NCBI GenBank assembly: GCA_903813345.2
Contig: CAIIXF020000009.1
Coordinates: forward strand, 19,185,759 to 19,249,758
Length of the DNA stretch: 64,000 nt
Reading direction: 5' to 3'
From: Owenia fusiformis
Lineage: Eukaryota; Annelida; Polychaeta; Sabellida; Oweniidae
In this document: positions 1-64,000 of the stretch, piece by piece
Layout: each line of letters begins with the position of its first letter
Numbering within the stretch: the stretch's first letter is position 1
The notes under the pieces: generated by a model
Databases searched by the model: none
The model's input: the letters and a program-made list of their open reading frames with translations, nothing else
Told to the model about the DNA's origin: nothing
Program-made: the position numbers and the translations under genes

Positions 1-2136
1 TATGTTTTATCTATTTATTATTCATTTCATTTATGATAAACTATTCATACGTATCTACACAAACGGCAGCATTCGAGAAAGCAAAAAGAGAAACACTTAA
101 ACACAAATCAATGAATGTGAATCACTAAACACCAATATGTCAATTCAGTCAAATGAGTTTCTAAAAACAGAAGACAAAAAGATCAGTATGCGTTCATCAA
201 ATGAATTGCATAATTATGTTGTCCAAGCAAAATAAGTGCTTTGATGTACTTACTTTCTGGATCGTCTGGTCGAGCTCCATCACTTTCCACCATTATTGCA
301 TCGTTTGGAATTCACATAAGAATGTAATATATAGTACTCGTTTGCAATTTCTACCAACTATATCATTTGATGTAATTCCCAACAGGTTGGCCTTTGTTCT
401 TTACCTTGAATGAGAAAAATATGTCCATATTTTACTGTAGTTGATGATATCATTATGGAACATGTTGGTTGCCTACAGTATTTGATGATATTTTGCTGTG
501 TTTCTTATATCTGCGTTTTAGCTATAATTCAACTTGTGCTAATTCCACTATTTCCCAGACGTAAAATGACCAAAGTCCCAAAGCTTTCATTTTATTTCAC
601 TATTCAAATAATTTCAAAATGAACTTACCGTTACCACATAGATATGCCTTGATAAATATATGCTTCAAATAACTGGTCAAATATCATAATTGTCAGCAAC
701 CATTAATATTGGACCATCGTGTTGTTGCCGAACCAGCATTAATATCGTTTAATGAAATTTTCCGAGCAGATGATTGTGCTATTAACAATAATGTGAATAT
801 GAAGTTCAACTCAGTCGCAATATCTTCAACTATATGTAATATCAAATTGTTCTGTCTGACTAAATAATCGCATCCTGTTATTGTATACATGTAGTTGCTA
901 TACTTTTGACCTACGTACAGTTGCAATATTCACTGCAAAAAGTATTTTTTTACCTGCCCTGATAGACGATATAGTGTATTCCATTAAGAATAACTTATAA
1001 TGCAAGGATGTGGCTTGTACAAGTAATTCACGCATTATTATTAATATAAATTCAAAAATGTTCAAAATCATGCAGTTTTTCACCATTCTGAGCACTTTTT
1101 AAGTGATTTTTGGCCATTTTTGGATACCCCCCTGGAATTTTACAAAAAGTGACCCCCCTTGGAAAATCCTGGCTATTCAAGTTTAAGAGAACTTTGGAAT
1201 ACCTTGCCATGTTATTTCCCACCGAATTACTGGCCACCTGATGGCGAAACTGGTAACTACCTACTCGCATCTGAGTAATTTATACAGCCGAAAGTGGACG
1301 TACAATGATGGGCCCCAAATGATATGTGATGATGCAGGGTCAACTACAAGGCATCATATTAAATTCCATTTCAGTTTTCATTGTTTGGGATAAAACCAAT
1401 TAGATTGTTTTGGGGATAAATTATTTTTCACTCGTCTTCTTTTGCGGAACTGACACTAGGTTATGGATACTTAATTATGAGAGATATTTTTTTATATTCG
1501 CATGTGTTTTCTGGATAAATTACAATTAATAGCCTGAATCTTGCAAAGATGGCAGTGTCGAAAAAGAAATATAATTATTTGCTTATTCAACAAGACAACA
1601 GAAAAACATTAAACCAACAAGATTGGGAAAAGAAAATAGTATACATCAGGATTTGTGACGATTTGTGATTTATTATTGTAAGCGCCATTTGCACTATCGG
1701 ATTAAGTTGCGTAGAGTAATCGGATTATAACAAAAGAACTTCTCGGATTACGATTTCTTGTCATTTATACTTCGAGTTAATCTCTTAGTTACTAAATCAT
1801 TGAACATTGGACTCCACACACACAAATATCGTGTCCGTTCATGATTCAGTGAAAAATCTTAAACTTAAACTGAAAATATCAGTGAAGAGATGTGTACAGG
1901 AATTAGCTTAGGAACACTTTATAACATCAATGACGCTAACACAGATAAGAAAGGCTCAAACAGTGTTTAACTAATACAAATGAAGGAGATAGCGCTTGAA
2001 CTTGATAAGGAATAAATGAGTTTGCCTTGACGGTCAGCAGAACTTGAATAGCCTACTTTTAAATCTACAGGCAGATTCTCGCAATTGGTATATGTGACGG
2101 ATACATGGATAAAAAACAATAGCATCGAAATCAGAT
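1..2136. other. Gene-free left flank
   Basis: I see no exon with family similarity here. About 1055-1160 resembles 22,715-22,840: both hold the phrase TTCAAAATCATGCAGTTTTT followed by runs of pyrimidines, so this is a dispersed repeat. The last few hundred bases presumably hold the promoter and 5-prime UTR of the gene at 2137, but I recognise no core promoter element. Confidence 0.5.
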
Positions 2137-3348
2137 ATGTCACAGATGAGTTTTGAACCGATCAGCGATGGCGTCCGGGATAGGATCGTCAACGCCCAGG
2201 AGTACCTTTCAGTAAAACATGCGCTACCAAAGACTAAGATACCGCATGCCCTACTGCACGAGAATCACAGCCAGGATAGACATCTAAGTATTAAACTAGA
2301 TGAGCTGGAAAGACGCAAGAAAAGGCGAGAGGAGGTATATGAACAATCGGAGAAATCGTTCATGGATAGTGTGTTGAAGAAACAACGACAGTGGAAAAAA
2401 GACGACGAGATGAGACTTGGCGGAATGAACCTCCCGACTGTGTACCAGGAAGGGACAGAATCGAGACCGTCCAGTATGCAAGTTATGTATACCACCCCAA
2501 GGTACGCCTTACAGGACGATGCGCTAAAGGCTAATGATAATGTACTTCCTTATATGACAATTCGGCAGGAAAGGTCTGAAATCATCCAACACGGAGATAA
2601 CACATTTGTCACAAAATTGCCCACCATTGCGGAAATCGACTTAGAAAAGCTCCAGAGACATTCAGATTATTGCGGCACAGCTATTCTTCACTCGGGTAAG
2701 GCAGTGTCAGATCCGAGATTTAAAAGACTAACAGCCTGTTTAACAATCCCATATAATCCTAAATCTGAAGAAACAGGTGAAAACATTTCAGATGCAACAG
2801 ACAATGGAGCAGCAAAAGATGCTTCTGAAAGGAGTGTTGATATTAAAACGGTTTCACAAGAACCAAGAGTACAGTCTCACTACTCTCGACGGTCAGTGCG
2901 GTCCTCTAGGGATGGCAGGAGTTACCAGCCTGGGAAGATATTAACAATCCCAGTGAATTCCCCTAGTCATAAACATTCCAAGTCTGGATCAATATTCCCT
3001 TCTGTTTTGGCAAGGGCTAATACGACACACAGCAGATCTAAGCCACACTCTCGCGAGGGTGATACCCTCAAGTTACCCGAAACATTAACTATGCGAAAGG
3101 AAAAAACCGACAGTGAACTCTTGTTTCGAAAATCTAAATCTCAGGTGAAAAAGAGCAGTCAAATTCTCCAAGATTTAAAAACTCAAAATTTACGGACACT
3201 AGCCCAAAACTATGGACTTTTATCACGGAGTTATGGAAACCTAAAAAGGTTTCGAAGTCGGGAAAGTGTCCGCACAAATAGGACAGACACTGCTCCGTGT
3301 GCCCAATACAAAGTACCAGCGGCTACCATCAAAATGTTTTATAAATGA
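2137..3348 (+). CDS. Intronless gene for an unrecognised 403-aa basic protein
   Basis: I do not recognise this protein. The ORF is long for such AT-rich DNA and has balanced codon use. An in-frame TAA at 2110-2112 lies just upstream of the ATG, so the start is well bounded. Residues about 45-95 are dense in Glu, Lys and Arg and lack Pro and Gly (EERRKKRREEVYEQ-like composition), so they probably form a charged helix or short coiled coil. Residues about 215-403 are rich in Ser, Arg and Lys and look disordered, with SRRSVRSSRDGR and SKSGS patches that could be phosphorylated. There is no signal peptide, membrane segment or zinc motif. An AATAAA lies 18 bp after the stop. It is either a single-exon gene or the terminal exon of one whose 5-prime UTR is spliced. 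A retrocopy is possible, but no poly(A) tract follows. Function unknown. Confidence 0.75.
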   Translation: MSQMSFEPISDGVRDRIVNAQEYLSVKHALPKTKIPHALLHENHSQDRHLSIKLDELERRKKRREEVYEQSEKSFMDSVLKKQRQWKKDDEMRLGGMNLPTVYQEGTESRPSSMQVMYTTPRYALQDDALKANDNVLPYMTIRQERSEIIQHGDNTFVTKLPTIAEIDLEKLQRHSDYCGTAILHSGKAVSDPRFKRLTACLTIPYNPKSEETGENISDATDNGAAKDASERSVDIKTVSQEPRVQSHYSRRSVRSSRDGRSYQPGKILTIPVNSPSHKHSKSGSIFPSVLARANTTHSRSKPHSREGDTLKLPETLTMRKEKTDSELLFRKSKSQVKKSSQILQDLKTQNLRTLAQNYGLLSRSYGNLKRFRSRESVRTNRTDTAPCAQYKVPAATIKMFYK

Positions 3349-3365
3349 ATAATTATATGCATTGC

Positions 3366-3371
3366 AATAAA
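3366..3371 (+). other. Candidate poly(A) signal AATAAA
   Basis: The hexamer AATAAA begins 18 bp downstream of the stop codon of the orphan gene. It is very close to the stop, so a more distal signal may also be used. Confidence 0.4.
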
Positions 3372-5487
3372 GATGGGTACATAAGTATTAATTCTTTGAA
3401 TCATGCTCAGTCTAGATATATTGGAGTAACCCCGGGGAGTAACACAGCATACGACTTAGATCGCTTGGTCATGTGCTGGTACCAAACATCGCTGGTCACT
3501 ATCAAGCGAAGGCAACGACCGTATATTTCATCAAATTAAACTACTTTATAGTTAACGTAATGCTTTGAACTTATATCAGGCACATATGACATGGAAACTC
3601 TGGGGAATATGATAATTTGTTCATATACCATGTATCGTATCATCGTATCATACATTTCCAGGCAGTTAGTTTATTACCTTATTAAGCAGTGTAAGATATC
3701 GTTCAACTTTGGCGATTCGATGAAAACTAAAAATATCGAAATCGACAATTACCGTCCGCCATCTTAGATGCGAAGGTTACGGCCGTTACCTTCGCTTGAT
3801 ACTGACCAGTAATACATAGTTGTATACTCATGCGTGATAATGCAATTAGTATCAGAATGGCTTTGGATAGATCGTGAAGACTGTGTTGAGTAAGAAAAAA
3901 TGTGACATATTATAAAAAAAAGCCTCACCCAAGTAATATCAACTCGGGACATATTACATATTACAAGTGTACAATTAATTCTAGTGTACTAGATTTAGTT
4001 AATTCTGTACTAGATTGTCGATTCATCACAAAAGAGCTTTGTAAAATCAACATTATACAAATCATTGATGTTATGGACGGTTTGCTCGACCTTAAAAGCT
4101 AAACAATATAAACAAATTTTGAAACAAAAATAGATAGCGTCACATTGAATTTTGAGAATAGGTAAATAAAATTGTAATATTTTGCACTGGTCAAATCATG
4201 CAGAGTAGTATAATACAGGGTTACTCTAAATTGTAGAAATATGAATTTCATATGATAAATTCATACCGCAAGGTTTACAACTTTCAATTTCTGACTTAAG
4301 CTTGATTTTTTATGAAAAATAAATAACCCCTTTTTGACATTCTATCAATTTCATTTGTTCCATATATCATTGACAGGACCAGGATCACAACGGTCACAGT
4401 GAAAGTAATACTGAACTTACTTGCTGAAATAGTTATTTTATGCTTCTAAAAAGGACGAGTGTCTTTAAGGCCCTATATTAGCCCCCAAGATATGTACAGA
4501 ATTGTCATGTTTGATAATCAATCAGATCCAAAAATTAGGTCATTCTGACCTTTATATTTCAAAATATAGGTCATTCTATTAACATGGTTAAAATGACATT
4601 TTCAAGGAAAATCACTTTTTTCACATCATTATTGTCACTTTTTCTATTATCAAAATAATCATTATTTTAAGTCATTTAAGACTTTTTAATTGTTCCTCAT
4701 GGTATTATCTTACATAATAGAGACAAAGCATAATGGGCATTCGAAAACATATAAAATATAACAAGTCAAAATGAAAACAAAATATTGAATAGTGATTAGT
4801 GATCTTCGTTATACTTCATTGAGATCAATATTGTCTACAAAAAAGTTTGCAAAACTATATCAGAAAAGAATATTGAGCTTTTTTGATTCACATCACAATG
4901 AGAAAGAACAAGGGGCAGCATTAAAAAACACATGAAGTAATTAACAAGTCGAAAATGCATATCAATCAAGTATATATTGATCTGTTTCCTTGATTACTTC
5001 ACATCACAGTGAGGAAGCACAAAGAGCAACATTTGAAAACACATATAAAATATAACAATTTCTAAAAGGTTACTTTGGACTTTACATAACTGTTGATGAG
5101 CACATTTATGTGTTTGTTCATTATAATAAGAGATTCTATGAGCCATCATCATCTTCTTCAGATGACAACATTTCAGCCATATCTTTTGATTTTAAAATGT
5201 CAAACTTTGTGCATTTCTTTTTGCGTTTATACCCCTTGTGCCTACAACCCTACTCCCAACTGGGAATGTACAACACCACGAGATATACCAGTTATTTACG
5301 GATATAGGGTGTATCCCTCGGGAGATATTTATATCTTCCCTTGGTCCCTTCGGTCACTCGGGAGATATAAATATATCCCTCAGGGTATACCCTATATCCA
5401 AAACCTCCCAGTAACCCTTATATATGCCGTTGTCAGGTGAAAACAAAATTTGTTCGACTTCAAATGGGCAACCATTTTTACGTAACC
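3372..5487. other. Gene-free stretch with low-copy repeats
   Basis: No exon is supported. Between about 4735 and 5055, related phrases recur (CACATCACAATGAG then CACATCACAGTGAGG, each followed by ACACAT and ATAAAATATAACAA), so this is a decayed tandem or dispersed repeat. Confidence 0.45.
5302..5399. repeat. Imperfect palindrome of about 98 bp
   Basis: The left arm GGATATAGGGTGTATCCCTC is repeated in reverse complement at the right end (CTCAGGGTATACCCTATATC), with matching GGGAGATAT sequences nearer the centre. It can fold into a long hairpin and is probably a foldback MITE remnant. Confidence 0.6.
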
Positions 5488-5569
5488 GTTAGCGTGGCCG
5501 AGCGGTCTAAGGCGCTGGTTTAAGGCACCAGTCTCTTCGGAGGCGTGGGTTCGAATCCCACCGCTGACA
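5488..5569 (+). tRNA. tRNA-Leu, anticodon AAG
   Basis: This is a complete type II tRNA of 82 nt. The acceptor arm GTTAGCG pairs with CGCTGAC (one G-T pair) and is followed by discriminator A. The anticodon stem CTGGT/ACCAG encloses loop TTAAGGC, giving anticodon AAG at 5522-5524, which reads CTT and, through inosine, CTC. The long variable arm and the T arm GTGGG/TTCGAAT/CCCAC are intact. Box A (TGGCCGAGCGG, 5495-5505) and box B (GGTTCGAATCC, 5548-5558) are intact, and TTTT at 5572-5575 can terminate pol III. No intron. Very probably functional. Confidence 0.97.
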
Positions 5570-5601
5570 TATTTTGTTATATATGTTACCAGCCAGCATT
5601 A

Positions 5602-5662
5602 AGAGGCCGGGGGTTTAATTCAGCGGTTAATTCCCTGAAATCCCCTTTTACTATCCTATATA
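5602..5662 (+). repeat. Local repeat copy just after the tRNA
   Basis: A short block starting AGGCCGGGGGTTTAATT and ending TTCCCTGAAATCCCCTTTTA. A second copy starts at about 5750 and is split by the transposon at 5774-7674, resuming at 7680. Confidence 0.6.
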
Positions 5663-5773
5663 CATACATTACATATTTTTTATTTTTGCATTGTTCATCA
5701 GGCCTTGTAGTTTGATAGTTAGTTACTCCATTGCATGAGAAGGGAAGAGGCCGGGGATTTAATTAAGCAGTAT

Positions 5774-7674
5774 CACGGTGTTATAGCATGACGGTTACGA
5801 CACCTCTGAAAAAGAGATTAGACGACTACGATCACTGATTTATCCAATAAAATGGCCGCGATGGAACAGAAAACTAAGGTTGGTGCAGTATTTTCTTCTA
5901 CTGTGTATCAATGAAAGGATGAACGATTTTTGTAGACATCGCATTCGGTGATGCATTTAGTAATGTATATTTTGAGCGCATGCTTTGCAAATTGATGCCC
6001 GGGGATAACATGAAATAAGCGAAAAACTGTTGAGTTTGAAATTCAAAACGACCCAAAATTTAGTAGTTTGTTTATTTTTGTCGTTAGGGCATGGTCTACA
6101 TTGCCTAACGACCTCGGGGTATATAGATGTAACCTACATACGATCATAAAAAGCCAATTGAGCATTGGAAACCACCTAATATTAATCTACTTAAGGCATA
6201 ATATTGTATTTTTAATTTGCGGTTACGCCAAAAATTGATTGACGGTTACGCGAACCTCGTTCAAATATGTATCCCAGATTCGATGTTGATCGATGTTCAG
6301 TTCACCTCTTGGAGAGAAAACATCTGGAATGATACCCGACGGGATCCTAGACAACGTAACAAATTGAGAACATTTAGATTGTTTAAAAACGACTGTAATT
6401 GTGAACCATATCTGAAGTCGAGTCTGTCTATCATGGACCGGAGAGCGTTTGCTTCACTACGATGTGGTGTAGCCCCAATTAGGATCGAGACGGGAAGATA
6501 TGAACGTTTGCCTCTTGAGGAGAGACGATGTGTTATGTGCAACGATGGAATAGAGGATGAATACCATGTATTGATGACGTGTAATGCTTATAATTGTGTG
6601 ACTTGAGTTGCTTGAGAAAGTAACAAGTATAATATGCAATTTTCAGGCATTAGACTCTGACATTCAATTTTTAAAACTCATGAGTGATTCACGCATCTAC
6701 CTACCCGTTGCCAGAGCCTGTGGTCGGATGTTAAAATTAAGAGAATGTGCTATTTTTAGATAATTTTACAGACTTTTAATTAATGACTATTGCTATTTAT
6801 TGCATTTTTACATGCCAGTGTCTTATAGGTCGATGACGGCCTGGGTTATTGTTGTTTTATGGATTTTTAGCGTATTTATTAACCATGACACTTAAATATA
6901 ATAATATAATAATAATTGTTTTTAATTTTGTCATATTCATCAGTACTAGCTAGATGCTAATTCTTCTTTTGCCTCTTCATTGCTATCTTTTTGACTTAAA
7001 TTGATTTCATTAATAAAGCAAGACACAATTTTTTCCATACCCTACAGAGGCTCAAACAAGAGCGTCTCTTGCGAGTCCTGAAAACAAATATAAGCAATTC
7101 AATATTCCATTTCTTACCCATTATAACAATGACATGGAAAGAGGCTATCAGAACTAGCAACCTTAACTTGAAAGATGTACATGCACGTAACTGTCCGCTA
7201 AATATATAATGTACATCTAATACAATACGTCACCGTCCATAGAATTCATACGTAGTCGTCTAACGACATTGCGTTTGAAACCTTATTATTTACAATATGA
7301 CCACGTTCCTGTTCTGGATTTGTCATTTTATGGCTTGTTTATACACGGTTTACTTACTGTTAATAGTTTGAGTGGCTCTGAGGCACATATACTGAGAAAT
7401 CGAGAATGGACTAAAAAATATGAACTTGGACATCTCAGTCGGTAAGTTTACAGCTTATATTCCACAACTAGTAAACCACCTAGCAGATTTGACCCAGTCT
7501 TTATAACCATCCATATATACGCCACCGAAATAGTTAAAAAGGAAATCTTATCTGTGAATCTTGCCTACAGGCGAGAAAGAGGACATGCTGTCTTTTCCAT
7601 CCGCCATTTTTTGTTATCGTTACCGCAAAATTTTGCAAATCGCCTTGTCGTAGCCGTCATGCTATAACACCGTG
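5774..7674. mobile_element. Non-autonomous DNA transposon, 1.9 kb, 28-bp TIRs
   Basis: The termini are inverted repeats: CACGGTGTTATAGCATGACG at the left and its complement at the right (CGTCATGCTATAACACCGTG), 28 bp with one mismatch. The 5-bp direct repeat AGTAT flanks both ends (5769-5773 and 7675-7679) as a target-site duplication. Removing the element restores a continuous copy of the local repeat seen at 5602-5662, which supports both boundaries. It contains a LINE fragment but no transposase I recognise. Confidence 0.8.
6217..6763 (+). pseudogene. 3-prime fragment of a LINE (non-LTR retrotransposon) ORF
   Basis: The first 129 codons end in RRCVMCNDGIEDEYHVLMTC, the Cys/His pattern (CxxC...H...C) found after the reverse transcriptase in many LINE ORF2 proteins; LRCGVAPIRIETGRYERLP just before it is typical too. 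A stop and frame change at about 6603 break the ORF, and the C-terminal tail resumes in another frame (SDSRIYLPVARACGRML) to a TAA at 6761. The apparent start is not an ATG; this is a truncated remnant inside the 1.9 kb DNA transposon. Confidence 0.75.
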
Positions 7675-7717
7675 AGTATATTCCCTGAAATCCCCTTTTA
7701 CTTTAATCCTATCTATG

Positions 7718-7995
7718 TTTCCTAAGTGACATCCATACATTCAAGTAGATTTCATGTTAAAGGATTGGGTGAAATACATATTTAAGTGAAACCCACCAGA
7801 ATGTACAGCCTCAGGAAATGGGTTGGGTGGGAGGGTAACTTATTTTTCAATCATTTCCCAATTTCATGATATTTCATCCAAATTTCATGATATGTAAACT
7901 ATTATCCATTCCATTCGCTAATGACTACCTCCCTCGAATTCCCTATTTAGAATAAACATTCACTCTACTCAATAATATAGATGTCACTTAGGAAA
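7718..7995. mobile_element. MITE copy 1, TIR TTTCCTAAGTGACATC
   Basis: It starts with TTTCCTAAGTGACATC and ends with the exact complement GATGTCACTTAGGAAA, 278 bp. A second copy follows after 6 bp. No coding capacity. Confidence 0.75.
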
Positions 7996-8001
7996 TCTAT
8001 G

Positions 8002-8343
8002 TTTCCTAAGTGACATCCATACATTCAAGTAGATTTCATGTTAAAGGATTGGGTGAAATACACATTTAATTTTACCCTTTACGGTGTATTTACATCCTGA
8101 ATAATGTGATTTGTTAATTGTTACTACTCCCAATCCTCAATCTCTAGGCCATCAAAGCCTTTTATTTAGCCCCTTGCTCGGGCATTATATCTCTAGGCCC
8201 TCAAAGCCTTTTATTTTAGCCCCTTGCTCGGGCATGTAAATAAAAATATGCTTACCACTGCTGAATGTACGTCTGGCCACTTCGAATTCCCTATTAAGAA
8301 TAAACATTCACTCTACTCAATAATATAGATGTCACTTAGGAAA
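8002..8343. mobile_element. MITE copy 2, TIR TTTCCTAAGTGACATC
   Basis: It has the same termini as the copy at 7718-7995 and nearly the same first 80 and last 60 bases. The middle differs and holds two tandem blocks around TCTCTAGGCCATCAAAGCC and GCCCCTTGCTCGGGCAT at 8140-8237. Confidence 0.75.
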
Positions 8344-8370
8344 TATACTATAACCCTCCATATTTTTTTT

Positions 8371-9121
8371 AGCACATGGCGAGCTATTGCAATCACTCAC
8401 GTGTCCGTCTGTCTGTCAACAATTTGCAAGTTTTAAAACCTCTGTCAATAGGATTCCCGTTTTAAGTTATTTTTGTTCAACATCAATATAGAAAACTCCC
8501 ATATGACTCCGAATTCAAAAGCTCGCATATATTCAAAATGGCCTCCATTTATGTCTCGCGAAATTCACTTTTGGACCATCTGCTTTAAAACCTGTGTCGA
8601 TGGGATTCTCGTATTAAGTTATTTATGTTCAACATCAATACAGAAAACTCCCTTATGACTCCTGGTTCAAAAGCTCGCCTATTTTCAAAATGGTCGCCAT
8701 TTTTGTCTCGCGAATTTCACTTTGGCCCATTTCCTAGCTTTAAAAATAATTTCAGGTGTCCTGCATTGTAAAAAGTCATGTCACTGTAAAGAGTAGTTGT
8801 ACGAAATAATTTTGTTACAGAAGATCGGCAAAACATTTTGTCCGTTTATTTTATTTTTAACATTGATTTGTCCATCTATCTCGCGAAATCCACTTTTGGA
8901 CAATTTGCCTTAAAACCTCTGTGATAGGATTCCCGTTTTAAGTTATTTTTGTTTAACATCAATACAGAAAACTCCCATACGACTCCTGGTTCAAAAGCTA
9001 GCCTATTTCAAAATGGTCACAGTTTTTGTCTTACGAAATTCACTTGTGGCCCATTTTCCTAGGTTTACAAATAATTTCAGGTGTTCTGCATTGTAAAAAG
9101 CTATGTCACTGTAAAGAGTAG
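8371..9121. repeat. Dispersed repeat with tandem units of about 300 bp
   Basis: Units contain AAAACCTCTGT, AACATCAATACAGAAAACTC, TCAAAAGCTCGCCTATTT and AAATGGTCGCCATTTTTGTC. The same family forms the larger element at 28,771-29,926. The left end shares CTCACATGG-type sequence and the GTCCGTCTGTCTGTC tract. Confidence 0.75.
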
Positions 9122-10085
9122 TTACCGGTATATGAAATATCCGTATTTGAGGCAATATTTTTTGTTCATTCAGTATCATTGTGATTTGATTACTAGAAAT
9201 CGTCTTGGGTCAGTACAGAATAATATGCGTTCAATTTTTAATTTGTTTTATTATTGTCTGTTAGACTTTAATATGTAATATTCACAGAATCTATTAAATT
9301 AAAGGACTATTCATCTCCATTGACATAACAGCTATTAAGCTGAACAGAAAATTAAAACTTGATGAAAAAATACTGATAAATCACAACACCTAGTATTGGA
9401 GTGAGAATTTCAGACATTCATCTGGATTGCAAATTACAGTTGTAAGTAAGTTTGGATAATAAATACTGTACAGGTTTTCAAAGTGAGCCAACTGACAGTT
9501 ATCTGAACTCATTGTCATGTGTACAAGAGAACATTTGATATTTTTTGGCCAAGCAATTTCCCATTTATATTATGCTACAAAATATGAAAACTCCAACGTT
9601 TTCAATACAAGAATACATTGAAATCAATAAATACTAAGGGTAGATCTTGCTTGACCAAGAAATATTACTAGTGTCCGCGTATCAAAACAATTTAGCTCTA
9701 AACATTTGTACAATTACTTTTTACATCTGTTTATTATTATTATATGCAATAATAGCTGCTTATTCATTCACATCATGTTTAAAAATCCATTTTGGCAAAT
9801 GTGGACACACAACATGCATAATATGTCAAACTGTGTACAGGTTTATATCTATATAGAGAATTTTAAGGGAGGACTTTTAAGCTTCTCGGGAAAGAACCAT
9901 AGAAAACACTATTTTGTTTCTATGTACTGTCACCAAAATCACACTGAGCGAAGAAGATTTTAACAATATTTTCCACGGTTAGTTTCATGAAGAAAGTCCA
10001 TTGCTGTTGTCCATTCACTAAATACTTAATTCCTATTGTAAAGTTCATATCACTGCACCTGGTAATTAACTAAGGGTTATCAACG
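9122..10085. other. 3-prime flank of VDAC
   Basis: No exon is seen. The VDAC 3-prime UTR must lie in the upper part. On the minus strand, AATAAA-type signals (TTTATT on +) occur near 9,730 and 9,245, and I cannot choose between them. Confidence 0.4.
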
Positions 10086-10177
10086 TTAAGCTTGCAAATC
10101 TAGACCAAATCCTAGTTTATGACCACCTGCATTGAAGTTCTTAGCATCCACAAGTGCTGATAGGTTTAAGGTTACAC
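10086..10177 (-). CDS. VDAC: VDAC exon 9 (last coding exon)
   Basis: Encodes [20 protein letters not shown] and the end GFGLDLQA, then TAA at 10086-10088. The acceptor is TTCCAG ending at 10178. It joins the GATG end of exon 8 in frame. Confidence 0.95.
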
Positions 10178-13100
10178 CTGGAAGCAAAGGTTACAAACAT
10201 ATATTGTCATAACTATGAAGTTTTCAATATATCAGCGCGAAAAAAACTTCAAATAGACAGCTGTGATCTGTTTGACCTCATTGTGATTGCATGATAGCAG
10301 TTTTCTAATCCTGTTCAGATAAGTTAATCTTCATTGATATTTTCAGAGAGATTCCCAACTTATGATCATCATTGACAGGATTTATGAACAAAGAAATGAA
10401 AATGAAAAAAGAAGAACAATGGCTATTGACTACATTATATTGAAGTACCTAAAAAGTACTATGAAGTAAAACAGTTTCACATGAAATAATTTTATTGAAA
10501 ATTTATTTTTCGGGTGTAAATGTGTAAATGGGAAATTCATTCAGTTATGACATTTCAATGTCTATAAGATTCAACGCCTGATGGGGGCCTTGTATAAATA
10601 AAAAACATCTTCCAAACAGAGAACAGGAAAGTTGTTGAACATACTTACCATCTCTAACCTTCTGTGAGTAGGCCAATCCAATTTGACTGGAGTTGTTCAC
10701 TTTAGCCTGAAACAAGTTGGCAGTTATTAACAAATGATCTAGATATTGGCTGTAATTGAATTATTTAAATGGGATTAGAGCTCAGTAATACCACTACTGT
10801 TGTAGTAAATCACAGATATCAATTGCAATGTGTCATCTTTGCTCTAGTTTATTCCCATTGACACATAATGCCATTAATTATTTCATTAACAAGGGGTTTT
10901 CTTGAAAATGTGCTTGTCAAGTTGGTGCAGCAAAACTGAAATAACTTTCATTGAATATGCATGAAAACATAAGAAATTACTGTACAAACTGCATCGGCTT
11001 CCTTCTTGATAACACAGTTCTAAATAAGAAATTTTACACTGCAACTCATGACCTTATATTAGATAAAAAACTATGTAGCTTATGCTTCACTTACTCTAAA
11101 TGTACTGTCTGGTTCTGGTGTATATTTAGCAGCAAGGCTGAACTTGGTGGCGTTACTGCCAGCAGCCCACGACAATTGAACGCCAGTCTCCAAGTTACTG
11201 TTCAATTTCTGGTACACAGAACCACCAAATTCAGCACCATCATTCCTGAAATAATATCCAGAAATAATGATTGTCAAATATAGACAAGGCACAACAGGCA
11301 AAATGTCACCATCTGCCATTTGTTAAACACCAACTACCAAACAATGTTCACAAATAAGTTGAGGACTAACAAAATGTAATAAAAGCTAGAAGACAAAAAT
11401 GTACAACTTAATCATCCTAGTTTAATACATACTGCCTCAATTATAAATAAGAATGAGCTCAGGGTTATTTGTAATCCTCAGGGACTAAAACCCTTAATAT
11501 TAACGAGATATAAATCATCACAGCTCATAAGACAAAACTAAATGGAGAGTATATTAATGTATACATACACATTGGTAGTGAGTTGGAAATCGCCACTTGA
11601 GTAACCTACACTGAAATTGTTGCGGGATAGTTTTGACTTTGAGGTATCAAATGACATTTGGTAGCCTGCCAACCATCCATTATAACTGAAAACAAAATTA
11701 TTATGTTAAATTATACATAGTTGAATAGAATAAATCAATAAAGAACAGTTTTGAAGCAACAGAAAGGTATCTATATAATATGATGATGGATGAACATAAC
11801 ACTGTATTTCACAAACTTTGCAATATAAAAATGGAACATACTCATAATTTCAATAAACATCAATATTGATAATTGTTATGCTAATAAATTGACTACTTAT
11901 GTTTTTATCTGCTATCAAGCCAAGAATTAAGAGTTATACCCTAGAACTCCAGCTCCATGCACTGTGGGCCCAGCAAAGTCAAAGTCCACATCAACATTAG
12001 CATTTACATATTCCTGTTTGTATGCTGTCTTTATTTTGCCACTCTTCTTGCTGCAATATGAAGCATTCACTGATGAATATTTTGACACCTTGTATCCAAC
12101 CTTAATTTGGGCTTGATGTTTGCTAAAACATTATTAGGAAAATATGCAGCGCATACCTATTATTTCAAAACAATCAAAAATTAAATGTAGCATAGCCTCA
12201 AAAAATAATAAAAACAAGAATTGCGCTAATAATACAGCAAGCACCAAACGATTTACCAAAATCACCTGTTGTTTTGAGAAATTTTGCATATCAAAATTAT
12301 GTTTTGTAATAATTTTGTCTGTTTTTATTTCCCTTTTGTCAGTTGGCAGAAATTCTAATGATACTTTTTACTTTTACAATTTTCAAACTATATGTCGTGC
12401 TGCAATATAATGTAATTCTAACATGAGCTCAGGTGTCATTTTGAAATCTCTACAGACCGAAATCCATTCATACGAACGAGACAATCTCATCACAGCTCAA
12501 TATGTAATACATGTGCCATGTATGAAGGCTTCTCCCATTTAACCAATCAATGTGCTAGGCCTCACATACTTAAATTAAATAGTGAAACTGACAACCAGAT
12601 AATGTTATGACATTAACTTACCCTGTCTGTGGTGCAAAGGAAGTGTCAAAAGTCAATTTTAGACCCTTTGCAAGCTGGTCTTCAATTGCAATTTCTGTAG
12701 CTAGAACATTGTCAGTATTCCAATTTTCGGTAAAAGTCAGACCTGCAAAACAGAACAAGAAGACTGGGATAAACATCACACTTTTTAATGAACATTCAAA
12801 ATGGCCACCAACTAATTCTCAGGATGCTCAAAACAATCAATCTTGGCAATAGTCTACTCTTGCAACTGTAAAAATTTCAACAGGTAGGCAGTTTTCCTGG
12901 AATTTTGATGACAAGGTTTATGTGGCACCCATCTGCCCATCCAACAGCACAAGACATAACAACATAGCACTTTGAAAAAATGCAATCAAAACAAAATTCT
13001 GTATATGAGCCTTAAGGTCAGGGTGCATGTTTTTTGAATTTTGCTGCAACCCTCAATAGGGTCACATGTTATTTTTCAAATTTGAATCACTCCTTCCCCA

Positions 13101-15286
13101 CAATCTCTCACTTTTGCACAACAAGTGCACTAATGTACCTAGAAAATAATGTAGAGAAGAATGTTTTGATAAAAAAGTATATAAAAACCAGAACAACGGC
13201 AACGCCAAAGCGTAGCGAATCCCATCGAACAGAAATGGCTGGCATTTTTACAAACGAATAGCAAATATCATAAAACAACACTCCAGAAAGGCCACCATTT
13301 TCAAAATGGTTGCTCACTAGCCAAGTTGTCATCAGAAGAAATAATATGCTTTTCAGTAGCCACCTCTAAAATTTTTGAAAAATCGCACACGTACTTGTAA
13401 AATAACACACACATAAAAATGGTGGCCAATTTTTCAAAATGGCCGACTACTCCCCAAAGTGTCTTTAGACAGTGTACAATGCTTATAGTATTCACATACC
13501 AAATATGAACAAAATCGCTCCACTATTTTTTGAGTTATAGCAAAAATCGTAAAATGATGAGTAAAGGCCGCCATTTTTCAAGATGGCTGCCATGTGCTTC
13601 TTTAATATCTACATTTGTAGCATTATTAATGTCTTTTTTAATTTTTTTACATTTAAAACATATTGATATAACAGTTTTACATATTGCACCTAAATTACTG
13701 TAAAATCGGCACTAAAATGGCCGCCATTTAGAAATGAGCGGCCATTTTGAAAATCGGCTTTCGAGCAGAACTTTTACCCCCATAAGGTATATGTGTACAA
13801 AATATGAACAAAATCAGGCCAACGGTATTTGAGTTATTGCCTGGACGGACGGACAGACAGACGGACGTACGGAGGCATTCCCTATATCCCTCCGAACTTC
13901 GTTCGATGGGATAACAAGAAAATTCAGTGAAAAAAATTCAGAAAATTTACAGAATTTTTTCACTGAATTTTTTCGGTTCTTATACATCTTACAAAACAAA
14001 CCTTCTCATCAGTCTTTTCTAGGCACATAAGTGCACTCTTTGTGCAAAACTGGGAGATGTAGACAATGTGGGGAAGGAGTGATTCCTGTTTGAAAAATAA
14101 CATGGGACTCAATAGGGGAATGCAGCAAAATTCTGAACATGCACCCTGGTCTTATAGAGTTATCCCAACATTAGGTTTAGTGTTTACTTCAACGTTCAAG
14201 CCGAGTTTACCATGGTAACATTTTTTGGCTTTTATGTCTACTTATTCTATTTGTTCTGATTAACACAAACAAAATTCTTCTTAATACTAAGTTGATTGTG
14301 AGCTCAGGATATTTTGTAATCGTCAGGGACTTGAAACCCTTAATATTAACGAGATATAAATCATCACAGCTCACATCGCAAAAAGATTCGAAAAAACTGA
14401 AAGCAAAAGAATCCTCTAAACTTACCATATTCTCCCCACTTATATTTAGTTTCAAGGTTAGCATTTATTTTTCCTGTGTCTTGATTAGAGCTGCCACAAG
14501 TTTTGAACTCTACTCCGTTTGATGACTTAGTTTTGACATCTAGTTTGTGGAATCCAAAATCTGAAAATTCAATAAAATCATCATGATAAACAATGACATG
14601 TAATTTCTTCTCAGCCTTGAGATGTGTCTGGTGAAACAGTAAGATGCTATGCGTATAAGAATGAATAAAAGATGATATTTAGGTGTTCCGTGATTCAGAA
14701 AGTATGCAGGACATAATTCAACTATAGGCAAATGTCTCCATGGTCAGAATGAATCATTTTTAAGGTGTAACATGAAGAATACGATGTCACATAATACTTT
14801 GGAAAATATTTAAGCGTTTGGACTTGTGAGGTCATTACATTCAGCAAGTAAAGTTAGTATTGACTTTTGCCTGGTATAAAATTTGAAAATATATGTAATA
14901 TTTGAAAATATCTAATAAATTTCCCAACCAAAATTGTGCCAATATTCAAAAATTGCTACAGAATAAATAAATACCATCAAATTATAATATTAACCAATAC
15001 TAAATATAGTATGTGTGAGTATATCTGACTTTTAGCTTATATCACTATCTAGAGAACGTAAAATAATATTGATATTTGTACTTAACCAGATTCAACTTTG
15101 ATGTTTATTACAGAGAAAATCAATACTAAACTGATACCAAGGACTGGTGCATAAAAGAGGGAACCAAACAACATAGCTGCTTACTTCAATTAGAATAATA
15201 TGTGGCAAAAATAACTTACTGAACCCCTTGCCGAACAGATCTCTGGCGGATTTGCCCAAATCTGAATAACTGGGTGGTACAGACAT
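10086..15286 (-). CDS. VDAC: VDAC, mitochondrial outer-membrane porin (gene model)
   Basis: Voltage-dependent anion channel: a 19-strand beta barrel in the mitochondrial outer membrane that passes ATP, ADP and other metabolites. Coding exons on the minus strand are 15286-15220, 14560-14426, 12742-12622, 12050 (or 12122)-11940, 11685-11569, 11245-11095, 10706-10649 and 10177-10086. All junctions are GT-AG and all phases agree. Using acceptor 12051 the product is 283 aa, the same length as human VDAC1, and alignable without gaps over the first 80 residues at least. The N-terminal helix starts [16 protein letters not shown]. Glu73 of the FTExW motif, GLKLTF, the [10 protein letters not shown] block and the end GGHKLGFGL are all present. 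Using the upstream acceptor gives 307 aa. The host introns carry six C/D snoRNA candidates. It shares a short upstream region with ABCG2, transcribed the other way. Confidence 0.97.
10307..10382 (-). ncRNA. Box C/D snoRNA candidate in VDAC intron 8
   Basis: On the minus strand an 8-bp terminal stem AATCCTGT/ACAGGATT closes the RNA. Box C ATGATGA is at 10372-10366, box D CTGA at 10318-10315 and a perfect internal D-prime CTGA at 10346-10343. The guide next to D-prime would pair through GAGATTCCCA (10 nt) with the conserved 28S rRNA segment GAGATTCCCACTG as I remember it. It is about 76 nt, in the host-sense orientation. The stem plus three boxes make this a strong candidate; the target is tentative. 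Confidence 0.8.
10649..10706 (-). CDS. VDAC: VDAC exon 8
   Basis: 58 bp encoding [19 protein letters not shown]. Acceptor TTTCAG, donor GTAAGTAT. AKVNNSS is invariant in animal VDACs. Confidence 0.95.
10776..10846 (-). ncRNA. Box C/D snoRNA candidate in VDAC intron 7, 28S guide
   Basis: The 6-bp terminal stem TAGAGC/GCTCTA brackets box C AAGATGA (one mismatch to RTGATGA, 10839-10833) and box D CTGA (10785-10782). The sequence just upstream of box D is complementary to AATACCACTACT (12 nt; plus-strand 10787-10798), which I recall as a conserved segment of metazoan 28S rRNA. By the D+5 rule the methylated base would be the A before CCACTACT. Length about 71 nt. Confidence 0.8.
11095..11245 (-). 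CDS. VDAC: VDAC exon 7
   Basis: 151 bp encoding [20 protein letters not shown] through TPEPDSTFR, the strand 13-16 region. Acceptor TTCAG, donor GTAAGTGA. Confidence 0.95.
11453..11528 (-). ncRNA. Box C/D snoRNA, type A copy 1, VDAC intron 6
   Basis: Minus strand: 6-bp terminal stem ATGAGC/GCTCAT, box C GTGATGA (11521-11515), D-prime CTGA (11481-11478), box D CTGA (11462-11459). A diverged second copy lies at 14298-14374; the stretch from box C for about 35 nt is nearly identical, while the region between D-prime and D has drifted. I do not recognise its target. Confidence 0.85.
11569..11685 (-). CDS. VDAC: VDAC exon 6
   Basis: 117 bp encoding [20 protein letters not shown] through GDFQLTTNV. 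Acceptor TTTTCAG, donor GTATGT; joins exon 5 within a Gly codon. Confidence 0.95.
11940..12050 (-). CDS. VDAC: VDAC exon 5, canonical form
   Basis: With the acceptor at 12051 (ATATTGCAG) the exon is 111 bp and encodes [20 protein letters not shown] then [18 protein letters not shown], which aligns with other animal VDACs without a gap. The polypyrimidine tract in front of this acceptor is poor. Confidence 0.85.
12051..12122 (-). CDS. VDAC: Possible 24-codon 5-prime extension of VDAC exon 5
   Basis: An upstream acceptor (TAATGTTTTAG, ending at 12123, with CTAAT-like branch sequence) leads into 72 bp with no stop, in frame with both neighbours. The encoded [20 protein letters not shown] resembles the following canonical segment (shared GK, IK, YK positions and alternating strand pattern). 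If used, the barrel would gain a beta-hairpin. It could instead be intron with accidental coding potential. Confidence 0.5.
12423..12500 (-). ncRNA. Box C/D snoRNA, type B copy 1, VDAC intron 4
   Basis: Minus strand: stem TGAGC/GCTCA, box C GTGATGA (12493-12487), box D CTGA (12432-12429). Upstream of a degenerate D-prime (ATGA, 12471-12468) the guide GTCTCGTTCGT is complementary over 11 nt to ACGAACGAGAC, a conserved stretch of 18S rRNA. The second copy is at 16176-16253. Confidence 0.85.
12622..12742 (-). CDS. VDAC: VDAC exon 4
   Basis: 121 bp encoding [20 protein letters not shown] through [15 protein letters not shown]. It includes Glu73 and the GLK motif. Acceptor TTTTGCAG, donor GTAAGTTA. 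Confidence 0.95.
13015..14152. mobile_element. MITE of about 1.14 kb in VDAC intron 3
   Basis: Long imperfect inverted repeats: CAGGGTGCATG...TTTTGCTGCA at the left and TGCAGCAAAATTCTGAACAT then GCACCCTGG at the right. The similarity continues over more than 100 bp (GGGGAAGGAGTGATTC against GAATCACTCCTTCCCC). A TA or TTA flanks both ends. The centre carries AAAATGG/GCCGCCATTTT motifs and a GGACGGACAGACAGACGG tract. Confidence 0.75.
14298..14374 (-). ncRNA. Box C/D snoRNA, type A copy 2, VDAC intron 3
   Basis: Minus strand: terminal stem GTGAGC/GCTCAC, with stem base changes that compensate those in the copy at 11453-11528 (ATGAGC/GCTCAT), box C GTGATGA (14367-14361), D-prime CTGA, box D CTGA (14307-14304). 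It lies about 50 nt downstream of the exon 3 donor. Confidence 0.85.
14426..14560 (-). CDS. VDAC: VDAC exon 3
   Basis: 135 bp encoding [20 protein letters not shown] through [12 protein letters not shown]. Acceptor TTTTCAG, donor GTAAGTTT. Confidence 0.95.
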
Positions 15287-15287
15287 T
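15220..15287 (-). CDS. VDAC: VDAC exon 2 with the start codon
   Basis: The acceptor TTTTCAG leaves a single A before ATG (15286-15284). Encodes [20 protein letters not shown], the voltage-sensing N-terminal helix. Donor GTAAGTTA. Confidence 0.95.
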
Positions 15288-17696
15288 CTGAAAATAAAAT
15301 GAGAAATAAATTTAAATAAGATGCAAGGTTAAGAGAATAATGCAACAATCAATTGTTACAATTAAACCAAAACACCATTGATGAATGATAGTTCTATATT
15401 AAGTGGGATTTGTATCATAAATTATATTGCTATATACATAGGTCTGAAATACAATTACCTGTCAATTTAGAACTGTACTTTGTATCTGAATCTTAAACTC
15501 AAGCTAAATATAATTTAACTAATTCATTGCCTTGATAACACGAATATTAGAGATGAATTATCTCAAGCTGAAATATATTTTATATGTACATCTTTAACAT
15601 ACTGCACTGAAAGCAGCATTAACTGATAAAAATTCATAAACACCATACAAACTTGGCTCTTTGAACTAAATGTTTTTGATAACTTATAAAGATACAGAGT
15701 TTTCTTCCTAATAAAAAGAAAAGCAAGTTCATACAACACAACTGCCTGACTTCCAATGGTAACTACTAACCAGTTTTCACGCTTGGCAATGGACAGTTTA
15801 CCTGTTGGCCCATGGGCTAAATGCCAATATGGTAAATCATGGCAATCATATCTTCAACCTTTATTGTGACCCAAAAATTTACTGACAATGTACAATTTAT
15901 GAAACTTATTTTCTGACCAGGTAACATTCACACAATAGTAGAATTCTAATATTTTGAATGAAATGTATAGTAATTATTGAAGCCTATTAATTGTATATGG
16001 ATATTATAAGCTGATTTTTGTAAAGTTCATGAAAACCTGTAGAAATAGTAAAAATGTGGAGAGCTTGGACACATACTTCTCAAGATCAATAAAAACTTGC
16101 ATTTTCTGATTTGGTAACATTATCAATGATACAGAAATGAGTCAACCAAAAAGACTTCTCCAAAACAAGGCATATATGAGCTCAGGTGTCATTTTGAAAT
16201 CTCTACGGACAGAAATCCATTCATACGAACGAGACAATCTCATCACAGCTCAATATATATGTATGTCCCAGAAATAAAGGAGTAAGTCGGTTTTACTCTC
16301 ATTTTTTATCTCTTGAATTTTGTGCTTGTGCTCATGCATGTGGCTATTTCAATCACAGGGCTATTTCGACATTGGCTCATTTTTCCGATTCATGTTTGTT
16401 TTTAAAAAATTTAAAAACAAATCAAAATCACCAACGAACTAGATGCTAATTCAAGATGTCCTATCCCAGAAAAATAAACTATTGTCAGTGGTCCAAATAA
16501 TGCTGGGGTCCAACTCCAAGCATCCTCCGATCACAGGGCTTCGAAATCTAGAATATATTCTTTCTTTTTACCCCCTGCGATAAGCAGTTAGCCTTTCCCC
16601 GATTAAGAACTCGCAATCTGATTGGCTGTCAGAAATCATGTATAAGTCATTGCGCATAATAAGACAACGTGATTCGGTTTAATCGGGCGCTTCCAAATTG
16701 GTTATAGCAGGGAGAAGGAGGTACGGATTCTGGATACCTGCTTAGGAGGATGAACTCCAAGTACCCCCATGACTCACTCTACCGACTCTGGGATGTTAGA
16801 TTGAAAATTCTTGTATAGAACAAACTGCTAAGTCGACACACGGTAACATTTCATTATTTCGTTATTTTCACCATATGAATTACTACCGAGAATTTGTGTT
16901 CAGATTCTACTTGTTTGGTTCGAGGAAATAACCTATGGTTTCAGTTATCTGACTTTTAATACGACGAATATTTTTCACGAGATCCGGACTCTTGTGTCCA
17001 AATATCATTGTACTGATGACGTCACATTTCTGGAACCACGGGAGCACAATTCAGATTTGGACAGACAAAAGTCTGGCGATAAAATATCACTGTTTTGGCC
17101 TCTTATCAATGCAGTATTGCTTGAATAACGATCATTGGTGATAAAAAAAGTATAAGAAGACGCTTCGAATGAGGTATGATTGGTCTCATATTTTTCAGAA
17201 ATGGCTCCACAATCGTCATTTTAGAATTTGAAATTTTCTGAGGTGTCTCATCTTGAAGAATATTTATTGAGCTACTGATTCTACTACAAAAGAATCTGGC
17301 CGGGATCTATGTATCAGCACTGCAAAATGGAAAATTGCCAAAAACTGAAGTCCTAAAAAAGCCCAAGACACTTCCTAATGTCAACCTCTATTTGGATAAC
17401 CATAGGACGTTGTAGAGGAAATAACTACTTCGTGCTAATAGGTAAAACAAAATAACAGAATGATACAATAACAACGTAAAAAACATGAAAGAATCCAACA
17501 GTGAATGTCAAAACAAGGTCACTTTTCCCCAAAAAATGTCGGCCATCTTGAAATTTCTAAATTTTGTTCTTCAGTAAAAACGTTTTCGTTTGAAACTAAC
17601 AAGCAAACGATCATTGGACAACTCTTTAAATCACAAAATAATTTAATAGGATCGAATTAAATCAGAAAACAGCATGAAATATAACACAATACTTAC
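15288..17696 (-). other. VDAC: VDAC intron 1
   Basis: 2.4 kb between the untranslated exon and the start exon. Apart from the snoRNA at 16176-16253 I see no further feature I can support. Confidence 0.7.
16176..16253 (-). ncRNA. Box C/D snoRNA, type B copy 2, VDAC intron 1
   Basis: Differs from the copy at 12423-12500 at only a couple of positions (for example ACGGACAG in place of ACAGACCG on the plus strand). Box C GTGATGA at 16246-16240, box D CTGA at 16185-16182, same 18S-complementary 11-nt guide. Such strict conservation inside an otherwise unrelated intron argues for function or recent copying. Confidence 0.85.
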
Positions 17697-17790
17697 ATAA
17701 TTTAGAAGGAAACAGTGGCTGAGATGCAACTCACGTCGAGAATGAAAAAGTGGTGCACGGGAGTTACAATTTTAGAACACGGCGTCCGAC
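17697..17790 (-). other. VDAC: VDAC untranslated exon 1 (approximate 5-prime end)
   Basis: A strong donor (TTAT then GTAAGTATT, boundary at 17697/17696) lies where a first exon is needed, because exon 2 begins with an acceptor one base before ATG. The upstream limit is a guess; the transcription start cannot be read from sequence. Confidence 0.55.
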
Positions 17791-18292
17791 CTTGAGATCA
17801 CATCTCATAATTGCGCAAATCAAAGGGGCTGATAACTTCACGTACATGTATATCTGCTAAATTTTGAGACATCTTATTGTCATAAAACTAATCATAAATA
17901 GATATCAGAAGTAATTTGATCAATGACACACGTATATACAAAATAGCAACGTAATTTATTGAAAGGTGTTTGTGCGCAAATGTTCAATAGTGGTAAATTT
18001 TTTTCTCGCGTAAAACAAAACACGACTTCACAAAATCGTAAAGCAGTCGTGTTGCATAAACAGAAAAAAATTTCCAGAAAATTTCTATCGCCTTGGTTTG
18101 AATTACAAAAAGTAAGTGAAGACATCAATGGAAAGAGATGCAATTGATATGATGTCTGCATGAAATAAAGAGGAGAAATCTGACGAAATATCAGTAGTTT
18201 TCCAGGTATTCACATCGACCTACAGTATTTTTACTTTGTGCCCGGCGATCGTGTTTGTCTGATTCAGTGATTGTGTCTGCCACAGTGTCAGG
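17791..18292. promoter_or_regulatory. Shared upstream region of VDAC and ABCG2 (head to head)
   Basis: About 500 bp separates the inferred VDAC first exon (minus) from the ABCG2 start codon (plus), so both promoters and both 5-prime UTRs must fit here or very near. I see no convincing TATA box; small GC-richer patches occur at 18240-18252. Divergent promoter activity is an inference from position. Confidence 0.5.
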
Positions 18293-18459
18293 ATGGATGA
18301 ACAGAAAAATCACGCTATCAAACCAAGGATAAGGACAGTTAGTGGACATGTTGATGGAGCAATAGTTTCATTCCACGATATTCAATATACAGTAAATGTA
18401 CGTGCAGGACCATGTTGCTGTGGAAAGGTTACAGAGAAAAAGATTTTACAGAATATCAA
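18293..18459 (+). CDS. ABCG2: ABCG2 exon 1
   Basis: Residues 1-55. [13 protein letters not shown] matches the start of the ABCG2 nucleotide-binding domain (first beta strand), followed by a CCC motif. Donor GTAAGCC. Confidence 0.93.
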
Positions 18460-21400
18460 GTAAGCCTACAGTAGATCTACTCTAACACTAACAGTTACGG
18501 AGTTCACATAGAACTACGTTATTTGGAGACCCTATCTGTTACAAGACTTATGCCTAGCACAACCGTCACCATGTGTTTTTAAGTTGCGAGGATCCTGCCA
18601 TGACTGTGGTAGTGTTATTGTGAAAGCCTGATATAGTCTAACTGTGACAATGTTATATTATGTTGCAAGGCCTGTCATGACACTGATGACAGTGGTAATG
18701 TTAAAGCCTGATATGACAGTGGCTGTGCTATTATATTGACAATGGTTGCAAGGCCTGTCATGACCGTGGTAATGTTAAAGCATGATATATGACCGTGACA
18801 ATGGTTACATGAATGACATTTAGTAGCTTGAGAATACTGTGATGAAAAAATTCATTGTTTAACTACCTTAAATAAGTAAATCTAGACTACTATACATGGT
18901 ACTCGCATACATTGATACATATAATATTAGATTTCTAATCTCATTCAAGAATGTGAACATTGTCATGTCATATCAGGCTTTAACATTACCACGGTCATGA
19001 CAGGCCTTGCAATATAAAACATCTTTGTCACGGTTAGACCAGGCTTTCACGATAGCAATACCACGGTGATGGCAGGATCCTTCACTACGGGCAAATTATT
19101 GATATGACGCGCCATCCGCTAGGTGCGCTGATCACGATCGCACTGGACGAAATGTTGCATCTCCAGGTGCAGAATTATTATGTTACCGTCAATGGAGAAA
19201 GATTGGGACCTTTTATTTGGAGAACGTGCACAGTTGTACTTATCTGGCTCTAATACGTCCGCGCGTGTGTAAAAGTCGTATGTTTATAATGTACTTCCCA
19301 GTTTGCTACATTTTGCTACATTTGGTCAAGTCATTAAAACGAACGATTTGATAGTCCAAGGACGTCTATGGATAGTCATACTTTAACCCTTGGTTCATTT
19401 TTTTTTCATTTATAAATAAAATTAATTTAAATTCACATATTCAAATACTAGAAACTCTAAATCGCAATCGTATCGTTTTAGATTTTTAAAATAATGCTTT
19501 AGTTTTGAAATACGACTGTGTAAACACAAACGTTGGTCAATATTTACGCGTGAGCTTCGTCTGATTTCACTTAAGAAAATCGTTGCCAATGTTATGTTGA
19601 TGCACCCACTACTCAGTATATTTAGATCATAGAATTATAAAATAAAGACCCTCTAATCTACATATTAATATGATCATGAATCTGAAATCTATTTGAAAAT
19701 CCATTCACATTAAGTTATTGAATTGTCTGTCTAAAGTTTACGCTATACACTGAACGGTTCAATCATCAAAAGTTTATTTCTGACTGCCAGCGCAGTTCAT
19801 TCCTCGATATTTAGACATAAGAAAACATAACTTACAATCATAGTATGGATGTGAATTTAATTACTTTAATACTTACATTCATAATGATTACTGTCGTGAA
19901 ATTATTTTTGGAATCCGTCCAAGAACAGTGGTGTAAAACGGCTTCTCCTGCGACCAACCTAAACATGTCCGTTTGACGCAACAATTTTGCACTCACGATG
20001 TTTTAAAGGTTATTTACAGAAAGATGACGAAAATATTTGACACCATATCAAGCAACTTATAATTTAGATAAACATGCAGTAGAGACCCCCTAGTACCACC
20101 ATTGAAAAAATCAGAAAAAATCTGTAAATTTTAAGCAATTCAATTCTGCTCACCAAGAAAGCGGGTTTTACAAGAAGTATAGACCGGGAGCGCGTGAACA
20201 CCTAGCGGTAGGTTTTAGAGTGAAAAGCATAAGACGAAATTGGCGCGTCATATCAATAATTTGCCCGTAGTGCTTGCAAAACTTAAAAAACACTAATAAC
20301 ATGGTGACAGTTGTGCCAAACATAAGTCTTGGAAGAGATAGCTTGTGGGTATTTGCCTCTTCCTTTCAGACGGTCAAAAATCAAGTTTTAGAGAAAGTTC
20401 AAATGCCTCAATCGAATCATTTGGTCTACTTACTCATATGTACTTGACTTATTTTTTTAAGTCAAATATTCATCCATTCAATAGCCAGTTATAGTGATAC
20501 TCAAAATTGGATCCACATGCTTTAAAATCTTCTCTTGCACTCGAGTGACGTCAGAGTTCATAGAAATTCGAACTCGTGACAAAATTCATTGAATCTCTAT
20601 TCTCCTCCCATTTCGGGGAAACCATTCTGTTCTAAATAACGTCATTTTCTAAGAATCTCTTCCCTGTTGGAATGTGAGATGAATGCGAGGGAGAAATGGT
20701 TTGTATGATATAAGAGAAGGGGATTTCTATTGAATTTCCTGTGATGAACTAACGAAAGAAAGGTGGCGCTAGTTAAGTCATCGACCAAACTTATTATACT
20801 TGGGAAAACTTAAGAATAAGACCAAATGAGAGAATAAATGGATTTTTGATGGTCGGACACCAAGAGGCAAATATTTAGCCTATTTACTTATGTATCATTT
20901 TAAATGTGTATAATCTAGATAATACACATTAAAAACGATACAAATCATATGTAAATAAATAGTTCTCTGTGACAGTGTTGTGTACATCTAACCTAAAGAA
21001 AGAATCAAGACCATTTCTTGTTAAAAAACTGAATTTTGACCCAAAACAGGTACTGTCTTGGACAATTTTTCCATGTTTTTTTCCTCTCATATTGGCCAGT
21101 TTCCATGGTTTATGCCCAAAGACAAAATTTGACATGTTGCACAAACCTATCCAAATACATGTAATTCAGAGCGTTAACCGGGACTATCTACGCAAGGTGT
21201 GGTTTTAACATGATTCAGTTTTACATGCATGCTCAAAGATAAAAGAACTTCTTTCCCATGGTTTAAAGTGCTTTTTCGCAATTTGTTGGTTTTAGTTTTT
21301 ATCCCAAACGAAAGCTTATTAAGTTATAGAAAACATTTGGCTGAGTTAGGTTTGGTTTGTTTTTATCATGGGCTTTCAACTAGAGATTGAAAGCCCATGT

Positions 21401-24400
21401 TTTTATGTTAAACGAAAATATTCTGGCAATACAAGGTGCATTATTATGAATGTAAGTGACATCTATCTCAAAATAAATGATCATGCATAGTATGCACTGT
21501 GTTCGCTTAAAACTGAACCAAAAATTGGAACCTCTATTTCACTGTTTTATTGACTCAGATAATCCTAAAAAATAAAATGTCAAAAGACCATTGTGCAATA
21601 ATATTCGGGAAAATATATTTACATCTATGATTTGATTACTATTCATTTTTTAAAATTGAAAGGAAACTCAATGGTTTGCCCATGTACTCCCCTAGAGCCC
21701 CCTAGGAAGTCCCTTTATGTTAAAATACACTGAGACGACTGTCAGACTAGATCATTTTATTGAAATGTTTATTTTCATTTTATTTCAGTGGTTTGTTCAA
21801 ACCAGGAATGAATGCTATTCTGGGTCCAACTGGGAGTGGAAAAACCTCGTAAGTAAACATTAGTACCAAACAAAAAGCTTTGGAAAATGGCACCAAAGTA
21901 GAGTTAGAATAAGAGCTGAGTGGAGAGGGTATTATAACCACTTATCTTATCAATAACATATCTTGATTTGAACTTCTAATTCATCGATCTTTGTGTATGA
22001 CTTCAAGCACGTCATATCAACCATCCCTGGTTAATGGAGAAACATAATCATCATTTATTTATTGATCACGTTGCTAACAAGAAATGGATGATTTTGAACC
22101 TGTTGCTAACAGAAAAAAATAGATGAGTTTGAAATAAATGTAAATTGGCCATGAGCGAAAAATGCCAGATAATTCATGGGAGAAAATTTGCATTAAACAA
22201 AAGTGGAATGCGAAAGAGGTAATAATAAGGCCACCTATGAACTCCTCTTATCTTAGCAAAGTAAATGTACTTCATACTGTATATCTCAGATAGTACATGT
22301 ACCATCCATCAGTGGTCTCCTACCCCAGTGTTTCACATATTTGTGTTCTTCATTGCTTTGTCATCATGCCTCCACGAATCCCTGATATTACAGACCTACA
22401 ACCTGGGTGGACTAGACTCCACTGAACAGTAAAACAGTGAACACTCTCTAGTGAACACCTGTGTTAAGTGAACACCACTTCAAAACACATTTTACATTGA
22501 CTCCTGCATAAAAAACCCTCTGTAATCATTACCTACCAAGAAAGAACATTTTTGTAGCTCTATAGGTGTGCACTATACTGTATACAGGTTTTATATATTT
22601 TTAAGGGAGTTGGAAGGGGTAGAGACTAGTGTAAAAAATGTGTAAATCGTCTTTTCATAAAGTGAGTCATGGAGGCCTTCAGCCAGGGGGATTGAAAGGT
22701 TGTTACCCCTAGTTACAAATACTTTCAAAATCATGCAGTTTTTCCCGTTTGATCACTTCAAATAATTTTGGGCCCAGGATTGTCAAATTTGATCCCCCTT
22801 TTAATAAACGGAAATTTGACCCCCTCCCCTTTGCAAAAGCTGGTAATGGGCTTGCAATGCTTCTCTCACAATCCTAATTCTATTATCTGAAAAAAAATTG
22901 TGGTATCTGATCAAATATATAAGTTATTGAAGATTTAAGATGCAGAAATATCCCAATTCCTAAGAATTAAAAAGGAGATCCTCTTTTTGAATTTATTAAC
23001 AGATAATCATAACATATAAAGGATTATGCTGAAATAATGTCAGAACTTTTGGTCTCATAGCAAACAAAGGGGAACTTCTTTGACACTTTTTCTCAACTTA
23101 CATCAATCCCTTCTCCATTCTAACAGCTTAATTCACATTAAAAGTTAAAATTTGCATGTAGCGTCATGGAGGTGCAATCAGCACATGGCTTTCCATGTGA
23201 CTTTAATCTTAAGTAGACTTGATGTTTGAATCCAAACCCTAGATTTTCATGATATTTTGTTATCTTCCGTGATTCTTACTAGATAAAAGATTTTAATAAG
23301 CACATATATGTAGTAAGAATTATGAAGTGACATTATTTCATGTACTGTTTAAGATAAACATTAATTTGTGCGACTAAATTAATTGAAGGAACAATGTCGC
23401 CTAGGTCTGTCCCCCAGACAAAATACCTAAGATACATGTATATCTTGAGAAGGTACAGAGGGCACAGTATCACCGATATATTGAGAAAATCAACCTACTG
23501 TCGGATAAAACACAATAAGTCCAAATCAACATACAATCGTTTAATCATTATTATGAAACCCTTGAAAGTAATAAATATAACTAAGTGATATGTGGAATGA
23601 TGACCAGAAATGTGTTGTGGTTCAAAAATAAGAAAAAAGAAATTTCAAATTCATTTAGACTTTAATACTAGCCAGTAGAAAAGTAATATCTGTGAACAAT
23701 CATCAAATTGATCGTGTTATGAATTAGTCGAAGCCTCAAAGTTGGTAAATAGATAGACCAACTCCTTATACATCTTCTAGAGCCAAAACATTAGGGGTTA
23801 CTCTAATTGTGCTTTTATCAGACATTGCACCTTTAAATTGGACACATCTCCCCTTGCTAGTATCAATTGCTTGATTTCTAACAAAATAGACTAATAATTA
23901 ACCTTATCATAAAATGTACTCTAACACCACCCCACTCGACATATGTCTTATGATAAGCAATATACAACCAAGTTGAGCAAAATAGAGCTCATATTCTCAA
24001 GTTTATACTAAGTGCAATAGCTATCAATCGTGTTACCAAAACACCAGTGAAAATTTCGTATTTATTGGCTCTCCAGCTAACACTTCTCTCATGAACCATG
24101 AGACTTATCGATTCTAAAGTTGGCAAAATAGGCCTTATTTGGCCCTACAAGGTATAACCATGGTATTTGGTGGTCAGGTTTGACAAATAAATATAATCAA
24201 CCACGAAATGCAATGATATGCCATGATAAATGATAGTTATGATTATAGCAATGAAATACCATCGTATGACCATGGTATTTGACGGTCAGGTTTGACAAAG
24301 TAGTACAATCAACCAAGAAATGCCATGCTAAATGAGAGTTATGATTTTGACAATGAAATGCCATCAACCATTATATACCATGGTAAATGATGGTCAGGAA

Positions 24401-27400
24401 CAATGGCATTGAAATACCATGATCGTCACATCTTACAATGAAATGCCATCAACCATGGTATACCTTTGTAAATGATGGTCAGGAACATAGCAATGAAATA
24501 CCATGATAATACCATGGTATTTGATGGTTAACTTTGAACATAAAATACCATGAAACATGGTATAAAATGATATAAAAACTGACCAAAAAACATCATTGCC
24601 ACCATGGTCAGACTTGGTGGTAATGGAGAGGTTAAGCTAACGATGTTTTTCACAACGTAACCGTGATCGTGAACACAAAGTACAAAATTTAACAAAGGAA
24701 TGTATCGAGCGCTCATAGTTTTATGCGCGCTAAGTCTACTTCAGATACTCTTTCAGCTTCAGAGTTTCGGGTTTAGAACGGGAGATTTGAATATTTGACG
24801 TTGGGTCAACGGGAACCATTTTACTCGTGTCTATTGAACACTATGCTGTCAATTTTGATTTTGATGCACAGTTGAATTCTTGCTGAACACGATGATGTAT
24901 GTCATGCATGATTTAGCGCCAAAAATCTTACGAAACGAGCTCGTTTAAAATATGTATTAGAAACCCAGCTATAAAACCGCATCAATGACATACTATAGAA
25001 TCATTACACGCTATTGTGTAGTCTAAACAAACACTGGATTTGAACGGCTATTTATATGAGAAGGCTACATGAATTTGTATATGGTCGAGTGATACGTACA
25101 GGTTCAGTTTCGATTATATATGCAAAGCTTAACCTCTCCAATGTCATTGCCGATCATGATAGACCATGGTATACCATGGTATCATTGTTTTCATTTAAAC
25201 ATGGTCTTTTTTCCCCCGGGTTTTTCCCCCTCCCAATTCATTTACTCCCCATCACAGTTTACTTCAGAAATAGATATGGGATGAGATAGGCAAAGGCTTG
25301 GATCAAGACAGCATGTACATATAGATCAACAAGATAAACATTCTATTGAATCTGTTATCTTTATAAGTTAAAAACTGGGATGACTGACAAACTTATCCAG
25401 GTCTAAAAACATAGTTTTGTAATCAAGGTTTGGCATCTGTTATGAAAACAATAGGATGGCATGTTAAATACTAACTAACAAAGGTCAAGATTCTAGTACT
25501 TATTTCTGCACTTTAAGTAATTTATAGAAGTATGTGCTGAGATTAGAGCCGTTATTCATGTGGACGGATATAGTACATGTATACATTTATATTTAATATT
25601 TATCAGGGATCTGGAAATAAACATGAGGGGCCTAATACCTTCCCATGCTATAAATTAATATCTGAGGCATTTAGAAATGGTCCAAAATTTAAAATATTAT
25701 TGGTCTTAATTCTTTTAAATGATACTTTTTTAAAGAAAATACATTTTTGAAATAGATAAAAGCATATATTTTAAAATGAGATATTTTTTCAAAGAAAATA
25801 CATTTTTGAAATAAATATAAGCATATATTTTAAAATGAGGCACAAAAGCACCACATTTAGCCCCAACCTTTCTGCCAGTCCATTTCTACATTTCTAGTAT
25901 GTATCTAAAGAAACCATCTTGAATCATTTAGACAATCCAATATCATGGATGTAGCCAGTCAGGAGGCAGAAAACAGAAAACTATTTCTTGGATGTTTGTT
26001 TACACAGATAAACTATGACAAACATGTCCCATTTTTAAAGGTTTAAAATATATCAACATTGGCTTGAAATTTGCCTCACATACTTGAATTTGCCTCACCT
26101 ACTTGAATTTGCCTCACCTACTTGAATTTGCCTCGCTTATTTTTTGATCCTGGCTACGCCCTTGAATGTTTATCTCTGACCCATTTTATGATATATAAGT
26201 TACACTCCACATACCATATTTTGAACACTACATGAGTAATTATGAGTCATATTTTTAGTGAAGTCACATTCCTCAAGCGTATTTCACAACATGCATAGGG
26301 ATTTCAATATACATGTAAATGATTTTTTTGAGTGACTCTCTTGTAAAGGTCAAGTTTACGAAATATTTATTGTCAAGTCATCTCATTTACTCGTATAGGT
26401 TCCTAGTCAACTCTGACCCTAGTTAACTCGGACCCAAGTGCCCTAGTTAACTCAGACCCTGGTTAACTCTGACCCTAGTCAACCTGGACCTATGTATTTT
26501 TTTTAGATTTTTCCTTAGTTTGAGCATTAAAATGAAAAGTAATATATAAAAACATAAATCATATATAATTGTTAAATAAAACAATGGTTGATAATGGTGA
26601 AAAAATATTCTGACACTTTTGAGTCAATCATAAACCATTCAGCCTGATTGTGATATTATATATGCAGGCAGGAATAAATATTTATTAACCAAAAGTAAGT
26701 AAGTTTGTAACAAACAAATAGTATTTGTTGTTGACCCATTCTGATACACATCCAATTGCGTAGCCAGAATTTTGTGACCAGGGGTTCTATTTTTTTTATG
26801 TTATTCACAAATCCTCCCTCCCCAACTTCATAAGGGTGCTTCGCATACACGCATTTTTGTATTTATACATACAATTTACACTCCCACCAAAGGTTTGGCA
26901 GCCCTAACTCCCCCATGGTTATTTCTTTGACCTTACTGCTGGATATCATCACATTTTAGGAAGATAATGATAAAGATTTTCCTCAATGATTCATGAATTT
27001 GACCAAGTCTTGATGGTTGTTTTATAAGCAACTGAGGAATATCTAGTTACGAGCCAAAATTCAGCTAAAAACCCGGACGTGTATTAAACGGTTATAATAA
27101 AAATTATCAGGAAAATATGTATATGTTAATATTCAACAGTTATAATAAAAATTATTAGGAAAATAAGTATATGTTAATATTAAAAAGTTATAATAAAAAA
27201 TTATTAGGAGAATATGTAGGTACATGTATAATGATAATATTAAGTCAAATATTGCTGTGCTATAGTGAGCTATCAGCTCCTTTATTAGGCGTCCTAGAGA
27301 TTTCATACAATTGACTATTATACAAAAACAATCGTTTGGAGTATAGAACGTCAGTGTCTTCATTCCTTGCCTGAGATGTTTTATTTTTTCCAAGAAGAAG

Positions 27401-30400
27401 TAGCTTTAAAGCTTCAAAATAAATTGTGTGAAATTATTGATATTTCTATTCTAAAATGTCATGCTCCGGGGTCTTACAAGACACAAACCTTTGAGAAGTT
27501 TCAACTTGACGATAACATGTTTTTAACAAAATAGGGCTTTAGTGTTCACCATAACAAATATGAACTTATTTATTGATTGAAGTTTTCAAATTGCATAATA
27601 AATTATATTTCTGATCACTGCTTTGATTTTTTCCACAAAATATTTTTTGGGAAATCCTGACCGGGGGTTACGTTTGAAGCTTTGAAATATGAAATAAAAA
27701 TGTGTTATGAAATAATCATGTATATTCGACACGTTAAAAAAATTGTTTAAAACACAAATGCACTAATACATTTCCCCATAGGCTAAATTAGATTCATTTG
27801 TTTTAAAACATAATATAGTTCTAATTCTATATGAGTTCAATATAAAACGAATCAAAATCAATCTTATTTAATTATAAAGAGTTATTTGATCACAATGACG
27901 CAAATAGCATAAAAGTATAAAGGTTTTTAAAGATTGATTTCGACTCATCAGAAATATACATAAACATAATTTTTTAAAGATTTCAGTAATGAATTGAATT
28001 ATATCTTATTTCTATATTCTTTACATTTTGCAAATTAATTGCTTTCACCTCTAAAATAGCAAAATACAGTAGTAATATACAGCTGATGGTAATTGTACAG
28101 CGTTGTGGAAATGTAACATATTTCGTAACAATATACAGTACAGCATACATAAACAACCTAAGAGTATCATGCAACTACAATCTCAAATGAATACTTATAG
28201 GCATTTGAATTTATAATGATTGGTAATGATCATTATAAGGTCCTTGACATAAGAGGAATGGTAATTTCAAGTTAATGATAAGATGCTAATATAATACATG
28301 ATAGAAATATAAAAAAAAGACAATGCACTCTATTAAATATTTTGACATCATAAAATAAGATGACACTTACATAGTCATACTTGATGTACTTTGAGGGTAG
28401 TTCTCCTTCTCAAATATTTGTCCTTATATTGGTTTTCCCCTATTCAGGCTTATTTCATGAACCGTATGGCAGTTAACATTGACCTTTTCTCTCTCTTTAT
28501 TTCATAAGAATAATTGCATCTCTCTACGTGCGACAAATCAGGTTGTTGCGCCACATTCTTTCATCACATTTTTTTATGATCGAGGCTTGAGTTTGTTACA
28601 TGCAAACATGCTTTTCTATGATGAGATTTTCCAGTTGCTATAGTGACGATGAATTCACCGTGGTTATGTGCAATTTAAATCATCTTTATAGTCAATGCAG
28701 GTTTCTGAATAACATAAGTTTTCCACCTTTCAACTGTGCTGCACACCATCTGTTTTTTACTTTTTATTAGCTCACATGGTGAGCTTTTGCAATCACTCAC
28801 TCGTCCGTCTGTCTGTCCGTCCGTCCATCCGTCCATCCGTCAACAATAGTGGCACGTTTTAAAACCTCTGTCGATAGGATTCCTGTTTTAAGTTATTTCT
28901 GTTCAACATCCATACAGAAAACTCCCCTATGACTCCTGGTTCAAAAGCTCGCCTATTTTCAAAATGGCCGCCATTTTTGTCTCACTAAATTCACTTTTGA
29001 CCCATTTCCTAGCTTTAGAAATAATTTCAGGTGTCCTACATTGTAAAAATTCATGTCAATGTAAAGAGTAGATATATGAAATAATTTTGTTACAAAAAAT
29101 CAGTGAAAAATTATATCAATTTTTTTATTTTCAGCCATTTTAGTTAACATTGATTTGTCCATCTGACTCGCAAAATCCACTTTTCCGTCAACAACAGTGG
29201 AACGTTTTAAAACCTCTGTCGATAGGATTCCTGTTTTAAGTTGTTTTTGTTCAACATCAATACAGAAAACTCCCCTATGACTCCTGGTTCAAAAGCTCGC
29301 CTATTTTCAAAATGGCCGCCATTTTTGTCTCGCGAAATTCACTTTTGACCCATTTCCTAGCTTTACAAATAATTTCAAGTGTCCTACATTGTAAAACTCC
29401 ATGTTAATGTAAAAAGCAGATGTATGAAATAATTTTGTTACGAAAAATCAGCAAAAAATTATATCCATTTTTTTTATTTTCAGCCATTTTAGTTAACATT
29501 GATTTGTCCATCTGTCTCGCGAAATCCTCTTTTGGACCATTTGCTTAAAACCTCTGTCGATAGGATTCCAGTTTCAAGTTATTTTTGTTCAACATCAATA
29601 CAAAAAGCTCCCCTATGACTCCTGGTTCAAAAGCTCGCCTATTTTCAAAATGGTCGCCATTTTTGTCTCGCAAAATTCATGTCACTGTAAAGAGTAGTTG
29701 TATGAAATAATTTTGTTACAAATAATTGGCAAAAAATTATATCCGTTTTTTTCAGCCATTTTATTTAACATCGATTTGTCCATCCATCTCTCAGTCAGTC
29801 CAAAATAGTGGCAAGTGGCTAGAAATAATTTTGTTACAAAAAATCAGCAAAAAATTATGTCCGCTTTTTTTTATTTTCTGTTATTTTAGCCATCATTCAC
29901 TTCACTTTTGAGCAACACCATGTGAGTCCAGTACCCACAGTACTAATTTTTTTATTTATAGTATCTGAGAATTGTATTGACTATTTATTGCATGCCGTTT
30001 TGTTGATTGTTCTGAATTGACTATGATAGGTGGACCATTTCTTATGCTGACTAACTGAATACCTTGATTTTGCTGATCATAGATACTGATTTTGCTTATC
30101 ACAACATTCCTTTAACTATTTTGATTTCTTTATTTATTTAAATAAATCATAATATTCAAGAATTGTATTGATTATCAATTGTAAGACTGTTGAGTTGATT
30201 GTGCTGAACATAATATAAAATTAACATGTGATGCAAGCTGTTCTTTATTTTAGATTTTGCCTCATATTCATATTTCTGATTGTTCTTTAGGCTATTAGAT
30301 GTGCTAGCTGCAAGGAAGGATCCAAATGGGCTCCAGGGGACTGTATTGGTCAATGGCCAGCTACAGCCCAGCAACTTCAAGTTAATGTCTGGCTATGTTG

Positions 30401-33400
30401 TTCAGGTAAAAATTTACACCAGTTTGAATATGTTAAAGGTTCTTTTACATTGAGACCTCTCATTCTGACTGACATATATTTAAAAGTTTACGCTGCCACC
30501 TCTGTATGATGTCTTTGAGGGAGTTTTAATGGGTTTGTGTAAGTTAACTTAAGGGAATCATGACTCCTCTTTTGTCTGAGCTATCTTAGTTTAGCTCTAA
30601 TCCATTGTTGAGCTTATTCTTTTCAACAAAAGAGGATGGATACTCCTTAGCATCATTAAACACTGCTCCATGTTAGGCTGTAGTAGCAGGAGCTAATGTA
30701 GCATTTGCTTAGGCACAGGAGATGTCAGTTATCTCATTAATCTGTAAAATACACATTTTCATCAAAGCCAATTGTGCTATTACTAGGCTTGTCAGTGTTA
30801 GAAAAGTTATATTAATTCGATGTGATATTTTCTAGGATGACGTTGTTATGGGCACATTGTCAGTTCGAGAAAATTTCCACTTCTCTGCTGCCCTGAGACT
30901 ACCATCCTCTGTTTCATACGAAGAGAGAAAGGAACGTGTCGAGGAAATTATAGTTGAGTTGGGACTCACTAAGTGTGCCGACACAAAGGTTAGTACAACA
31001 TACAGAACAACAAATAACAGTCCTGCAAACAAACCAGCAACAGCATACAAATCAGTATTTAACAGTGTGGGTCATATCCACTCTAGAGTAGCCCAAGGGG
31101 GGTGTAAATATTTAGAGTCGAGTGTAAAATTGAAGTGTCTTGCCACATTGACAAACATGAAAAAAGTGAAATTCACCATTGTTGAATATTATAGAACAAA
31201 TTCAATTTTAAGTACTTTCATAAACATATTACTTTTTTAAAAGATTTTTATTCACTGTGGCAACACTGTGGCGAGTGTAATTGTTCATTGGCGAGTGTGA
31301 AAACACAAGTTGATTGCCACTTGGCGAGTGACAGAAAAATCCTAAGACCCACACTGATTTAAACAGCATGGGCACTAAAGTACAAAATGACTAAATGTCA
31401 ATGGCTTTTGAAGTTTGTATGCCAGTTTGCTATGTCTTTATATATGAAGAATGTTAGAGCTAGGTCATTAGAAGTGTTGTGTTTAAGTATATTTTTGTAC
31501 TTTTTGCACTTTTACTGCACTAATCTATTGTGTCAGTGTACTATATGTCATGATACCAGAACAAAGTACAAGAGTACAAAGAATCAAATGTTATAATGCA
31601 GTATCACTTTATCATATAGGTTGGTACAGAGTTTATACGTGGGGTGTCAGGAGGTGAAAGGAAGCGTACAAATATTGGCATGGAACTTATCACAGCACCC
31701 AATGTCTTGTTTTTGGATGAACCAACAACTGGACTTGATGCAAGCACTGCCAATGCTGTCATGAGCCTCCTCCAAAAGTATGAACATCTTTCAATATCTT
31801 AATACCTGGTCCCAGTCAAATCTAGTACACAGCCCCCTAAAATGCAGCAAATTGGCAACCTCTCTATAACCATGGGACTTTACCCTTATCAGACTGCTCT
31901 TGAAAAGGCCTCTAAGTAATTCTATACATGGTCCACAAACAATTTTTTTCACCATCATATTGTTATAGTCTTCAGCTTTTCTGTGGACAGTGTTTGGCAG
32001 TTGGTGTTTGGCATTTGGTGGTTGGCATTCGGCGGTCAGCATGTGTAACAAATGGCAGGTGGTGACATTTAACATGTTAATGCATGAGAAACTCCATGAG
32101 AAACTATGATGAATGTGTTTTAATTATGCATGGACTGGATGTAAATCATATCTCGAGGCAATAAAATAAAATAAAAACTTCATTTTCACATTTTAAACTG
32201 AAAAAAACATCTGAATTAATACTTTTTTGTAAAATATTGACAAGGCAGTTATGTCTGGTTAGGCCCACAATACAGTAAAAACTCAGATAACTTTGAAGGA
32301 TTTGAGAAATTTTGAGAAAAAATTCCCGCTTTGAGCAAAAGAGAACAGGGCACCTACATAAACTCATCTAAAATGTTGTATTGTATGTATGTATGTATTC
32401 TTTATTTGCGTCTATTCATTTAGACAGTTACATGGTATACAATGATATAAGGTAAAAGAAAAGAGTTATATAAAAGTTACAGATACAAAAAGTTAAACTG
32501 CCTTAACATCGTCTCCCTGGCCCTATGCATAGAGTGAATGTTAATCGAAACAGAACAGTGAGAATCAAGGCTCTCCGGGCCCAAACTCAAATGATTTATA
32601 CCAAAGATGAAGCTCAATTTTTCATCAATTGTATGGCACTCTTCACTTTCTAAAAGCATGGTAAGTGTATGTCGCTCATGAGAAAGTGCGTCACAACACA
32701 ATAAGAAATGTTCCAAGGTGTCATTTTCTTTGCTGCACAGAGGGCATAAAGCACAAATATCAAATGGGTAGCAACATGTTTGCAGTTCGAATATTAGGAT
32801 ACATTGTTTGTTGAGAATAAGTATTTTCTTACTAATATTCCACCATAAAATTGGCTGCATAAATGACCTAACAGTAGGTACAAACATAGTTAAAGAATTA
32901 TACAATGAGCACATCATGATAACACTATGATAATTACAGGTTGAGTAGGAAAGGTCGTACAATTATATTCTCCATCCATCAGCCTAGGTTCAGCATCTTT
33001 AAGCAGTTTGACAACCTAGCTCTGCTCTCCCTTGGGGAAATGGTGTACCATGGACCATCCAACGAAGCACTCGACTACTTTGAATCAATAGGTAAAGCTA
33101 AGACTAGGGTTGTAATATATAATTCTGCTTTGTGTAACTGTTTTCTTTAGTGTATTATGGTTGGTTTTCATTTTATTTATTTTTAATAAATACTCATTTA
33201 TTTCGTTAAATCATTAAATAAATTTACATTGTTAATCACGGCATTGTTAATCACGGTTTTCATGAATCACAATTTTGTTAAAATTATCATGAGTGACGTA
33301 AAAGGAAGATTGTTATTTATTAATCCCAAGTTATCAAGTATCATGTAACCATATAAACTAAAAGCACTGTCAAAAGAAATTGCCTCTTATTTAAGGCATG

Positions 33401-36400
33401 CTCTCATGCAATATCAGTTATTCTATGTGGTCTTATATATATATATATTCAGGTTACGAATGTGAAGCACACAATAATCCCCCAGATTTCTTTCTGGATA
33501 TTATCAATGGAGATTCTACTGCTGTAGCTGGTCAGGGGATCAACCCTATTGGTGAAACAGCCTTTGGTGAGTTGATTTAAACGACACCCTCCCATTTATT
33601 CAGTTAAGGATGAGCAAAGATAATTTAAAAAAATACATTCTAGAGTAATCAGTCAATTTTCTTAGCTTTTTGTAATCTAGTTCTCACATCATGTATTTGG
33701 AAGAATATTTTCACTAAATTACCCCAGGCATTTGACATTAACAAATAAGGTTTCTCTATATAGCAATCAAAAAGTATATCAACTACAAAGCGAATCACTT
33801 TCCAAAAAAAATTTTAAGAACACAACATAGCAAATTATACTCAGTGATCCTCTCCTAAACCTTTTTGTACTTCGATACATTTGCATATGTTAGGTAAAAG
33901 ACATAGAAGTTACGGTAGTTTTGATGACAGGACACAGGATGAACCACATTGTAGTCATAGTAACAAACCGTTTTTAGATACAGGTACCCATGTGTGATGA
34001 AATCTTGGCATGCATGATCCTTTGCTAAGGATAATGGTCAACATGCTTTGTTAATGCTAATTTAGCAGGCCATGTGATTGTAGGATAGATCCTGACAAGT
34101 CTCATTCTTTTATACATACTTTCAACCTCTGAATACAGAATTATCTACAAAATGTAGAATATCTTTGTCTCTCCACCCTGCGATAAGCAAGTCTCGTGCA
34201 AGTCACATGACCTTATTGGGGGTTGAACTTTAAAAATTTCATTGGATACTATCTTTGAATACCACAGGGCAGAAAGAAAAAGAATCATTCTTGTTCTTAG
34301 AGTCTTGTATTCAGAGAATGTCTCTCTTTCGTTGTGACATGAATCATATAGCAAATTTTCTTGCTCAATGTGGTAACCCATGCTTGTGTTTCAACTTAAC
34401 ATATTTTACTATCAATTTTTTTTCATATTCCTATACATATGCATGGGCATAGCTAACCATGAGGCTGGTGAGGCAATAATTGCTTCACCATAGTTACACA
34501 GAATATTTTTACTGGAACAGTGAGAATGATGTTCCATAAAAGTATGATATCCTCTAAAACTTAAAATGTGATTCTTTATTTTTTGCCTCACCTACAGCCT
34601 TTTTAGTGCGGCTTATAATACTATTCACATATTTGATTCTAGCTGAAGAGATCACAGGGACAAACCTCACTACCAACTATTATAGTGACCATAGCAACTA
34701 TGGTAGCCATACCAACAATGGCTACCATCATGATAAAGCAGAAATGGAAGCTCATTTTAGAGCTAAATTAGATATGACTGGTACTACATATAATGATATT
34801 TATGTTTATATTATTATAACATACATGGTGTCCACAATTTAAGCACCCTCCCCTTGCAGATACTTATAAAGCTACACCCTGTGTGTTATATGTACTATAA
34901 TATCATCCAGTTCCCCATAATCTCCTAGCCTTAGAGGTGTTCATAAAATGATAGTTCATAAGATATACTATTTTTACATTCATTATACATTTTTGTTTCC
35001 TAAGAACCTCCCCCTGACTATGACAGTCCAATGAGACATCACCATAGTAACCATCATCATAACAACCATAACCATAACAACCATTACATTAGAAATGGTA
35101 TCCATCCTTTTCGAGGTAAACATAGTTAAGATATGCTTAATGCTTTGTCTTAGAATAAGAAGACAATCCTGCAACACCAACCATACTGCAATGATTAATC
35201 TTTTCTACCCTTTCACCAATGTTTATCATGAAACATTTACCCTGCGTGCAGAGTCTAGTTAAACGAAGCTCTCTTTAAGGAAGTGAAGTCAAACGAATGC
35301 AAAGGGTATGAAACATTTGATTTACTATTTGAATTACAAAATAAATAAGTCTGATGATACAAAAGGTACATTCAGGCACTGTTTTGTAGAAGGAACATCC
35401 AGGTATATTTGGTAATGAAGAAGACCATGTTGTACAGAAGGAACATTTAGGCATGTTTGGTTGTTAAGACAATGTTTTGTAGAAGGAATTTAGGCCCATG
35501 GCATATCACTCAGGCATATTTGGTTGTTAAGACAATGTTTTGTAGAAAGCACATTCAGGCACATTTGATTGTTAAGAAATTTTTTTGTAGAAGGAATATT
35601 CAGGCATATTTTGTAATGAACGCAATGTTGTACAGAAGGAACATTCAGGCATATTTGGTTGTTAAGACAATGTTGTGCAGAAGGAACATTTAGGCATATT
35701 TGGTTGTTAAGACAATGTTTTGTTGAAGGAATTTAGGCCCATGGCATATCATTCAGGCATATTTGGTTGTTAAGACAATGTTTTGTAGAAAGCACATTCA
35801 GGCACATTTGATTGTTAAGACATTTTTTTAGAGAAGGAACATTCAGGCATATTTTGTAGTGAACACAATGTTGTACAGAAGGAACATTCAGGCATATTTG
35901 GTTGTTAAGACAATGTACAGTATTGTAGGAATATTCAGGCATATTTGGTTGTTAGACAATGTATTGTAGAAAGAATATTCAGGCATATTTTGTTAAGACA
36001 ATGTATCGTAGAAGGAATATTCAGGCATATTTTGTTAAGACAATGTATCGTAGAAGGAATATTCAGGCATATTTTGACAGGACATTGTGGGACATCAATA
36101 ATCCAGATTTATTTTAGAAATGTATCCTAATAATGGACCTGGTAAGCCACACTTAATGCTCTTATTCTAACGTTTCAAATCTAATTCTAAATGTGCATAT
36201 TTTCCCATATATCATTTCAAGCTGCTAAATTTACCAAAGTGGAGCCAGTGGAGGGTGGATCTAAAACGCCAGGTATTTGATAATTGTGGAATTTTTGGTT
36301 TTTGTTCTGTTTTTAGACCACAAATGTCTATATGTCAGTCACACTGTGTCATTGTGATTAAAATAAATATGTCTGGCCTTAAACTTGTTTGCACCTTAGA

Positions 36401-39400
36401 TAAACATTGAATGAGTATTTGATTAAATATTAATTCAAAAAATGTGTACTGTTTTATCTCATGTAGCACTTATGTTGTATCCCCCAATGTATGCAGGGGC
36501 GTAGGAAGGTGTAAATTCAACACTACGCCAAAAATCCCGCCAAAAAATATGAAACAATTGTGTCAATATTCTATATCAAAACGCCTATATTATGCTCGTA
36601 AAACGTCATTTTATGGTAACAGAGATTTCAAGCTTGCAATATTCACAACCTAAATGTGAACGGAAATACTTAAGCGATGTATGGACGATTGGTCATACGT
36701 ATAGGTCTGTAGGTTGGCGTTTCGATTTCATATGCAAGCTTTAAATCCCCGATACCTTTTTAATGTGCTTTAAAATGTTCGAATGATTTTCATCATTTAA
36801 AATCACCTTGGAAAGCCTATCTTTTAAATCTCGACACAAATCATTCTCACTTTGCTAATATCTCGAATGATTGAGACGACCAATTTCCAAAAAACAATTA
36901 GAGATTTTTAATCATTTTCGAATAATTGAATTAAGATCTGAAGATATATAGTAGGCCTATTGTCGGATTCCATCGTGTACCGTGCAATACAATACGTACA
37001 GATTAAAGAAACTAGTTTGATCAATTGATATAAAGAAACGCATTCGTGATCAATGAAACAAATAAATACACCCAAATCAACCAGGTCAAATCGAGGTCAA
37101 CTTGACTTAGGGGATGCCAAAAAATGTTATAAAACAAGAATCTATTATTTGTCAAATGAAAAAAAACTAGGTTATCGCTTTTCTAGAACTGAAATCAATG
37201 GAACGTGTAATTGAATAATCAGCATTTTCAAGTTGTTTTTGTCTTTAACATCCATATTTCAAAAAGTACTACCAATAACAATTAGTGATTTAGTAAGAAA
37301 ATAGATAATTGTTGACTTAACTATAATTTCGTGTCTATGATTTTGCATAGCAACGGAATATAAATCGATAGTGAATTGAAAAATTGGAGTAGGGGAGAAT
37401 AAAAAAAATATACATCTAAATTTAAAGAGGTTCATCATTATAATTATATGCTACCATAGTTAGCATAAGCATTACGGAAAATGCAGAAAAAATGTCAAAG
37501 GTATTCATCAAGTAGTTTTTGAAAAAAACAGCTTTCCTCTCAAATTCGTGAAGAGAACGCGATTCACGAATATTTGGCGAAATTGTATTTATAAGACAGT
37601 CAATAGTGGCTCGATTTTCATGAAATAAAGCATGTTGGTAAGGGAATTCAATCTGTTAAATGATATTTGCCAGACAGACCAATAATGATATGGTATCCAC
37701 AAAACATTTCTTTAGGCTAGTGTGCTCGAGATTACTTTTACAATTTAAACAATGAGAAAATATGACTAAAGAACATAGGAAAGTTAAAAAGTCTTTTTTA
37801 TTCTCATTTTTCAACACTACGCACTGGCGTTTTGGCGTACATTGTTCCTACGCCACTGGTATGCATAGTTCAAGCCAACTTAGATTTATTCAGTGTATAG
37901 TTTGAAAAACACCTTTTGATTTTAAATCTGATGTTATATGGCACTATTTCCTTGACAGGGCCGTCAGATGGGGGGGTGCGATGGGTGCGACCGCACCCCC
38001 CTTTGTCACCCCCCAAAATAAATTTGAAAAAATTCAAAAAAATTTTTTTTGAAAAATATATTTTTTTTTTGTTTTTTTCATTGACTCATACACTTTGAAA
38101 GTACCCAGAAAGCACCAAATAGCATCTTAAAATTGTAAAATTTTCTAGGGGTATTGGCCACCCCTTACACCCCCCACAAAACAATGGAAAAGTTCTAAAT
38201 TTATTTTAGTGTTTTGTCTCAGGGCTCTCAGACACTTTTAAAGTGCCTAGACATCATCAAATAGCTCCTTGATATTGTTAGTGTTTTTGGGGGACTTGCT
38301 CCCCCTCTTGCATCTTGCACTTGCATCCCCCCTCTGGCGCCCCCCCCCTTGCCCCCCCCCCAAAAAAAATTGTGATTTTCTCAAATTATTTAATTGACTC
38401 ATACACTTTGAAAGTGCCCAGAAAGCACCAAATAGCGTCGTAAAATTGTAAAATTTTCTAGGGGGAGTGGGCCACCCCTCACACCCCAAACAAAACAATG
38501 GAAAAGTTCTGAATTTGTTTTATGTATTGTCTCAGACACTTTTAAATTGCCCAGACATCATCAAATAGCTCCTTGATAAAGTTAATGATTCTGGAAGGCT
38601 AACACTTACTCGCCCTCTGGCATCCCCACTCCACCTCCCCCTCTGGTAGCACCCCCCCCCCTTAACACCCCCCCCCCCAAAAAAAATGGGGGACAAACAC
38701 TTGCTCCCCCTCTGGCACCCCAGCCCCACCTCCCCCTCTGGCACCCCTCCCCCCCCTTTGACACCCCCAAAATTTGAAAAAAATTGTGATTGTTTTTCAA
38801 TGTTTTTATTGACTAATACACTTTAAAAGTACCCAGACGCACCAAATATCATCTTTAAATTGTAAAATTTTCTAGGAGAGTTAGCCACCCCTCACATCCC
38901 CCACAAACAAAAGAAAATATTCTGAATTTCATGTATTGTCTCAGACATTTTTTAAGTGCCTAGACATCATCAAATACAAATAGCACCTTGATATGGTCAA
39001 TGTTTCTTGGGGACAACCCCTTGTTCCCCTACTGGCACCCCACCCCACTTCACCCTCTCATCCTCTTTGACACCCCAAAACAATTGGAAAAAAATCCACA
39101 TTTTTCTTATTGACTCATAACGCACAGGCGTACCAGATGGTTGCAAATTCGCTCCAAATACAACAAAATTTCAAATTTTTCCTGGGGGAGAACCACCAGA
39201 CCCCCCTGAATGCTCGGTTTTTTATTCACTCAACTCTTATTCCCGTGGTGGTGGCGTACTACTTAGAAACTTACACTTTGAAAGTACCCAGAAAGCACCA
39301 AATATCAAAACTGTAAAATTTTCTAGGGGGAGTGGACCACTCCTCACACCCCCACAAAACAATTAGAACGTTTGAAAGTTGCATTTGTTAATTCCAAACC

Positions 39401-42400
39401 AATATAGGGAGTAACTGACCCCCCCCCCCCCCCTTCTGTCTTACGCAATTTGATTTACGCGGCAAAAAAATTGACAATTTTATATTCTCTTTAGTAAGCT
39501 CAAAACCGCACCCCCCTTGGAGAAAAGTGTCTTACGGGCCTGCTTGATATTGTTGACTTGTTTCACATGATACTTACTTGGCCCTTAGACTCAGGACTCA
39601 TAGGTGTACTGACATTTTCTCAACCAATCATTTAGTACTCGGAAGTGAACGCAATAATGTTTTAAGATGGTCAGTCCTAGGTCAATAATGATGTCCGCGG
39701 AAATGACCATAAATAGAAAATTGTCCGGTTGCCGACAATCTCTGGTTGGTTCAATGAAGCTTTAAATCAGTATTAAATTTTATGTGATCTAGACAAAGCA
39801 CAGAACACATCAGCAGCAAAGGGCTTTGATGTGTTGGAGACAGGAAGTATACTACTACTAGGTAACCTAAGAGATGTGCTATAAGCATGCTAGACCACCC
39901 TTGGTATACGCAGCTAACGAAAATTGACCGGTATGGGTCAAAAGCTGGACCGGTACGGGTTAACGGTTTTATTTGAATTTAAAACAGCCATAACTTGCTC
40001 AATATTAACTTCCTCGTGTCTAATTTGAAATATATGATGCCTCCCGATGCTTTTAAGTACCCCAATTTTTTACAGATTTTTAAACAGACCAAAACTCTCT
40101 AAATGCGCATTTATGCTCTTTTCTCTCGAGAACGACTGTCTCATTTTCACGATAACTTTTATTTAGTACTTCTAACATATAAGATCTATTTTTCCCCATC
40201 AAGGTATGATGTAAATGACATGCTATTTACATCTTGTGAGTTTCAATGACGCGCGTTTGATTTTATAAAAAATGCCAAACTTTGTGACAAAGAATTTCAT
40301 CAGCTATTGTCCCGAACCGGTCCGTCTTCTTGCTGCAAGCAGATTGCCCCGAACCGGTCCCTCTTCTCGCTGCAAGCAGGAAGAAATGTAGGGTGTAGAT
40401 GTTTGCCTGGAATGGAAATGTTGTTTATGTTTTGGTATGGAAACACTGTGTTGTTTACCCTGTATCCCTATTGGCAAACCATACTACCCTCTGACTTTTA
40501 GAGATGATTTACAGTTATGATGCTGATTACCTCACATTTCTATCTCAGCTGTAATGGTCTTTTATGTGATGTTGAAACTGTTGTGATTTCTCTACAACGT
40601 CCAATTGGATATAGGCTAGGACTGAGAATTATCTATAATTTAAAGAATGTAGTCAAAGGGTCTAGTTCCTATGAAGGTTATGTATGTCAATGGCATACAG
40701 GACATGTCAGCATTTGATATTGCAGCAACTCAAAGGGGTTGTTGAGAGGTTAATGTTGACATGCACTGTACTGGATAATTCTGGGTATTACATCATGTTT
40801 TTATGTGGCATAATTTGGACATATTCTAAATGATAAATATTTCTTTTTAGTGTTTACGCATGTTTACTGTTGTAAGGTAGTTATGTGAGACCTACAATTT
40901 TTGTTTTGGAGCATGATTTTTTTAATGTTTTAGGAATCGTTATGAATGTATTTCGTATTTTTTTACACATGTAATTGGTGTCTTTTATATACGCTTATGC
41001 CACAAGCAATATTTATATGTGCTTATGACACAACCAAATTCAGATATTGGTCGAGTATCACAATTCAAGTGATAATTGCCTCCAATCAAAGCTTAGGTAG
41101 ATAAATTGCTGTTCACTGCCTGAATTAGTTTTACCTTCTGACTTCTCTGTGGTATACTGTACAGCTTGTATCTCATGTACATGGGAGGTTTCTATAGAAA
41201 TTTTCATGCATCTTAAGAAATAATCTAATATTTTATTTGAGATAAAACCAAATTCCATGGTCTCATTATGCTCTAGTTTTGGTCAATCAGAAAATTGAAT
41301 ACCCATCACTGGGGTTTCACTAGAATTTCTCACAGCAGGCTTATTAAATGAAAACAACTGGCAAAATTAATGGAAATTATGAATTAAACATGGAAAAGTT
41401 GAAAAGTCCCTAAAAACAATAGGCAATTTTGTGAAAACAACTGTTGAAAATCGCTTGTTGTCTGCTGCTAATGAAACCCCTGCATCAAAATTCAAAATCT
41501 ATTCCCTTTCAAAAAGTACCCAGTACTTAAGATAACATCTCTGTATAGAAACTGCTTGTACTTGTATTTACTTAAGTTTTTTGCATGGGTGATGGAAGCT
41601 TATGTCATGTCTTAATACCTATATTCAAGATCCACCCCCTTCAAGCCATTCAGATTTTGCACAGTTTTTAAATACTCATCACCTCAAGGTTGAACATGTT
41701 CAATATATAAACAAAAGAACAAAATGATATTTCAGCTCACTGGTGAGCATTATTTCTAGTATGACATGCATAATTGAGGAATGGCTTTACTGAGGTGATA
41801 TCTACTGCTTCTACTATATTCATTTATATCTGTCAAGTCTCATCAAAATACCCTCAACATTTTATACATGTTTAATTCCTTTTCAATTACAGAATATTGA
41901 TTTATTCAATTTTGATGGGACTTGACATACTTACCTGTAATTTATTGAATAGTGTATTCTTATATTCTTACTGTAAATTGTTGTTTGAGTTATTTTTAAA
42001 TATACACGTATGTCACTTAAATCTCAAGTTTATGGATTAATTATTACTTTTTAACATTTAACAAATATTGAGACTTTCATTTTATTAATACATCTGTGAA
42101 TAATTAACCCTTGAAATCATAAAATATAGGGCAGCATTAAAAAACAAAAGATAATCCATAGCATTATATAACATCAAAATAAATTTGAATTGAATGCATT
42201 TCAGATGAAGAGGCTAATGTTGGAGTGGAAAAGACACTTAACCTAGCTGAAAATCTAGCTCAACAGTTTGCAGATTCTACCTGGAATCAAAAGTATGTTT
42301 TTTTATTTCCTTGTCATTTAGTAAACATTCCTCTAAATTCCATCAGCTAACCACACCACCCACTAGCGGATCAAGGGGGGGGGCCTTCTGTGGGCCCAGA

Positions 42401-45400
42401 AAAAAGTTTTGGGCCTTTTTAGGCTAAATTATCAAAAAATGGGCCTTAAGTTTTCTAGGGGCCCAAAATTTATTTCCACGCAAGTACTGAAAATTTTATC
42501 CCTACTCAAAATTAGCCTCCCTCTTGTTAGCTTCTGGATCCGCCAGTGCCACCCTCTCACTATTGTACATTATTTTGATATTTTAATGCTGATAAGATCA
42601 ATGGGCTTAGATTAATGGGAATGCTTCTAAGGAATGTGAAATGAGTGGTAGCTACTTATACAAAATAAAGAATGGTAGCTCCTTATACAAAATTAAGAAT
42701 GGAAGCTACTTGTACAAAATTAAGAATGGTAGCTACTTGAACAAAATAAAGAATGGTAGCTACTTATACATTATAATATCATGGTATAATATCATACTTA
42801 TACATAACCCAGTTACTCTGAAAATATTGTGGAACAAATGGTAAACTTGTTAGTTAAAACCAGAACCTCTGGATTGACCCTTGTAGACAGAAAATGTAGT
42901 GTCACAGACTGGATGTAGCCTAGATTAGATCTCTAATTTCTTGCAAGGGTAAATCCACTTTGGTTTCAATCCATTGTTGTTTTCCATGTGTAATAAAATA
43001 TGCTCACCCTAACACATGTAAATGAATGATGCAATTTGTCAACTGTAGGCTACATGAGGAACTTGCTCCAATCTATAAGGAATTCCAGTCCATGAATGTA
43101 GTAGGAACTGCTATGGGACAAGGGGGAGAATATGCAACAGGCTTCCTGACTCAGGTACAACTACTTTTGTAGTTTCTGGTATAGATTAAGATTGAGCAAA
43201 CAGTGGATTTTTTTAAGGTACTATAAGATTATCTAAATGAAAGTTGAAGGATTGTACATTATACACAAATGAATACATTAATCGAGGTTGGCAAAATAAA
43301 TTCATTCAAGTACGAGGGGTGATCAATAAGTAATGGACGCTTTTTTACACAGATACTTTTATAGACCAATCCCTTTGATTTTTCTACCAGTGATACGTCA
43401 TTCAATTATCTATCAATTCTGAAGATTTGAAGACAAAATATGTAATATATGTTGATATATCCTTATTTCCGTGAAGGAGGTACAGGTACCCCGGGACCGA
43501 CATTTACGTCACATATTCAGTTTTTAGCCAGTTTGGCAAATTTCAGTTAGATTTGAACTTTTTATATGCAACAAGTGTTGTGTTGTTTGACATTTTTTGC
43601 TGACTGGTAACACATAAACAGAAAGTATTGTGATGTCAGAGTGTTGTATGGAAGGGGTTTGCAGGTCAATTTGAGAAAGCATTGTGGAAGAAAGGGGTGG
43701 TGAGAGAAGGGAACACCCTACTCCATATGGACAATGCACCTGCCCACAGATCTCAAAATGTTCAGAAAACAATATCCCTGGACCTCAAAATTGAGTTCTT
43801 GGCCAATGCACTATATTGTGCAGATCTGCTCACATGTGACTTATTTATTTCTATACTACTTATTTCTATAGAGAAAGGATGCAGGTTTATTGCCATTGAT
43901 GAAATAAAACAACCCATGCAACTGCATCTTGCTACCATGTCAGAGAATGGATTCAGCCTTGTCTCACAATCTTGAGTTAAGAGGATGAGTAATTGTGTAC
44001 ATGTAGCACTTGATGGAACCTATGTAGAGGGACCTGTGGAATGAATGTGGCATGAATACCACATAGTGATGATAAAATATTCAAAATCAACTATGACATA
44101 ACAACAAAATGGGGTAATTCCTGACCATAATGGTTTGTTTTGTTCAGCCTGCATTCAACTGCATTGCATGTTAAACAAGCTAAAATAGCTTCAGAATGTT
44201 TGACGTAAATGTCGGTCCCGGGGTACCTACACATCCTTCATGGAAATAAAGATATATCAAAATGTATTACATACCTAGCGAAGCATTTGTATGGAGGTCA
44301 ATGGGAAAGTTAGCGAGCTATATCCACCGATATTGCCCGATTACCCCGATATAGCCCGCTTACCTCGTTTTGATATTAGATTTCTTTAATAACCATGATA
44401 ATATCATGACGTCACGTCATTGATACAAAGTAACCATGGGAACAAAGGCATGTAATACATCAGTTATGTCACTATGACGTGAAATATGCCTTCGTTCTTG
44501 CCCAAATATAGAGCCTCCCAAGGTCGGCCTATATTGGGAGAACTCAGGCATATTTCACGTCATAGTGACATAACCTCTAAATATTACATGTTTTGTTTTC
44601 AAATCTTCAGAGTTGATAGATAATTGAATGACGTATCACTGGTAAGAAAATCAAAGGGATTGGTCTATAAAAAGCATCTGTGTAAAAAAGCGTCCATTAC
44701 TTATTGATCACCCCTCGTATGTGGTCCAATTTGTGTATAATGTTTTTATACTCCAGTGAGTATAGCCTATGTGAAATATTAATTTGCCACACCATAATGG
44801 CCTAGTCACATAGCCCGGCCGATGTCCGGCATCGGTAGAGCTCGGTGGATTTTTTTGGTGCTACCGAGCTCTCCTCATCGGAAGCAGAGCTCGGTGACGT
44901 GAACGGACTCCGTCCGGACATCTTCAGGTACTATAGTTTCCAAGGCTCTGTCCCACATCGGCCGGAGCTCGGTCGGAGCTCGGCCGGTGTCCGTTAAAAA
45001 AACCTTGTCCTCTGGTTGTCTCAGATGCACGGGACACCGACCGATACTCGGCCATGCACCGGCCGACGTGTGTTCTGATGTGGTTACGATGGGGCTGCGA
45101 TGAGGGAGCTCGCTGAGAGCCCGGTGAAATTTAACTCCAAAGTTAAAATTTCACCGAGCTGCCACCGATGCGGCTTTAAGCAACAAACGCCACGGATGTC
45201 CGGCCAGTGTCCGGCCGGTGTTCGGCCGAGTTCGGTGAAAATTGCATTGCTGGCTCATCGGAACCTCATCGGCCGGGCTATGTGACTAGGCCATAAGTAT
45301 CCATAGACTCTATAAGAATAATAATACATATGTACATTTTATGTATTTATTTTCAGCTTGGTATAGTATCAGTTAGAGCTTTGAAGAACATATGGAGAAA

Positions 45401-48400
45401 TCCACAGACATCAATTATGCAGGTAGGTTGTCAAATTTAAACTTAAGTTATAATATCATCTAACTCTATAACTAGATTCAGGCTGAAATTATTGGCACGG
45501 TACTGTTCTAAAGATCAGATCAATGCAAGAGAGAGGAAGGCATCTGAATGGCCATTTAGACAAAGAATGCATATTTTTAAAGAATGTTCCTTGGTATCTA
45601 GAAGGTTGAAAAGGATCAAAACCCTTCAGAATGTACAATTTTCCACAAATTGTATTTTCTCACGTACTGTTAGTCAACTTCATTTGGCGACCAATTTAAT
45701 TTGATGATTCATGTCATTTTCTGAAGGAAATAGAGTGTAAAATGCATGTTGATTCAATTTACCATCGCCACATTGGCTTCCTTTTTCAATTTTTTATCCA
45801 CTTGGCTTATGTTACATTCAAATGGCAACTGTTAAGACTGGTTTCACAGCCATTTAGAGAGCATCTCAAAAATTCAATGTAGGATTTATTAACTGTAATT
45901 GCACAGTTAATATGTGACCCCCTCCCCCCTCATAACTGTGTTTGAGAAATGTTGATATGCGTTGTCTATATCTAACATAACATGTAATATAGTCATTTCC
46001 TTAACTATTCAAATCTGTATTTCTGTACATTATCAGAAGTAGGTTTAATACTGGACAAGGTTATCTTGACTTGTGAATTCAGTATCACTGTTGAAAACAA
46101 ATAAATAGCCACCCATTTTTTTGTATAATTTTACTTTTGTTGTGTACATGTTTTTAATTTTTGTATCAGAAGTGCACTGGACAAAAAGAGCATGCAACTA
46201 AGAAAATTCCCGGGATCGATGTCGGAACACTTACTTTTAAGACCAATGACTCCCTCCCTAACTTTGCAAATACAATTCATTTTCCGATATCGATGTTTTG
46301 AAATGCTCCCTTATTCTTGCTCGATTCGCCAAATTAAATCTCTGCCAATTTTCCATTTTTGCCCAATTCACCAAGTTAAATCGCGCCAAATTGAGTTGAC
46401 TAACAGTATATCATATAAAGTAAGGACATTGATTATACCTGGCTAATACTAAAATGCCTGTATTTTGTTTCAGCTCTTTGTGATGCTTTTCTTTGGCGTT
46501 ATTGTTGGAATCATTTATTTCCAACTAGACTTGTCTCTCACATCTGGCATACAAAACAGGTAATTTATATTAAAGACTGACAATTTTTATTTAGATTATG
46601 TATTTCCGTTAGATAATGCTGAAATGGTGATATAGGGAAAAGATGGAAGGAATATCTGTGAGAGAGGTGTAGTTGCACTTAACTTGATGTCTCGGAATTT
46701 GATTGTTCATAAAATTGTATTCCTTCGTTTTACAGTTTTGCAATCGCTTGTAAAATGTTTGAATTTATTGATAAAAATTCCACTTTATTAATTAATATTC
46801 CACTTCCTATTATGATAACTAGTTTATATTTTTAGTATGTTTTTGCAGAGTTGGTGCTTTCTTCTTCATCGCAATGAACATGATGTTTGGGAACTTGTCT
46901 GCAGTGGAGCTCTTCATAAAGGAGAGGGCGATATTTGTGTAAGTATGGGAAAGCATATTTTAAAAGTGTTAAATTGTTAGCATAATATTATTCATAATAC
47001 CATTTTGTGTGATAAAATAAAAAGAGGATATCCTATGATTTATGAGTGATATGATTTTTATCCACGAATGGATATGATATCTGCACGAGCGAGCGTAGTG
47101 AGAGAGTGCAGATATCAATATCCATGAGTGGATTAAAATCATATCATGAGTAAATCATAGGACGTTCTTTTTATCCCATAGTTAAAGTCATCATCAGAAT
47201 CGTCGGAAATTAAGCGATTTAATTCGAATTTTCCAAACGATCCGTCTAAGCCTCGTTTTGAGTCTGAAGTAGCAAAAATCCATAATTCATAGCTATGGCG
47301 CCATAGGCGCCGTATGTCATGGCTTAAACACTGTATGCTATGGTTAAGTGAAAATTTGTCAAAAATATCATATTTTACCACTGATTACAAAAATACCGTT
47401 TTTTATTTTCACATGTAATCCTATGAATATCATGCTAACTATGGAATAAATAAACTTAAACACTCACCTGCCAGTGTCTACTTTCTACTTAAACTAAATG
47501 AGCTCTAATATCCAGTATAATTAGCTGTGTTTATGGAATAGGAAGGTTAATATGATGTGCGTGTACCTTTTATATTTGTTCTTCCCCTTTTGGTGATTCT
47601 TAAATAAATTGATGGTCAATATTTTTCTTTATCGTATGATCTGCAAAATGAAGTCCTCCAATTGGTCAGTTCTTGTGCTATACCAATCTGTATTCCTTCT
47701 GAGATTGTCCCCTCAACTTGTATTGGAACAGATTGATCATCTCTGTAGCAGTACAAAAAATATTGATACAGAGGGGACAATCTCGGAGCAAGTCAGAATA
47801 TTTCCAATGGACTATCTCCGTAAGGCCTAAGTAAAATGTATTGGCCTAATACGATCACATGATAAAAACCTTATAAAATAATTTGAAGTGCAATACAGGA
47901 CATATTAAGCGCGCGATATCTTAATATTGGTACTTAACTTCATCTTGTGCTAATACAGTATTTCTCCAGAGCAATATATACATGTACTATATTGCACTTC
48001 AAATCATTCAATAACCTATAACATCATCCTGGAAATATTATCTCAGAACTCATTTGCTCTCGAGTATTCTACCCCTAACCTATATATAAGAAAATACAAG
48101 CATATGAGATTTTGAATTGGGAATACAATTAATCGATTAATCGATTCTATTCATGCGTTTCAGCCATGAAAGTGCCAGTGGGTTCTATAGGGTGTCAGCA
48201 TATTTCCTCGCTAAACTTCTCTGTGACATCATACCTATGAGGCTCCTCCCAGTTATAGGATTCTCAGTGGTGACATATTGGATGATAGGTTGGTGCATGA
48301 GAACATGTTTTGCAAAAAACGCTTCTCTAGTTTTGTTGAGTTGATATTTGTAGAATCATCGATGGAAAATATTTAGGTGAATTGAAATATGATAATTTTG

Positions 48401-50341
48401 TGACAAGAATTTCTTCAATCAACCACTTATAATAAACATTATACATTCTCATTTTATAATTATTTATAAATAAAATTTTATACTTTCAGGATTTGTCCCA
48501 GCTGCAGACAAATTTTTCTTCTTCATCCTTAATTTGTTCTTGATTACACTATCTGCATCGGGGTTAGCTTTCTTCTTGAGCTCCAGTGTCAGTGTGTTTG
48601 CCATTGCTAACCTGCTCATAGCCCTGTGCTTCGTCTTCATGATGGTATGTATAATAGTTTTCAGTGCAGTGGCTTGCTCACTTAGGTGTTCAGTACCCAC
48701 CTAAGCAACTTGACCTCAATTTGATTTTACCAGGTATTCAGTGCCATCGTAGTCGCTTGACCTCAATTTGATATGTATTTACCAGGGGTTCAGTACTGTC
48801 CTTGTCAGTTTGACCTCAAATTGATATTTATTTACCAGGTGTTCAGTGGTCTCCTAGTCAGATTGACCTCAATTTGATATTTATTTACCAGGTGTTCAGT
48901 GGTCTCCTAGTCAGATTGACATCAATTTGATATTTATTTACCAGGTGTTCAGTGGTCTCCTAGTCAACCTTACCTCAATTGCTGAGTGGCTACAATGGAT
49001 CAAGTACTTAAGCATCATTAGATATGGACTATCTGTAAGTATTATGTCTGTTGTATTCTTGTTGTACAATTTCCCATATGCAGTAAAGCACACCAAGATA
49101 ACAAGCCCATATACATTAGTGAGGCAGGTACAATGTGGTCAAAAAATGGAAACCCTGCATTTTCTTCATATCTTTAACACTAAAAAATCACTCCCTGATA
49201 TTTCAAACATATGTACATCATTCAATTTCCTACCACCCTACCATATTTCATGACCATCAGACTGATAGTCACAATTTTACAGCACTTTGAATAACATGCT
49301 TAAGATTTGGCCATCATCGCGCTGTAGGCAAAACAGCACAGTTGTCAATGACCCGAATGCATTCCTCAGCAGGTATGGCCTGAATGACACGAATGATCTC
49401 ACATTTGAGGTTTGCAATTGTCCTGAGGTCATTCTCATATACTCTATCTCTGCCATATCCCCACAGGTCAGGACATTTTAGACGATGAGTACAGGTTTCC
49501 AGACAGCACAATAGTGGCCACTGGGGCATGTTCTTTAAAGTACTGTAACATTGTGACTATCAATCTGATGGTCATGATATAAAGTAGGCTTGTAGCAAAA
49601 TGAATGATGTATACAAGCGTAAAATATCAGGGAGTTATTTTTTAAAATGACATAGATATGGGGAAAATGGTATTAGGGTTTCCATTTTTTACCACCCTGT
49701 ACTTCCATAGTTATTGATTCATCTCGCTGTGAGGTTTCACAAATTGTCTTGGGGATTGTGTTTGGCATTTTAAACTATCACTATTCAGCTATTAGATTAA
49801 ATGTAATATTTTTGAATAATTCAATGAAGTACTGTTTTTACCTTACTTTGGTCAAACTATGAAGACTTCATTCCATTTTTGTCATGTATTGAATTGTTGA
49901 ATTATGTCCTCGTTTTGCATCAGAGGGGTGTGACTGAATGAAACCATATTAACCAGTCATTATGTTGTCTTACAGGCCTTGCAAATCAATGAGCTAAAGG
50001 ACCTGACATTCTGCAGCACCAATGCTTTTAATGTAACTCAGTGGTAAGTAAGAAAGGAGTTGTAAAGCCCATTATTATTTATAAATTTTGGAAGTATAAA
50101 AGTTTTTTAACTCCAACTTGAAAATGTTAGTTTGTTGAGCTCTATGTATTTACTCATCATCATGTTTTACTAGTTTTTGCTATTTTTTAGTTCCAATGGC
50201 ACAGACTATCTGGATTCTCAGGGTGTTGCGTATAGTACACCATGGGACCTCTGGGTTAATGAGGTGGCCATGGGATCAATGGCTGTCATCTTTTTAAGTT
50301 TGACATATGTCCAGCTACGCCGCATCAACAAATTGAAGTAA
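18293..50341 (+). CDS. ABCG2: ABCG2-type half-transporter (gene model)
   Basis: ATP-binding cassette subfamily G half-transporter, a plasma-membrane multidrug and urate-type exporter that works as a dimer. The order is nucleotide-binding domain then membrane domain. I place 21 coding exons; all junctions are GT-AG and phases close, giving 770 aa. Walker [10 protein letters not shown] is at about 68-76, Q-loop Gln114, signature VSGGERKR 174-181, Walker B VLFLDE 194-199 with the D-loop following, and switch His231 (FSIHQPR). Six membrane spans lie in exons 15-21. The third external loop holds two Cys and N-glycosylation sites NVT and NGT. Leaving out exons 8-11 gives 647 aa, close to the usual length of about 655. 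Those four exons are all phase 1-1 and lengthen the linker by 123 aa. An in-frame TGA at 18260 bounds the start. Many introns carry transposons. Confidence 0.96.
18531..20341. mobile_element. Inverted-repeat element, 1.8 kb, in ABCG2 intron 1
   Basis: Left arm CAAGACTTATGCCTAGCACA (from about 18542) and right arm TGTGCCAAACATAAGTCTTG (to 20331) are inverted repeats; the arm resumes beyond the nested MITE as ACTACGGGCAAATTATTGAT and GACGCGCC (19084-19112) against 20243-20275. The arm is about 95 bp once the insertion is removed. No transposase ORF is visible. Exact ends and target duplication are not clear. Confidence 0.75.
18596..19074. mobile_element. MITE nested inside the arm of the 1.8 kb element
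   Basis: Begins TGCCATGACTGTGGTAG and ends CTACC-like complement ACCACGGTGATGGCA. The inverted arms exceed 100 bp and contain repeated blocks GCAAGGCCTGTCATGAC and GTTAAAGC. GGATCC flanks both sides (18590-18595 and 19075-19080), a possible 6-bp target duplication. Confidence 0.8.
20342..21788 (+). other. ABCG2: ABCG2 intron 1, distal part
   Basis: No exon or recognisable element beyond a short palindrome near 21,369-21,400 (GGGCTTTCAA / TTGAAAGCCC). Confidence 0.5.
21789..21848 (+). CDS. ABCG2: ABCG2 exon 2 (Walker A)
   Basis: 60 bp encoding [20 protein letters not shown], the P-loop. Acceptor TTTCAG, donor GTAAGTAA. Confidence 0.97.
21849..30290 (+). other. ABCG2: ABCG2 intron 2 (8.4 kb)
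   Basis: Almost all repeats. 24,150-24,560 has clustered CCATGGTATTTGATGG motifs. An inverted pair GGAGAGGTTAAGCT (24,626-24,640 and complement near 25,126-25,140) marks a MITE of about 0.5 kb. Short tandem repeats lie at 26,085-26,135 (ACTTGAATTTGCCTCACCT), 26,400-26,490 (CTAGTTAACTCAGACCCTGG) and 27,090-27,240 (three units of about 52 bp around GTTATAATAAAAATTAT). The large element at 28,771-29,926 closes the intron. I found no exon. Confidence 0.6.
28771..29926. repeat. Repeat element with CTCACATGGTG ends, ABCG2 intron 2
   Basis: Starts CTCACATGGTG and ends CACCATGTGAG, an inverted pair. Inside are three tandem units of about 330 bp, each with AAAACCTCTGTCGATAGGAT, TTCAACATC and AAATGGCCGCCATTTTTGTC, preceded by a GTCCGTCTGTCTGTCCGTCC tract. 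Same family as 8371-9121. Confidence 0.8.
30291..30405 (+). CDS. ABCG2: ABCG2 exon 3
   Basis: Encodes [20 protein letters not shown] through SGYVVQ. It ends at the Q-loop glutamine (residue 114). Acceptor TTCTTTAG, donor GTAAAA. Confidence 0.97.
30836..30988 (+). CDS. ABCG2: ABCG2 exon 4
   Basis: 51 codons: [20 protein letters not shown] through GLTKCADTK, the helical subdomain. Acceptor TTTTCTAG, donor GTTAGT. Confidence 0.97.
31620..31777 (+). CDS. ABCG2: ABCG2 exon 5 (signature and Walker B)
   Basis: Encodes [20 protein letters not shown] and [19 protein letters not shown]. Both ABC signature and Walker B with the catalytic Glu199 are intact. Donor GTATGA. Confidence 0.98.
32385..32939 (-). 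pseudogene. LINE ORF C-terminal fragment in ABCG2 intron 5
   Basis: The minus-strand reading frame 32,962-32,477 includes [19 protein letters not shown], the CxxC...H...C motif at the end of LINE ORF2 proteins, then an unremarkable tail. The 3-prime side ends near a GTATGTATGTATGTATT microsatellite. The fragment runs up to the acceptor of exon 6, so its antisense sequence may supply part of the branch and pyrimidine region. Confidence 0.65.
32940..33091 (+). CDS. ABCG2: ABCG2 exon 6 (H-loop)
   Basis: Encodes [20 protein letters not shown] through [10 protein letters not shown]; His231 is the switch histidine. Acceptor AATTACAG directly abuts the LINE remnant; donor GTAAAG. Confidence 0.97.
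33453..33566 (+). CDS. ABCG2: ABCG2 exon 7
   Basis: Encodes [20 protein letters not shown] then STAVAGQG; the [19 protein letters not shown] block is diagnostic for ABCG2. The acceptor is preceded by a short TA microsatellite. Donor GTGAGT. Confidence 0.97.
34643..34780 (+). CDS. ABCG2: ABCG2 linker exon 8 (phase 1-1)
   Basis: 138 bp, 46 residues: [20 protein letters not shown] and on to FRAKLDMT. The acceptor TGATTCTAG is good; the donor GTACTA is weak. Frame fits exon 7 and exon 9. No similarity to vertebrate ABCG2; being symmetric it can be skipped without a frame change. Confidence 0.6.
35005..35115 (+). CDS. ABCG2: ABCG2 linker exon 9, His/Asn-rich (phase 1-1)
   Basis: 111 bp encoding [20 protein letters not shown] followed by more Asn/His pairs and [10 protein letters not shown]. 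Acceptor TTTCCTAAG, donor GTAAAC. About 13 His in 37 residues. Repeated CCATAACAAC/CATCATCAT codons suggest expansion of a short repeat. Confidence 0.6.
35370..36085 (+). repeat. Tandem array, unit about 45 bp, ABCG2 intron 9
   Basis: More than a dozen units read GGAACATTCAGGCATATTTG then GTTGTTAAGACAATGTTTTG with TAGAA. Units vary by substitutions and small indels, and a larger block (35,490-35,690) recurs at 35,730-35,930. There are no spacers of unique sequence and no palindromic repeat, so it is a minisatellite. Confidence 0.85.
36222..36272 (+). CDS. ABCG2: ABCG2 linker exon 10 (phase 1-1)
   Basis: 51 bp encoding [17 protein letters not shown]. Acceptor CATTTCAAG, donor GTATTT. Short, so support rests on splice sites, frame and symmetric phase. 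Confidence 0.55.
36494..37858. mobile_element. Non-autonomous DNA transposon, 1.36 kb, ABCG2 intron 10
   Basis: Left end CAGGGGCGTAGGAA and right end TTCCTACGCCACTG form an inverted repeat, with further inverted similarity (TTCAACACTACGCC / near-complement). The direct repeat GTATG flanks it (36489-36493 and 37859-37863). No ORF longer than about 60 codons. CAGGGGCG-type ends recall hAT elements, but the visible duplication is 5 bp rather than 8, so I leave the superfamily open. Confidence 0.75.
37960..39540. repeat. Imperfect tandem repeat with long C tracts, ABCG2 intron 10
   Basis: Three to four units of about 320-450 bp share ACACTTTGAAAGT(A/G)CCCAGA, AAAGCACCAAATA and GTAAAATTTTCTAGGGG (starts near 38,087, 38,402, 38,817 and 39,270). 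Between them are runs of 7-13 C followed by A tracts. Adjacent GTGCGACCGCACCCCCC suggests an origin in an inverted-repeat element. No coding potential. Confidence 0.75.
39793..39861 (+). CDS. ABCG2: ABCG2 linker exon 11 (phase 1-1)
   Basis: 69 bp encoding [20 protein letters not shown] and LL. Acceptor GATCTAG, donor GTAACC. It fits frame on both sides. Confidence 0.55.
   Translation, partial: TKHRTHQQQRALMCWRQEVYYY
39862..42204 (+). other. ABCG2: ABCG2 intron 11
   Basis: No exon. A small tandem duplication around CCCGAACCGGTCC and TGCTGCAAGCAG lies at 40,312-40,380. Otherwise AT-rich and unremarkable. Confidence 0.5.
42205..42292 (+). CDS. ABCG2: ABCG2 exon 12
   Basis: Encodes [20 protein letters not shown] through STWNQK; it corresponds to the IEKLAEIY...SFYKETK segment of ABCG2 before the membrane domain. 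Acceptor GCATTTCAG, donor GTATGT. Confidence 0.85.
42640..42770 (+). repeat. Short tandem repeat in ABCG2 intron 12
   Basis: Four to five units of about 28 bp with GGTAGCTACTTATACAAAAT and AAAGAAT. Confidence 0.8.
43049..43154 (+). CDS. ABCG2: ABCG2 exon 13
   Basis: Encodes [20 protein letters not shown] through EYATGFLTQ, leading to the connecting helix. Acceptor AACTGTAG, donor GTACAA. Confidence 0.88.
43682..43975 (+). pseudogene. Mariner transposase fragment
   Basis: 97 codons with [10 protein letters not shown] and, later, a decayed form of the PYSPDLAPCDFFLF block ([14 protein letters not shown]), where the YSPD motif is lost. The N-terminal DNA-binding part is absent, so it cannot be active. 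Confidence 0.8.
44268..44588. mobile_element. Insertion nested in the right arm of the mariner
   Basis: The right mariner arm is interrupted between ATGTATTACAT and ATTACATGTTTTG; ATTACAT occurs on both sides as a likely duplication. The insert of about 320 bp contains an inner palindrome (GTTATGTCACTATGACGTGA with its complement TCACGTCATAGTGACATAAC). Confidence 0.7.
44798..45293. mobile_element. GC-rich Harbinger-like MITE, 496 bp, ABCG2 intron 13
   Basis: Perfect inverted ends TGGCCTAGTCACATAGCCCG / CGGGCTATGTGACTAGGCCA (about 30 bp), flanked by TAA duplications at 44795-44797 and 45294-45296. The 3-bp TWA duplication fits PIF/Harbinger. The interior is dense in CCGGCCG, TCGG and AGCTCGG variants, far more GC-rich than its surroundings. 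No transposase. Confidence 0.85.
45357..45422 (+). CDS. ABCG2: ABCG2 exon 14
   Basis: 22 codons: [20 protein letters not shown] and MQ; matches the connecting helix and the xxKRSFKNLLGNPQASIAQ region. Acceptor TTTTCAG, donor GTAGGT. Confidence 0.95.
45856..46310. repeat. Inverted-end repeat, copy 1 (ABCG2 intron 14)
   Basis: Begins AGAGCATCTCAAAAATTCAA and ends TTTTGAAATGCTCCC, an inverted pair, with GACCCCCTCCCCCCTCATAA inside. A shorter copy is at 53,635-53,874. Confidence 0.65.
46474..46559 (+). CDS. ABCG2: ABCG2 exon 15 (membrane span 1)
   Basis: Encodes [20 protein letters not shown] and [14 protein letters not shown] is invariant in ABCG2. Acceptor TTTCAG, donor GTAATT. Confidence 0.96.
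46849..46938 (+). CDS. ABCG2: ABCG2 exon 16 (membrane span 2)
   Basis: Encodes [20 protein letters not shown] and [10 protein letters not shown]. Acceptor TTTTGCAG, donor GTAAGT. Confidence 0.96.
47028..47163. repeat. Palindromic foldback repeat, ABCG2 intron 16
   Basis: TCCTATGATTTATGAGTGAT and its near-complement at the other end (ATGAGTAAATCATAGGA) enclose AGATATCAATATCC-type arms and a loop GCACGAGCGAGCGTAGTGAG. A hairpin of about 135 bp. Confidence 0.75.
48164..48288 (+). CDS. ABCG2: ABCG2 exon 17 (membrane span 3)
   Basis: Encodes [20 protein letters not shown] and [20 protein letters not shown]. HExxSGxYRVSxYFLxKLL is an ABCG2 hallmark. Donor GTTGGT is weak. Confidence 0.95.
48490..48644 (+). 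CDS. ABCG2: ABCG2 exon 18 (membrane spans 4-5)
   Basis: Encodes [40 protein letters not shown] and [10 protein letters not shown]. Acceptor TTTCAG, donor GTATGT. Confidence 0.95.
48686..48944 (+). repeat. Tandem copies of the exon 19 acceptor and exon start
   Basis: Five consecutive units (48686-48733, 48734-48785, 48786-48838, 48839-48891, 48892-48944) of 48-53 bp. Each starts like exon 19 (GTGTTCAGTGGTCTCCTAGT) and ends with the acceptor TTTATTTACCAG. The two units next to the exon are almost identical, while the outer ones are diverged. In the copies the frame runs into TGA (ATTTGA) after about 12 codons, so only the last acceptor opens the full exon. Confidence 0.92.
48945..49034 (+). 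CDS. ABCG2: ABCG2 exon 19
   Basis: Encodes [20 protein letters not shown] and [10 protein letters not shown]; the [27 protein letters not shown] block fixes the frame. Acceptor TTTACCAG shared in form with the five upstream copies; donor GTAAGT. Confidence 0.95.
49131..49699. mobile_element. Tc1/mariner-like remnant, 569 bp, ABCG2 intron 19
   Basis: Inverted arms of about 170 bp (AAAAAATGGAAACCCTG at the left, AGGGTTTCCATTTTTTACCA at the right), with TA at 49129-49130 and 49700-49701. A minus-strand frame at 49,529-49,314 reads [20 protein letters not shown] then [11 protein letters not shown], like the C-terminal end of Tc1-type transposases. Confidence 0.75.
49976..50043 (+). CDS. ABCG2: ABCG2 exon 20 (external loop)
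   Basis: Encodes [20 protein letters not shown] and TQ; it opens the third external loop with Cys and glycosylation site NVT. Acceptor TCTTACAG, donor GTAAGT. Confidence 0.93.
50191..50341 (+). CDS. ABCG2: ABCG2 exon 21 (last)
   Basis: Encodes [20 protein letters not shown], then a final membrane span ([16 protein letters not shown]) and RRINKLK, stop TAA at 50339-50341. Acceptor TTTTTTAG. AATAAA occurs at 50341-50346 and 50379-50384. Confidence 0.95.
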
Positions 50342-50454
50342 ATAAAGAGAGACTTTATGAATGTACTGTACATTCTGAAATAAAGATTTAGAAACAAGAA
50401 TTACTTCAAATGAACAAACAGAACAAACAAACATAGAGATAAACATGAGTCAAC

Positions 50455-50735
50455 ATACTGAGGTGAATATCCAAGAAATTGAGATTCATTGGTCAGTAGA
50501 CTGAAGCAAATATCCAAGAAAGAGAAATTCCTTGGTCAATAGACTGAAGCAAATATTCAGGAAAGAGAAATTTGTCTGTCAGTAGACTGAAGCAAATATC
50601 CAATAAAGAGATTCCTTGGTCAATAGACTGAAGCAAATATCCGATAAAGAGAGATTCATTGGTCAATAGACTAAAAAAGAAATTCATTCATAGACTGAAG
50701 CAAATATCCGATAAAGAAAGAATATGTTGAATAAA
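50455..50735 (+). repeat. Tandem repeat downstream of ABCG2
   Basis: Six units of about 43 bp: TAGACTGAAGCAAATATCCA then AGAAAGAGAAATTCCTTGG. It could be in a longer ABCG2 3-prime UTR. Confidence 0.85.
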
Positions 50736-53700
50736 ACACTTCATTATTCATTAAATCTACTCTCAGAATAATTGTAAGGATCAACTTATTAGCATCTTAA
50801 AAACCAAGCTCTTAACAGAAGTGTTTCATTTACACATATTTTATGTTTGTGAGAAAAAAGTTACAGACTTCAACTTATATAATTGTAATATCTATGTAAT
50901 ACATGGTTATAAATACATGTAGCATAGTATTTCATATATTATGATTCAGGGAACATGACCACATGGCTTATGTCATAAGTTAAGTAGATTCTTATTGATT
51001 TCATATACGCACAATTATGGTATCTTACTAAAGCAATGAGCTTGAAACTGTAAGGTTTATTTATTCTGCACTGATTGTAACAAAATTATATTTTTATAAT
51101 CAAGTTTTAACCCCAAAAATATATTATATATTCTTGATGTATATATACTAAGGGTAATATATTATTTTGCTAGTATATCTGATACCAGTGATTCTCAATT
51201 AATATTTTAATAGTAAGTAATCAAAGAGAAACTATGCAAATTGTTTAAATGGATAAGTAGAGAATCAACAAATGATTTCAATGAAGAAGTAGTAATTTTT
51301 GCTTGGTTATCAAAGCTTTTCACCAATTTTTAAATGCATTGTCTACTTTTGCATTTTTACAATGATCAGTGTGTGTATGTATATGATGGCTATTTGGATA
51401 TGCTAATTATTTTAATGTACCTAAGTTAGGTAAGATACTGTCATAATTTTCTGGGATGTTTCTTGGTATAAGAATCTGTGATTAGATTTTGGGACATCTT
51501 GGATAAATTTTAAGGTGGACATTTTTGGTTTTAGGTGCGATATTGTTCACCATGTGCCTTCTTGATATTCCATCTGCTTGTGCAATATGTAAACAAAATA
51601 TTATATTAATGGTGGTACTTTCGAGTTTTCAAATTAAGGCCCTTACAAATTAAATGTCTGTTTAGCAGTGTCTGACTGATCGCTGTATAATCTTTCTAGT
51701 CTAACCCTATTTTGTGAAGAATATTGTATATTGATAATAGTAAATTCATGAACCATGATTTAGGCAGTGCAATCACCTTAAGAAATTCATTTTGACATCT
51801 TACTGCCAAATTAAAATCCTGCTTAACAGACAATTAACTTTCAGGAGCCTAACTGAATTTTAATCTATGGCATAAGTCATACTTATGAAAGTTATATGAA
51901 TCTTTAGTAATGACTGTCTTCCATCTTTACTTTAAATTAATGTAGTTTTGGCATTTGAATATTTTCGATGTAGTTTTGGCATTTGAATATTATTGTTTGG
52001 CAACTGATATTGAAGTGGATATGACAGAAATTGTATCTGTACATGTACATTTTTGAAAACTCCTAAGTACACATTTCCAAGTGAAAGTGCAGTGACCATA
52101 TGCTTTTATTTACTGCTATTTATTTTATGTCCAGTGCTTTTATAGATCAAATCATGATTGCTGCAACCATTGCATCATGGGTGATTTCTGCTGGTTTATC
52201 TTGCCTGTTACCCATAATCTAAAAAATGTGTAATTCAAATCTGTAAAAAAGCCTTAAAATACGATATTCTACTTAGAAAAATGCTTTTGGGAAACGGGGA
52301 GTATTTATTGATAGACTAGTATGTCAATTTCTCGGCTATATATTTCTGATACATATGATTGCTATTATTCAAGAACATCAACATTTTGTATTTGTCCCTA
52401 GAAATATGCAATGTTGTATGTATTTTACACATTAAATTTCTTCCCAAAACTCCATTTGAGAATTGAGATAGGTCATAAGTGAAATCATATTTTACATTGT
52501 GCTTTTAAGTTCTGCTATTATTCTTGCCTAGTATGTATATGGGTATATACCATGAGTGAAAAGTCTAGTGCTTTTAGACAAAGCTGTCTCAGTGAAGCCA
52601 AAACAAGTGCAAATGATAAAGTAATGGGTATATAGATTACAGTATAGAGGGTAGACCTGGTTATAGATAGTATACAAAATGTACATATTTAAGAAACTGA
52701 ATCAGTTTTTTTAAATAAACTATTTATTCAGTCAAGGTACATTCCATTTTCCATAAGCCAGAAATAAAGTTATGTTTTTGTGACATAATAGTAAAATCAC
52801 AAGAAAAGAGATCTTATGTTATCAATTCCAATAAGAATGTCAGCTAGAAGAGCTGCTTGAATCTTTGAAACAAATATATCATTTTCGAAAATTTTACCTA
52901 CATAGTTAACAAAGTGTATTGTTGAATTTTTTGAAGTTAATTGGGGCATACAAAGTTAAAAACAATAAAAAAGGTATGCAATGAGACCTATTTTCTTGTG
53001 ACACAGCTCATACAATCATAACCAAACCCATCTGGCCCAGTTATGTACTCTCTGATGTCGTAGTCTGGACATTTCAGATTCATGGAGTAGATAACTGGGC
53101 CAGAGAGGTTTAATTAAAACAATCATTAATGTGATAAGTTTGTACTTCTGTACATATTTGCATATACAGTACCATGTTCATATACAACATTTTGTACTAT
53201 GTGTTATTTTACTCTTGAAATAAAAATCTTAAAAAATCAATTTGTGTTAAAGGTTTGTTATACATGAGAAGCTTGGATTGGAGTTCAGGTATATTCACCT
53301 TATTACATCACAATAACTGAAGGCACCAAGTGTGTTTCTCACCCACTATATTCTAAAAATAAGGCAATTCAAAGCCAAATACATGTTTACCATCCCCTGT
53401 CCCCAAGATTGAAGCAAACAAACAATCGTATTATACAGACATCCAAATAGTGAAGGGAATTCCTAATTTCTTCATCAAAAAAGTATGTGTATTTAAAGGG
53501 TGTATCATTCTGTGTTACTCTATGCTGTATGCATTCTTCTGACCAATAGAAACTAAGCTATACTATAGATAAATGTTTTTGTCTTTTTTCACCTGGACAC
53601 TCCTTAAACTTGACCCCTCAACAGGCAGGATGTTAGGGAGCATCTTAAAAGTTCAATGTTGGATTATTAACTGCATTTGCACATTTAATCTGTGAACCCC

Positions 53701-54040
53701 CTCCTCCCCCTCATAACTGTATTTGAGAAATGTTGATTTCATTGGTCATACTATATATTATAATTATTCAATGTCGGTAACCTAACTTTTAAGGCTATGA
53801 ACACCCTCCCCCTAACTGTGCAAATACAGTTAATTTTCTGACATTGATCTTTTGAAATGCTCCCTTAGACATTTTAAATTGTTTGCTAATGAGGATCACT
53901 AGCAGGATTCTAGAATCAGAACTTCAAATAGGAAAAGTACAGCAAGAGTAAACAATGCAAATACATTACATAAAGATGATCTTAAAAATAGTCAAGAACA
54001 TATTCAAACAAAATCAATCCTTTGGTTCATATATTATATT
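50736..54040. other. Intergenic region between the convergent ABCG2 and CCZ1 genes
   Basis: AT-rich, no exon. It contains a duplicated TAGTTTTGGCATTTGAATAT at about 51,945-51,990, an inverted pair CTGGCCCAGTTATGTACTCT / TAGATAACTGGGCCAGAG near 53,032-53,105, and the inverted-end repeat at 53,635-53,874. Both 3-prime UTRs probably reach into it. Confidence 0.5.
53635..53874. repeat. Inverted-end repeat, copy 2
   Basis: GGGAGCATCTTAAAAGTTCA to TTTTGAAATGCTCCC, matching 45,856-46,310 but shorter inside. Confidence 0.7.
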
Positions 54041-54485
54041 TCAATTTTATTATTATAATATATTATTTTCATATGGTACATAAATATATACATTTTCAAT
54101 GCAATCTATCACAATAAAATATTTGTATTGAATGCAATTTTGGGTAGATATAAAATGATTTCCATTTTTCTTTTTTATTCATCCTTACTTTTAAATAAAA
54201 TAAAATGAAGTGCGTACATTTTGATTAGAGAGACAGTAGCCAAGCTTAAGTCCATGTAAATCTGAGTGATCCTGCATCCATATCCACCTTAACTTTCAAA
54301 TCGAGAGAAATTCCATCTTATGTGTTCAACTCAAATCTATTCATGTTGAATGTAAATGGTAAGTCAGTTTAAGGTCTGCTAAAATCATAACAAACTGTCA
54401 GAGCAAACAATGACAGATAGTGTCTGTTTTGGTGTACATTGCCCACGTGGAAGATGTTGCTGAAGTTTGTGGCAGACATGTTGTT

Positions 54486-54541
54486 TCAATCCAAGAAGAA
54501 GATGTTGTTGAAATTAGTTGCACATAGTCTCTTTACTTCCT
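54486..54541 (-). CDS. CCZ1: CCZ1 last exon
   Basis: Encodes EEVKRLCATNFNNIFFLD then TGA. Acceptor AATTCCAG. An imperfect partial copy of its end (GAAGATGTTGCTGAAGTTTG) lies just downstream at about 54,451-54,480. Confidence 0.95.
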
Positions 54542-57500
54542 CTGGAATTGCATTTAACAAAAAGTGAGCAAAAATAGACCCTCAAAACATTTTTCATTAT
54601 CAAGATGTTTTCTAATTTTTGAGATAACCTTTAACAAAAAGTGAGCAAAAATAGACCCCCAAAACATTTTTCATTATCAAGATGTTTTCTAGATAACCTT
54701 CAAATATGAGTTCTGTGAAAATAATTAATAATACAGATATGATATAATACTCTACTAAATCCAGTTATCATTCTCACCATTGATTTCTATAAGATTGGCA
54801 TTTTTCTGGTTTATGACGACATAGAATTCTCGTTGGTCAGATTTTTTTCCTACGACCCAGCAGTCTGTGATTGATTTAACAATCGTCTCACCTTCATCAA
54901 CATTCCTGCAAAATAAACATTTTATTTATTTGTGAATTTCATAAATTACATTATCATCATGTACAGGTATTCTTAGGTCTAGTTCAAGACTTGTGAAGCA
55001 ACTCTTAAATGATTAGTAAACCCAAATATTTTCTCTTAGAGTAAAAGGTAATGCAGAAATCCCTCTGCTGATTCTTGATTCTTGCTGCACATTTTTGGAG
55101 TTGTAAAATAGTTTTTAAAAGAATATGATCCTGTCCCTAGCCTCTCTGAGCTTACTCGGATTTAGAATGAAATAACTTTTGATTTTCTTTTAGAAGATAC
55201 CCTGAAGTGTAGGAATCCATAAGTTATTTTTTCAGGTTTGGGTAAAATCAATTTTTATGGCAGGTTATAGTGGCGCCATCTAGTGATTTTAAAGTTGCAG
55301 GGTGATAATCTTAATTAATTTTTTTTTCAGCCAAACCTAATTTCATATTTATTTTTTTGCTGTTTCCTTAGAGACTACTTCCTAAACTATGCATTTGAAT
55401 TTTTAGGTGATCCTGGAATGTCATTTGATGGGTCATTTTGCCTCAAATATACAGAAGCGCCACCTATAATCAAAGGTCTACCTTATAAAGTTTATTATTC
55501 TGAGGCTGTTATGGTAGATAAAATTGTTATTATTGGTGTAATAATTAGAACCATAAAGGGGACATATGATGCAGTATCAAATTAATATATGTGGGACATG
55601 GGAACTTAGAAAATTTTTTTTTGTAAAAGTGGAAGAAATTTGACAAAATATCAGTTTTTACATATTACCAAATACATATGCTTTTTATTTCTAAGGTAAA
55701 CCTAACATGATGTAACAAGTAGAAAAATATATATTTAGACAAGTTAAGCTTATGGTTGACAATTACGGTTATTAATGAATACATTGTAGACAGAATGAAA
55801 CCATGCATAAAAGGCGCCATCTATAGAAAATATATTTTTCTATAAGTTTCATTTGTTTGTAAATCATGTATGATTTTTGAAGGCAAAGTAAGAAACATAG
55901 AGAACAATGACAAAATTGAAAGCAAAATGCGCTTTTAGCCTCCCCAAGTCTTCCTGACCATTTCAAATATTGTACCTCCTAATAGATACATGCTATTTTA
56001 TGTACACTAACTATAAAGGATACTATCAAAATATAGATAAATTTCATCCAAAATACTTGAGAGTTGGTGAGTTAACGTAACTTTGGATGATCTTTCCAAT
56101 GGTATATCATACTAGGTACCATCTATTAAGGTCTTGGCTGTAGAGGGGGGGGGGGGGACGGGACTTATTTGACACACTGAATAAGTACTTTTAAATTATA
56201 AATGATTAATTACCAATTTTACAGCATCTATCTTGCTTGCCAGAAGAAAATCCTGAGACTGCCTCTTGCTGTGCTTTATAAATGTGACATCTTCACCAAA
56301 TCGCTTACGCAAATATTTGGTGACAAGTTGCCTTTGAACAGGGCTACGTCGAAGGCGGTCACAGATCTCTTTTCAAATCTCTGATACAGAGAAGGCTTTT
56401 CCTGTATTCAAGTCTTGTTGAATTTCATTGATGACATCATTAAATACATCATACATATTTGATTTATCATGAAGAGAATTTGAATCAGTACTTTTCTGGT
56501 ATTTATGGCTGTATTGTTTGTAACAATAGTTATGGTATAAGAGATCAGCTTCAATCACTCCTTTCACATCAGTGAGGTGACAGGTGCTGGTATACACTTC
56601 ATCCTGTAAGTGTTGGGTTTGTACAAGAAACTCGGTAGCTTTCTTCTCTTCATAAATTTGGGATTTTTCATATGTTTTGTTTTTTGTGACCTGATTACAA
56701 TATATACAAACATTCTGGTATTTAGGTACATCAACAGCTTCAACAGAGGGCCTTTGTGGTAGGGAACATTTCATTTGTTTGGGTTGTGCTGTTGACGAAT
56801 GAGGTGTATTTCCAACCATTCCTTCAATGGTTTCTTCAGTATCAGTTTCAGTTTCTTCAGTTTCTTCATTCCTTTGTGGAAGGGAACATTTCATTTGTTT
56901 GGGTTGTTCTGTTGAGGAATGAGGTGTGTTTCCAACCATTCCTTCAATGGTTTTTTCAGTATCAGTTTCAGTTTCTTCATTCCTTTGCGGAAGGGAACAT
57001 TTCATTTGTTTGGGTTGTGCTGTTGAGGAATGAGGTGTGTTTCCAACCATTCCTTCAATGGTTTCTACAGTATGCCGTTTTTGGGTCTATACTCTGTAGC
57101 AAGCATTGTTCATGTGATATAGAATAGGTGCGTTTTCAAGTTTGGCTAATTTCATACGTTGATAAACTTCATCATCTTTCATTTTGCTTATTCTAAGCAA
57201 GGTTGCAACACCTCTTGCTTGTCCAACAGTTGGCTTGACAAAATTGCTGTTACTGTCTTTAAAATCATCTTGGCAGATAATACATTTTCCTCTTTCAAAG
57301 TTTATAGAAGCCATTTAGGAAGTTAACTGGAGAAGAAATAGATTGTTAGTGATTTTAAAATATTCAATCTCTGGGTCTCAAAAATACAGTCACAATTCAG
57401 GATCATGCATAGTTTATCATGTAACTGAGTTCATTTTAGTTATTAACGTTAATTCGTTAATCCATATGCAAGGAAATTTGAAAAGCTGGATGTGATCATA

Positions 57501-60500
57501 TGTTTTATTTTCCTAGACACCAACTTACATTCTATATTAGAAATAATTTGAATCATTCTAAGTGATCATAATTTTAATTCTTCTATTTTGTCGAAGATGA
57601 GCAATCTTTATATCTTAAATAAACCTTAAGCTTACTTACTTTAATCACATTTTAATAATTTTGTTTCCACCAACTCAATACATGTTCATCTGTAGTCTCA
57701 AATATATACTAAATACAAAAACAGAGGTTAGTCAATAAGTCAATTATAGAGGATTACTGTTTTAAACAACCTTCATGCTAATAAGATGTAAATTACCCCA
57801 AAATTAGCTGCCATGGCATTTAACAGGAGTTTCAGTTTTGAGTTTGATATTAACTTATGATGGTATAAATATAATATAAAATTAGATCTAACTCCATTTG
57901 GGTGGGATAGATTGAAGGATCATTTTTTATTTGAAAAGTGTAGATACATCTTTTGAGAAGCTCTAATTTTATACAAAATGTTTCTGGCAAAAATTACCTG
58001 TAAAATAAAATATAATTTATTCTAAAAGTGCACACTTATGGAAATGATATGATTAATAGATGTTATACTCTATTAATACAAAGAAACTCAGGAAAAGCTT
58101 TTCATACATTCATTAAGTACCGTGTTGTATTTCCAGAAGTTGAGTCTTTGATATAATAAGGGGTGTATATCAAACACAGAATAATTAAATAATAATAATG
58201 GGCCAAAACCAAAATTCAGCCCTACAATTACTTCATTCATATTCTCAAAAATCAAAATGTATTTGTTTGTACTTGTTACATCATATAAGGATTACCTTAG
58301 AAATAAAAAAAGCATATGTATTTGGTAATATGTAAAAACTGATATTTTGTCAAATTTCTTCCACTTTTACAAAAAAAAATTTTCTAAAGTTCCCATGTCC
58401 CACATATATTAATTTGATACTGCATCATATGTCCCCTTTATGGTTCTAATTATTACACCAATAATAACAATTTTATCTACCATAACAGCCTCAGAATAAT
58501 AAACTTTATAAGGTAGACCCTTGATTATAGGTGGCGCTTCTGTATATTTGAGGCAAAATGACCCATCAAATGACCTTCCAGGATCACCTAAAAATTCAAA
58601 TGCATAGTTTAGGAAGTAGTCTCTAAGGAAAAAGCAAAAAAATAAATATGAAATTAGGTTTGGCTGAAAAAAAAATTAATTAAGATTATCACCCTGCAAC
58701 TTTAAAATCACTAGATGGCGCCACTATAACCTGCCATAAAAATTGATTTTACCCAAACCTGGAAAAATAACTTATGGATTCCTACACTTCAGGGTATCTA
58801 CTAAAAGAAAATCAAAAGTTATTTCATTCTAAATCCGAGTAAGCTCAGAGAGGCTAGGGACAGGACTAATATAAAGATATCAACTAGAAACTGTCATTTT
58901 GAAAAATAAAGTTTCCAAGACAGCCATCAAATAAACCCTAATTAACAACATCAATGGTATTGGGAAAAATGCATTAAATCTCCCATACATATTCTTCAAA
59001 TTTACTGAAATCACTCTTTAAAAATCATAATACATCATGAAGGACAATAAACATTTTATCTCTTGGTGAATATCTGGTATTTTCTCTTATATCTGTACCT
59101 GTAATGTTAAAGATAGATGTTGAGTGGCCATTTTGAATTAGAGTAGATTTATGACAAATTTTAATCTAATAATTTTAACTACTACTATAATTTTAACTTC
59201 TATCACAGATCCAAATATTGCATAAAAATGGGTCCAACCAATAGCAATGTCTTCTTTGACTGAAATTATTTTTTATGAAAAATTATAAAGCACTTTTGAC
59301 GCATATTGAATTTGCTTTACCTGCTGAGGTCAGAGTTGATGTCACTGAGCAGACGTAGGATATCTGCGGGAATGTTGACATTGGATGACTTCTTACTGTC
59401 TGTGTGCACTGTCGTCTTCTGAGCAAGGTTCATGTGGTTAAAATAAATATATTTAAATTGCACTTCTCCCGTACTGAAATGAAAAATTCATGAGGATTTT
59501 TCTTTATTCCATAATACGATGCAATTTTTATTTTAAACAAGAAATCTTATACTAATTCATCTATAATTAAAAACTTACAGTTTATTAAATGAGGTTAGTG
59601 GATGTATTAAAGAGTTCTTATTTCAAAACAGACAACTTATCAGATTGAGTTACAGATAGATGGCATAACTGTTTTTATTCAGGCTGAATAGTATAATATG
59701 GCAGGGAATACGAAAAGTCACTTAATTCTCAATTATCTTTTTCTATTTCTACCTGCTCACCTAGGAGTTGACCTTTTGACATATTGTTCACTGATATCTG
59801 AGGCTAAAACACTCAGCTTTGGACCCACTAGGCCATCTATACTCCGGTAGAAGTCAAACTGAAGAGGATAACTAGCTGAAAAAAAAATCCTTGATATGAA
59901 AACTAAATGTTCATCACCAAAGCTTGTTGCAAATGATTACTATAGTGACTACACAATTTAGCTTATTCATAGATTCATCAGACATTTTCCATTGAAGTGC
60001 TTTTAGAATAGTCATCCATGTATATACATGTATAGTCAATTTTATTACATTTGTTACATTTATTCCTTAAATAATGCAATATTACATAATATTCATATCG
60101 ATCAATTTAAAGGAAAATGAAGGTCACATCAAGTTAGTATTAATATAGGATGTAATTATTCATTAATGCAATGAAGCATTTATTGGCATCTGCATTAGTC
60201 CTTTAAATAAAGATTACGCTTTAATAGGCATACTGTGTAGTAATGGGTCAACAAATCGTAATAAAGTTGTCATATATGTACGTACCATCTACAAGAAGAC
60301 AGACTGTAGCACTAAGTGCTCTGTACACCACTAGATGGCACTCCTCACATGTAGATTCTGTGTTTATGTAGACTCGGGGCACTTTCCCAAGATTGCTACT
60401 GTCAGACATATTAGGTGGACCATTTATATATCTGCAAAAAGTACTCATGTATAGTATAGTATTGTGAAGTGATTTGTTTCGACAAGAATCTTTTGCTCAA

Positions 60501-63500
60501 AATGTAGATCTTTAAAATAATCCATAGTCATTTTCTAGTGTTTCTTGAAACATAAAATAAATATAAATAAGATTCAGTCTGCCATCACTTTGCACCCATG
60601 TTTACTTGCCATAGCGAATTGTAGCAAAATAACTTCCTTTTATAGCTATTAGTAAAAGGATCATCCTATATAAATAACTCAGAGACCCATTTTAACCCCC
60701 ATGGACCCAAAAGTTATATAAACATGGCTACTGAACTATCCCATAGTTCCTGGATCAAGACCAGACACGAACCCCTTGGACCAATCTAACCCCCTGGACC
60801 CATGCTGAAATGTCAAATAGAAGCATAGCTACTGACTATCCAATAGTCCCCGGACCAAGACCAGGCATGAATACCCTGGACCAATCTAATCCCTGGGACC
60901 AATACATACCTGCCATAGTGAAGCGTCGCTACAGAGCTACCTCTCCTGTCGTTATTGGCAACTGGACTGCCCTGTAGTTCTTGCTCTAGGAAAGGAGGGA
61001 ATAAACTTGTTGTTAGATACTTGTACATTGTCCTCATATCATCTTGTTCAAGCCCACTCCTGGAAATGTAAAATTACGGTAACTACATATTTTGCTCACA
61101 TACTGTATTTTCTGGAACATTTACAAATTCTATATCATTAAAAATGTAATAAAGCATCTAAAATTTAAAGATTTCTCATCACCTCAGAAATGACCTTGAA
61201 ACCCAGTGTGACAAGAAAATCCGTCACAAAATTTTCACTAAAATTCACTTTTTGTCTTCTAAACTGACAACTCCCATTCATAGACTTAAACATGGGTTTC
61301 TCTAAAACGCCTATAGTTTTATGATGTCAAAATGAGTTTTGGTAATACATAATAAATGCTCACCAGACTAACTGATCATTGTAGAGGAAAGCTGTGTACT
61401 TAATCTGAGAAAATGTTGCCTCCAGTAGGTTTGTGAAAGACTGTATACGAAGGTATGTATGTTTGTCTAGTGGCAGAAAGTGAATGCCATTAAAAACATC
61501 CAGGATATCACTATTGTCAAGTTTCAGTGTGGGAAGATACTGAAATAAAAACATCCATGATAGCACTGTTGTCACTTTTTAGTGTGGGAAGATACTGAAA
61601 TAAATACATCCAGGATACCACTGTTGTCGATGTTTCAGTGTAATCAGTGTAACATTGTCGAGCTCCAAATAATAAAGGAATTAAATAAAATGGAATTCAT
61701 ATTGATTTTGAATGTTCAAATAAAAGTTACCATTTTACTATTACTTTGTATATAAGTACCAGTTCACAAAAATAATGTGTACTTTCATTTCGCTACCTCA
61801 CAGTTAGATAGATAATGTCTCTTACCTGACACTATAAGATAAATAATTGAATTAGAAATTGTACTAATTAAGATATTTGCACAAATACTATGAAGTGGAA
61901 TATTTTCCCAAAACACTCACCCTGTAATAGAAGTGCTCTAATCTTTGTATCAAACTCTGAACATTTCCTCTGTCCATAATATCTGAGAAGGGACCCATGA
62001 AAAACTGAAATGGAATGAATACAAGGCATTAACACATAAAATATCAGCACGTGCAAAAGGTTACAAAAGTGTTACAAACACTGATGCTCAACACCACCTG
62101 TCAATGTTAACGCCAGACATGATGGATCTAACACTAATTGAGCCTGGCCACAGGAAAACCGGTCTTATCACAAAAATGAAAATTGTGCTACAGAGCAAAA
62201 AATGTGCCCAAGATTAAGAGGAAAATGTGCTATATTCAAATCCGACTTTTTGGTCTATATATGCAGGAAAAATTGTTAAGACATAAGCCATGGCTCATTT
62301 GAAAGGTCTCTTTGTGCTTTTTAAGATGAACAAAAAATCAGAATATTGAATAAATCTGTGATAAGACCCATTTCCTGTGGCCTGGCTCAATTAATGATGA
62401 TGATGCAAAAATTTTACCCAAATTATATTTGATGCCTTCATATATGTCACGTTTTTGTGATTATGAAATTTCGCAGCTATTATATTTTGCAGATTTTTAC
62501 TTTTTTGATATTTTGTGGCTATTAATTTTCATGGATTTCTGTTTAAAAGGACATGTCTCGTTTTGGAGAACAGTCTCCTGGGCTAATAATTTTTTTATGA
62601 AAAATATAGAAATATCACCCAAATTAAATTATGAATATTCAAAAGAGGACAATTTGAAAAATCTACAATATGTAATAATATCAAAATTGTCCAAAGCAGG
62701 CGCAATGTGCAGTAGACTGATAAACTTTATTCTCCAAACCGAGACTAGTCTTTTGCCTGCTTCTTTTCAAAGATAGTGATTCCTTAAAAAAATCCACAGA
62801 CCAAATGACCATGCTTTTCCCTTCACCCAAAGATTTTGACTTCACCTTGAGTCATTTTATGTTCATTTTGATTACGATCTTTCAGAACAAGAAATTTGAG
62901 AAAAAATGAATTTTCCAAAATTGCAAAAAGCGAAAAATATACACAGATAGTAGAAACCATGGGCATTCGGAACAAGCACAGAATTCTGGTTTCTATCAAA
63001 ACTTTTATCGTACCCTGAACATCTTATATGCTTGTTTTAACACAGCTTGAAAGACAGAATCTTGGACGTCATCTTCATGATACTCTATATATGGTACACC
63101 ATCTTTAGTTTTGTGGGATATTGGTATTGTTACTGTCTGGAAAAAAAGATGAAGTAACTTTAGCAAACTCATCACCTTGTTATTCAGGTATATTTCATAT
63201 AAATAAACATTTTGAAGAGTGGTAATGAGGTGAAACACAATACAATGGCTATTTTATCAAATACTATAGAATCGCATAATTACCATTACGATCCAAAAGT
63301 TTTTCTCCGCCTGATAGAAGACTTGACGTCTTTTCTGCGTATGCATCACCTCACATGGTGCATCAGTAAATGTACTGAAAATTTTGCAAACACATTTATA
63401 CACAAAAACAAACTTTCAGAATTTAAATATTCATTAATTTATTTTGAGCTATTTGGACTCGTTTCACCATTCCACTAAAAAGTTATCTAAGAATTTTAAT

Positions 63501-63977
63501 AGGGGGAATTTGGAATGGAGTTTGCATCATAAAAAAGCTGAGTGTTGTTTATGATATCTATTTAACCTCTTCAATCACAGGCTCTAAAATCAGTTGGAAG
63601 CAAAGAATTTTTTATTTTTGCCACATTTTGACATTTTACTACATACATATACAATTTGAGATTCTCAGCTTTGTAAAATTAGACGGCAGAGTTCATTTCT
63701 ACACATTTTGAAACAATTTTTGTGTAAATTGGAAGGAAATTATTCAAATAAAGAGCAATTTTACTGAAAATTTTTGTGACATATTTTCTCATCACTCTGG
63801 ATTTCAAGGTCATTTCTGGGGTGACGAGGTAGGTCGTCACTCAAGGTAGTCAAGAGGTTAATAGAAAGAGATAACTCACCTAGTGAAGTTGACAATAGCT
63901 TCACATAGTCCAATATTTTTAATCTTGGTATCAATATCAACATCTGTGGGGTAATACAGTAAGATTTTCTTGTGTTC
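54486..63977 (-). CDS. CCZ1: CCZ1, vacuolar fusion protein / RAB7 GEF subunit (gene model, 5-prime end missing)
   Basis: CCZ1 pairs with MON1 to form the nucleotide-exchange factor that loads RAB7 on late endosomes and autophagosomes. Eleven exons on the minus strand (63977-63880, 63374-63284, 63136-63014, 62004-61921, 61539-61364, 61059-60910, 60431-60286, 59875-59761, 59473-59321, 54905-54778, 54541-54486) are all GT-AG with consistent phases and give 439 codons plus stop. Diagnostic blocks: KKILLYYPTDVDIDTKIKNI, GLCEAIVNFT, KYTAFLYNDQLVWSGLEQDD, YKYLTTSLFP, FKYIYFNHMNLAQKTTVH, DCWVVGKKSD and the end NFNNIFFLD. About 40 N-terminal residues (start of the first longin domain) lie past 64,000. 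The 4.4 kb intron between the ninth and tenth exons here holds a 3.7 kb transposon. Confidence 0.97.
54555..54705 (-). repeat. Tandem duplication in the last CCZ1 intron
   Basis: Two copies of about 75 bp with AACAAAAAGTGAGCAAAAAT and CAAAACATTTTTCATTATCA, starting near 54,558 and 54,632. Confidence 0.85.
54778..54905 (-). CDS. CCZ1: CCZ1 penultimate exon
   Basis: Encodes NVDEGETIVKSITDCWVVGK and KSDQREFYVVINQKNANLIE. Acceptor TTTTGCAG, donor GTGAGAA. Reading through the donor would end at TAG after 8 codons, but splicing restores the conserved end. Confidence 0.95.
56196..57314 (-). pseudogene. Broken ORF of the long-TIR transposon, zinc-binding-like modules and repeats
   Basis: Reading on the minus strand: an N-terminal part (57,314-57,087) MASINFERGKCIICQDDF ... 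YHMNNACYRV with CxxC and HxxxC spacing; a stop and frame change; then three tandem repeats of about 37-39 residues (MVGNTPHSSTAQPKQMKCSL, QRNEETETDTE) at 57,050-56,755; a second CxxC...YHNYCYKQY module; an in-frame TGA at 56,373-56,375; and a tail (CDRLRRSPVQRQLVTKYLRK) to TAA at 56,196. The two CxxC...H...C modules resemble those of repeat-borne proteins common in invertebrate genomes. No DDE catalytic core is visible. A decayed passenger or transposase-associated gene; function unknown. Confidence 0.65.
56755..57070 (-). repeat. Three tandem coding repeats of 108-117 bp
   Basis: Each unit has GGAAGGGAACATTTCATTTG, GGGTTGT(G/T)CTGTTGA and CCTTCAATGGTTTCTTCAGT on the plus strand. Length differences are multiples of 3, so the frame is kept, which suggests the array spread while the ORF was under coding constraint. 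Confidence 0.85.
59321..59473 (-). CDS. CCZ1: CCZ1 internal exon (IYFNHMNLA)
   Basis: Encodes TGEVQFKYIYFNHMNLAQKT through LRLLSDINSDLSR. Acceptor CATTTCAG, donor GTAAAG. Confidence 0.96.
59761..59875 (-). CDS. CCZ1: CCZ1 internal exon (VLASDIS)
   Basis: Encodes ASYPLQFDFYRSIDGLVGPK then LSVLASDISEQYVKRSTP. Two phase-2 donors exist; the downstream GTGAGC is the better match and is used for the boundary. Confidence 0.92.
60286..60431 (-). CDS. CCZ1: CCZ1 internal exon (VYINTEST)
   Basis: Encodes YINGPPNMSDSSNLGKVPRV, YINTESTCEECHLVVYRALS and ATVCLLVD. Acceptor TTTTGCAG, donor GTACGT. Confidence 0.95.
60690..60905. repeat. Short duplicated block in a CCZ1 intron
   Basis: Two copies of about 115 bp share CCCCTGGACC/CCCATGGACC, AACATGGCTACTGAACTATC-like sequence and GACCAATCTAA(C/T)CC (about 60,695-60,795 and 60,796-60,905). 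Confidence 0.65.
60910..61059 (-). CDS. CCZ1: CCZ1 internal exon (YKYLTTSLFP)
   Basis: Encodes SGLEQDDMRTMYKYLTTSLF then PPFLEQELQGSPVANNDRRG and SSVATLHYGR. Acceptor TTTCCAG, donor GTATGT. Confidence 0.96.
61364..61539 (-). CDS. CCZ1: CCZ1 internal exon (YTAFLYNDQLVW)
   Basis: Encodes YLPTLKLDNSDILDVFNGIH, FLPLDKHTYLRIQSFTNLLE and KYTAFLYNDQLVW. The acceptor TTTATTTCAG and first 50 nt are duplicated just upstream (61,540-61,640). Donor GTGAGC. Confidence 0.96.
61540..61640 (-). repeat. Tandem copies of a CCZ1 acceptor and exon start
   Basis: On the minus strand, 61,594-61,540 is a 55-bp copy of the exon start (TATCTTCCCACACT ... GGATGTTTTTA) fused to the acceptor TTTCAG. 61,640-61,595 is a second partial copy ending GGATGTATTTATTTCAG. 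Using the upstream acceptor would add 55 nt and shift the frame. Confidence 0.92.
61921..62004 (-). CDS. CCZ1: CCZ1 internal exon (RLEHFYYR)
   Basis: 28 codons: FFMGPFSDIMDRGNVQSLIQ and RLEHFYYR; corresponds to the GGVKLLKERLEKFFHRY helix of CCZ1. Donor GTGAGT, acceptor CATTTCAG. Confidence 0.92.
63014..63136 (-). CDS. CCZ1: CCZ1 internal exon (DGVPYIEY)
   Basis: 41 codons: TVTIPISHKTKDGVPYIEYH then EDDVQDSVFQAVLKQAYKMF and R. Matches KDGKPVIEYQEEE...SVLRQCYSMYK. Acceptor TTTTTTCCAG, donor GTACGA. Confidence 0.95.
63284..63374 (-). CDS. CCZ1: CCZ1 internal exon (HTQKRRQ)
   Basis: Encodes STFTDAPCEVMHTQKRRQVF and YQAEKNFWIVM. HTQKxRQ...ENFWMVM is conserved. Acceptor AATTTTCAG, donor GTAATT. 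Confidence 0.95.
63880..63977 (-). CDS. CCZ1: CCZ1 first exon visible in the window
   Basis: Encodes EHKKILLYYPTDVDIDTKIK and NIGLCEAIVNFT. It starts with an acceptor (GTTCCTG on +, CAG boundary at 63,978), so at least one upstream exon with the start codon lies outside the window. Confidence 0.95.
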
Positions 63978-64000
63978 CTGAAATCAAAATGTTTCAGTGT

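Follow-up and report, generated by a model that had tools for sequence, protein, structure and literature searches.

Box C/D snoRNA-like units in the introns of VDAC: a probable multi-snoRNA host gene in Owenia fusiformis

Can a gene for a mitochondrial channel serve as the host of a whole set of rRNA guides? This question is raised by a 64-kb stretch of Owenia fusiformis DNA (the window, 64,000 nucleotides, which was analysed as a whole), for which an earlier note had proposed that the VDAC gene carries six box C/D candidates. The interpretation given there is partly supported. We are highly confident that VDAC is a multi-snoRNA host whose introns yield C/D snoRNAs for 2'-O-methylation of rRNA, and that this set has grown by duplication inside the gene together with exchange of SNORD79. 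The six units in the VDAC introns very probably guide chemical marking of rRNA.

The VDAC gene and the units in its introns

A gene model built from coding exons within the window places an intact VDAC gene on the minus strand (Table 1). The predicted product of 307 aa is encoded by E2-E9, coding exons joined through GT donors and AG acceptors. It matches Porin_3 with an E value of 1.4e-89 and the VDAC2 chain 4bum with an E value of 1.9e-126, which agrees with the identity proposed before. The gene is apparently single-copy, judging by the search made for it. An acceptor AG sits one base upstream of the ATG in E2, which implies a 5'-UTR exon 1, with no position assigned to it, and a putative intron 1. 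Intron 3 contains a transposon-like element with long terminal inverted repeats at about 13013-14154.

Six box C/D snoRNA-like units, 71-79 nt long, are all found on the minus strand, that is, in VDAC sense. Five of them lie one apiece in the fully defined introns 3, 4, 6, 7 and 8, while the sixth precedes the first coding exon, within the predicted intron 1. Thus the six host-sense candidates of the earlier note are recovered, and VDAC shows what marks a multi-snoRNA host, several host-sense units spread over different introns of a single transcription unit, with one of these introns predicted. Box C (RTGATGA), box D (CTGA) and the terminal stem are exact in 5/6 units, the intron-7 unit having one mismatch in box C. 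Two features weigh against the units: the D' boxes are non-canonical in type B (ATGA) and type C (ATTA), and for the five units in defined introns the distances to the 3' splice site are uneven (69, 129, 207, 301 and 1554 nt). Gene, placement, strand, boxes and stems are all directly observed.

Table 1. Coding exons of VDAC and box C/D units, in window coordinates
Feature	Position	Strand	Remarks
VDAC exon 2	15220..15287	-	Gene model; carries start codon
VDAC exon 3	14426..14560	-	Gene model
VDAC exon 4	12622..12742	-	Gene model
VDAC exon 5	11940..12122	-	Gene model; initial part outside 4bum alignment
VDAC exon 6	11569..11685	-	Gene model
VDAC exon 7	11095..11245	-	Gene model
VDAC exon 8	10649..10706	-	Gene model
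VDAC exon 9, coding portion up to stop	10086..10177	-	Gene model
Type A, SNORD79, intron 8	10307..10382	-	Rfam RF00152 above cut-off; 129 nt to 3' splice site
Type D unit, intron 7	10776..10846	-	Boxes present, box C with one mismatch; stem of 6 bp; 69 nt to 3' splice site
Type C1, SNORD30-like guide, intron 6	11453..11528	-	Exact box C, CTGA, 6-bp stem
Type B1, intron 4	12424..12499	-	Exact box C, CTGA, stem
Type C2, C1 paralogue, intron 3	14297..14375	-	92% identity to C1
Type B2, B1 paralogue, upstream of E2 (putative intron 1)	16177..16252	-	74/76 bases shared with B1

How often would such boxes occur by chance? Both strands of the window were scanned for exact RTGATGA, CTGA and a stem of at least 5 bp. 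This strict scan gave 5 matches on the minus strand, every one in VDAC and among the six units; the plus strand had 0. In shuffled sequence the mean was 0.01 and the maximum 1 for the VDAC stretch (500 shuffles), and the mean 0.12 and the maximum 2 for a 64-kb strand (60 shuffles). The intron-7 unit was missed because of its box-C mismatch. When one box-C mismatch and stems of at least 4 bp were allowed, the whole window gave 17 minus-strand and 7 plus-strand matches versus 7.65 per shuffled strand (20 shuffles); since the plus strand alone gives 7 and shuffled strands average 7.65, this window-wide lax scan was dropped as evidence. Within the VDAC stretch the same scan found 9 sense matches, of which three are not units, versus 0.88 on average in 100 shuffles with at most 4 in any of them. 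The lax matches at 13917-14020 were rejected as lying inside the intron-3 inverted-repeat element, and that at 10226-10341 as overlapping the SNORD79 unit in a different register. An intermediate scan (at most one box-C mismatch, stem of at least 6 bp) found 5 VDAC-sense matches versus 0.07 (300 shuffles, maximum 2) and lost B1 and B2; one of these five is an artefact within the transposon-like element. No further units were found in introns 2 and 5 with at most one box-C mismatch, a stem of at least 5 bp and seven D-box variants, and the sole new match of that scan, at 11915-11997, was rejected as it runs into exon 5. Support for the intron-7 unit comes mainly from its 12-bp guide.

Guides, rRNA targets and family membership

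The animal's own rRNA was not matched in the assembly with a 22-nt pattern, so the pairing rests on 28S and 18S letters of other organisms. For 28S, five of seven retrieved contigs were scored with Rfam, and contig L010, which has a long eukaryotic 28S match, became the reference in preference to a second contig, L011, with two shorter 28S matches. Three rRNA candidates from viral or plasmid collections did not look rRNA-like by eye and were discarded.

Against the rRNA of other organisms, the antisense elements of types A, B, C and D measure 10, 11, 11 and 12 bp and lie immediately upstream of box D or D', with spacers of 1, 0, 0 and 1. This complementarity is directly observed. The D' guide TGGGAATCTC of type A (SNORD79) forms a 10-bp duplex with positions 2692-2701 of the L010 28S, and its D'+5 register lands on an A, the equivalent of 28S Am3809. 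The type C guide ATCTCGTTAAT forms, in C1, an 11-bp duplex with L010 2686-2696 at the equivalent of 28S Am3804, which is the U30 target in a published site table (PMC3511168). Types A and C each have an A at +5, and these two As are separated by five bases, just as A3804 and A3809 are. A second 11-bp run of C1, at L010 101-111, covers box D and so cannot be a guide; chance matches of 11 bp do occur in such a duplex scan. Type B, too, has an A at +5, and its guide GTCTCGTTCGT is assigned to 18S at the equivalent of human Am1383 and Arabidopsis Am1327, the target listed for RF00330 in Table 1 of PMC3511168. Naming type B as vertebrate SNORD61 was dropped, since in that table U61 stands at Um1442 and RF00330 at Am1327/human Am1383.

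The type D guide AGTAGTGGTATT pairs over 12 bp with 28S letters AATACCACTACT, one base from box D. By eye L010 deviates at this site, so the pairing rests on published primers for trout and for human cells, which contain AATACCACTACT (PMC6856654, PMC4486110). No entry for the type-D site in GAAATACCACTAC was found in the conserved-site table as excerpted from PMC3511168. The three guide matches given in the earlier note all held: GAGATTCCCA pairs with the L010 28S, ACGAACGAGAC is contained in the published 18S primer FF390 (PMC10820024), and AATACCACTACT in the 28S primers just named. A further guide had been missed: the type in introns 3 and 6 has a clear one as well, ATCTCGTTAAT, the SNORD30/28S Am3804 element.

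Do the units belong to the families that their guides suggest? The intron-8 unit scores 50.9 bits against SNORD79 (RF00152, cut-off 47) and is a member, whereas the other five candidates stay below all Rfam cut-offs. C2 and C1 reach 26.2 and 22 bits against snoU30 (RF01283, cut-off 45), type B reaches 18.3 bits against snoZ43 (RF00330, cut-off 43), and type D reaches the cut-off of no Rfam family. Searching the assembly with RF00088 returned nothing with an E value of 1 or less; since C1 and C2 escaped this search too, it is uninformative on absence. Type C shares the guide ATCTCGTTAAT with SNORD30/U30 (RF00088, RF01283), and C1 has a C'-like TGAGGA, but the D' box is ATTA instead of CTGA and the scores are under the RF01283 cut-off. 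By its guide type C would work like U30, yet it is no filed member of the SNORD30 family. Type B likewise has the guide letters GTCTCGTTCGT of snoZ43, but it falls short of that cut-off and is 76 nt long versus 100 for the model.

How would these units reach the ribosome? We infer transcription, processing, protein binding and methylation in the following scenario. The VDAC pre-mRNA would be spliced and introns 1, 3, 4, 6, 7 and 8 debranched. Trimming of these introns at either end would then leave box C/D snoRNAs, which the terminal stem and C/D kink-turn proteins would protect from further trimming. The mature snoRNAs would direct fibrillarin-type 2'-O-methylation: SNORD79 from intron 8 at 28S A3809 (human numbering), type C from introns 3 and 6 at its neighbour A3804, type B from introns 1 and 4 at 18S A1383, and type D from intron 7 at an A within the GAAATACCACTAC segment of 28S.

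Copies in the genome and competing explanations

Where else in the genome do the units occur? In the 498-Mb assembly, whole-genome patterns of types B and C gave 2 matches each, all in VDAC, with 0 for the reversed control, and that of type D gave 1 match, at the VDAC locus. BLAST agrees with the patterns: at the sensitivity used, types B, C and D are found in VDAC only. SNORD79 has two additional copies at an RPS6 gene. This distribution of copies is observed directly. B1 and B2 are identical at 74/76 bases and C1 and C2 at 92%, while their flanks, 11-100 nt outside, are unrelated (20-27 matches of 90 versus a background of 25.2). The pairs probably arose by duplication of snoRNA units inside VDAC, and SNORD79 was probably exchanged between VDAC and RPS6.

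The same pattern, near-identical inside and unrelated outside, is also expected of a recent copy of the body alone. Some units might then be non-functional retrocopies or pseudogenes, with one unit per pair, or SNORD79 alone, being expressed. That two SNORD79 copies are already present at RPS6, that the letters before box D are not all the same in C1 as in C2, and that type D is without a second copy would all suit this explanation. However, neither member of either pair has lost box C, box D, its stem or a named guide, and 6/6 units are in host sense. The C1/C2 changes spare the guide ATCTCGTTAAT, and in the terminal stem they include one compensatory double change from A-U to G-C, by which pairing is kept. 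We therefore regard non-functional copies as unlikely. That the main target of the units is the host itself, through VDAC splicing or the stability of its introns, and not rRNA, is far less probable still: mutation of SNORD75 did change Gas5 splicing in human cells (PMC6856654), but the guides beside D or D' match conserved rRNA sites, which host-directed action would not need. An origin of the units from a dispersed SINE or MITE whose letters resemble boxes C and D by chance is largely refuted and has next to no probability left, since searches of the 498 Mb, at their given sensitivity, found types B, C and D in VDAC only and 0/6 units overlap the intron-3 inverted-repeat element, despite the lax-scan matches inside it.

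With guidance of rRNA methylation as the preferred reading, two further ideas arise. Types B and C have the target letters ACGAGA in common, and they may be sister guides split from one dual-target ancestor within VDAC. VDAC might also be the only genomic source here of the guides for 18S A1383, 28S A3804 and the GAAATACCACTAC site, so that full methylation of the ribosome would not be reached without VDAC transcription. Taken jointly, these two ideas are speculative and rather doubtful. Should three guides indeed come from VDAC alone, the gene would offer a clean natural system for asking whether host expression limits rRNA methylation; the dependence of rRNA methylation on VDAC expression proposed in the earlier note is conjectural.

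Comparison with known host genes

SNORD30 is located in SNHG1, a non-coding host. Human Gas5 contains ten snoRNAs, SNORD79 among them (PMC6856654). Like VDAC, the vertebrate multi-snoRNA hosts GAS5 and SNHG1/UHG have many introns with one C/D snoRNA each; they are non-coding, whereas VDAC here is an intact protein-coding gene.

RPL4, RPS8, RPL17, GNL3 and HSPA8 are ribosomal-protein, nucleolar or chaperone genes, and they resemble VDAC in having partly paralogous intronic units across several introns of a coding gene. A chicken table gives five C/D snoRNAs each for RPL4 and RPS8, four each for RPL17 and GNL3, and three for HSPA8 (PMC2653536). The six units of VDAC are one more than in the fullest of the hosts listed there (RPL4 and RPS8).

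Is a host gene for a mitochondrial protein then unusual, as the earlier note held? ATP5B, COX7C and HSPA9 encode mitochondrial proteins. The chicken table names ATP5B (U59), COX7C and HSPA9 (U63) as hosts (PMC2653536), and MRPL3 gained SNORA58 before the divergence of primates (PMC3511168), so that view was overstated. These four are, like VDAC, nuclear genes for mitochondrial proteins that host a snoRNA, but with one unit per entry versus six.

Searches of open-licence PMC papers brought up no report of VDAC as a snoRNA host, and the word snoRNA is absent from the excerpted text of a paper on porin evolution (PMC1838418). One published analysis names broad expression as the chief condition for a snoRNA host, and the presence of SNORD79 at both RPS6 and VDAC fits the published picture of snoRNAs that change places between widely expressed genes (PMC3511168). 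With VDAC, the known multi-snoRNA hosts would come to include a gene for a mitochondrial outer-membrane channel, with six units of four types. Intronic snoRNAs in busy genes are well known; among such hosts VDAC is new, and it is unusually full.

Placement of the units in the VDAC gene

The VDAC coding region runs from 15287 to 10086 on the minus strand and is intact, with eight coding exons bounded by GT donors and AG acceptors. Its product of 307 aa matches Porin_3 (E 1.4e-89) and the VDAC2 chain 4bum (E 1.9e-126). A search of the 498-Mb assembly gave eight exon matches, 8/8 at one locus, which makes the gene single-copy within the reach of that search. It holds six box C/D units of 71-79 nt, all host-sense; the box scans found none in introns 2 and 5. 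Since an acceptor AG lies one base 5' of the ATG, a 5'-UTR intron (intron 1) is implied, which would contain the B2 unit; exon 1 was not located. Where the intron is defined (five units), the distance to the 3' splice site ranges from 69 to 1554 nt with no fixed spacing, the longest being lengthened by an inverted-repeat element. This ~1.1-kb element of intron 3 (window 13013-14154) has long terminal inverted repeats (73 nt at 84%, 70 nt at 77%) and contains a GACGGACGGACAGACAGACGGACG stretch. As for exon 5, its first 72 nt (window 12051-12122, residues 110-131) are unaligned to 4bum, and use of an internal acceptor, TTGCAG/CAAG, would drop them without shifting the frame; two isoforms may therefore exist.

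Box C/D units of the VDAC gene (window positions)
Unit	Position	Strand	Basis
Intron 8 (SNORD79)	10307-10382	-	box scan
Intron 7 (type D)	10776-10846	-	box scan
Intron 6 (C1)	11453-11528	-	box scan
Intron 4 (B1)	12424-12499	-	box scan
Intron 3 (C2)	14297-14375	-	box scan
Upstream of first coding exon (B2)	16177-16252	-	box scan; intron 1 inferred

How many such units are expected by chance? A lax scan (box C with at most one mismatch, stem of at least 4 bp) is not specific over the whole window, with 17 minus and 7 plus matches against 7.65 per shuffled strand; in the VDAC stretch it gave 9 sense matches against 0.88 expected. A strict scan of both window strands (exact box C RTGATGA, CTGA, stem of at least 5 bp) gave just five matches, every one of them in VDAC and in its sense; 500 shuffles of the VDAC stretch gave a mean of 0.01 and a maximum of 1. 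The intron 7 unit, absent from these matches, is picked up once one box C mismatch is allowed and a longer stem is required (five matches including one artefact, against 0.07 expected); its main support is its 12-bp guide. The window also holds a tRNA-Leu (5488-5569, anticodon AAG, Rfam 55 bits) and, at 56373-57050 on the minus strand, an open frame in which the unit MVGNTPHSS..PKQMKCSLPQR is repeated.

Guides and predicted rRNA targets

The intron 8 unit is SNORD79 (50.9 bits against the Rfam cut-off of 47), the sole unit of six above a cut-off. Its D' guide pairs over 10 bp with 28S in L010, a reference contig from another organism, and ATCTCGTTAAT, common to the intron 3 and 6 units, pairs over 11 bp with the adjoining stretch. 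At +5, each of these two guides falls on an A, and the two As lie 5 bases apart, the same spacing as Am3804 (U30) and Am3809 (U79) of 28S listed in Table 1 of PMC3511168. By their guide, the type C units would act like U30; they are not filed as its members because their scores of 26.2 and 22 bits fall short of the cut-off (45) and they have ATTA as D' box. A second 11-bp run of C1, to L010 101-111, covers box D itself and was taken as chance. Four contigs filed as bacterial MAGs (L009, L013, L014 and L015) have, at one end, a short piece of eukaryotic 28S sequence. They could be rDNA-inserted elements from an animal host; an Rfam scan of the first three found no rRNA at cut-off.

The guide GTCTCGTTCGT is common to the units of introns 1 and 4 and is also present in snoZ43 (RF00330), to which type B scores 18.3 bits against a cut-off of 43. 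Table 1 of PMC3511168 assigns snoZ43 to 18S Am1327 in Arabidopsis, Am1383 in human, and the 18S letters matching the guide are found in primer FF390 (PMC10820024).

The intron 7 guide AGTAGTGGTATT, one base from box D, pairs over 12 bp with 28S letters printed in trout and human-cell primers (PMC6856654, PMC4486110). The predicted target is the A in GAAAT-A-CCACTAC. The human primers serve an assay for C4032, the U75 site (PMC6856654); the predicted A cannot be that C, and it was not found in the Table 1 site list of PMC3511168.

Copies in the assembly and origin of the paired units

Whole-assembly patterns gave two matches each for types B and C, all in VDAC (reversed control 0), and one for type D; BLAST of the assembly gave 2, 2 and 1 matches, all in VDAC. 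That VDAC is their sole source is provisional, since masked stretches and distant variants could conceal further copies. SNORD79 occurs three times at E <=0.001. The other two lie on the coding strand of an RPS6-type gene on contig C10 (excerpt L001, 1501-1572 and 1945-2015), one between two coding segments and one 3' of the second; the exon following the latter copy was not seen. The first segment matches Ribosomal_S6e (E 1.1e-32); the second alone has no Pfam match, its RPS6 call resting on a reading of its letters.

Then how did the paired units arise? B1 and B2 are identical at 74/76 bases, and C1 and C2 share 92% identity. In the flanks, 11-100 nt outside the paired units, 22, 25, 20 and 27 of 90 positions match (background 25.2, standard deviation 4.3), and the VDAC and RPS6 copies of SNORD79 have in common the body and a few stem bases. 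Such a pattern fits copying of the body alone, or else old duplications whose introns have since diverged. One base pair of the stem, as read from the sequences, is A-U in one of C1 and C2 and G-C in the other, and their ATCTCGTTAAT guide is unaltered; both count against mere decay. As B1 and C1 can be aligned along their length and their rRNA targets have letters in common, types B and C possibly split from one dual-target ancestor.

VDAC among known snoRNA hosts

Intronic snoRNAs are released by splicing and debranching, trimmed by exonucleases to the C/D particle, and then guide 2'-O-methylation. The VDAC introns would follow this general route, and the trimmed particles are predicted from sequence to guide methylation. 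The earlier note's idea that rRNA methylation is coupled to VDAC expression may be put as a testable proposal; broad expression is described as the primary requirement for a host (PMC3511168). The same note regarded a mitochondrial porin with a snoRNA in most introns as unusual, but hosts that encode mitochondrial proteins are already known (PMC2653536), MRPL3 among them (PMC3511168). Multi-snoRNA hosts (PMC6856654, PMC2653536) and coding hosts that carry four or five of them (PMC2653536) are known as well. Searches of open-licence PMC papers did not turn up VDAC as a host. VDAC is thus an addition to a known class of hosts, and an unusually full one.
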